A stretch of DNA of 32,376 nt from a virus, in IMG/VR virus record IMGVR_UViG_3300030107_001796, positions 1 through 32,376 of that record; one strand, given 5' to 3'. Shown piece after piece: positions 1 through 32,376 of this stretch; within the stretch, counting starts at the first letter, position 1, and each line of letters starts with the position of its first letter. The position numbers were made by a program, and so were the translations under genes. The notes under the pieces are model-generated. The model was not told where the DNA came from. It searched no databases and saw nothing but the letters and a program-made list of their open reading frames with translations.

Positions 1-83
1 ACAAAACTGTCACTAATTACTGCAGCAGATTCTAAAAGCCTAGAGGTTTTCCCCTCTTTAAAAAGTATTAGTAGGTTCCCCAT
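1..83 (-). CDS. Partial gene after the head protein, 3' end outside window
   Basis: An open frame begins with ATG at 81-83 and runs without a stop to the window edge, reading MGNLLILFKEGKTSRLLESA and on. The ribosome site AGGA lies 5 bases before the ATG, and the start is 7 bases beyond the stop of the upstream head gene, the spacing usual in this operon. Twenty-seven codons are visible, too few to name a family. By position, just downstream of capsid and decoration-type genes, it may be a head-completion or structural protein. That is inference. Confidence 0.5.
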   Translation of the reverse strand, partial: MGNLLILFKEGKTSRLLESAAVISDSF

Positions 84-89
84 AGGTTC

Positions 90-428
90 CTACGCAGTTC
101 TAAATAATAAGTTAACTTTTCTTTCAGCACCTTCTGCGCCTGCAGATACTATCTTTAAAAATCCCTGACCTGCAAATGACCAACCACTAGGATCTAATCT
201 TATTACGTCTCCATCTGACGCAGTATAAGATACTGCAGATCCGTCTGTTTCTTTTACATCTACAAATGTTGTATTGTCAAAAGACCATTTAAAAGTTATT
301 GTCGCACCAGTCATAGTTGCAGGAAATACAATGCCACTTAATAACATGTTTCCTACTTCTGCTGATGAACTTTCTGTTTGTCCACTTGCTATAGTTACTG
401 GTATGTTTACTGTTCTTCCGTATATCAT
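90..428 (-). CDS. Small virion protein, decoration or head-associated type (112 aa)
   Basis: The 112-residue product is almost entirely beta-strand-like. It is rich in Thr, Ser, Val and Gly, with the pattern IPVTIASGQTESSSAEVG, then a central FPATMTGATITFKWSFD segment and a C-terminal LKIVSAGAEGAERKVNLL segment. Proteins of this size and pattern are common beside the major capsid gene of aquatic phages and are usually virion components. It follows the major capsid gene, from which a hairpin separates it. The start is set by AAGGAAGAT directly before ATG 428. A jelly-roll or Ig-like decoration protein is my best guess; the family is not identified with certainty. Confidence 0.55.
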   Translation of the reverse strand: MIYGRTVNIPVTIASGQTESSSAEVGNMLLSGIVFPATMTGATITFKWSFDNTTFVDVKETDGSAVSYTASDGDVIRLDPSGWSFAGQGFLKIVSAGAEGAERKVNLLFRTA

Positions 429-453
429 ATCTTCCTTATCTTACCATATCCAA

Positions 454-481
454 AGGACCGCCTATCAAAATAAGCGGTCCT
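454..481 (-). terminator. Hairpin after major capsid gene (weak terminator or processing site)
   Basis: AGGACCGC at 454-461 is perfectly complementary to GCGGTCCT at 474-481, giving an 8 bp GC-rich stem with a 12 base loop. It lies between the capsid stop (494) and the next start (428). On the minus strand only a short CTTTGG follows, so it is not a classical U-tract terminator. Partial termination or stabilisation of the capsid mRNA 3' end is more likely. Confidence 0.5.
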
Positions 482-493
482 AAAGATTATTAA

Positions 494-1531
494 TTAAGCT
501 ACGAACTTGATTTCACCGTGATATTGTTGCGGTCCGAAATCAAAAGCCATTTCCATATAAACAGCTTTAGCTATTCTTGCGTAGTCATCTTGATCAACGT
601 CTCTTACAAACATAGTTCCATATCCTGGAATGTTAAGGAAGACTGGCTTAATGAAAGCCAAGTCAACGATATAACTCTTGTTTGCAGGTAGATAATCAGA
701 TAGAGCAACGCCAATAGATCCGAATGGAGTAACAAGTGTATCTATGTTCACACCACCAATATTTCTTTCTCTTGGTAGGATTCCATAATTTTGTGTTCCA
801 GAAGCTGCTGTTCCCTTAATCATTTCTTTATTAAGAGCCATTAATTGCGCAGGACTCACGAAGAGTACTGGTTGCTTCATAGGAGCGCCATTTTCATACA
901 TTGTCTGCATAAGGTTTGCTACTGCTGTCCATGACAGTACTTGGTTGGAACCAGAACCATCACCACTAGAGTCGTGATATTCCCAGTTACCGCCTGTCAA
1001 GTTGACGTGTTCTGCAAATCCTCTCATCTGTCTTGGATTACCATCAGAACCATCATTGAAAGCGGCATTCCATGCTGCCCATTCAACTTTTTTAGCTACT
1101 GTTTCCAGTATAAGTTCCATTTGATATGCCAATTCGTCTGATATCGGATTGCTGCCAGCTAATGATAATTTATCAATGCTGTTTTTGTAATTAGCTTCAA
1201 GATCAAAAGGCACGATCTCACCACTTGCTGCTTGCGCTGTGTAAGTAACCTGTGCTGCCTCATGGAAAATTTGAAGTACGCCCTGTTGGGAGCTTCTGCT
1301 TCTTCCTGAATAGTTTGGTTGCCCACCTTCGTCATCTGGTGTTACAGATGATACAGTTGCATTGTCTTGTGTTTGGAACTGGAAGAAAGTAGCGTTTGTT
1401 ACTACTCCACCGTTCAAGCCACCTGACGCAGCTAGTAAAGGAGTTCTGTGAGGAGTGATCTTGAATAATTCACCAGTAAAGTTATTAATATTACTGGTTA
1501 CAATAGGGTTTGCACCTGATATTGCTGCCAT
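494..1531 (-). CDS. Major capsid protein, HK97 fold, SU10-like family
   Basis: The 345-residue product forms the icosahedral shell. The N-terminal segment (FKITPHRTPLLAAS, then a strand ending in FFQFQTQDNA), the central helical EANYKNSIDKLSLAGSNPIS region, and the C-terminal half with VLFVSPAQLMALN, VDTLVTPFG-like and RIAKAVYMEMAFDFGP segments match the pattern of the SU10/DUF5309 group of HK97-fold capsid proteins. The length of about 345 residues is normal for that group. The scaffold gene lies immediately upstream and a decoration-type gene downstream, the standard order. GGAGAGG lies upstream of ATG 1531. I saw no N-terminal extension suggesting a fused scaffold or protease. Confidence 0.85.
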   Translation of the reverse strand: MAAISGANPIVTSNINNFTGELFKITPHRTPLLAASGGLNGGVVTNATFFQFQTQDNATVSSVTPDDEGGQPNYSGRSRSSQQGVLQIFHEAAQVTYTAQAASGEIVPFDLEANYKNSIDKLSLAGSNPISDELAYQMELILETVAKKVEWAAWNAAFNDGSDGNPRQMRGFAEHVNLTGGNWEYHDSSGDGSGSNQVLSWTAVANLMQTMYENGAPMKQPVLFVSPAQLMALNKEMIKGTAASGTQNYGILPRERNIGGVNIDTLVTPFGSIGVALSDYLPANKSYIVDLAFIKPVFLNIPGYGTMFVRDVDQDDYARIAKAVYMEMAFDFGPQQYHGEIKFVA

Positions 1532-1568
1532 ATTCTATTTATCCTCTCCCGACAATTAAGTCGAAATA

Positions 1569-2018
1569 TTATTTGTTATTTTTTTCTTCTTCTTGTAAAA
1601 GTAATTTTGCTCGGATTGAATCTTTTACAGATCCTTCAGCAATTACTTGTTGCAACTGTTCTTGTAAATCAACAGGTTGAGCTGCTACAGAATTTTGGTT
1701 TATAGTTGTCATCTTTACGTCACTTTCAGCTATCTTCTCAGCAGCTACTTCGTTGTTCTGCTGAACTGTTGTGTCAATGTCGTAAGTTTCTTTTAACCAA
1801 CTTCCTAGTTCAGAAGTATCTGGCTTACCATCATAAAGATCGAATGCCATCTTTCCTGTACCTATAGTTGGATCTAAGCCAACATCTTTAAAAAGAGATG
1901 TTTTCACAACACTTTTTAATTCCTTATTCTCTTGCTCTACAGATTTAAGTTTATCCCTTAAACCTTTTATACCTTCGTTACTTTCGTTGCCTTCCATAAT
2001 TTCTTCGTTTTCTGCCAT
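1569..2018 (-). CDS. Capsid scaffolding protein
   Basis: This 149-residue acidic protein has a coiled coil near residues 18-42 (LRDKLKSVEQENKELKSVVK), then the segment FKDVGLDPTIGTGKMAFDLYDGKPD, then a disordered Gln-rich tail. This is the arrangement of the scaffolding proteins found just upstream of the major capsid gene in many actinobacteriophages, including the conserved GKmaFDLYDGKP-type block. It would line the inside of the procapsid and leave before or during packaging. AGGAG lies 7 bases before ATG 2018. No capsid protease gene is visible near it, so how it is removed is unknown. Confidence 0.8.
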   Translation of the reverse strand: MAENEEIMEGNESNEGIKGLRDKLKSVEQENKELKSVVKTSLFKDVGLDPTIGTGKMAFDLYDGKPDTSELGSWLKETYDIDTTVQQNNEVAAEKIAESDVKMTTINQNSVAAQPVDLQEQLQQVIAEGSVKDSIRAKLLLQEEEKNNK

Positions 2019-2169
2019 TAGTTTTCTCCTAGCTTTCTCACACAGTTACACTATTGCTCCATTAAGGTGTGGTACATAATGGGAGTGAGTTACAGTATTT
2101 GATTATATGTTGAATTGGCGCTGCAACTATCGCAACAACACCTCTACGAATTAGATACATAAGTAGAAC

Positions 2170-2182
2170 GTAGGTTCCCTAC
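2170..2182 (-). repeat. Small hairpin in the gap upstream of the scaffold gene
   Basis: GTAGG and CCTAC pair around a 3 base loop in the 186 base gap between the 60-residue membrane gene and the scaffold gene. The ten-mer GTAGGTTCCC recurs at 71-80, at the junction after the head gene. The gap otherwise shows only a weak 32-codon frame without a ribosome site. Its role may be mRNA processing or attenuation before the highly expressed scaffold and capsid genes, but this is only suggestive. Confidence 0.3.
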
Positions 2183-2204
2183 TTAGAATTTAGAGATCTA
2201 TTCT

Positions 2205-2387
2205 TTACCTGGCGGATACTACTAACGCCAGTACAATTATTATAGCACATAAAACTGCTGCTACTACAATTTTTCCTGACTTAGTTAATTGATATTCCCA
2301 AGCGTCATTCCACCATGTCCACTTGATATCTTTTTTGAAAGTACCTTTTTTACTTCTAGCTCTTCCAGACTTTTCAATTAATTTCAT
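2205..2387 (-). CDS. Small basic membrane protein (60 aa)
   Basis: The product has a basic N-terminal half (KSGRARSKKGTFKKDIKWTW) followed by one strongly hydrophobic helix at residues 39-57 (GKIVVAAVLCAIIIVLALVV), ending SAR. This gives a single-pass protein with a positively charged cytoplasmic side. It sits between large virion proteins and the scaffold gene in the late operon, so it may be a minor virion membrane-interacting protein or a lysis helper. Its single segment and length would also fit a pinholin-like or antiholin protein, but holin candidates occur elsewhere in the window. Function unknown. Confidence 0.6.
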   Translation of the reverse strand: MKLIEKSGRARSKKGTFKKDIKWTWWNDAWEYQLTKSGKIVVAAVLCAIIIVLALVVSAR

Positions 2388-2404
2388 AACTTCCTTTCTA
2401 CCTT

Positions 2405-3673
2405 TTAAAGTTCAACTAATCCAGTCAAACCTTCTTGTGTACGTGCTGCTCCACCTTCTCTTGTAAATACAGTACGTTGTTCAGCTTCGAGTCTTTCTCT
2501 TAGTTGTTCTGACACACCTTCCCCGAACACTTCACTTTCGATAAATTCAGATAATCCAAATATATCTTCTCTTCCAGTAAATCGTTTAGCTAACTGTTTT
2601 AATCTAGGTAGTTGAGATTCAGCTCTAGCTGCTAATTGCTGTGCGCCTGTACCAGTAAGTCCTGCACTTATTAATCTTTGTGCCTGTGTTGCGTCTATTG
2701 CAAAATCTTGTTCTTTAAATGCACCACCAATTTGTGATACACTTATTCTTTTATCTATAATATCTTTACTTACATCTTCAGATATAAAGCTAGCAAAGAT
2801 TGCTTCATCAGATATATCTTCTACAGAAGTAAATGTATTAGGATAGTTCTCTACATAATATTGCTTTACACTTTCAAACTGATTAAATAAAGAGTTATAA
2901 GCAACACTGAGTCTTTGTTCAAATACATAAGGTGAGACATCATTCTCAAATAATGTTGTTACTTGATCTTCAAAATAGTTAGGATTTAAATTATAATCTG
3001 CTAATAAATTGCTGTAATCTTCTTTCATTTTTATATAATCTAGTTCTGGAGTAGCTGTTTCTATTCTTAAAGTTGTACCATCTTCTCTAAAGATTCCAGG
3101 AAATTCATCTCTGTATGCTTGTGTAGTTCTTACTGACCTAATTGCTTCATCTGAATCTCCTCCATTAGTATTATATTCTTGTAAGAATGTGTCCATTAAC
3201 TGTGGACTAAGCCATGAATAATTTAATTCAGCAAATGCTTTAGCGTCAAATTCTTCTACTGGTGCGCCTGGTACTTCTATAGATCCAGGTATAACAACGT
3301 CTGGTGGTGGATCATCTTGTCCAGGTAACAATGTCCATTCACTACCATTCCATTGATAATTCTTACCACCTATATTTTGTATTTGACCAACATAAAATTC
3401 TGGTCCACCTTGATCATCTGTCTCTACTATTGTTTCATCTACTGGTGATGTATCATCTTCTGGTAGTGGAGTTTCTATCACTGGTGCTGATACTTCTCCC
3501 GCTCTTGTTGCTGCACCTTCACTTTGTATTATCAAATCAGAAATGTTATCAACAGTTGGTTCTGGAAAAACTGTTGGTGATGGAGTAGGTGCTGATCTTT
3601 GTTCTATTAATCTATCTAATGCAACTTGATCTTCTCCTGTCATTAACCCTGCAAGTCTAGCTAATATGCTCAT
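2405..3673 (-). CDS. Virion-module protein, probably internal (422 aa)
   Basis: The first 140 residues are acidic, Pro- and Thr-rich and probably disordered, enclosing a short aromatic block with GGKNYQWNGSEW. From about residue 145 the protein is helical. It carries RTTQAYRDEFPGIF, then a long stretch ending VSPYVFEQRLSVAYN, a pattern I have seen in large structural or internal proteins of aquatic phages. The C-terminal part is Arg-, Glu- and Gln-rich. GGAGGAAG lies shortly before ATG 3673, and the gene overlaps its upstream neighbour by 4 bases. It belongs to the block between portal and scaffold, so packaging inside the head and ejection with DNA is likely by context. Function unproven. 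Confidence 0.6.
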   Translation of the reverse strand: MSILARLAGLMTGEDQVALDRLIEQRSAPTPSPTVFPEPTVDNISDLIIQSEGAATRAGEVSAPVIETPLPEDDTSPVDETIVETDDQGGPEFYVGQIQNIGGKNYQWNGSEWTLLPGQDDPPPDVVIPGSIEVPGAPVEEFDAKAFAELNYSWLSPQLMDTFLQEYNTNGGDSDEAIRSVRTTQAYRDEFPGIFREDGTTLRIETATPELDYIKMKEDYSNLLADYNLNPNYFEDQVTTLFENDVSPYVFEQRLSVAYNSLFNQFESVKQYYVENYPNTFTSVEDISDEAIFASFISEDVSKDIIDKRISVSQIGGAFKEQDFAIDATQAQRLISAGLTGTGAQQLAARAESQLPRLKQLAKRFTGREDIFGLSEFIESEVFGEGVSEQLRERLEAEQRTVFTREGGAARTQEGLTGLVEL

Positions 3674-4902
3674 TGAAATCTTCCTCCGCCTGTAGCTCTT
3701 TGACCTGCTTTACCAAATTTTCCTTGTAAATCACGTTTAAGAGTATCTCTATATGTTTGTGTTCCTAATTTCGCAGCTTCTGCAAATGCAATATCTTTTC
3801 TTTCTTCTACATCATTAGTAGCAAAGAATGCTTGCCATGCTTCTGTAGTTTCATCTGGTGCTTGACCAGTTACATTTTTCCATTCTTGTCTGTAAATTGG
3901 AGCAGAGTATTCATAAGTCTTTACGTTAGTACCTTTGTATTGAGAATATTTATTTTGAAATGCTTCTTCTATTTGTGGTAAGAATACTTCTTCATACCAC
4001 TTAGGGTTAGCTGCTTTCTCGTTTGCTATATCTTCTAAGTTAAAGTTCTCTGAGTTACCAGGTCCCATTACACTATCTATTTTTTGAGCAACTGTTTTAG
4101 TTGATTCAATAACTTCTAATGTTTGTCCTGTTAATGTTGCTTGTAATTCTGGATCTAATGTATACCTACTTCTAGGATTAGCTATCTTATTAATACTTGC
4201 GTCTAGTTCTCCTGCTGCTAGGTCTAAAACACCTCTTGATGTTAAGTCAACTAATTTAGCAATTACATTTTGATCTAGTGTTTGTATTCCTGCTGATATC
4301 ATTTTCCCTATAACTGTTTCATAAAGTTGAGACTGTTGTTTAGCGTAAGTTGAAGGATCTGAAGAAGACAATTCCATAGCTGCTCTTTCAGTATCAGTGT
4401 GTGTTTGCCACCATGTAGTTCTTTTTAACTCTTCTGATCGTACAGTTCTACCTTCTATTGCAGCTTCAATAGCTACTGCTAAGAAATCAAACTGACCATC
4501 TTTATTTGTAGATAATATCCAATCTTTATATTGTGCTTCTTCTTTTAATGCTTCTACTAAATGATCATAAGGTTCTGCACCTGCTTCTGTCTGTGTAAAT
4601 AATAACTGTCTAGCTTCACCAAAATAGAAACTACTTCCATAATCTTCTGATGTAATACTTGATTCACCTTCTAATATATTAAAGTCTTCATCAACTATCA
4701 CATTAGGAATTAAAGGATTAGATGTTGCACCGTTAATAGCGTCCCAATCAGTTATCTTATAACGCCATGTAAATACTCCTGCAGGACTCACAAAGTCTGG
4801 AGTTTGTGCAACTAGATAATAAGCATTTCCTTGTTGCCAAATCTCAAAGTCTTGACTTATATTACTTACCAAATTATTGTCAGATTTATCTCGAACTGTC
4901 AT
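3670..4902 (-). CDS. Virion-module protein, probably internal (410 aa)
   Basis: The product begins with a beta-rich domain of about 90 residues (FEIWQQGNAYYLVAQTP and a WRYKITDWDAING block), then becomes helical. A notable segment near residues 155-185 reads ELKRTTWWQTHTDTERAAM, and the C terminus ends in a flexible basic Gly-rich tail (GKAGQRATGGGRFQ). The WWxTH segment recurs in aquatic phage virion proteins that accompany the DEFPG-type protein encoded next door, so the two may form one complex. It overlaps both neighbours by 1 to 4 bases. I do not recognise an enzyme motif. A role in the ejected core is an inference from position. Confidence 0.6.
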   Translation of the reverse strand: MTVRDKSDNNLVSNISQDFEIWQQGNAYYLVAQTPDFVSPAGVFTWRYKITDWDAINGATSNPLIPNVIVDEDFNILEGESSITSEDYGSSFYFGEARQLLFTQTEAGAEPYDHLVEALKEEAQYKDWILSTNKDGQFDFLAVAIEAAIEGRTVRSEELKRTTWWQTHTDTERAAMELSSSDPSTYAKQQSQLYETVIGKMISAGIQTLDQNVIAKLVDLTSRGVLDLAAGELDASINKIANPRSRYTLDPELQATLTGQTLEVIESTKTVAQKIDSVMGPGNSENFNLEDIANEKAANPKWYEEVFLPQIEEAFQNKYSQYKGTNVKTYEYSAPIYRQEWKNVTGQAPDETTEAWQAFFATNDVEERKDIAFAEAAKLGTQTYRDTLKRDLQGKFGKAGQRATGGGRFQ

Positions 4903-6737
4903 TATCCTGTTTTCTTTCCATAATTACCAAATGTCATAGCTATTCTATCATACGTGTCTGAAGTTTCTTCGTCCTTTTTAGGCATTGTGCTTATGTTATT
5001 AATAGTATTTCCTAGTTCATACTTCACATCTGTTGCAGGTTTAACTTGATATTTCTCTTCTAAATATGAACCATAATTTTGAAATGTTTCTGTACCTGTA
5101 AATTTATTTATAACTATATCTGTAGGAGACCAAGCCTCTATCCAATCTAAGCCTTTGTTAACTCTTTGCCAATCGTATTCAAAATCATCAAATTTAACAT
5201 TATATCCTGCTGCTGCAGATAATGTTTCTAACATATTGTTAGCTTTGTTCTTAACAAATGTATCTATATCTGGAGCAAAAGCATAAGCTAATCCTGCAAT
5301 CATAATAAAATCTTCAAACAATTCCATTGCTTCCCACGCCAAGTTAGGAGTAACTGTTGCTGCTGCCATACCTGCTCTACCAAATCTTTTCTTTATACGA
5401 TCTATTGCTTTAGTTTTTAAAAGTTCATCTGGTTCTACCATTTCAATAATTTCTTGTGACAGATTACCTAAATTATTTGTGCCTGTCATAACGGTAGGTT
5501 TAATGTTTTGATTAAAAAAGGCAAGTCTCGGATCTTTTTCATTACTTCCTAACATAACAAGATTTCTATTTCCTGCTCTTAGATATCTACTATCAACTTC
5601 ATTCTTTATACCAGTAGGTATTTCTATTTCGATATCATCAATATCAGTTAAATTAATAGGTGCTTGAAATGTTGTTGTTTGTTTTGTATCTACATCAATA
5701 TTATATTGTTTTTGCTCTGATGGATTTACGTGTGCAATTTCGACTACATCATATCCACCATACACTACATAACTTTTTGATCCATTATCTTCTATAATGT
5801 TTGTATAACTTACTACATCAGAGTTCAAAGCGTCTCTATAAAACTGTTTACCATCTTCCCAATTTAAACCTTTAAGCTCTTCTATATCATATAAACCATC
5901 TGGACCTGGAACAACATCTTCTAATGGAGCTATGCTTTTAATATCTTGCCATTGAATAGATGATTCCTTAGATGATAAACTATTAGCAATTCTATCAGAA
6001 TCTGCAAACCATGCTTGAATATCGCCATCAACATTGATTTGTAAAGCATACTTATCTTTTAATTCTAAAACTTTTGCTTCTGGTTTTATTTTTACTTCAT
6101 ACAACTGGTCATTACTAAAATACTCATAGCTATTCATAACATTCGAATTGTTAATACTTTGTGTTGTTAGTACTTTTTTTGGATCAATATTTTGTAATAC
6201 ATCATCAATCCTTCCTTCATCATCAAAAATAAATCTTGCTATAACTGATTCATTTTCTGGAAATGCTCTATGACCTAGACTTTGTTTTGCATTATCAGAA
6301 TCTAAGGCAATCATCTTTAGTTCTGTTACCCATTCACCGTTATCTTCAATAACATCTCCATATAATTTAACTGTATAGGTGTAATCTTTATCTGTTGTTA
6401 CAGTATATTTTATTGTATCTTCGTAAAAGGTTCTTGGTTGTCTTTGTGTTCTTCCTTCCATGACCTCTTTAGGAAATCTTGCATTGTCTATTGCTTCCTC
6501 TGCCATCTTTGCAAATTCACTATTAAATTCTAATTTTTCTAAAACAATAGCGTCTATTGTATCTACTATTTTATTAAGATTCTTATCTCCAACGGATCCT
6601 GCAGCTCTATCTATAGCAGCTTCATACGTTCCTATGTGAAAGCCTTCATCAAATCTAATAGATCCTAAACCTCCATTAGAATTATGATATAGTTTTTCTG
6701 GTGGTTTAATATCTTCAACTGGTATATTATCTGTCAT
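4902..6737 (-). CDS. Virion protein with ADP-ribosyltransferase-like N terminus (611 aa)
   Basis: Residues 16-48 read LYHNSNGGLGSIRFDEGFHIG and then TYEAAIDRAAG. This matches the LYHGT...F...HFGT...A..RA signature at the start of many phage-encoded ADP-ribosyltransferase-like domains. A later segment with LYEVKIKPEAKVLELKD fits the strand pattern expected downstream in such folds. The rest is a mixed region with no motif I know. A hydrophobic stretch near residues 488-508 (LFEDFIMIAGLAYAFAP) could touch a membrane. If the domain is real, the protein would be carried in the virion and modify a host target early, as T4 Alt does. The key glutamate cannot be assigned by eye, so the enzyme call is tentative. 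Confidence 0.5.
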   Translation of the reverse strand: MTDNIPVEDIKPPEKLYHNSNGGLGSIRFDEGFHIGTYEAAIDRAAGSVGDKNLNKIVDTIDAIVLEKLEFNSEFAKMAEEAIDNARFPKEVMEGRTQRQPRTFYEDTIKYTVTTDKDYTYTVKLYGDVIEDNGEWVTELKMIALDSDNAKQSLGHRAFPENESVIARFIFDDEGRIDDVLQNIDPKKVLTTQSINNSNVMNSYEYFSNDQLYEVKIKPEAKVLELKDKYALQINVDGDIQAWFADSDRIANSLSSKESSIQWQDIKSIAPLEDVVPGPDGLYDIEELKGLNWEDGKQFYRDALNSDVVSYTNIIEDNGSKSYVVYGGYDVVEIAHVNPSEQKQYNIDVDTKQTTTFQAPINLTDIDDIEIEIPTGIKNEVDSRYLRAGNRNLVMLGSNEKDPRLAFFNQNIKPTVMTGTNNLGNLSQEIIEMVEPDELLKTKAIDRIKKRFGRAGMAAATVTPNLAWEAMELFEDFIMIAGLAYAFAPDIDTFVKNKANNMLETLSAAAGYNVKFDDFEYDWQRVNKGLDWIEAWSPTDIVINKFTGTETFQNYGSYLEEKYQVKPATDVKYELGNTINNISTMPKKDEETSDTYDRIAMTFGNYGKKTG

Positions 6738-7630
6738 TTTTTACCAAACCATGTTTCAAACTTTTCTAATACTGCATTGCCTAATACACCGTGTTTAGGT
6801 GCTTTTTCTCCTGGTTCTAAACCAAGTAACTCATCAATTTTATTTTCGTAAGCTATTCCTAATTCATTCATCTTTTCATAAAATACATCTAGCTTATTTT
6901 GTTTTATTACTGGATCTGGTCTTTTATATATTTGAAAAGGATAACCATCAGTTGATGTTGCAGGAATAGTTGTTGTAGTAGTAGGAGGTGTTATAGGACC
7001 TAATGTTGTAGTAGTAGGAACATACTGTGAATAATCAAATAAAAAATCTTGCTCTTCTTGTAACCTAACTTTCAATCCTTCTATTACGTTAGGATTGCTA
7101 CCAGATATAGTATCGTTCATTATTTTTTTAATTACAGGTAAATTTCTATTAGCTACAGCATTATATAAAGTCTTACCAGAAATTTCATTTCCTCTATTAA
7201 AAGTTGCTAAAATTAAAAAATCAAATTCCCTTTGTGACAAAGGAACACCATAGGTATTCATTCTATTAAATACGTTGGTTTCAAATTCTTCTAAATCTTT
7301 TTTAAGTAATTCTTCTGCTTCTTCTTCTGTTATAACGTCTCCTAATTTAGGAGGTTTAGTTCCAGTGGCATTTCCTGTATGTCCATAACCAATAGTTATA
7401 ACTCCAGTTCCATCATCGTATGCTTCTGTTTCTAATACTTCTTTACTTTTAATATAATCTATAGCAGCTTGCGATGTTTCATATCTTTTTATTTCGCCAT
7501 CTTCTACAGCTTGTTCATATATTTCAGCTTTTGTAGGTCCTAAAAAAACCTGCTTTACACTTGCGTCAATGTCAACCACTAGCCAACCTGGACATAGTGT
7601 CGATAGTGCTAAATAAGTAACTAAGATCAT
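6734..7630 (-). CDS. Lysozyme (GH24 muramidase) with hydrophobic N terminus and PT linker
   Basis: The GH24 catalytic triad spacing is intact: Glu64, Asp73 and Thr79 in EVLETEAYDDGTGVITIGYG, followed by HTG. The enzyme would cleave the MurNAc-GlcNAc bond of peptidoglycan. Residues 2-20 are hydrophobic and lack a basic N-region, resembling a signal-anchor more than a cleaved signal peptide. After the catalytic domain comes a threonine-proline linker (about residues 205-226) and a 70-residue C-terminal part of unknown role. AAAGGAG sits 4 bases before ATG 7630, and the first 59 bases lie inside the upstream gene. Placement among large virion proteins suggests a virion-associated lysozyme for DNA entry, although an endolysin role is possible. 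Confidence 0.8.
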   Translation of the reverse strand: MILVTYLALSTLCPGWLVVDIDASVKQVFLGPTKAEIYEQAVEDGEIKRYETSQAAIDYIKSKEVLETEAYDDGTGVITIGYGHTGNATGTKPPKLGDVITEEEAEELLKKDLEEFETNVFNRMNTYGVPLSQREFDFLILATFNRGNEISGKTLYNAVANRNLPVIKKIMNDTISGSNPNVIEGLKVRLQEEQDFLFDYSQYVPTTTTLGPITPPTTTTTIPATSTDGYPFQIYKRPDPVIKQNKLDVFYEKMNELGIAYENKIDELLGLEPGEKAPKHGVLGNAVLEKFETWFGKK

Positions 7631-9347
7631 TTCTCTCCTTTAGTGCTTGTTCTCTAGCTTCTATTTCTGGTTCAAATTGTTGGTCCACATACGATTGTAA
7701 TGCTTGTCCTGGTGTTGTTGGCATAGTAATTTCTTGACTACTTGGAAACATTCTTTCAGCAAGATCTAAATTCTTATTGTATTCTGCTGAAGCCTTATCG
7801 TAGTTTCTATCTGCTTCTGAATAATAATCTGCAAAAGCTAACATCTCTGCGTCAGATAACTTACGTGTTACACCAGAGGCTTTTAATGCAGAATCAACTT
7901 GTGCTTTAATAGCTTCTGGACTTGGATTTACATAGACCTTTGGAGTCAAAGGTGGCTTATCAAAGTAACGTGTCTTCTCTGATTGTATTTGAGAATCAAT
8001 ATCTGTAAAGTTTCTATTAGCGTCTCCCATTGCGTCTGCCATACCTGCCGCAGTATAATCTTGCCAAGCTCCTTGTTCTATAAAGAATTGCTCTGGACTT
8101 AAATATCCTGCTTGCATTAAATCTACTTGTATTGCTTTTATTTCCTGTGGAGCTAAAGATATCCATGATATCTTCTGTGTTCCATTAAAAGAAGAACCTT
8201 GTCCAGATATATGATCTGTTCCACCATAGAAATAATTTTCTGGAATATCCTTAGCAAGTATTTCCTCTGGTCTCATTGCGTCCATTGCGTCTGCTGCAGT
8301 CATTCCTTCATCAAAGGTTGAAGCTAAATCTGGTCTTTTAAATATTGCATAATCTGCTGATATGTCTCCAAAGACATTAAAGTTTGAAAATTGATTCGAA
8401 CCTTCTAGTATTGCAGTATATTCCTCTATTATTGTTTTATTAGTTGTTTCGTTAGTACCTAATGGTTGCATTGATTTATTAGGATTATTCTCTATCTCTT
8501 CTTCTAAAGCAACTCTTTGATCTCTGGATAGGTCTTGTGTTTCTACTTCAACACTACCATCTGCAAGTTTAGTAAACAAAGCTACTGAATATGAATCAGC
8601 TACATCGTCTTCTGTATTTACTTTTCCTGTCTCTTTATTGTATGATGTTACATAATCTATATAACCACCGTCATGTTCCCACATCTCTGGATCTTCTTCT
8701 CCAGGTGCCATAACAGGTTTATAAAGAATTGTTGGTTCTGAAAATCCTGGATATCCTCTAAATTTTTCAAAACCTCCACCAGGATAGAATGTGTCGTCTA
8801 TTATTGAATTTGCTCTAATATATTCATCTAACTCTTCAGTAACGTATATAGTAGAACCTTCCCCTCTAGGCGGTCTAACAATTACTCCTAATAATCCTGT
8901 TTGTTCTTGTAAAATATCTAATTTATCTTTAAGCCATTCGTAATATTTTTGTTGATCTTTTCCACCTTTAACACCCGCAGCAATATCTAATCCTTTATAA
9001 ATATCTTTACTAAAATCAGTAGAACGCCAACTAGCTAAGTCTGGTAATAGCTCATTTGTTGTAGCGTTTAAAGATTTATTAAATGTTCCTAGTGTTTTAT
9101 TAGCTCTTGGTTGCCTCATAGCTGCAGCACCAAGTGTCTCTAACCAATCTTCCATTGTAGGATCTGTAGTCATTCTAGTTTGTTGGTCAAATATTTCTAA
9201 CTCTGCATATACTTTAGCTATAAATGTTTCATTAGCTATATCTTCACTAACAAATGATTGTAGATCTTTATATATAGCTTCGTCTTTTTGAAAACCTCTG
9301 CTAAGTATTATGTTATCTACTAACTTTTGTTTATATTCTTTATCCAT
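7572..9347 (-). CDS. Large virion-module protein (591 aa), unknown
   Basis: The product is acidic and mostly helical at both ends, with a central region of about 250 residues that looks beta-rich (GLLGVIVRPPRGEGSTIYV and PTILYKPVMAPGEEDPEM segments). I see no catalytic motif, signal peptide or membrane segment. The last 100 residues form a probable coiled coil (PEIEAREQALKERNDLSYLF). It shares its first base with the last base of the 1803-residue gene, and its 3' end overlaps the lysozyme gene by 59 bases. Being translated between two other virion proteins, it is probably a component of the internal core or the ejection apparatus. Function unknown. Confidence 0.55.
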   Translation of the reverse strand: MDKEYKQKLVDNIILSRGFQKDEAIYKDLQSFVSEDIANETFIAKVYAELEIFDQQTRMTTDPTMEDWLETLGAAAMRQPRANKTLGTFNKSLNATTNELLPDLASWRSTDFSKDIYKGLDIAAGVKGGKDQQKYYEWLKDKLDILQEQTGLLGVIVRPPRGEGSTIYVTEELDEYIRANSIIDDTFYPGGGFEKFRGYPGFSEPTILYKPVMAPGEEDPEMWEHDGGYIDYVTSYNKETGKVNTEDDVADSYSVALFTKLADGSVEVETQDLSRDQRVALEEEIENNPNKSMQPLGTNETTNKTIIEEYTAILEGSNQFSNFNVFGDISADYAIFKRPDLASTFDEGMTAADAMDAMRPEEILAKDIPENYFYGGTDHISGQGSSFNGTQKISWISLAPQEIKAIQVDLMQAGYLSPEQFFIEQGAWQDYTAAGMADAMGDANRNFTDIDSQIQSEKTRYFDKPPLTPKVYVNPSPEAIKAQVDSALKASGVTRKLSDAEMLAFADYYSEADRNYDKASAEYNKNLDLAERMFPSSQEITMPTTPGQALQSYVDQQFEPEIEAREQALKERNDLSYLFSTIDTMSRLASG

Positions 9348-12300
9348 TAAAATTCCTCAGTTAATTCTTTAGGTAAATAAGAACCATATTCTTTAAGTGT
9401 ATCATAATCATATTGCAAATCTTCTAAGAAATCGTAACGTTCCTGGAATAAAGGAAGTAATAATCTTTCTGATATTATTGAAAATTCTGGATTATTGTTG
9501 ATTAATCTACCAATTATGTCACGTAATCTTTGTCTATGACCAAGCATACCACGTGATGTTTTCCAACCATCTTTAGATAATCCTATAGATACTGACTCTT
9601 CTTCTAATCTTTTTATTACTCCTAATACAACTTCAACGTCTCTACCTACTGCTGTTGCTGACATCTTTGGACTATTACTCCACCTTTGTATTTCATCAAA
9701 CTGCATATCTAAAGTAGCTGTTTGTGGTAATCCAGGTACAGTACTATCAAATCCAGGATATTTTAATCTAGCAATATCTCTATCTAATTGTAATTGTTTA
9801 GTTCTTAAAGCATTCTGATAAGGATCAGTTATATCATAAGTCTGTAAGGTAGTTATTCTCTTTTCTTCCATAAAAAACTCTCCAAGTTTTTGATTCCTTT
9901 TACCTAACCATTCTTCTGGTGTAAGTGGTTCTCTTTGTTCATTAGCAATAGTACGCACATAGGCTTCATAATCAAATGGTCCTCCACCACCTTTAGGTAC
10001 TGCATAATGTGCAGTAAAAGTAAACTCTTCAAATAAGTCTGGATTATCTTTTTGAAACTCTACACCTCGTTCATCTACTGGTCTAGGTTCTATAACTACT
10101 GTTTTAGGAGTAGCTATATCTATAGGATTAAAACCAAATTCATCTGTAAAATATTTAGTTGCACTGTAATTATCACCAGGTGCATATAAGAATTTTCCAG
10201 TTACTGGATCTACTGGTGGTGTCTCTAGTAACTCTCTATATCTATCAGATAAGATTTGCATTGAATAGACTGCACCACCGTTCTTATCATTACCTATATC
10301 AAATCTTGGATTTAACCCTGTAGGACCTACAAACTGTGAGAATGCTTTTATTAATGTTAAATTTCTAGCTATTGATCTAGCTTCTTTAAGTAACAACTCT
10401 TGTTGTTCTGGAGATCTATCATCTGATCCATTTGCTTTTAATACTCTATAAACATCTATAGTTGTATTAGCAGCTATACGTGTCATTTCATTCTGTCCTA
10501 CATCTTCGTTATAAGCGTATCCTGCTCTAATAGTATTCTTTAACCATGCAGGTACACCTGCTGCTGTTATTAAATCTCCTGCAGATCTAATGTCTGGTAG
10601 TCCATAAGGAAACATTACTTTTTTAGCTTCATCAAAAGAAGGACTTGAATTAACAAAGAAACTTGCAGGAATTGCTACAGCAGGTCCAATACCAGGAACT
10701 ATCTCTAACGCTAAGTTAAGAGATCCTGCATATCCAGGAAGTCTTACTCCTACTTCTCTATCTTTTCCAAATAAACCATCAGATACTAAGTCATCGATCA
10801 TAGGATAATAAAATACTTCTTCTCCAGTAACTTCATCTTCTCCTAAGAATCCTTCACCTTCTACAGGGCTAAAGACATTATCATTACGTAAAGCATTAAC
10901 AGTTACTTGACCTCTTCTTAATATCTCTGGATTTTCTTTTATTAACCTAGCCCATGTAGTCATAATTTCTACGTATGCTTCACCGAAAGGAAAGATACCA
11001 CGTAAGTTATAAGTAAGTTTCTTTCGTTTTGTTAAATCATAAAGTAATGACTTTGTTTCTTCTAATGCTCTAGCTTTAGCTATTCTATCTACCATATCAG
11101 CGTCACCGTATTTATCAGTAAAACCAAATTTTCTTTCTGATATTGCTAATCCTTCTTTAAATTTTTCTTTAAGCAGTTCTAATTTTTTCTCTTCAATTTC
11201 TACATCATCGTCTATTTTTTTAATTTTCTGATACAACTTTGGATCGATCTCTTCAAAAGTATCTAACCAATCTGCTGTGTAATCCATGTCTGAATGTTTC
11301 TCAAATATTTCGTCTTCAAGAGGTTGATATCTATCGTTTATATTATCTATCCTATCTTCAATAGCTTTTTTACGTTTTGCATATTCTTCCTGAAAAGCTA
11401 AATGTTCAGCGTCAACATCTTCATATCCTTTTCCATATTTAGTATCTCTAGCATTTAATTTTTGTACTTCTCTTTCAAACATATTCATATTTATTTCTGT
11501 ATCTTTTTTTCTTAATTTGCTTGAAGGAACTCCTATATCTGCTTTAATACTTGATAATAAATTCTCTTCTGGAAGATTTGAATTTCTAGCTCCTGCAATT
11601 TTTACAGTCTTACCTTCTAATGTATACTCCCCACCATCTAACATTATCTGTCTCATCTTTCCAGACATATAAGGCAACATGTCATAAACAGCTCTCCAGT
11701 ATGCTTGTCTAAATACAGGTGATCTTGAAGCGTTATCGGTTCTTTGTCCCATTAAAAAATCAAATGCTTTGTTGGTATAAAATTCAGCTTTACCTTCTGA
11801 ATCAACAAAGTCTGTTTTACCAACTGCCATAACATCTGGTAAGTCATTAAAGTATGCACCTTCTTCGTCCATTAATAATCTTTTTACTTTGTTATAAACA
11901 TCTTTATCTCCGTTGTATGTAGAATCAAAAAAATCGTCCCAAGTTAAAGATTGTTTTCCTTCTTTATCAAAAAATCTTTTTGGATCTAAATCGTTTAATC
12001 TATTTCTTACTAAAGAATTAAATAGATTAACATTAGCTGTCTTTTCAACTGACAATGGAAATGGTGACTTTGTGAAATCAAGATCATCTATTTTTATCTT
12101 TTTAGATAATGAATTTAATACATCTAAGTCTTGACTAAATTGTCCACCTGCTAACTGGTTAACTCTAGCTACGATACTTTCTGCATAAGCATATCTACCA
12201 CCTGCAGTAGACATTCTTTCTTTATACGTTGGTCCACCTTTACCGTATGCTTCAATAATCTCTTGTGCTTTAGCAGAAGATCCTTCAACAAATTCTTCTA

Positions 12301-14758
12301 GTCTTCTTTGTCTAGCTTTTTTTGTCATAGCGCCTCTGTATAGTTGATTAAACAAAGTATCGTAATGTAAGTGAGACGCTTCTCTTACAAATCCATCATC
12401 AAAATATTTATCTAATAATTGTGGGTTTGTTTCTTTTCTTGCTTGTGCGTCTGTTTTTCTAATAATATCCATTGGGTGAACACCAGGTTTTTTTCTTCTC
12501 CTACCTTCTCTGTATGCACCACCAAATAAGAAATCGTTATTAGCTGCACCATATCTACGTGATGAAGCTGCCTGCCATTCAATAGCGTCCTTTAATGGAT
12601 CTCCTTTTAAGTCTGTAAACTTAACACCTTTTTGAGTCCATCGTTTAGCTTCTTTAGAACCTTGTTTCCTAATCATACCTAAACTTAATAAACTTAAAGG
12701 TCTTGAAAAGATATTGTCATATCCTCGTGTATACATACGTAACTGCTCTTCACCAACTACACGTAGTAACCAAGCACCTCTTAACAAAACAAAAGGTTTC
12801 CAGAAGTCTGAATAATAACTATCAATAAGTTTAGACATTGTTCCTGCTTCTATTGATTTATTTACATTTTTAAATAAACCTGGTGCTTTAGCTCTCATAA
12901 TAGAAACTGTATTCATAGCTTTAGCAAGTTGACCAGGATCTGGCAAAGGTATTGTCCTGTTAATAAATTCTGTTAACAAGTGTGGATCTGGGTTTACATA
13001 AGTCTTTCCATCAATAACTACTGATCCTAATTTAGCTCCTGGATTAGCCACATTGTTTCCTGTTACAGAATCTATAAAGTATGCTCTCATTTCTGGAAGG
13101 TAGCCTTCAAATAATTGATTAAAAGTACTTGCTACTTCTTTATTGACACCATAATTTTCTACTAAGTCATCTCCAACGTATGTAACCATATCTTTAACAA
13201 CATTAAATAATCCTGTTTGATCTCCGTCTTCTAACCTTATAACTCTATTTAATATTTGATTTTTAGCTACATTGTCTATTGTTGTTTGATCCATAAACAT
13301 TTTTATATTTTCAGTAGCGTCATCTAACTGTTCTGAATCAACATATCTGTATGGAAATTCACTTGCGTAAGTAGAAACTATTCTTGCTGTTCTATTAGGA
13401 CTATCCATAAGTTTTGTCTTTAAAACTTTCTTAGCTCCAAACAATGCACCAGTTCCTTGTGGTACTGCCTTTGTTCCTACAAGTGCTTCAGTTGCTCCTC
13501 CTAAAAATCTACCAATAGCACCTACTGTTGGCTTTGCTTGACCAAATGCTCCACCTGGATCTCCTAAAATGTCTGTTAAAAACTGTCCCATCTCTAAGAA
13601 TTTTTCATCTTTTGTTTTATTTAAGTCTTGTGATATATCCATAAATTGAGCAATAACTTGTCTGTCTTTAATTCCTGTAAGCTCCATAAATTTATTTACA
13701 TCTGTAAGTCCTGCAAAATAATCCATAAGTCTTCTACCACCAGGATCTTTTGCTAAGTAATCAGATACTGACCTACTAGATATTATTGGTAATCCCCAAC
13801 CTTTTTCTGAAGCTCCTATTAAATCTTTTTGTGCTTTAGTTAATTTATCTGGACTTACCTTTTTTAATTCTTTAATTAAATAATCTGGAGCTTTTAATGT
13901 TCTTGCACCTTTAGTTATAAACTTTAAACCAAGAGAAGCATAGTTTGCAGGATCTAAAAATAATGCTTTTCCTGCGTCTAATACTCCAGAAACAACATTA
14001 AATGTTCTAGTGTTTGGTTCTGCAACATTAATAGCAACAGATCTTCCAAGTGATATTTGAGTATCTCCATACCTACCTTCCATTTGAAAGTTAGGATTAT
14101 CTTCCTGCGCTCTTCTATCTATTTGTGTAATAGGAGATCCTAGATAATTTTGTATAATTTGTGAAGCTCTTTGTGAATCCATACCAGATTTAATCATGTA
14201 TTGATATTCATCATAAAATTTTGAGTTAGGATTATCTGGATCAAATACTTCTGACTGTGGTAAGAAACCTTCTCCTATGTTTACTGACTTACCTTTTTGT
14301 AATTGTTGAATAGCTTGTTTAACAGTAGAACTACCACTCTGTTTATATGCTTCTCTAAAAGATAACTCATCTGCATTCTTACCAAAGTTTGCAGCTATAA
14401 AAGAGTTTATTGGTCTATCGACTGTTGTTCTATATAAATCTTCTAAACCAAGAAATCCAAGTCTTACACCTGCTTGCAAAGGATCTGTAACTCTATCTAA
14501 TACTGTTTTTGAATTACTCTCTGCAATAGTTTTAGATATTTCATTAAGAACTGTAGCTTCTGGTTTAACTTGTAATGTTGTTAAAGCTGTAATAACATCT
14601 GGTGAAAAATTAGGATACGCTTTTGAAATAGCACTAGCTCTTCTAGCGTCATCTACACTTACAGAACGTTTAGCTTTTTTATATGTTGCTTGTCTTGCCT
14701 GTATCTCTTTATATAATTCTTGTTCCGATACTGGATTGTCTCTATTGAAAGTAACCAT
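9347..14758 (-). CDS. Giant virion-module protein (1803 aa), probably internal or ejection protein
   Basis: This single frame covers one sixth of the window. It starts MVTFNRDNPVSEQELYKEIQ and shows many helical, basic segments. About residue 660 a conserved-looking aromatic stretch (FWKPFVLLRGAWLLRVVGEE, then QLRMYTRG) precedes a basic region with YREGRRRKKPGVHP. Around 1200-1330 long charged helices suggest coiled coils. A short hydrophobic stretch with EIVPGIGPAVAIPASFFVN lies near residue 1450. I found no lytic transglycosylase, protease or polymerase motif. It does not look like a tape measure, which would have long uniform helices and repeats. Position after the portal and before the scaffold fits a DNA ejection or internal core protein, by analogy with large podovirus proteins such as T7 gp16. 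Confidence 0.6.
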   Translation of the reverse strand: MVTFNRDNPVSEQELYKEIQARQATYKKAKRSVSVDDARRASAISKAYPNFSPDVITALTTLQVKPEATVLNEISKTIAESNSKTVLDRVTDPLQAGVRLGFLGLEDLYRTTVDRPINSFIAANFGKNADELSFREAYKQSGSSTVKQAIQQLQKGKSVNIGEGFLPQSEVFDPDNPNSKFYDEYQYMIKSGMDSQRASQIIQNYLGSPITQIDRRAQEDNPNFQMEGRYGDTQISLGRSVAINVAEPNTRTFNVVSGVLDAGKALFLDPANYASLGLKFITKGARTLKAPDYLIKELKKVSPDKLTKAQKDLIGASEKGWGLPIISSRSVSDYLAKDPGGRRLMDYFAGLTDVNKFMELTGIKDRQVIAQFMDISQDLNKTKDEKFLEMGQFLTDILGDPGGAFGQAKPTVGAIGRFLGGATEALVGTKAVPQGTGALFGAKKVLKTKLMDSPNRTARIVSTYASEFPYRYVDSEQLDDATENIKMFMDQTTIDNVAKNQILNRVIRLEDGDQTGLFNVVKDMVTYVGDDLVENYGVNKEVASTFNQLFEGYLPEMRAYFIDSVTGNNVANPGAKLGSVVIDGKTYVNPDPHLLTEFINRTIPLPDPGQLAKAMNTVSIMRAKAPGLFKNVNKSIEAGTMSKLIDSYYSDFWKPFVLLRGAWLLRVVGEEQLRMYTRGYDNIFSRPLSLLSLGMIRKQGSKEAKRWTQKGVKFTDLKGDPLKDAIEWQAASSRRYGAANNDFLFGGAYREGRRRKKPGVHPMDIIRKTDAQARKETNPQLLDKYFDDGFVREASHLHYDTLFNQLYRGAMTKKARQRRLEEFVEGSSAKAQEIIEAYGKGGPTYKERMSTAGGRYAYAESIVARVNQLAGGQFSQDLDVLNSLSKKIKIDDLDFTKSPFPLSVEKTANVNLFNSLVRNRLNDLDPKRFFDKEGKQSLTWDDFFDSTYNGDKDVYNKVKRLLMDEEGAYFNDLPDVMAVGKTDFVDSEGKAEFYTNKAFDFLMGQRTDNASRSPVFRQAYWRAVYDMLPYMSGKMRQIMLDGGEYTLEGKTVKIAGARNSNLPEENLLSSIKADIGVPSSKLRKKDTEINMNMFEREVQKLNARDTKYGKGYEDVDAEHLAFQEEYAKRKKAIEDRIDNINDRYQPLEDEIFEKHSDMDYTADWLDTFEEIDPKLYQKIKKIDDDVEIEEKKLELLKEKFKEGLAISERKFGFTDKYGDADMVDRIAKARALEETKSLLYDLTKRKKLTYNLRGIFPFGEAYVEIMTTWARLIKENPEILRRGQVTVNALRNDNVFSPVEGEGFLGEDEVTGEEVFYYPMIDDLVSDGLFGKDREVGVRLPGYAGSLNLALEIVPGIGPAVAIPASFFVNSSPSFDEAKKVMFPYGLPDIRSAGDLITAAGVPAWLKNTIRAGYAYNEDVGQNEMTRIAANTTIDVYRVLKANGSDDRSPEQQELLLKEARSIARNLTLIKAFSQFVGPTGLNPRFDIGNDKNGGAVYSMQILSDRYRELLETPPVDPVTGKFLYAPGDNYSATKYFTDEFGFNPIDIATPKTVVIEPRPVDERGVEFQKDNPDLFEEFTFTAHYAVPKGGGGPFDYEAYVRTIANEQREPLTPEEWLGKRNQKLGEFFMEEKRITTLQTYDITDPYQNALRTKQLQLDRDIARLKYPGFDSTVPGLPQTATLDMQFDEIQRWSNSPKMSATAVGRDVEVVLGVIKRLEEESVSIGLSKDGWKTSRGMLGHRQRLRDIIGRLINNNPEFSIISERLLLPLFQERYDFLEDLQYDYDTLKEYGSYLPKELTEEF

Positions 14759-15228
14759 TAGAGATTAAACTGTGATCTACCTACCGTTTTATCTGAAGCA
14801 AATTTTAATAAGCCAAGTAGTTCAGATGTAGGATTAACTTCCGCCATAGCTCTTATTAACATGACATCATCTGGCTCTAACAATGTTTCTTGTGATTGCA
14901 TAGAAGACGGTGTTGTTAAAGGAACCATTTCTCCATCTGCTACTGGAGCAAATACATCTGCTGCTGCAGGAGATAAACCACCAACTGGTCCTGCAGGTAA
15001 TCCTTGTCCAGGACTATCTGGAGAAGTTATGTTACCTTCTCTAACTTGATCTACTAATGCTTGTTCTTCTCCTGCTGTTTCAGAAACCATTGACCTTACA
15101 GTCTCAATACTTGGTGCTGCACTATCAGTTCTAGCTGATAATTTACCTGGACCAGAAACTGCTGCAGGTCTTTTAGGTGCAGTATTTTTCTTTCCGCCTC
15201 TTCTTCCTTTAGCTCTACTAGAAGCCAT
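14758..15228 (-). CDS. Disordered Ala/Pro-rich virion-module protein (156 aa)
   Basis: I choose ATG 15228 because GAGGGGGAAAG lies directly upstream; a further ATG ten codons earlier lacks a good site. The N terminus is strongly basic (ASSRAKGRRGGKKNTAPKRP), the middle is Ala-, Pro- and Gly-rich, and the acidic C terminus holds a helix with DDVMLIRAMAEVNPTSELLG. This layout, following the portal gene, recurs in actinophage-like genomes. The basic tail could bind DNA or RNA, and the helix could dock to portal or core. It overlaps the gene before it by 11 bases and the 1803-residue gene by 1 base. The function is not established. Confidence 0.6.
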   Translation of the reverse strand: MASSRAKGRRGGKKNTAPKRPAAVSGPGKLSARTDSAAPSIETVRSMVSETAGEEQALVDQVREGNITSPDSPGQGLPAGPVGGLSPAAADVFAPVADGEMVPLTTPSSMQSQETLLEPDDVMLIRAMAEVNPTSELLGLLKFASDKTVGRSQFNL

Positions 15229-15448
15229 AACTTTCCCCCTCTTGTTGTATTGGTCCAAACATTATGATTAAACCATTTGGAATATATTGAACAACCATGC
15301 CTTGTGGCATATCTGTAATAACTTGTTCTTCAATATTTTCTTCATAGTCTGATATTTCTAATTCTGTTTTTTGCCATACATCAACTAAAGTATTGTTTAC
15401 TATTTCAGAAAACTGTTCATGTAAGTCAAACCATTCTTTGTCGCTCAT
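15218..15448 (-). CDS. Small acidic protein after the portal (76 aa)
   Basis: The N-terminal half is helical and acidic (DLHEQFSEIVNNTLVDVWQK), and the C-terminal half looks beta-stranded (QGMVVQYIPNGLIIMFGPIQ). The start overlaps the portal stop by 4 bases and the stop overlaps the next gene by 11 bases, so it is translationally coupled to the portal. I do not recognise the family. A portal-associated or head-completion role is a guess from position only. Confidence 0.55.
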   Translation of the reverse strand: MSDKEWFDLHEQFSEIVNNTLVDVWQKTELEISDYEENIEEQVITDMPQGMVVQYIPNGLIIMFGPIQQEGESYGF

Positions 15449-17196
15449 TGTTGTGGAACTCCTCCACCAAGAAGTAAGGATCTTATATCGGGAGCAGGAC
15501 CTTGTGGTACTGGTTGTCCACCACCCAACATTTCTTCTATCATAGCTGCTTCTCCTTCAGGTACCTCTGGTTCCTCTGCAGTATAGAACTTATCTAAGAC
15601 AGATTGCATAGCGTTAGGATTTTTATAAATTTGTACTAATGCCATTGTTGCTTTAGGATCTCCTTCAGCAGCTTGAACTTTTAATGTTTCAAACAATGTA
15701 CGTTCTGCTTCGTCTTTTAATATTCTATCGTTTATTTTTTGAACGTTTTCTAATCCGTCCATATTTTCTTGTAAAGTTTCTTTATCAATAATACCTGCTT
15801 GAAGTAACTGTAAACCAGAAACAATCTTTGTAGGTTCATCAAATCCTGCCATAACACCATAGACTCTTCTTGTCTTATAAGCCTTATCAATATCTGATGT
15901 AGGTGTATAACTTTCAGCATAAGGTGAACCTTGAAAATAACCTGCTAATGGTTTTTTTACAGAACCATTTAATGCTTCGTCCATTTCTAAACGTTTATAA
16001 TCTAACTCTTCTAATGCTGTTTTAAGTGATAGTTGATATTCTTTAACGTTTAGATCAACGGACGATAACAATTCTTGCAATCCCCTACCAGTAACAAAAC
16101 TGTTAGGTGATATTGCGTCATCACTAACTGGATAACTTGATCCAACTCTAAGTTGTCTTTCAATTCTATCTATTTGTTGAAACAGTTGATATGGAATATT
16201 ATTAGGTGGTTTAGCAACTTGTGAACCAGGTGTTAAGTAATTGACTGCAAATCTACCACGCTTGTAGTTCCCACTCTCTAACTCACCTATAATGTTAGTT
16301 TCTGTAAATACAGAATCTTCCATAGCAATAATTGATAAGACGTTAATCTTAGCCATTGCCGCCATTAATCCTAATACATGGTCATACTGTCCAGATAGTC
16401 TATCGAAACTAAATCGTTTTGATATAACAAATCTTGGTCCAGATTTTAATGGATTAGGAGTAAAGTCTAAAATTTGTTTTGTATCTGGTAAGAATACATA
16501 AGTACCTTCTTCGTTATAGTACTCAACTAATTCTGTACCATCAGCTAGTTGGTTATCCCAACTTCTTTGATAAGCGTCTGTATATTTAAACTTTGAATAA
16601 CCAGAAGGAAACTGTCCGCCTTCATCAACGATAACTTTAGCTGCAGGATACATTTGTTTAATAACCGCATTAGGTACTAAACGCATTAATGCCATTTCTT
16701 TTGGATCTTGGTCTGGTCCATAGTATCCAGGAAAACAGTCATAAGGATCTCTTAGTTCTGCATGAGGATACATAATTCCATCTGGTCCTTTTTTCTGTCT
16801 TAGTATCCAAACAGCAAATCCATAACCTGGAAGCCATCTTGCAGCTTGTGGCATTTGCATATTCATCTTTGCACTTGCGTCATAGCTATTAACAATTCTT
16901 TCTAATTTTTCTGCTTTGTTTTTTGCACGTTCGCTATCTGCATAACTATCTACTTTGATATCAGGCATACGTCCTAGCTTTTGAGCTAAATGTTCTAAAC
17001 CTGAATTAATTAAATTTGGAATAGGTAAATCGGAATTATAGTTTTTTGCTTCTTGACCTAATAGAGCGGAGATACCACCTGTACCACCATTCATAATAGA
17101 TCTTATTCTATCACGAAACTCATAGTGTCCACTATGCTCGTGCATACCTTTAAGATCATCTGTCTTAATTAATAATTCATCTGCTGTAAATACCAT
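15445..17196 (-). CDS. Portal protein
   Basis: The 583-residue product would form the dodecameric portal ring at the packaging vertex. It follows the large terminase immediately. It shows the usual portal progression: an N-terminal helical part (EKLERIVNSYD), an aromatic beta region with GYGFAVWILRQ and AELRDPYDCFPGYYGP, a central ISKRFSFDRLSGQYDHVLGL segment, a long crown helix (ALEELDYKRLEMDEALNG) and a flexible Pro/Gly-rich tail. Size fits the family. I take ATG 17196, whose TAATG overlaps the terminase stop and which has GAGG 10 bases upstream, rather than the TTG two codons earlier. No protease or MuF domain is fused. Confidence 0.8.
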   Translation of the reverse strand: MVFTADELLIKTDDLKGMHEHSGHYEFRDRIRSIMNGGTGGISALLGQEAKNYNSDLPIPNLINSGLEHLAQKLGRMPDIKVDSYADSERAKNKAEKLERIVNSYDASAKMNMQMPQAARWLPGYGFAVWILRQKKGPDGIMYPHAELRDPYDCFPGYYGPDQDPKEMALMRLVPNAVIKQMYPAAKVIVDEGGQFPSGYSKFKYTDAYQRSWDNQLADGTELVEYYNEEGTYVFLPDTKQILDFTPNPLKSGPRFVISKRFSFDRLSGQYDHVLGLMAAMAKINVLSIIAMEDSVFTETNIIGELESGNYKRGRFAVNYLTPGSQVAKPPNNIPYQLFQQIDRIERQLRVGSSYPVSDDAISPNSFVTGRGLQELLSSVDLNVKEYQLSLKTALEELDYKRLEMDEALNGSVKKPLAGYFQGSPYAESYTPTSDIDKAYKTRRVYGVMAGFDEPTKIVSGLQLLQAGIIDKETLQENMDGLENVQKINDRILKDEAERTLFETLKVQAAEGDPKATMALVQIYKNPNAMQSVLDKFYTAEEPEVPEGEAAMIEEMLGGGQPVPQGPAPDIRSLLLGGGVPQQ

Positions 17197-19106
17197 TACC
17201 AAAAAACCTCGTTGTACTCGCTCTGTTTGTAATAACTATAACTTGGAGTATAGTCGTTCTCTGCTTCGGCTAACATCATTTTTACGTTGGTACGTATACG
17301 TTTCATTGGGAACCAACTTGCCATAACTAAGTCAGTTTTTGTTTTAACATTTCTACTGTTGCTTGCACCTGCCTGACTAAAATAAATTAATTGTTGTCTC
17401 AGTATATTTACTTTTCTTTTTGTTAATTGATCTCCCCAAGCTAAATTAATTTTTCCACTTTCATAGAGACCTACCATACTGGTAACACCAAAGATTGGAT
17501 CCCATTTGTTTTTATATGTTTGATGTCCTTCTATTCTTACATTGTTATTAGCTGCCCACATCTTGATATCTCTATCTTGTCCTATAGCTCTTTGGAATCC
17601 ATTTTCTTCTATAACCCAATGTGATAACCAATACTTCTCATGCCATTCTTTCATTAGCTTATGTGCTTTTTGAATACCTCCGCCTTGATCATTTCTTACA
17701 TCAACTAACCATAACTGTTGTGTTTTAATATTATAGGCCCATAGAACTGCTGCTTGATATCCCGTACTAGCAGGATCGAGTCCTGCAATTAATGTTGTAT
17801 GTGGTGGTACATCTCCTAGTTTTCTTGATTTGTCTAAACAACCATCTATCATCTCTGCAGTAAATAAACTCATACCATCTGGTACAGCTTTATTAAGATA
17901 TACCATTTCAAATATATTTCTACCACCTGTTGTCTCTGCTGCAGCTAATTGTTCAATTAACCACTTATGCGAACGTTTGTTCGACCACAACATGTGGTCT
18001 GTATGGTCTAACTCTGTATCTTCTAAAGGTATTTCTAAGTCATGCGCACGGTCTACTATAGATTCCCATGCTTCGTTATTTAAGAGATGATGGTAAAGAT
18101 CGTCTGGGTGTTGTCTTGATCCAATGACAACCATTCCTGTATGTTCTTCTTTTCTTGATTGTAGCGTTGTGGTCCACCAGTTCCTGGTGTTTTCTCTAGC
18201 ACTTGGTTGCACAGTTGAGCCATGATCTTCGATGTCGTCTGCGATAATAAGGTCTGCGTCTCTGGAAAGGATCTTACCTCCTTTTCCAATAGCGACAAGA
18301 GTTGGCGACTTAATACCAGAGACTGTTCTAGTTGCAACAGTAAATTGACTGGACGACCAACTTTTTCCAGAGCGATTCTGTGGTCTAAATCCGTCCCAAT
18401 CTCCAAAGTCATTTATTAATCCTTCATTATTTTCTAAGGTATCTAGCACTGCTCCGACTGAGTTCTTCGCAATGTCTTCATTTCCTCCGCACCACATAAT
18501 ACGTATGTTCGGGTTCTTACATATCATATACACACAAAAGTGTGTGAGCAAGTCTGTCTTTCCATGTCTTGGTGGCGACAAGATCATTAGTCTTTTCCCA
18601 AACTCTATACTATCTAGTATAGCCTGTATCCACTTCTGTTGGAAATCAGGGGTTTCATATTTTACACCTTGCTCCGTCAAGAAGTACTCGTCTCTAAATT
18701 TTAAGAAATCATCTAATCTTGCCTGTATTTTGAGCGGATCTTTCTGCTTCGACTCCTTTTCCTTTTCCTTCGCAACGTCCTCTATATAGGCCGCCATCGA
18801 CCTTGTTACTGTTGCTAGGGAGCAACCTAAAATGTCTGCTATTTCAGACTTAGTTTTCTTCCCATCTAAAATGTCGTTAAAAAAATTTTTGTTTTTCATC
18901 AAGGCATAGTAATTGCCTCTTCTTCTCTGTACAGTGGGATCTATCTCTTTGACCACCTGTACGTCACTAGCGCTCTTTTTAGCTCTATATGCACGTACTT
19001 TAGTGTTGTTAGCACACTTGTCCCCACAATACTTTCTTCGACCTTCTGGTAAAGGATTTAAGCAGCTACTGTCCGTACAGATAGTGATTTTTTCTTTGTT
19101 TGACAT
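17196..19106 (-). CDS. terL: Terminase large subunit with N-terminal zinc and HTH motifs
   Basis: This is the ATP-driven DNA packaging motor and nuclease. Walker A is SPPRHGKT at residues 177-184 and Walker B is LIIADDIED near 286-294. A GSRQHPDD coupling motif follows. The RNase H-like nuclease shows AGLDPASTGY, VIEENG and KTDLVMASWF with its acidic residues. Unusually, residues 10-31 hold four cysteines (C10, C15, C27, C31) and residues 83-108 a helix-turn-helix (KSEIADILGCSLATVTRSMA). These look like DNA-recognition parts normally found in the small subunit, and no separate small terminase gene is visible nearby. I place the start at ATG 19106; an in-frame ATG at 19175 would add 23 residues across an operator-like palindrome. 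Confidence 0.9.
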   Translation of the reverse strand: MSNKEKITICTDSSCLNPLPEGRRKYCGDKCANNTKVRAYRAKKSASDVQVVKEIDPTVQRRRGNYYALMKNKNFFNDILDGKKTKSEIADILGCSLATVTRSMAAYIEDVAKEKEKESKQKDPLKIQARLDDFLKFRDEYFLTEQGVKYETPDFQQKWIQAILDSIEFGKRLMILSPPRHGKTDLLTHFCVYMICKNPNIRIMWCGGNEDIAKNSVGAVLDTLENNEGLINDFGDWDGFRPQNRSGKSWSSSQFTVATRTVSGIKSPTLVAIGKGGKILSRDADLIIADDIEDHGSTVQPSARENTRNWWTTTLQSRKEEHTGMVVIGSRQHPDDLYHHLLNNEAWESIVDRAHDLEIPLEDTELDHTDHMLWSNKRSHKWLIEQLAAAETTGGRNIFEMVYLNKAVPDGMSLFTAEMIDGCLDKSRKLGDVPPHTTLIAGLDPASTGYQAAVLWAYNIKTQQLWLVDVRNDQGGGIQKAHKLMKEWHEKYWLSHWVIEENGFQRAIGQDRDIKMWAANNNVRIEGHQTYKNKWDPIFGVTSMVGLYESGKINLAWGDQLTKRKVNILRQQLIYFSQAGASNSRNVKTKTDLVMASWFPMKRIRTNVKMMLAEAENDYTPSYSYYKQSEYNEVFW

Positions 19107-19111
19107 ACCTA

Positions 19112-19130
19112 TATGATATAGTGTATCATA
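19112..19130. promoter_or_regulatory. Inverted repeat just before the terminase start (candidate operator)
   Basis: TATGATA and TATCATA form a perfect 7 bp inverted repeat with a 5 base spacer, ending 6 bases before the terminase ATG. On the minus strand TATGAT could also serve as a -10 element, although I see no good -35. The ten-mer GATATAGTGT inside it recurs in inverted orientation at 19408-19417. The spacing suggests a protein-binding site controlling the late operon. Confidence 0.4.
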
Positions 19131-19138
19131 AGTTTTTA

Positions 19139-19246
19139 TTACGGGATAACTATTACGGAACTCCTGCCTATACAAGTTTCGTAAGATAACGATTCGAAAA
19201 CACAGGGTAGGCCTGGCAGGTCCGCCTCATTCATGGGTTGAGCCAT
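19139..19246 (-). CDS. Possible 35-residue leader ORF upstream of terminase
   Basis: ATG 19246 opens a 35-codon frame (MAQPMNEADLPGLPCVFESL and on) ending at TAA 19139, 32 bases before the terminase start. The ribosome site is weak (GAG 4 bases upstream). The frame crosses a stretch with more G+C than the genes around it, and a longer reading of the terminase frame overlaps it. It could be a leader peptide or chance. Confidence 0.25.
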   Translation of the reverse strand: MAQPMNEADLPGLPCVFESLSYETCIGRSSVIVIP

Positions 19247-19379
19247 ATTGCTCACATTTTATTTTTAATTATTGTAGAGAGAGAGACGATTCGTCACTAA
19301 ATAGTTCAAAAACTGGTTTGGGTTGGGAGTGACACAGGGTTAGCTATATACGATCCACGAACACGGCTCCCGTCCATTA

Positions 19380-19420
19380 CAAGATAATACTTTTACTGCT
19401 TGCAGTAACACTATATCTTG
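19380..19420. repeat. Long imperfect hairpin between terminase and tRNA-like RNA
   Basis: CAAGATA at 19380-19386 pairs with TATCTTG at 19414-19420, and inside it TTACTG pairs with CAGTAA around a 4 base loop. The right arm contains ACACTATATC, the inverted copy of the ten-mer near the terminase start. No U-tract follows on either strand, so it is more likely a protein-binding or RNA structure than a terminator. Confidence 0.4.
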
Positions 19421-19433
19421 TACATACTACATC

Positions 19434-19465
19434 TAGTGTACACCATATATGGTATAATGTACACT
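19434..19465 (+). promoter_or_regulatory. Promoter with symmetric operator upstream of tRNA-like RNA
   Basis: A perfect TATAAT at 19453-19458 ends 7 bases before the first G of the tRNA-like element. It is embedded in a perfect 8 bp inverted repeat, AGTGTACA at 19434-19441 and TGTACACT at 19458-19465, with the palindrome ACCATATATGGT at 19442-19453 between the arms. No consensus -35 lies at 17 bases. A regulator bound to this symmetric site would block or recruit polymerase. Confidence 0.55.
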
Positions 19466-19545
19466 GGGGGTGATCTGGTAGGCGTTAGGTCTAGTTGTCC
19501 CAAACATCACATCTAACTACTCGGGTTCAAATCCCGACACCTCCA
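19466..19545 (+). ncRNA. tRNA-like RNA resembling the tmRNA tRNA-like domain, no anticodon arm
   Basis: GGGGGTG at 19466-19472 pairs with CACCTCC at 19538-19544 as a 7 bp acceptor stem, followed by A as discriminator; CCA is not encoded. The T arm is perfect: TCGGG, loop TTCAAAT, CCCGA. The third acceptor pair is G-U and the discriminator is A, the known alanine identity set. After the acceptor comes ATCTGGTAGGC, very like the degenerate D loop of tmRNA (GGGGCTGATTCTGG in E. coli). Instead of an anticodon arm there is a 7 bp stem, GTTAGGT with ATCTAAC, around a 20 base loop. There is no room for a tag reading frame. It may be a charged decoy, a tmRNA relic or a divergent tRNA. Confidence 0.55.
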
Positions 19546-19585
19546 CTTACCAATTAAACATTGATCTATACATATATATTTCTTG

Positions 19586-19760
19586 CGCCCGCCAGATTGA
19601 CCTATGCGGGTTTGAATCCATATCGTGCATGTGTGCGGGGTTGTGAGTACGTACTGCGCTGATTCGTACACGTATTCGGCAGTCCTGCTCCGTTATGCGT
19701 TCGCCTGCACATAGTCCAGATTCTTTTAATCGAAACAGACGGCCGGGCAGTTTAAATCAA
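19586..19760. other. GC-rich structured non-coding block
   Basis: This stretch is about half G+C in an AT-rich genome and encodes no convincing protein. It holds several inverted repeats: CCCGC with GCGGG near 19589-19611, ATGTG at 19629-19633 with CACAT at 19708-19712, and, nested in the latter, ACTGC at 19653-19657 with GCAGT at 19679-19683. High G+C with nested pairing in an AT-rich genome is typical of structured RNA. It could also hold a packaging or replication signal. I cannot assign a strand. Confidence 0.35.
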
Positions 19761-19883
19761 TAAGAAGTTAAAGAAGGTTAGCAGTAAGCAAGGAGTATAA
19801 GTCCAATGTATATAGGCTTTAAATATTTATACTTGTTTAGATCGTTAGGAGTTTTCTTTCAATGCGCCTTTAATCATTAACAT

Positions 19884-19908
19884 AAGAAAAAGCGGACTCT
19901 CGTCCGCT
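19884..19908 (-). terminator. Rho-independent terminator of the small-gene operon
   Basis: AGCGGAC and GTCCGCT form a perfect 7 bp stem with a 4 base loop at 19891-19908. On the minus strand it is followed by TTTTCTT at 19890-19884. It lies 68 bases beyond the stop of the last small gene, in the direction of transcription. Confidence 0.85.
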
Positions 19909-19975
19909 CTCTCTACCTTGTAACCCGTACTAACAAAAGGGCTATTTGAAGTAATAGACAATTACAAGGATTTAA

Positions 19976-20119
19976 TTATATTGCCTCTGCACAATCCCAA
20001 CAAATGAGCTTTTTAACACCTTTAATAAATATTGTTAAAGCGCTCCATTTTACTTTTTTATTACACTTAAAGCAGTTATAGGATTTTTCTTCTTGTATAA
20101 CATAAAATGTTTCTGACAT
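19976..20119 (-). CDS. Small zinc-binding protein (47 aa), last gene of operon
   Basis: AGGAG lies 10 bases before ATG 20119. The 47-residue product has two CxxC pairs, NCFKCNKK near residue 16 and ICWDCAEA near residue 40, enough for one zinc ribbon, with a basic segment between them. Zinc ribbons of this size often act in nucleic acid or protein binding. It is the last gene before the operon terminator. Specific function unknown. Confidence 0.65.
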   Translation of the reverse strand: MSETFYVIQEEKSYNCFKCNKKVKWSALTIFIKGVKKLICWDCAEAI

Positions 20120-20157
20120 TTTAATATATCTCCTTCTAATATAAATTATAGACGTTA

Positions 20158-20730
20158 TTACTCTGTTTCGCAGTCTTCATGTGAATATTCTTCTAACTCA
20201 TAACAGCAGTCGTCACACATCTTAGGCTTGCAACATTCGGGATAGTCCCCGTTGCATTCGTCATGGTAATCAATCGTTATAACTTCATTAGGATTTCTAG
20301 GAATCTTGGTCACATAATATAATAAACGGTCAACTGCTAGAAAACCGCTCTCTATTCCTTCAAAACTCCCGCTTGCGTGAATCTCTGTCCATATATTTAA
20401 TTCATTCTGGCTTTTAACGTACTCTAAATCTTCCCCGTAAGTCTCAAACATTCCCATTACTTCTTTGTAAAATATCCATGAGACCTTAGGCCAACGAGTA
20501 TTCCAACCATTTGAGCCGTCTTTTTTTGCCCATTCTATTAATATATTTTCAAAATAATTAGCTAATCGATTCGAAGAATCAAATCGTTTATGAGATATCT
20601 GGGCGTTATCGTCTAAATGGTTTTTAATTGGTTTGTATTTCTTTATCCATTCATCATACGTAATAGAAATTTCAATACTTCCAGTATCTCTTCCAAATAA
20701 TAAAGCGTCTAGCGTCCTACTAATATTCAT
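20158..20730 (-). CDS. Conserved-looking protein with Cys-rich acidic tail (190 aa)
   Basis: The first 150 residues are a mixed, Trp-rich domain (WIFYKEVMGMFETYG and SGSFEGIESGFLAVDRLLYY). The last 35 residues contain seven cysteines in an acidic context (ECNGDYPECCKPKMCDDCC), which could bind zinc or form a metal cluster. It starts 3 bases after the preceding small membrane gene and has GAAGGGA upstream. I do not recognise the family. The Trp-rich domain together with a metal-binding tail suggests a host-directed early protein, but this is inference. Confidence 0.6.
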   Translation of the reverse strand: MNISRTLDALLFGRDTGSIEISITYDEWIKKYKPIKNHLDDNAQISHKRFDSSNRLANYFENILIEWAKKDGSNGWNTRWPKVSWIFYKEVMGMFETYGEDLEYVKSQNELNIWTEIHASGSFEGIESGFLAVDRLLYYVTKIPRNPNEVITIDYHDECNGDYPECCKPKMCDDCCYELEEYSHEDCETE

Positions 20731-20733
20731 AAG

Positions 20734-20898
20734 CTAAGCCGTCCCTTCTCTCTGGTATTCCTCAAACTCATCGCCAATATAATTAATATATTCATATAAC
20801 TGTATCTGTGTCTTTATTAATTCTTTGCGTGTGTACCAAGCATAAACAACAAAGAAAGAATGAGAAACAATTAATAATAAAATGAATGCGTTAAACAT
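20734..20898 (-). CDS. Single-pass membrane peptide (54 aa)
   Basis: The first 20 residues are strongly hydrophobic (MFNAFILLLIVSHSFFVVYA), followed by WYTRKELIK as a positive-inside stop and an acidic helix ending EYQREGTA. GAAGGGAG lies 8 bases before ATG 20898, and the start overlaps the upstream gene by 8 bases, a strong sign that it is real. It would sit in the host membrane with its C terminus in the cytoplasm. Function unknown. Confidence 0.65.
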   Translation of the reverse strand: MFNAFILLLIVSHSFFVVYAWYTRKELIKTQIQLYEYINYIGDEFEEYQREGTA

Positions 20899-21109
20899 TT
20901 TGCATGCTCCCTTCTAAATCTTTTTTAAACATTCTTACTGCGTCCCGCCTTCCATATCCCATATATTTCATTTTAAAATCACTATCCATGTGAGATATTT
21001 CTAACGTACCAGACGGATAGTACTCATACATTATATATAAATTGGTAGATTTAATTAGTTTAGGATAATTTGTATATAGTTTTTTATTTAGATCGTTTTG
21101 CTTTTTCAT
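20891..21109 (-). CDS. Small unknown protein (72 aa)
   Basis: A compact 72-residue product with a Lys/Asn-rich start and a core of strands (TNLYIMYEYYPSGTLEISHM), then a basic helix (GYGRRDAVRMFKKDLEGSM). The layout, sheet followed by helix, is typical of small phage proteins of unknown role. It overlaps the upstream gene by 1 base and the downstream one by 8 bases, so it is translationally coupled. No motif recognised. Confidence 0.6.
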   Translation of the reverse strand: MKKQNDLNKKLYTNYPKLIKSTNLYIMYEYYPSGTLEISHMDSDFKMKYMGYGRRDAVRMFKKDLEGSMQNV

Positions 21110-21708
21110 TAGTTGTCACCATTCCAAACATAATATTTATTCATATATTCTTCTATGCGATAACTATCCTTCATCATTCTTATTACTTTTTTATCATCAA
21201 TGTATGGCTCGATAGTATCCCATAGACTTGGGTTTTCTATTTCTATATTCCTAAGTCCTAGATTATCCATACCAACATCTAATAAATGCTCGTCAACATC
21301 TTGCATGTAGTCAAATGATACAACAGAGCAATGAAAATTCTCCCATGTGTCAGAATCTAAGTCCGCAGAATAAAAATAATTATTTCTAAAAACTGCAAGC
21401 GCTCCAACGTCTTCAACGTCACTTAATTTTTTTACTAGATTAAAAATTAATTCTGGTTGGTCGTACTCTTCAACTTTTATACATTCATAATCGGAAATAA
21501 AGACTTCTTCTCCGTCACATAGATTAGGCATATTTCCTGCCTTCTTGTGTATCTCTTCAATACTCATGGCTTTTTTTATTTCTTTTAATGTTGTCTTCTC
21601 GTTTACTTGGTACCAATAGAATGTTAAATATCCCATGTTGTAACAAGCCAAACAAGTCGGACAAATAGAGAAAGACTTTTGCACTTCTTCTTTTTCTTTA
21701 ACTCCCAT
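21109..21708 (-). CDS. Unknown protein with N-terminal cysteines (199 aa)
   Basis: The N terminus carries CPTCLAC at about residues 18-24, a possible half zinc site, with another cysteine (NLCDGEEVF) near residue 64. The rest is acidic with alternating strands and helices (SDVEDVGALAVFRNNYFY and NIEIENPSLWDTIEPYI). The start lies inside the end of the upstream 57-residue gene. I recognise no family. As it is one of the largest proteins of this part of the operon, it may carry an enzyme or inhibitor function, but nothing in the sequence shows which. Confidence 0.6.
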   Translation of the reverse strand: MGVKEKEEVQKSFSICPTCLACYNMGYLTFYWYQVNEKTTLKEIKKAMSIEEIHKKAGNMPNLCDGEEVFISDYECIKVEEYDQPELIFNLVKKLSDVEDVGALAVFRNNYFYSADLDSDTWENFHCSVVSFDYMQDVDEHLLDVGMDNLGLRNIEIENPSLWDTIEPYIDDKKVIRMMKDSYRIEEYMNKYYVWNGDN

Positions 21709-21871
21709 TATTAACCGCCCAGTGTACTAAACACTTATTATTTTTGTTTACATATTGGACGCTTACAAATGGTCTTCCAAATTCTTTTACCGCCTTCTTT
21801 AGTCCTTTACCTTTAGCGGAAATAGTCTCGACTCCTTCCGTTGTTGTAAAGTTATATTCGTATCGTTTCAT
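21698..21871 (-). CDS. Small basic protein (57 aa), first gene after internal promoter
   Basis: GGAAGGAG lies 9 bases before ATG 21871. The product begins MKRYEYNFTTTEGVETISAK and continues with GLKKAVKEFGRPFVSVQYVN. The pattern of strand, Lys-rich helix and strand resembles small single-domain phage proteins with a DUF-like alpha/beta fold. Its stop overlaps the next start by 11 bases. A promoter-like sequence lies about 45 bases upstream. Function unknown. Confidence 0.65.
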   Translation of the reverse strand: MKRYEYNFTTTEGVETISAKGKGLKKAVKEFGRPFVSVQYVNKNNKCLVHWAVNNGS

Positions 21872-21916
21872 TTTTCCTGTCTCCTTCCAAAGAGATTTAA
21901 TTAGTACTTAATATAT

Positions 21917-21945
21917 ATATTAGGAAAACTTTTTTAAAAAGTCTA
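21917..21945 (-). promoter_or_regulatory. Internal sigma70-type promoter of the small-gene operon
   Basis: On the minus strand TAGACT (21945-21940), a 17 base spacer and TAATAT (21922-21917) match the sigma70 pattern. It lies in a 188 base gap rich in A and T between two gene clusters and would start transcription near 21910, about 40 bases before the 57-residue gene. The gap has no other clear content apart from a repeated AAGCCAT. Confidence 0.5.
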
Positions 21946-22059
21946 TGAATTAAAAAAAATATTTAATTATCTGGGCTACATAGTGAAGGCTCTAAAAACT
22001 TTTCTTTTATATGGCTTTTAAATGGCTTGTTTATTTTTAAAATATTCAATGTTTATAGC

Positions 22060-22317
22060 CTAGCGATTCGAAGGCGGTCGAATCGCTTGACTATTATTCT
22101 TTTTTTCTATCTCTTTTTGGTACGCTAGATAATCTGTTTCCGCCATGAATTGAGTCGCTAACTCGTGATTGTTTTCAAGCTCTTCTAGTTTCGCCTTCAA
22201 CTCGCCAAATTTTATGGAGTAATATTGCTCTATTTGTGAAGATCTAAATTCAAGTAGCTTTAATTCCGACTTTAATTTAGCAACTTCCGACTTTAACTTA
22301 GCTTTAGAGTTTAACAT
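22060..22317 (-). CDS. Small coiled-coil protein (85 aa)
   Basis: Residues 4-50 form a heptad-rich coiled coil (KAKLKSEVAKLKSELKLLEF, then LKAKLEELENNHELATQF), and the C-terminal tail is basic and Pro-rich (KKNNSQAIRPPSNR). It would form dimers or larger bundles. The start overlaps the tiny Cys-rich gene before it by 7 bases. It is followed by a gap holding a promoter, so it ends one sub-cluster. No enzymatic motif. Confidence 0.65.
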   Translation of the reverse strand: MLNSKAKLKSEVAKLKSELKLLEFRSSQIEQYYSIKFGELKAKLEELENNHELATQFMAETDYLAYQKEIEKKNNSQAIRPPSNR

Positions 22318-22397
22318 TTTCCGTCTTTACATGTGTCACAATGATACATGTCTCCGCAACAACTACAAAATTGTTGCTCATCTTCGCAGTTTTTCAT
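22311..22397 (-). CDS. Tiny cysteine-rich peptide (28 aa)
   Basis: GAAGGAG lies 10 bases before ATG 22397. The 28-residue product carries seven cysteines and one histidine: C4, then a CSCCG cluster, then CDTC and a final C. That is enough ligands for one or two zinc ions in a knuckle-like fold. It overlaps genes on both sides (20 and 7 bases). Such peptides are usually missed by gene callers. Function unknown. Confidence 0.55.
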   Translation of the reverse strand: MKNCEDEQQFCSCCGDMYHCDTCKDGKC

Positions 22398-22608
22398 TTG
22401 GTACTAACTCCTTCATTTTCTCTACTAATACATCATTAATTTCTTTTAGTCTCTCATTCTGTTGTTGTAATGCTCTCATTCCTGCCTGGATTTCTCTCCA
22501 TTCAGCACGTTTCCTATGTCTCCAACTACTATCTGCAAAATAATATCCTGCTAATAATCCAAAAGATAAAAACATTAAGCATGCAACTGTATTGATATAA
22601 TAATTCAT
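22378..22608 (-). CDS. Membrane-anchored coiled-coil protein (76 aa)
   Basis: The N terminus holds one hydrophobic helix (INTVACLMFLSFGLLAGYYF, residues 5-24), followed by a basic stretch (SSWRHRKRAEWR) and a coiled coil (ALQQQNERLKEINDVLVEKM). The layout of a short anchor and a long soluble helix resembles an inner-membrane spanin (Rz-like), but the positive charges after the helix predict that the helix end stays in the cytoplasm, and no outer-membrane partner is visible. GAGGAGGAGGAA gives a very strong ribosome site 7 bases before ATG 22608. Confidence 0.6.
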   Translation of the reverse strand: MNYYINTVACLMFLSFGLLAGYYFADSSWRHRKRAEWREIQAGMRALQQQNERLKEINDVLVEKMKELVPNEKLRR

Positions 22609-22612
22609 TTAT

Positions 22613-22795
22613 TTATTCCTCCTCCTCTAACTTATCCTCGTGTTTAAATGTTGTTTTGTTTGTTGTGTCTACAACATCAATCCAAGCTACATAACCGCCT
22701 AAAGAATTGCTTACTGTTTTAAGTAACTCTTGATAAGTGTTTAAGTGTTTATTATTTTTATCTTGTGTATATGCGTGAATAACTAACTTAGCCAT
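22613..22795 (-). CDS. Small unknown protein (60 aa)
   Basis: The product starts with a strand (AKLVIHAYTQDKN), then a helix (LNTYQELLKTVSNSLGGYVA) and a second strand (WIDVVDTTNKTTFKHED), ending in an acidic tail. The start shares one base with the stop of the preceding gene (TAATG). It looks like a small alpha/beta domain. No motif recognised. Confidence 0.55.
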   Translation of the reverse strand: MAKLVIHAYTQDKNNKHLNTYQELLKTVSNSLGGYVAWIDVVDTTNKTTFKHEDKLEEEE

Positions 22796-22953
22796 TATTT
22801 ATTCTCCAAACTTATGCATACTACTTTGTTTAATAAAAGTTCTTTTTCTCCTTTAAAGTTTTTAGACATAGCTATTTCTTCTGCTTGTTCTTCACTATCA
22901 GCGTCAACAACAACTGATACATAACTTTCTATTTCAACATAATATTTATTCAT
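22795..22953 (-). CDS. DpnD/PcfM-like small protein (52 aa)
   Basis: The segment YYVEIESYVSVVVDADSEEQ followed by AEEIA matches the strand, loop and helix pattern of the DpnD/PcfM-type small domain, in which a strand pair is followed by a helix rich in Glu and Ala. The gene fills the gap between the clamp-like gene (3 bases upstream) and the next small gene (TAATG overlap), which supports it. The role of this family in phages is unknown. Family call is by pattern only. Confidence 0.55.
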   Translation of the reverse strand: MNKYYVEIESYVSVVVDADSEEQAEEIAMSKNFKGEKELLLNKVVCISLENK

Positions 22954-22956
22954 TAT

Positions 22957-23799
22957 TTATTCCTTTTCTTTTTCTCGAATAGGCATGATAGCTGTCCTTC
23001 TCCAGATAGAATTGTCATTACTCTCTGTTGTGTCTTTAGATATAACTGCACAACTGTTATAGAATCCTTCTCCTTTTTCTATTCTTACCTTGTCAGTATG
23101 TAATGGAGCGTTCCCGTTGTTATATCTCATTAACTTCATAGCGTCTTCAAAGTACTGCGGTCTATACAACATTTCTTCAATAGGTGTATGAGTATCGAGA
23201 TCTTTGAATAAATCCATGACTCCTTCGAGTAGCAAGTCGACTGATTGTTTAGTCTTGTCTGCTTTTACTTGTGCATAGTTTTCTTGGTATCCGTCTTTAA
23301 CCCATAGTCCAAACTTGTCTGCTGTATAAACCAATTGCTCACAAATTAAATAACCTAGCTGATAAGCTCCTAATAATTCATGGTTACCAAATATTCTCAT
23401 GTAAGTATGTCCGTCTACTTGTGTCTTACTAAAAGTTTTTAATGTCCAATCTAAAACTTTTTTAAAATCATAAGTGTTCATACTTGCGCATATAACTTCG
23501 AAGTCTTTAGTGTCACTACCTTCGTGAATGTTATTAACTGTTGTTGTTGCATTCTGCGGTTTGTTAACTGCATTGTAATACATGATTGTTTTTCTTTTAC
23601 CTTCTGTTGGTAACTTAACTGCTCCAACTCTGTAACTATCAGTAGTCCATGCAATAGTTTCATCTGGTCTAATAACTAGATTCATAACGTTACGTGAATT
23701 TGTATGAGAAGTCTTAGTAGTTTTCTCCGCATGTGTTGTTAATTGTTTTAACAATTTTATATCGTTGTAATCTACTGCTATATGTGTATCTATGTACAT
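22957..23799 (-). CDS. DnaN-like sliding clamp, divergent and short (280 aa)
   Basis: Two features point to the beta clamp family. Residues near 53-62 read TTDSYRVGAVKL, like the aTDshRLa strand of clamp domain I. The C-terminal part has RPQYFEDAMKLMRYN, then a strand region ending RRTAIMPIR, which mirrors the FNpryLLDaL and IMPMR/L end of DnaN. The product is about 90 residues shorter than a bacterial clamp of about 366, so one domain may be reduced. It would tether a polymerase, nuclease or mismatch protein to DNA. GGAAGG lies 6 bases before ATG 23799. No polymerase gene is in the window. The call rests on pattern and needs a profile comparison. Confidence 0.55.
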   Translation of the reverse strand: MYIDTHIAVDYNDIKLLKQLTTHAEKTTKTSHTNSRNVMNLVIRPDETIAWTTDSYRVGAVKLPTEGKRKTIMYYNAVNKPQNATTTVNNIHEGSDTKDFEVICASMNTYDFKKVLDWTLKTFSKTQVDGHTYMRIFGNHELLGAYQLGYLICEQLVYTADKFGLWVKDGYQENYAQVKADKTKQSVDLLLEGVMDLFKDLDTHTPIEEMLYRPQYFEDAMKLMRYNNGNAPLHTDKVRIEKGEGFYNSCAVISKDTTESNDNSIWRRTAIMPIREKEKE

Positions 23800-24068
23800 T
23801 ATCTACCTTCCTTTAATTTAAAGTTAAGTAATTTATCTATGTCTCCATGTTTATAATTCTTCTTCATTATAATTTCATGTTGATTATTTTTTATAGTCGC
23901 TATGTCATTACATGTATAGTCCAGAAAAATAAATCCGTCCATAATAGGTTTACTATTTTCATAATGATTCTTATCGTTTCCTAATTTAATTCTGTCAATC
24001 AGCGTATCAATAGCAAACGATTCATCGTGAGCTATTAATAATGTAACTTCTTCTATACGTACTGTCAT
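23799..24068 (-). CDS. Small unknown protein (89 aa)
   Basis: The product opens with a beta strand and helix (VRIEEVTLLIAHDESFAIDT), followed by a charged segment and a second strand with FIFLDYTCNDIATIK and a Lys-rich end. It shares one base with each neighbour (the coiled-coil gene before it and the clamp-like gene after it), so the three are translated as a coupled set. It could be a clamp-associated protein, but no motif supports a specific role. Confidence 0.55.
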   Translation of the reverse strand: MTVRIEEVTLLIAHDESFAIDTLIDRIKLGNDKNHYENSKPIMDGFIFLDYTCNDIATIKNNQHEIIMKKNYKHGDIDKLLNFKLKEGR

Positions 24069-24355
24069 TATCCCTTCTCCTTTAACTGTCCTATTTCATT
24101 CCTTAATAGTCCATTAGTTGCCTTTAGTTTTTTTATTTGTGCCTGGAGTCTAGCAATATCTTCTTCTCTCTTTGTTCTTAGTCCTTGCACTTGTGATTCT
24201 TTACGATTCTTAAATTGTTCAAGTTCACGTAATAGATTTTTATATTTTAATTCGGTTACTTTATATTCTTTTAACTTCTTACCAGAAGTCATACAAATAT
24301 CATCATCAGTATATTCTTCGTTTAGAGTTTTCTTTAACTCTCTTATACCTGTCAT
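24068..24355 (-). CDS. Coiled-coil protein (95 aa), first gene after structured leader
   Basis: Residues 30-95 form a nearly continuous coiled coil (KYKNLLRELEQFKNRKESQV and LQAQIKKLKATNGLLRNEI). The N terminus holds a short helix with the single cysteine of DDICMTSG. GGAAGGAG lies 6 bases before ATG 24355. It is the first gene downstream of a 300 base structured leader and so may be the main target of that control. Function unknown; a DNA-binding or scaffold dimer is possible. Confidence 0.6.
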   Translation of the reverse strand: MTGIRELKKTLNEEYTDDDICMTSGKKLKEYKVTELKYKNLLRELEQFKNRKESQVQGLRTKREEDIARLQAQIKKLKATNGLLRNEIGQLKEKG

Positions 24356-24384
24356 CTATATCTCCTTCCATGAGAAAAGTAACG

Positions 24385-24454
24385 GCTTGTAACACATAAT
24401 TGATTAGACCTAATGGATTGGTTACCAAATGGTCGACTTTTATGTGTTACAAGC
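24385..24454 (-). ncRNA. 15 bp stem with 40 base loop in leader RNA
   Basis: GCTTGTAACACATAA at 24385-24399 is perfectly complementary to TTATGTGTTACAAGC at 24440-24454. The loop holds further small palindromes (ATTAGACCTAAT and TGGTTACCA). It is the longest perfect inverted repeat I found in the window. It lies 30 bases upstream of the coiled-coil gene, inside the region expected to be transcribed from the promoter at 24645-24673. It could act as a cis-regulatory RNA or, at the DNA level, an origin hairpin. Confidence 0.5.
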
Positions 24455-24643
24455 GTGGCTATTGCTAGTCACGTGGTCGTCACTTAATAATATGGAAAGT
24501 ATTCAAAGCGTTAGCGGGATATACTTTGAAATTTTTATTAACTACCTTCACCGCTTGCTGTTAATAAACTCTCCATAATTAATTTTGTTATGGTTTTTTC
24601 ATAACTTCTCCTAACCGTAATGTCATTTCAGTTAGGTAGTTAA
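24455..24643 (-). ncRNA. Structured 5' leader with several stems and a four-codon ORF
   Basis: The segment folds into more helices: GTGGCTA with TAGTCAC (24455-24472, one G-U pair), TTCAAAG with CTTTGAA (24502-24530), GTTATG with CATAAC (24587-24605), CCTAAC with GTTAGG (24610-24636), and an outer 10 bp pair TTAACTACCT with AGGTAGTTAA (24538-24643) enclosing the last two. On the minus strand an AGGAG site is followed 5 bases later by ATG AAA AAA CCA TAA (24602-24588), which could be a leader peptide. The outer helix begins almost at the predicted transcription start. A riboswitch, attenuator or origin are all possible. Confidence 0.45.
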
Positions 24644-24644
24644 A

Positions 24645-24673
24645 ACTTTAAAAAATTATTTCTTAGTTGTCAA
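24645..24673 (-). promoter_or_regulatory. Promoter upstream of structured leader
   Basis: On the minus strand a perfect TTGACA (24673-24668), a 17 base spacer and TAAAGT (24650-24645) form a sigma70-type promoter. It overlaps the end of the zinc-finger gene and would start transcription near 24638, exactly where the structured leader begins. Confidence 0.6.
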
Positions 24674-24913
24674 GGATTTAAACCTAATTATTTTTTTCTT
24701 CTTGTTATCTGACTCACAAGGTAGACCGTCAATATGATATTTATATTTTTCTCCGCATACTAAACATGGCTCATGCCTGTTGTATTTAAAATCTACTTGC
24801 GCCATAAGACTAACCAGGTTGAGTGCAACTTGTCGTCCTGCCTTATCTATATCACGATCTAAATTAGAAGTCTTACGATTACGACTTTGCTTTATTGGTT
24901 TGTCTTTGGTGAT
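24656..24913 (-). CDS. Zinc-finger protein (85 aa) with apparent AUC start
   Basis: An open frame fills the 236 bases after the nuclease gene. A perfect GGAAGGAG is followed 5 bases later by ATC (24913-24911), in frame with 85 codons to TAA 24656. No ATG lies nearer than codon 37. The product is basic at first (KQSRNRKTSNLDRDIDKAGR), then has CLVCG, H60 and C66, a C2HC zinc pattern, and ends Lys-rich. The ribosome site lies inside the upstream gene's end, as for its neighbours. Either AUC is used as a start, the ATG was lost by mutation or sequencing error (G to C), or only the 49-residue form from the internal ATG (24805) is made. Confidence 0.55.
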   Translation of the reverse strand: MTKDKPIKQSRNRKTSNLDRDIDKAGRQVALNLVSLMAQVDFKYNRHEPCLVCGEKYKYHIDGLPCESDNKKKKIIRFKSLTTKK

Positions 24914-25290
24914 GGTAGCTCCTTCCAGAATGGTGGCTCAAAATATTCATTGTCTACTTTACTCTCAACAATTTCTAAGAATGTCTCTAATGTTAAGCAT
25001 ACAATTATAGGTACTCCGTCTGGTTGTCTCTTACTCTTTGATGTCTTAACTAATCTTTTCCATATCAACGCTGTAAATTGCGACTTTGACTTCGATATAG
25101 ACTTAGCTAATTCTCTAGTTACATTAAGAGATTGTCTTGCTTTACATTCAACATAAAAGTCTAAGTCATTCCACCTAAACTTTACGTCTCCTTTATCGTT
25201 CTTTCCACCTTCCGCTATTCTCTCTCCGCCTAACATCTTTGCTACGAAGGTTTCGAGTTTTGTTCCCTGTTGTTTTTGTTTGCTCATCAC
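24892..25290 (-). CDS. PD-(D/E)XK nuclease, Holliday-junction-resolvase-like (132 aa)
   Basis: The catalytic pattern is complete: Glu13 in TKLETFVAKMLGG, Asp35 in DKGDVKF, and Glu48-x-Lys50 in FYVECKAR, with a following basic helix (SISKSKSQFTALIWKRLVK). This matches small archaeal Hjc-like and phage PD-(D/E)XK enzymes of about 130 residues, which resolve branched DNA or nick DNA near packaging or recombination. It overlaps the upstream gene by 4 bases when read from GTG 25290; ATG 25287 is the alternative. The nearby Sak/Rad52-like gene supports a recombination role. Confidence 0.75.
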   Translation of the reverse strand: MMSKQKQQGTKLETFVAKMLGGERIAEGGKNDKGDVKFRWNDLDFYVECKARQSLNVTRELAKSISKSKSQFTALIWKRLVKTSKSKRQPDGVPIIVCLTLETFLEIVESKVDNEYFEPPFWKELPSPKTNQ

Positions 25291-25724
25291 TCATCTTTCT
25301 TTATAAGTTTCCTTCCTTTTAGTGCTTTGGGGGTATTTAAAATTCGTGCTATTGAAGATATATATTCTTTCATATCGCACCTATGTAACCTTCCATAATC
25401 TATTTGAATTTCTCTTTGTGTGTATTGATAAGCAAAAAGATCGTACATATCGTGTACGACTGTGACTTCTCCCGTTCCTTTAGCTGTTACGATTCCGACT
25501 TTGACTCCGCCATAGTGTGATATATCATCAGTAGGAAAATTAGGTTCACTTCTTTTAATATACTTAACAAGATCACTGTCTTCACATGTATTATTTGGAA
25601 AAAACTTTATAGTGTTTTGTTCTTCTATCTCTTCTGAGTAGGTTATAGCTTCAAGAAAACTTTCTGATTCATCAAGTAGATTCCATACATTCTTTGCACC
25701 TCTTGATTTCAACACCTGTTTCAT
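25287..25724 (-). CDS. Unknown protein upstream of nuclease (145 aa)
   Basis: The product is acidic in the first half (LDESESFLEAITYSEEIEEQ), with a central segment PTDDISHYGGVKVGIVTAKG of alternating strands. The C-terminal third is basic and helical (YISSIARILNTPKALKGRKL). Two cysteines are present but not paired. It overlaps the nuclease start by 4 bases and lies 2 bases after the winged-helix gene. I do not recognise the family. Coupling to the nuclease suggests a DNA-metabolism partner. Confidence 0.55.
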   Translation of the reverse strand: MKQVLKSRGAKNVWNLLDESESFLEAITYSEEIEEQNTIKFFPNNTCEDSDLVKYIKRSEPNFPTDDISHYGGVKVGIVTAKGTGEVTVVHDMYDLFAYQYTQREIQIDYGRLHRCDMKEYISSIARILNTPKALKGRKLIKKDE

Positions 25725-25726
25725 AC

Positions 25727-26002
25727 TTACAACTGTAGCTGAATTTGTTCATCAAGTCTATTTATTAACTCTTGTTTTTCTTTCTGATCGTTTAACTTAT
25801 ACATAGATATATTTTTATTTCTATGACTATGATTAGGTAACTTACATGGATTACCTTCGCCACCTAATATATAATCTTCTCCTTTATCAGCACGTATTTC
25901 TGATATACGATTACGTGCAGACCAACCTAATTCGTATAGTTCTCCTGCACAATGCCATTCATTATCTGAAAGTATTTGTAATATCTCATCTCTCATACTC
26001 AT
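25727..26002 (-). CDS. Winged helix-turn-helix protein (91 aa)
   Basis: Residues 5-40 read RDEILQILSDNEWHCAGELY followed by ELGWSARNRISEIRADKG. This is the pattern of a winged HTH in which the WH(C/S) turn precedes the second helix and SARNRISEIR is the recognition helix. A wing with YILGG and MYKLND follows, then a Gln-rich helix. It would bind DNA as a small regulator, or act as an anti-repressor or replication initiator accessory. It overlaps the short ORF upstream by 17 bases. The domain call is by pattern. Confidence 0.65.
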   Translation of the reverse strand: MSMRDEILQILSDNEWHCAGELYELGWSARNRISEIRADKGEDYILGGEGNPCKLPNHSHRNKNISMYKLNDQKEKQELINRLDEQIQLQL

Positions 26003-26111
26003 GTCGTTCTATCTCCTCTATCCTTTTATCTGCAAGTAGTTTTAAAACTAGGTCCTTATCTTCTTTAAGATCCTTCGCTTTGAATCTGATCCACGTCTCC
26101 TTCTGGTTCAT
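25986..26111 (-). CDS. Short basic helical ORF (41 aa) bridging SET and winged-helix genes
   Basis: This frame begins inside the end of the SET gene and ends inside the winged-helix gene. From ATG 26111 it reads MNQKETWIRFKAKDLKEDKD, then a charged helix ending IEEIERHEYER. The ATG has only a weak GAG 4 bases upstream. A strong AGAAGGAG lies instead 6 bases before an in-frame ATC at codon 8, the same unusual arrangement as the zinc-finger gene at 24913. It could start at either codon. The helical charged product and tight overlaps suggest it is real. Confidence 0.4.
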   Translation of the reverse strand: MNQKETWIRFKAKDLKEDKDLVLKLLADKRIEEIERHEYER

Positions 26112-26394
26112 ACCACTCATATTTCAATGTTAACTCTGTACCCATAGGTATGTCAACGTTTGTTATCAAATAATAATTTATTCCCACTTTTAATTTTCTT
26201 AGATTAGGTGTCTCACTGTGGTTAACGAATCCACCAAGAGGTGTTCTTAATAAATATTGATCCCTTGAATTTTCTACATGTGATATACCTAAATTCAAAC
26301 CTGATTGGATATCTTTTAAAGTAAACAAACCAAGACCTTCTATCTTACTAGGTTGGATAGTAAGACCTTCTGGTAAAGGTCTATACTTTTTCAT
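26065..26394 (-). CDS. SET-domain protein, viral lysine-methyltransferase-like (109 aa)
   Basis: All three SET signatures are present: SKIEGLGLFTLKDIQSG (residues 17-32), GGFVNHSETPNL (54-65, with the NHS motif that binds S-adenosylmethionine) and GTELTLKYEWY (85-95, with the closing tyrosine). The product has no pre-SET or post-SET cysteine region and at 109 residues is near the size of the minimal viral SET enzyme of chlorella virus PBCV-1. It would transfer methyl groups to lysine in a host or phage protein. It is translated from ATG 26394, overlapping the upstream gene by 4 bases, amid DNA-metabolism genes. The substrate cannot be read from the sequence. Confidence 0.8.
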   Translation of the reverse strand: MKKYRPLPEGLTIQPSKIEGLGLFTLKDIQSGLNLGISHVENSRDQYLLRTPLGGFVNHSETPNLRKLKVGINYYLITNVDIPMGTELTLKYEWYEPEGDVDQIQSEGS

Positions 26395-26627
26395 GCTACT
26401 TCTATATAGGATCTACGAGTGGGATTCTTTTTATTTAATGCTCCCATTTTTCCTTTATATTTTTTTCTACTTACTAATTTTAAATTTTCAGCAGCGTCCC
26501 ACATCATGTTATTTTCAGCAATTCTATATGCTAATTTTTTTCCTTTATTAGTTAGGAACTCATACTTTGTACCACCCCACTTATTATTTACATAAGTAAA
26601 TGTAAATACCCAATAATGTTTATTCAT
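26391..26627 (-). CDS. Small basic protein (78 aa)
   Basis: The product is aromatic and strand-like at first (NKHYWVFTFTYVNNKWGGTK) and basic afterwards (KLVSRKKYKGKMGALNKKNP), ending RRSYIEVA. GGGAGG lies 9 bases before ATG 26627. It overlaps the SET gene by 4 bases and the TTG-started gene before it by 8 bases. The high lysine content suggests nucleic acid binding. No family recognised. Confidence 0.55.
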   Translation of the reverse strand: MNKHYWVFTFTYVNNKWGGTKYEFLTNKGKKLAYRIAENNMMWDAAENLKLVSRKKYKGKMGALNKKNPTRRSYIEVA

Positions 26628-26733
26628 CTACTATTACCTCCCGTATATCTAAGTCTATATGAGTTGGTTTTTCTACAACATCAACACCTATAAACTCACC
26701 TGCGTTACTAACTTTAACTTCTATAATTATCAA
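26620..26733 (-). CDS. Short ORF (37 aa) with probable TTG start
   Basis: The frame fills the gap after the Sak-like gene. It appears to start at TTG 26733, which overlaps the upstream stop (TTGA), and reads LIIIEVKVSNAGEFIGVDVV, then an acidic end, stopping at TAA 26620 inside the next gene's start region. GAG within GAACGAG lies about 8 bases before the TTG. There is no ATG in the frame. The alternating hydrophobic residues look like a real beta sheet peptide. Function unknown. Confidence 0.45.
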   Translation of the reverse strand: MIIIEVKVSNAGEFIGVDVVEKPTHIDLDIREVIVDE

Positions 26734-27482
26734 AAAGGTAACTCGTTCTCTTCAAGGTTGTTGATGTCTTTACCTTTAGGTAACTCTGGCATGTACCAAA
26801 CTTCTGGGGCTTTCTTATCATTAGCATAAGATTCCATATACCAAATTCTTCCGCATTCTTTACTCTTGCATTTCCAATCTGGATATGTTTCCTTTATCTT
26901 TCCATCATACTTATCTTGCCTATTGTCCCATAGATCACTACCACAAGCCATACACTCTGGCTTTACAGTACCGTGAGTTACTACTCTTTTCTCTTCTACT
27001 TCAAGACCAACTGCAGACAACTTATCTTCTGCTGTACCTTTGACATCTTCTTCTTTAACTGCACCTTCTATTTTCTTTTGTACAGTTGGCGGGGGAACGA
27101 AGATATCCTTATCTTTTTTTGTGTCAGCAGCTTTATTGTTACTAACAGTATTCCCCCGTTCAACCTTTTCCATCTCTGTGACTGAAGGTCTTTTTTTAGC
27201 TGCGTATTTCCAGTTAGCTAAAGCACGCCCCACTGCTGAGGTCTCTGCATTCTCTATCCAGGAAGTTACGTTAGCTCCTTTAGGACCATGATGGTCTTCT
27301 GCAATCCCTGTTGCTACTGGATTTATATCTTCAATATCTTTATAAATATACGCCCTTATAATTATTCCTAAATGATCTTCTGCTATCTTTAAAGGTTCTG
27401 TATAAACTCTTCCATTAGGATTGTCCTTCCAAAACTTTTTTAATCTGTCTTCTACTTGATCGTATTCATCTTGCCAAGCCAT
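26730..27482 (-). CDS. Sak/Rad52-like recombination protein with zinc ribbon and SSB-like tail
   Basis: Residues 75-93 read WIENAETSAVGRALANWKY, preceded by VATGIAEDHHGPKGANVTS. This ENaETSAvGRALAN block is the hallmark of a family common in actinobacteriophages, often linked to Sak3/Rad52-type single-strand annealing proteins. A linker of about 80 residues leads to a zinc ribbon (CMACG and CKSKECG, near 178-212). The protein ends NNLEENELPF, like the acidic tip of SSB that recruits repair and replication proteins. It would bind single-stranded DNA and promote annealing. GAGGAA lies 10 bases before ATG 27482. The annealase assignment is by family resemblance; an SSB-like role is the alternative. 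Confidence 0.65.
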   Translation of the reverse strand: MAWQDEYDQVEDRLKKFWKDNPNGRVYTEPLKIAEDHLGIIIRAYIYKDIEDINPVATGIAEDHHGPKGANVTSWIENAETSAVGRALANWKYAAKKRPSVTEMEKVERGNTVSNNKAADTKKDKDIFVPPPTVQKKIEGAVKEEDVKGTAEDKLSAVGLEVEEKRVVTHGTVKPECMACGSDLWDNRQDKYDGKIKETYPDWKCKSKECGRIWYMESYANDKKAPEVWYMPELPKGKDINNLEENELPF

Positions 27483-27483
27483 T

Positions 27484-27732
27484 TTATAGTTCCTCGTCTT
27501 CCTCTACTATCGTAGTGTCCTTATCTATAGTATAGCTAACCCAAATGACAGTTTTCTTATTGACATTGTATTGTTTAACTATATCTGAAATACTTTGTTC
27601 CATTGTATTATATAATAAGTCACCAATTTCTGCCGCCTCATCAACACTACTAGCAGTTATTATATAATCTCTAGTACTTGTATCAGTGTACATAATTTTA
27701 ATTTCTTTTTCAAGCGGTGATGGTTGTGACAT
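27484..27732 (-). CDS. Small acidic protein (82 aa)
   Basis: The product has a strand, helix, strand pattern: IKIMYTDTSTRDYIITASSV, then DEAAEIGDLLYNTMEQSISD, then KTVIWVSYTIDKDTTIVEED. This is similar in layout to the small DpnD/PcfM-like protein in the same operon, but without clear identity. Its stop lies 1 base before the Sak-like gene start, so they are coupled. Function unknown. Confidence 0.55.
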   Translation of the reverse strand: MSQPSPLEKEIKIMYTDTSTRDYIITASSVDEAAEIGDLLYNTMEQSISDIVKQYNVNKKTVIWVSYTIDKDTTIVEEDEEL

Positions 27733-27848
27733 TAGATATGTCCTCTGTTACAGTCGTAACAAACACCTGTGTCTCCATCAATATGTTTATCTAGTAAACA
27801 TATTCTACAAATTTCTTTACTCTTCTTCTTTTCCTTTGTCATCATCAT
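27732..27848 (-). CDS. Tiny zinc-ribbon protein (38 aa)
   Basis: AGAAGGAG lies 5 bases before the first of three consecutive ATG codons (27848). The 38-residue product is Lys-rich at first (MMMTKEKKKSKEICRICLLD), then CYDCNRGH: CRIC and CYDC give four zinc ligands. Its stop overlaps the next start (TAATG) and its start lies inside the upstream gene. Function unknown; nucleic acid or protein binding is likely. Confidence 0.6.
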   Translation of the reverse strand: MMMTKEKKKSKEICRICLLDKHIDGDTGVCYDCNRGHI

Positions 27849-28050
27849 CTTGTCTCCTTCTTTTATATTCATCTTGTGCTTTTAATATTTCTTCATTGTA
27901 ATCACCAACAAATTTAAGTGTTAGTTCTACTACCTTAGTAGGATTTGCAGGTTTTACAAGATTAGTTTTCTCTAACATCTGTCCGCCTACTGCATTGCCC
28001 ATATCAAGACACCACTTCTTCATCTCCTTTTGATTCTTAAATAGGTTCAT
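27817..28050 (-). CDS. Small protein with charged tail (77 aa)
   Basis: The first 60 residues are helical (LFKNQKEMKKWCLDMGNAVG and VELTLKFVGDYNEEILKAQD), and the tail is a run of basic then acidic residues (YKRRRQDDDDKGKEEE). The start is 3 bases after the preceding gene's stop, and its end overlaps the tiny zinc gene by 32 bases. The charged end suggests interaction with a protein or nucleic acid partner. No family recognised. Confidence 0.55.
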   Translation of the reverse strand: MNLFKNQKEMKKWCLDMGNAVGGQMLEKTNLVKPANPTKVVELTLKFVGDYNEEILKAQDEYKRRRQDDDDKGKEEE

Positions 28051-28053
28051 GTA

Positions 28054-28293
28054 TTAGTCGCCACCACGTTCTGATCGTACAAACACATAGTGAATAATAT
28101 CACCCCAGTTTTCAAAGTTATATATAAAACAGTTGTTTGCCTTCAAATAATCGTGAAGTTCTTTTATACTGTCAATATACATAGGACTTGCGTTCCTTAT
28201 AACAACAAATCCTTTGCCAGTTTTAGCAACTGACTCTCTTAGTTCTGATAACATAAAGTCATCGTCTTGTACGGTAGTAATTTTTGCAGTCAT
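28054..28293 (-). CDS. First gene of small-gene operon (79 aa), unknown
   Basis: GGAGG lies 4 bases before ATG 28293. The product is an alpha/beta protein (LSELRESVAKTGKGFVVIRN, then YIDSIKELHDYLKANNCFIY, then DIIHYVFVRSERGGD). It is the first gene after the promoter island, so it should be made early and at high level, as expected for a host take-over protein. No motif recognised. Confidence 0.6.
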   Translation of the reverse strand: MTAKITTVQDDDFMLSELRESVAKTGKGFVVIRNASPMYIDSIKELHDYLKANNCFIYNFENWGDIIHYVFVRSERGGD

Positions 28294-28332
28294 TACACCT
28301 CCAATATTAAGTATATACTATAAATACAGATT

Positions 28333-28360
28333 TTTATAGATTTTAAAAGTTTTTTCACAA
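28333..28360 (-). promoter_or_regulatory. Promoter for the small-gene operon, divergent from the first small RNA
   Basis: On the minus strand TTGTGA (28360-28355), a 16 base spacer and TATAAA (28338-28333) resemble a sigma70 promoter, starting near 28326. It shares its -35 bases with the plus-strand promoter at 28354-28383, so polymerases would compete for the same site. Confidence 0.45.
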
Positions 28361-28383
28361 ATACACAAATTATGTGCTATACT
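28354..28383 (+). promoter_or_regulatory. Plus-strand promoter of small RNA 1
   Basis: TTCACA at 28354-28359, an 18 base spacer and TATACT at 28378-28383, with TG one base ahead of the -10 (extended -10, TGCTATACT). It points away from every gene nearby. Confidence 0.6.
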
Positions 28384-28389
28384 AAAGTC

Positions 28390-28480
28390 ATAATAGGAAA
28401 CAAGTATATTCGCAAGAATAAACAGGAAACAAGTTATAAACAGGAGATCCTGTAGATTTATCTGCAGGATTTTTTGTTTT
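28390..28480 (+). ncRNA. Putative small RNA 1 with two AGGAAACAAGT motifs
   Basis: A promoter upstream and a terminator at 28447-28480 define a transcript of about 90 bases on the plus strand. It has no reading frame. AGGAAACAAGT occurs at 28395-28405 and 28424-28434, flanking a hairpin TATTC-GCAA-GAATA (28407-28420) with a GNRA tetraloop. Both motifs should be single-stranded. AGGAAAC is the exact complement of GTTTCCT in the loop of small RNA 2. The repeated (A/U)-A-GGA sites also resemble CsrA-binding sites, so it could instead be a protein sponge. Its function is inference. Confidence 0.55.
28447..28480 (+). terminator. Rho-independent terminator of small RNA 1
   Basis: ATCCTGTAGA and TCTGCAGGAT form a 10 bp stem with one G-U pair and a 4 base loop (28447-28470), followed by TTTTTTGTTTT. 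On the plus strand this is a textbook terminator. Confidence 0.8.
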
Positions 28481-28484
28481 ATGT

Positions 28485-28524
28485 AAAAAAAAAAGCCGAG
28501 AATCTTTTACGACCTCTCGGCTTT
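28485..28524 (-). terminator. Strong terminator on minus strand (ten U), also paired for plus strand
   Basis: AAAGCCGAGA and TCTCGGCTTT form a 10 bp stem with a 13 base loop. On the minus strand ten T residues follow (28494-28485). It lies only about 45 bases downstream of the minus promoter at 28575-28602, so it ends a very short transcript or acts as a leader attenuator for the small-gene operon. Confidence 0.8.
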
Positions 28525-28568
28525 CTTCACATACTTTATCTTGAATATGGCATATATTTAGATAAGTT
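28485..28568 (-). ncRNA. Putative short minus-strand RNA or attenuated leader
   Basis: The promoter at 28575-28602 and the terminator just above bracket a transcript of about 84 bases with no gene in it. The first 45 bases are A/U-rich and unstructured; the rest is the terminator hairpin. It may be a stable small RNA, or a leader whose termination is overcome by an antiterminator so that polymerase reads on into the operon at 28293. Confidence 0.4.
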
Positions 28569-28574
28569 ATATTT

Positions 28575-28602
28575 ATATTACAGAGTTTATTTCTATTGTC
28601 AA
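28575..28602 (-). promoter_or_regulatory. Strong minus-strand promoter in the intergenic island
   Basis: On the minus strand a perfect TTGACA (28602-28597), a 16 base spacer and TAATAT (28580-28575). It follows the hairpin at 28606-28642, which would stop read-through from the lysis genes. Transcription would start near 28568. Confidence 0.65.
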
Positions 28603-28605
28603 GTA

Positions 28606-28642
28606 AACAAATGCCACCTCACGGGGTGGCTTTATTTGTTTT
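28606..28642. terminator. Bidirectional hairpin terminator
   Basis: GCCACC at 28613-28618 pairs with GGTGGC at 28625-28630, extended by AACAAA on one side and TTTATTTGTT on the other. U-rich tails follow on both strands, so it can stop transcription coming from either side. Confidence 0.65.
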
Positions 28643-28690
28643 GAATCCATACTATGGCTTCGTATTTGATTACGTATTTATCATAACATT

Positions 28691-28722
28691 AAAAAAGGAC
28701 TGGCGCAAACCAGTCCTTTTTT
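28691..28722. terminator. Bidirectional terminator after metallophosphoesterase operon
   Basis: AAAAAAGGACTGG and CCAGTCCTTTTTT form a 13 bp stem with a 6 base loop. There are six T residues on both strands. It would end the lysis-block transcript and isolate small RNA 2 from upstream plus-strand transcription. Confidence 0.85.
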
Positions 28723-28734
28723 GTGGAAGGAGAC

Positions 28735-28752
28735 AGTACTCATAAGGTGAGT
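28735..28752. repeat. Inverted repeat upstream of small RNA 2
   Basis: TACTCA and TGAGTA are perfect 6 bp arms around TAAGG, about 30 bases before the -10 of small RNA 2. The preceding GGAAGGAGACAG is identical to the ribosome site of the gene at 21871, but no start codon follows at a usable distance. An operator is possible. Confidence 0.35.
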
Positions 28753-28776
28753 ATTGCCTATAACCAATATACCTCA

Positions 28777-28785
28777 TGCTATAAT
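28777..28785 (+). promoter_or_regulatory. Extended -10 promoter of small RNA 2
   Basis: TGCTATAAT is a perfect extended -10 element, and the same TGCTATA core is used by small RNA 1. A TTGCCT lies 20 bases upstream of TATAAT, too far for a good -35, which extended -10 promoters do not need. Confidence 0.6.
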
Positions 28786-28791
28786 TAATGC

Positions 28792-28872
28792 AAGTCATCA
28801 CAATGATAAGGGTTTCCTCCTTTACCTTGATCATTGGCACCAGAGTATTAAGTTATTCTGGTGTGTTCTTTT
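28792..28872 (+). ncRNA. Putative small RNA 2 with anti-Shine-Dalgarno loop
   Basis: The transcript of about 80 bases has two hairpins. The first pairs CAATGAT-AAGG (28801-28811) with CCTT-ATCATTG (28825-28836, one bulged G) and exposes a 13 base loop GTTTCCTCCTTTA. The loop holds CCTCC, the anti-Shine-Dalgarno core, as in the 3' end of 16S rRNA, and GTTTCCT, the exact complement of the two AGGAAAC motifs of small RNA 1. The second hairpin (28838-28863) is the terminator. It could bind GGAGGAA-type ribosome sites such as those before the genes at 3673 and 22608, and be titrated by small RNA 1. Roles are inference. Confidence 0.55.
28838..28872 (+). terminator. Terminator of small RNA 2
   Basis: CACCAGA at 28838-28844 and TCTGGTG at 28857-28863 form a 7 bp stem, followed by TGTTCTTTT. 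It lies just outside the 3' end of the metallophosphoesterase gene, in the opposite direction. Confidence 0.65.
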
Positions 28873-30091
28873 AAACTATCTCTTTGTTATTATGGCCATT
28901 CTTATCAACAACCATAGTCATTACACCTTGCTTAGTTTTCTTACCTGCTTGGTGTTCAAACCATGTAGACTCATCTAGCGCAGGTACTTGGATCCATGTT
29001 CTTCCATCGTGTAATTCACGATGATGATGATAATGCCCAGTCACAAGAATCTGGCTAGATCCTGCATGAAAACCACCAAAGGTTTGATTCTTCCACCAAT
29101 TCATTACCTTAGCTTCTACTCCTCCCCCGAAACCAGTAAGGTGGCCATGAGTAAAACTCATGTTCGTACCACATACGTTAAGTGATAAGTGTGGTTCATC
29201 TGGAATTACAAACTTAATATGTGAATACTGTGGTTTGTCTGCCATGATCTCAGCTATCTGTTCAAATACTTCTAAGTCATAGTTATCCATCTCTCCTGTT
29301 GGGGCCAATCCTTTGCTAATTCTTTTAGTACCATGATTACCTGGTACTGCTCCTACTACAACAACATCAAAGTCTTTAGACCATTCAACTAATGCTTTAG
29401 CTATTAATCTTCTGGCTAATTTCATTTGATTTCTATAGTCAAGCTCTACTCCGTTAGGTCCCATAGCTGTGGGATAGAATCCAACGCACCCTTCTACGAT
29501 GTCACCTAATCCTATTACTGTTAATTGATCGATCTTTACTCCTGCTTTACGTAGGAAATTGTATCTATCACGCACTGTATCTATCTTATCTAAGAACCTT
29601 TCAACTATAGCTTCTGTTCCTCCGCCATCTCTTTTACCTAATTGAAGATCTGATATAGCAACAAAGAATGAAGCAGTTGGATTAGTCTTTTTAGGTTTAG
29701 CTTTACGCTTATAAGATTCAATCCATTTACTTATTTTTTTGTAATCTTCTTTATCTATAGTAGTTTCAGTTGCTACTATCTGAGCTTTAAAAGCCCATGC
29801 TTGTTGTGTCTCACCTTTTCCAATGTTCATATCCCATGTAGATACACGTATAGTATCGTTTAATATGGTGTATTTATTTGGATCAAAACCCCACTCTTTT
29901 AAAAGATCATCAAACTCAGGAGTTGGATTCGTTGTTGCTCTTGAAGTTATAGTACCAGTCTTAGTCTTGTAACTAAATTCTACTCCTGGTTCCCACCCAC
30001 TATTGTGAGTAGCGTCCTCCTTTGTTTCATTGTGCGCTACGTCCTGTTGAACTTCAGTAAGTTTACTTACTTGCGAGTTGTTTTTTCGCAT
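28871..30091 (-). CDS. Calcineurin-like metallophosphoesterase (406 aa)
   Basis: The metal-binding motifs are in order: VAISDLQLGK at residue 148, GLGDIVEG near 195, VPGNHGTKR at 250, FTHGHLTG at 313 and VTGHYHHHRE at 350. The usual DxH of the first motif is DLQ here, as in other phage members with a DxQLGK sequence. The first 140 residues form a separate N-terminal domain without a clear identity. It may be a phosphodiesterase or DNA nuclease related to SbcD/Mre11, but no SbcC-like partner is in the window. It overlaps the holin-like gene by 29 bases and is the last gene of the right-hand block, followed by a strong terminator. Confidence 0.8.
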   Translation of the reverse strand: MRKNNSQVSKLTEVQQDVAHNETKEDATHNSGWEPGVEFSYKTKTGTITSRATTNPTPEFDDLLKEWGFDPNKYTILNDTIRVSTWDMNIGKGETQQAWAFKAQIVATETTIDKEDYKKISKWIESYKRKAKPKKTNPTASFFVAISDLQLGKRDGGGTEAIVERFLDKIDTVRDRYNFLRKAGVKIDQLTVIGLGDIVEGCVGFYPTAMGPNGVELDYRNQMKLARRLIAKALVEWSKDFDVVVVGAVPGNHGTKRISKGLAPTGEMDNYDLEVFEQIAEIMADKPQYSHIKFVIPDEPHLSLNVCGTNMSFTHGHLTGFGGGVEAKVMNWWKNQTFGGFHAGSSQILVTGHYHHHRELHDGRTWIQVPALDESTWFEHQAGKKTKQGVMTMVVDKNGHNNKEIV

Positions 30092-30254
30092 ACTCTTTTA
30101 ATACTACTATCACTGATCCACCACCTGCAATAGCTGCGGCTTCAAGTGCTGTAATTTCTAAGCTAATAGCAGGTCCAACTAATAAAGCTGATCCAAAGGC
30201 CTCAATAAAGGTCCATACTACTTTCTCAATGAGTTGCTTTAGTTCTTCACTCAT
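30063..30254 (-). CDS. Holin-like protein (63 aa)
   Basis: The product has two hydrophobic segments: residues 10-30 (VVWTFIEAFGSALLVGPAIS) and 33-53 (ITALEAAAIAGGGSVIVVLK), with a short turn between them and a basic C terminus (KEYAKKQLASK). This matches the small r1t-type actinophage and lactococcal phage holins. It would accumulate in the membrane and open holes at the set time of lysis. It follows the DUF5675 gene by 21 bases. No endolysin other than the lysozyme at 6734-7630 is visible, unless the DUF5675 protein plays a part. Confidence 0.65.
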   Translation of the reverse strand: MSEELKQLIEKVVWTFIEAFGSALLVGPAISLEITALEAAAIAGGGSVIVVLKEYAKKQLASK

Positions 30255-30275
30255 GTTCTACTCCAATCTATCTAT

Positions 30276-30848
30276 CTAACTAATCGGCTTACCTCTGAGT
30301 TTACTATCAATGCGTGTCACTTTTTCGTGAATGCTTCGTAGTGTTTTCTCAAAGTCTTTGTCATTAGAATCAGAAGATACTGCTGTACCATCTAGGTTTA
30401 TCTTGCTGTATTCTATAGTAACTTCTTTGTTTTGAAGTAATTCACTTAATACTTTTGGATAGAATTTTTTATAAGCGTCTCCAGATCCACCAATAAATCC
30501 GTCCTTACCTTTGTCTAAATCCTGTTGAGTCTCTCCAATTAGCAAACAACCTGCCGTATGCTCGTCCGTGTTGCCTTGATGAATTAAGATATACTGAAAT
30601 CCTGGTACGTCCATTACTTGTAGCATACCTTTGTGCATTGTCGGATACTTCCTGTTATAACGATCATTAAATCCGCCAACGGTTCTTAGTTCTATTTTGT
30701 AAGAACCTTCTGGTATACATGTCTCGCTGTGGACCTTGACTTCTTGATATTGGTCTTCCAAAGTAAATGCTTCAAAATATCCGTTAACAAAAAGCATACC
30801 GTTGGTTGCGTCTTTGCCAAATTGTGTGCGTACTACCTGTAGTTTCAT
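30276..30848 (-). CDS. DUF5675 protein, L,D-transpeptidase-like (190 aa)
   Basis: The first 150 residues match DUF5675: MKLQVVRTQFG, FTLEDQYQEVKVHSETCIPE, VPGFQYILIHQGNTDEHTAG and CLLIG. Histidine 90 and Cys101 resemble the His and Cys pair of YkuD-type L,D-transpeptidases, so it may act on peptidoglycan. A C-terminal extension of about 40 residues (SSDSNDKDFEKTLRSIHEKV and so on) is a short charged helix. The start overlaps the upstream zinc-ribbon ORF by ATGA. Location between two small membrane proteins suggests a lysis or cell-wall role. Confidence 0.75.
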   Translation of the reverse strand: MKLQVVRTQFGKDATNGMLFVNGYFEAFTLEDQYQEVKVHSETCIPEGSYKIELRTVGGFNDRYNRKYPTMHKGMLQVMDVPGFQYILIHQGNTDEHTAGCLLIGETQQDLDKGKDGFIGGSGDAYKKFYPKVLSELLQNKEVTIEYSKINLDGTAVSSDSNDKDFEKTLRSIHEKVTRIDSKLRGKPIS

Positions 30849-30979
30849 TTGTTCCCTATCTTTTGTTTTCTATTATAGTCTTTACAATCTTTGTTTGTGC
30901 ATAATAAAATATAATCTGTTAGATTTACTTTTAAATATTTATGGCATTTAGGACATGCCACACCACGCTTAACTACCAA
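30845..30979 (-). CDS. Zinc-ribbon ORF (44 aa) without an ATG start
   Basis: The frame carries CPKCHKY and CTNKDCKDYN, a CxxC and CxxxxC zinc ribbon, and ends with a basic tail whose stop overlaps the DUF5675 start (ATGA). That coupling supports translation. There is no ATG; TTG 30979 or GTG 30961 could start it, but neither has a clear ribosome site. Directly upstream and in the same frame lies the lysine-rich ORF, separated by a single TAA (30983). It may be the second half of a 66-residue protein broken by a nonsense change or read through. Confidence 0.5.
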   Translation of the reverse strand: MVVKRGVACPKCHKYLKVNLTDYILLCTNKDCKDYNRKQKIGNK

Positions 30980-30982
30980 GAA

Positions 30983-31048
30983 TTAGTATCTTTTAGTTTT
31001 CTTTTTCTTCTTTATTTTCTTGGCTTTATATGCTTTTTTAGCAGGCAT
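30983..31048 (-). CDS. Lysine-rich peptide (21 aa), same frame as zinc ribbon downstream
   Basis: AAAGG lies 5 bases before ATG 31048. The peptide MPAKKAYKAKKIKKKKKTKR, then Y and a TAA stop, has 12 basic residues out of 21. In many phages a Lys-rich N-terminal tail precedes a zinc ribbon, and here the zinc ribbon continues in the same frame two codons later. It may be an intact tiny gene or the N-terminal part of a gene split by TAA. Confidence 0.45.
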   Translation of the reverse strand: MPAKKAYKAKKIKKKKKTKRY

Positions 31049-31062
31049 AATTACCTTTCTTT

Positions 31063-31281
31063 CTATCTACTTGCTGTATTAGTAGATTTATTTGTTTTGT
31101 CTTTTCTAAATCGTATGGTTAATAACCATACACCTAGTGTAATTAAAGTCGCAAGACCTGTAACCTGTTGAGCTGAACCTGTCAGTGTCAAAGTGGCAAT
31201 CACTAGACCGACTAAAGTCCACGATAGGTTTAAAGTTTCTTTAACTATTTCTATAAACCAATCCCATATCTTTTTAAACAT
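31063..31281 (-). CDS. Small membrane protein, holin-like (72 aa)
   Basis: The product has an amphipathic Trp-rich N terminus (FKKIWDWFIEIVKETLN), a first hydrophobic helix (LSWTLVGLVIATLTLTGSAQ) and a second (VTGLATLITLGVWLLTIRF), and then a basic tail (RKDKTNKSTNTASR). This is the arrangement of a class II holin with a positive C terminus. The start shares a base with the upstream stop (TAATG). Together with the holin-like protein at 30063-30254 it forms a candidate holin pair. Confidence 0.6.
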   Translation of the reverse strand: MFKKIWDWFIEIVKETLNLSWTLVGLVIATLTLTGSAQQVTGLATLITLGVWLLTIRFRKDKTNKSTNTASR

Positions 31282-32376
31282 TATGATTTCCTTAATATAA
31301 ACGCTGCCATGCTAGCTATTCTTGTAAGAATAACTGGTACTACTACTTCCTGAGCTTTTGATTTCTGATCTTGTGTCATATCTTTACCTATATCTGATAT
31401 TACCACATCGCTAAAATCCACATCTACTAAAGTGCCAATAGGATCTTCAATAAATGCTTCTATTTGTACCTCTGTAACAACATCAGCAAGTGTATAGTTC
31501 TCTACATCTTTATTTTCTACTGCTCTTTCAACATATTCTTCAACAGCAGTAGCAACTGACTCATCTTCTTTAACTGCTTCAGCTATTATCTCAACGTCTT
31601 CTGTCTCTACTTGTAATACTTCAGCAACAACTTCAACCTGTTCTTCAGTAAGTTCTTCTATCTCTTCTATAGCTTCTTCAACTACTGCCTGTACTACCGC
31701 CTGTGTTTCCTCTGTGGCTTCGGATAGATTTTGTACACCAATATCATTAACTTCTTCTATTACCTCGATAACTTCTTCGGTTTCAAGCTCTTGTACAAAC
31801 TCTTGTATTGCTTCTTCTTTAGCTTCTTCATACTCTTCTACCTCCTCTTCTGTATATTCTTCTAGTTCTTCTTCAGTAACTTCAGGAATATTAATAACAA
31901 CAATTTCTTCTAACTCTGCAACTTCTTCTTCTATTATCTCCTCAGATAATTCCTCTTCAACAGGTCCTTCTGTATTAAATATATCAAGTACTTCAAATAC
32001 AGTCTCTTCAACTTGTTCTTCATCTTTATAAATTTCAACTTCATCTTCAAATATCTCTTCCTCAATATCAATTTCTTCTTCAATGAGTTCATCTTGTACC
32101 TCCTTTAAGTCTTCTAGTACTTCCTCTGGATCAGGAGGAAATAGATCATTAGCAATAAATATATCTATTAAGTTTATATCTTCTTCAATTATAATTACTT
32201 CAGTTTCAAATACTTCTATGTCATCTATGTATTCTTCAATTTCAAGAATTACTTCAACATATTCTTCTAATTCTTTTTCTAACTCAAAGATTTCTTCTTC
32301 AGTAAGTTCTTCATATTCTTCTTCGGTAAGTAATAAACCAAGTTCTTCCAACATCTCTTCAGATTCTTCAAGAAGT
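31281..32376 (-). CDS. Glutamate-rich low-complexity protein, 5' end outside window
   Basis: From ATG 32354 the frame encodes 357 residues, but it stays open to the window edge, with LLEESEE just before that ATG, so the real start may lie further right. About one third of the residues are Glu, in runs such as TEEEYEELTEEEIFELEKEL, mixed with Val and Ile in roughly heptad-like spacing. This suggests a long, very acidic coiled coil or extended helix. The last 60 residues are less extreme and end with a hydrophobic helix (VVVPVILTRIASMAAFILRK). Its charge could mimic DNA or bind cations. Virion fibre and membrane-anchored lysis protein are both possible; I cannot decide. Confidence 0.6.
   Translation of the reverse strand, partial: LLEESEEMLEELGLLLTEEEYEELTEEEIFELEKELEEYVEVILEIEEYIDDIEVFETEVIIIEEDINLIDIFIANDLFPPDPEEVLEDLKEVQDELIEEEIDIEEEIFEDEVEIYKDEEQVEETVFEVLDIFNTEGPVEEELSEEIIEEEVAELEEIVVINIPEVTEEELEEYTEEEVEEYEEAKEEAIQEFVQELETEEVIEVIEEVNDIGVQNLSEATEETQAVVQAVVEEAIEEIEELTEEQVEVVAEVLQVETEDVEIIAEAVKEDESVATAVEEYVERAVENKDVENYTLADVVTEVQIEAFIEDPIGTLVDVDFSDVVISDIGKDMTQDQKSKAQEVVVPVILTRIASMAAFILRKS

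Follow-up and report, generated by a model that had tools for sequence, protein, structure and literature searches.

The intergenic island between the exonuclease gene and the gene that starts at 28293 carries a cluster of small RNAs, whose existence as a conserved unit between two genes is well supported and whose conservation extends to at least 64 contigs of uncultured viruses. From the anatomy, covariation and complementarity of its members, we infer that the island is probably a phage cassette of trans-acting small RNAs, which would be transcribed during infection, pair with messages and repress the initiation of their translation in a timed manner. The initial annotation of this DNA had described two plus-strand units, each with an extended -10 and a terminator. 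All motifs of these two units, RNA 1 and RNA 2, are where they had been placed, but the inventory was incomplete, missing RNA 3 and RNA 4 on the minus strand.

The window analysed here, which is the whole stretch of 32,376 nt (32 kb of a 40,468-base virus record; GC 34%), stems from a marine bacterial virus and contains genes for head, terminase, portal and endolysin proteins, and the exonuclease gene (phrog_284), at 28871-30091, adjoins the island. In named records, the relatives of this exonuclease and of the capsid protein (best identity about 34%) are mostly found in phages of actinobacteria, which makes an actinobacterial host our guess; no tRNA genes were found that could serve as a further clue. 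Neither is there near-identical DNA to the region among named phage records, and a distant-mode search with the 201-nt module from L110 returned short chance matches and nothing more. Among the other products of the window, a 199-aa protein (21109-21708, minus strand) matches the Pfam family ArdA (antirestriction; E 1.7e-8) and a 190-aa protein (30276-30848, minus strand) matches DUF5675. The gene beyond the island (start 28293, minus strand) has a predicted promoter at 28294-28320; fewer than 25 nt separate the end of the -10, TATACT, from the start codon, so that the mRNA of this gene would start almost at the Shine-Dalgarno sequence TTGGAGGTGTAATG. On the other side of the cassette, in L002, L018, L019 and L021, a small Cys/His-rich ORF is seemingly inserted between the cassette and the end of the exonuclease gene, which is apparently duplicated on each side of the insertion.

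Judged by the comparison of relatives, RNA 2 is certainly a real, conserved structured element. It occupies positions 28792-28872 of the plus strand behind an extended -10, TGCTATAAT (28777-28785), and comprises a short leader, a hairpin (28801-28836) and a terminator (28836-28872), with a length of about 70-85 nt in most relatives. Hairpin and terminator make up the whole of the predicted fold, in which the apical loop is mostly unpaired. This loop of 13 nt, GUUUCCUCCUUUA (DNA GTTTCCTCCTTTA; 28812-28824), contains CCUCCUUU, the sequence of the 3' end of bacterial 16S rRNA known as the anti-Shine-Dalgarno (aSD). The GTTTCCT at 28812-28818, which had been annotated as exposed in the loop, does lie within it, and the corresponding GUUUCCU is the first half of a wider invariant unit. 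Relatives were gathered via the neighbouring exonuclease, without reference to the loop, and only those with enough downstream DNA were counted: the 13-nt loop is exact in all 64 relatives with 82-100% identical exonucleases and absent from the eight with 63-65% identical ones. For the stem, relatives were combined with pattern scans that required the loop, yielding 15 distinct hairpins in which 91.7% of the cells are paired and double-sided, compensatory changes affect 7 of the 8 pairs, with a covariation score of 0.795 (shuffles, 0.288; slid partners, 0.21 at most).

No conserved extended match to this loop was found among the phage genes. The ribosome-binding site of a 72-aa gene in G004 (at 13895, plus strand) carries TAAAGGAGGAAA, which is complementary to the RNA 2 loop over 12 nt; we rejected it as a conserved target, given that the matches in orthologues of this 72-73-aa gene are shorter or absent. 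In bacterial chromosomes, the 16-mer that was scanned for occurs in at least 119 stretches spread over phyla, almost none of which form a strong hairpin.

RNA 1 (28390-28480, plus strand) is restricted to the window's own clade. Its predicted promoter, at 28354-28383, consists of TTCACA (28354-28359), an 18-nt spacer and the extended -10 TGTGCTATACT (28373-28383), and is 92-94% identical in L002-L004; the RNA itself contains, in this order, a AGGAAACAAG repeat, a GNRA hairpin, a second AGGAAACAAG repeat and a terminator (28438-28476). The two copies of AGGAAAC (28395-28401 and 28424-28430) were correctly annotated as flanking a GNRA hairpin, namely a GCAA hairpin at 28407-28420. Among the related phages, RNA 1 was found in four genomes, those of the window, L002, L003 and L004/L107. 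Between the window and L003/L004 it is 96% identical, compared to 69% for the adjacent gene and about 50% for RNA 2, which implies that RNA 1 is either under strong constraint or was recently exchanged.

The reading offered in the initial annotation was that RNA 1 acts as a sponge and titrates RNA 2, its two AGGAAAC sites pairing with the GUUUCCU of the loop. In line with such a role, both AGGAAACAAG copies are predicted to be unpaired, with a probability of about 0.83-0.90, and do not differ between the four genomes, the complementarity to RNA 2 is kept in these four, RNA 1 is conserved far above its adjacent gene, and two 7-nt sites complementary to the loop are present in just 0.6% of shuffled RNA 1 sequences, a number obtained post hoc. 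On the other hand, the predicted duplex of RNA 1 with the loop (-13.1 kcal/mol) is of ordinary strength: 11% of shuffled RNA 1 sequences do at least as well (4% in the case of L004). Cofolding of the full RNAs gains just 0.2-2.3 kcal/mol. Moreover, about 60 relatives that lack RNA 1 share the invariant loop, so RNA 1 cannot be what keeps it constant. This and the share of shuffles that match the duplex speak against the sponge pair as the conserved function. Both the loop and the AGGAAAC motifs are conserved, and since neither side varies, compensatory change between RNA 1 and RNA 2 is not observable. Overall, we consider titration of RNA 2 by RNA 1 unlikely; that RNA 1 is a clade-specific decoy for the aSD RNAs is possible. 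Across the window, AGGAAAC occurs 13 times against 5.5 expected, the other copies not being at predicted ribosome-binding sites, and pairs of AGGAAACAAG in 17 other IMG/VR stretches mostly fall into repeats or into DNA without an RNA 1-like context.

On the opposite strand, RNA 2 is accompanied by RNA 3 (28691-28759, minus strand), which is conserved alongside it and was found in every relative with RNA 2. RNA 3 is composed of a hairpin (28732-28758), a single-stranded CUCCUUCC (28725-28732) and a terminator (28691-28722), and its predicted promoter (28766-28793, minus strand; -35 TTGCAT, -10 TATATT) overlaps that of RNA 2; its -35 is the complement of the RNA 2 -10 region (TTGACATTAATTATA), and its own -10 follows about 17 nt further on (16 in the window). 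While the window has TTGCAT, the -35 reads TTGACA in most relatives. The unpaired CUCCUUCC represents a second aSD motif, replaced in some relatives by CUCCUUAAC or CCUCCAUUG, and the hairpin, the exposed CUCC and the terminator are present in nearly all of 34 representatives. The region was also considered as coding, with a short leader ORF behind GGAAGGAG, and this was rejected on inspection because the frame is not conserved.

The predicted targets of RNA 3 suggest that it may be adapted to the extended ribosome-binding sites of the phage that encodes it. The best one in the window is TGGAAGGAGACAG (21877-21889, minus strand), located at the ribosome-binding site of the gene for a 57-aa protein (start 21871), with 13 complementary nucleotides. 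In G011, which encodes a different RNA 3, three ribosome-binding sites are complementary to the phage's own version over 14, 13 and 12 nt, and in G007, with the variant TTAAGGAG, three match over 11 nt. In all, complementarity of at least 10 nt was found at 14 ribosome-binding sites in seven clade representatives, whose gene-internal windows give at most 0.25 RNA 3 matches per genome; when own and swapped RNA 3 versions are compared, both the number of matches and the mean of the best six are higher for the own version (permutation fractions 0.004 and 0.0008, respectively). We take this tuning as suggestive, not as proof, for the start sites used were predicted by a simple script, three genomes (G003, G004 and G008) lack an RNA 3 target of 10 nt or longer, and part of the matching stems from generic Shine-Dalgarno similarity, any aSD sequence being bound to match some Shine-Dalgarno sites.

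RNA 3 also bears on the idea that the RNA 2 loop acts as a mimic of the 16S rRNA 3' end that binds a ribosomal or another RNA-binding protein, or the ribosome, instead of mRNAs. The invariance of all 13 nt, also outside CCUCCUUU, would fit a protein or structural constraint, as would the lack of a conserved phage mRNA target for RNA 2, but a second aSD motif that is presented in a different manner and comes with matching targets favours base pairing, and we deem such mimicry distinctly unlikely.

RNA 4 (28486-28568, minus strand), found in 23 of 63 relatives, would be directed at a different part of the start signal. It is predicted to be transcribed from a promoter with TTGACA at 28597-28602 and TAATAT at 28575-28580 (minus strand), and has a hairpin with the loop core GCCAUAUUC (28543-28551) and a terminator (28486-28525). 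The complement of this core, GAATATGGC, lies across the start codons of three genes in the window phage, those for the major capsid protein, a 239-aa protein and a 108-aa protein; the predicted target across the capsid start codon, GAATATGGCA (1526-1535, minus strand), recurs at three gene starts, that of the capsid among them. Matches to GAATATGGC, of up to 13 nt, are also located at the starts of the orthologues and of other genes in G003 and G004, and in G000 the motif occurs six times, one of them being RNA 4 itself, against 0.25 expected. G001 and G002 have no RNA 4 yet carry the target motif at two such genes, and the RNA 4 of the window fits its targets less well than the version from G003 would.

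All 63 relatives that were scored carry RNA 2 together with RNA 3, and RNA 2 has the same direction as the exonuclease gene in 60 of these. In the window and its three closest relatives the cassette is inverted, with RNA 2 reversed relative to the exonuclease gene and RNA 4, where present, reversed together with it. That the block is intact in either orientation argues for autonomous transcription units, and for both RNA 2 and RNA 3 an independent promoter and an intrinsic terminator are predicted and conserved. Terminators are enriched (8 observed versus 2.9 in shuffles), while promoter-like matches are uninformative by number in such AT-rich DNA (35 observed versus 31.9 expected from shuffles). 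Between RNA 4 and RNA 3 there is a further terminator-like hairpin (28605-28641) that can be read on both strands and is missing from L003/L004. Rfam returned no match at the gathering threshold for the island, all sub-threshold matches falling far below their thresholds.

Instead of encoding trans-acting regulators, the dense intergenic hairpins could act at the DNA or RNA level in replication, packaging or transcription termination, for instance as origin hairpins, pRNA-like elements or attenuators, and this would agree with the exactly one copy of RNA 2 that a covariance model detected in each near-complete genome searched. However, no change in GC skew is seen at the island, a separate promoter and terminator are predicted for every unit, and the complementarity to Shine-Dalgarno sequences and start codons would have to be a coincidence, which together render this explanation improbable. 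The notion that a small gene on the minus strand uses the complement of the RNA 2 loop (GGTAAAGGAGGAAACC) as its ribosome-binding site is largely refuted and, to us, scarcely credible: a short ORF is present and AAAGGAGG matches the Shine-Dalgarno sequence perfectly, but there is no start codon at the usual spacing, the DNA downstream of the motif differs among relatives and has no shared reading frame, the orientation to the neighbouring genes is reversed in most relatives, and the covariation of the stem is left unexplained.

For the repression of translation initiation, which we favour, RNA 2 on the plus strand and RNA 3 on the minus strand would be divergent transcripts of sigma-70-type promoters that overlap, each ending at its intrinsic terminator. 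RNA 2 would offer CCUCCUUU within its invariant 13-nt apical loop and RNA 3 would offer CUCCUUCC between its own hairpin and its terminator, and by pairing with Shine-Dalgarno sequences both would keep ribosomes off. As the two RNAs expose the complement of the ribosome-binding signal, they probably shut down the translation of chosen messages. These messages may differ, with RNA 3 acting on extended ribosome-binding sites of its own phage and RNA 2 on Shine-Dalgarno sites that are generic, strong and A-rich and may belong to the host, for which AAAGGAGGAAA is a candidate strong consensus; for a loop that is invariant and has no conserved phage target, generic strong sites, possibly those of the host, are the better guess. 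Where present, RNA 4 would add a loop against the start region of the capsid gene and other structural genes, and RNA 1 would be a clade-specific addition, possibly a decoy. A more elaborate version, which we put forward tentatively, is a cassette in which each RNA complements one part of the start signal, namely the generic Shine-Dalgarno sequence (RNA 2), the phage-tuned extended Shine-Dalgarno sequence (RNA 3) and the start codon of structural genes (RNA 4), and which might set the timing of early and of late protein synthesis; RNA 2 would in addition dampen translation in the host, and RNA 1 would serve as an extra decoy.

The closest parallels that we considered are the alpha-r14 or 'cuckoo' sRNAs of alphaproteobacteria, including NfeR1 of Sinorhizobium meliloti, whose aSD loops on variable stems silence mRNAs through occlusion of the ribosome-binding site (PMC10746234, PMC3927594). 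RNA 2 likewise has a conserved, unpaired aSD loop on a variable stem, as seen in its 15 distinct hairpins. Occlusion is shown or predicted for alpha-r14 sRNAs and would likewise be the action of RNA 2 and RNA 3. There are clear differences: alpha-r14 sRNAs have three or four aSD hairpins per RNA and the loop CCUCCUCCC, in contrast to the single aSD hairpin with terminator and the loop GUUUCCUCCUUUA of RNA 2; they are encoded in alphaproteobacterial genomes and not in a virus record; and the cassette adds a divergent partner, RNA 3, with a linear aSD motif, and has no Rfam match. With one hairpin, a different loop and a phage origin, the cassette does not belong to alpha-r14. The c4 antisense RNA of phages P1/P7 is also a small RNA of phage origin that blocks translation with loops that pair around a ribosome-binding site (PMC12197685), but its described target is one phage mRNA (ant), whereas the cassette predicts several targets for separately promoted RNAs. 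AgvB and AsxR, as small phage RNAs that bind another small RNA, provide a model for RNA 1 (PMC12559287, PMC12197685). They differ in that they antagonise host sRNAs, whereas RNA 1 would target a phage sRNA in a pairing that is statistically unconvincing. No paper describing this cassette was found in a literature search of partial coverage.

To our knowledge, prophages of a small number of laboratory hosts have so far been the main source of phage-encoded small RNAs. The cassette described here is compact, combines multiple RNAs and has predicted targets within the phage's own messages, and the covariation of RNA 2 is strong enough to define a new RNA family. If the proposed function is true, infection programmes of environmental phages would be timed by base-pairing RNAs directed against the translation start signal.

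The loop GTTTCCTCCTTTA was also observed on strong but unrelated stems in L105, L113, L129, L155 and L210, phages that are partly GC-rich, and in the bacterial genome L337. The stem that bears it in L105 measures about 11 bp, and a T-run comes after the hairpin in L155/L210. These hairpins are possibly convergent aSD hairpins.
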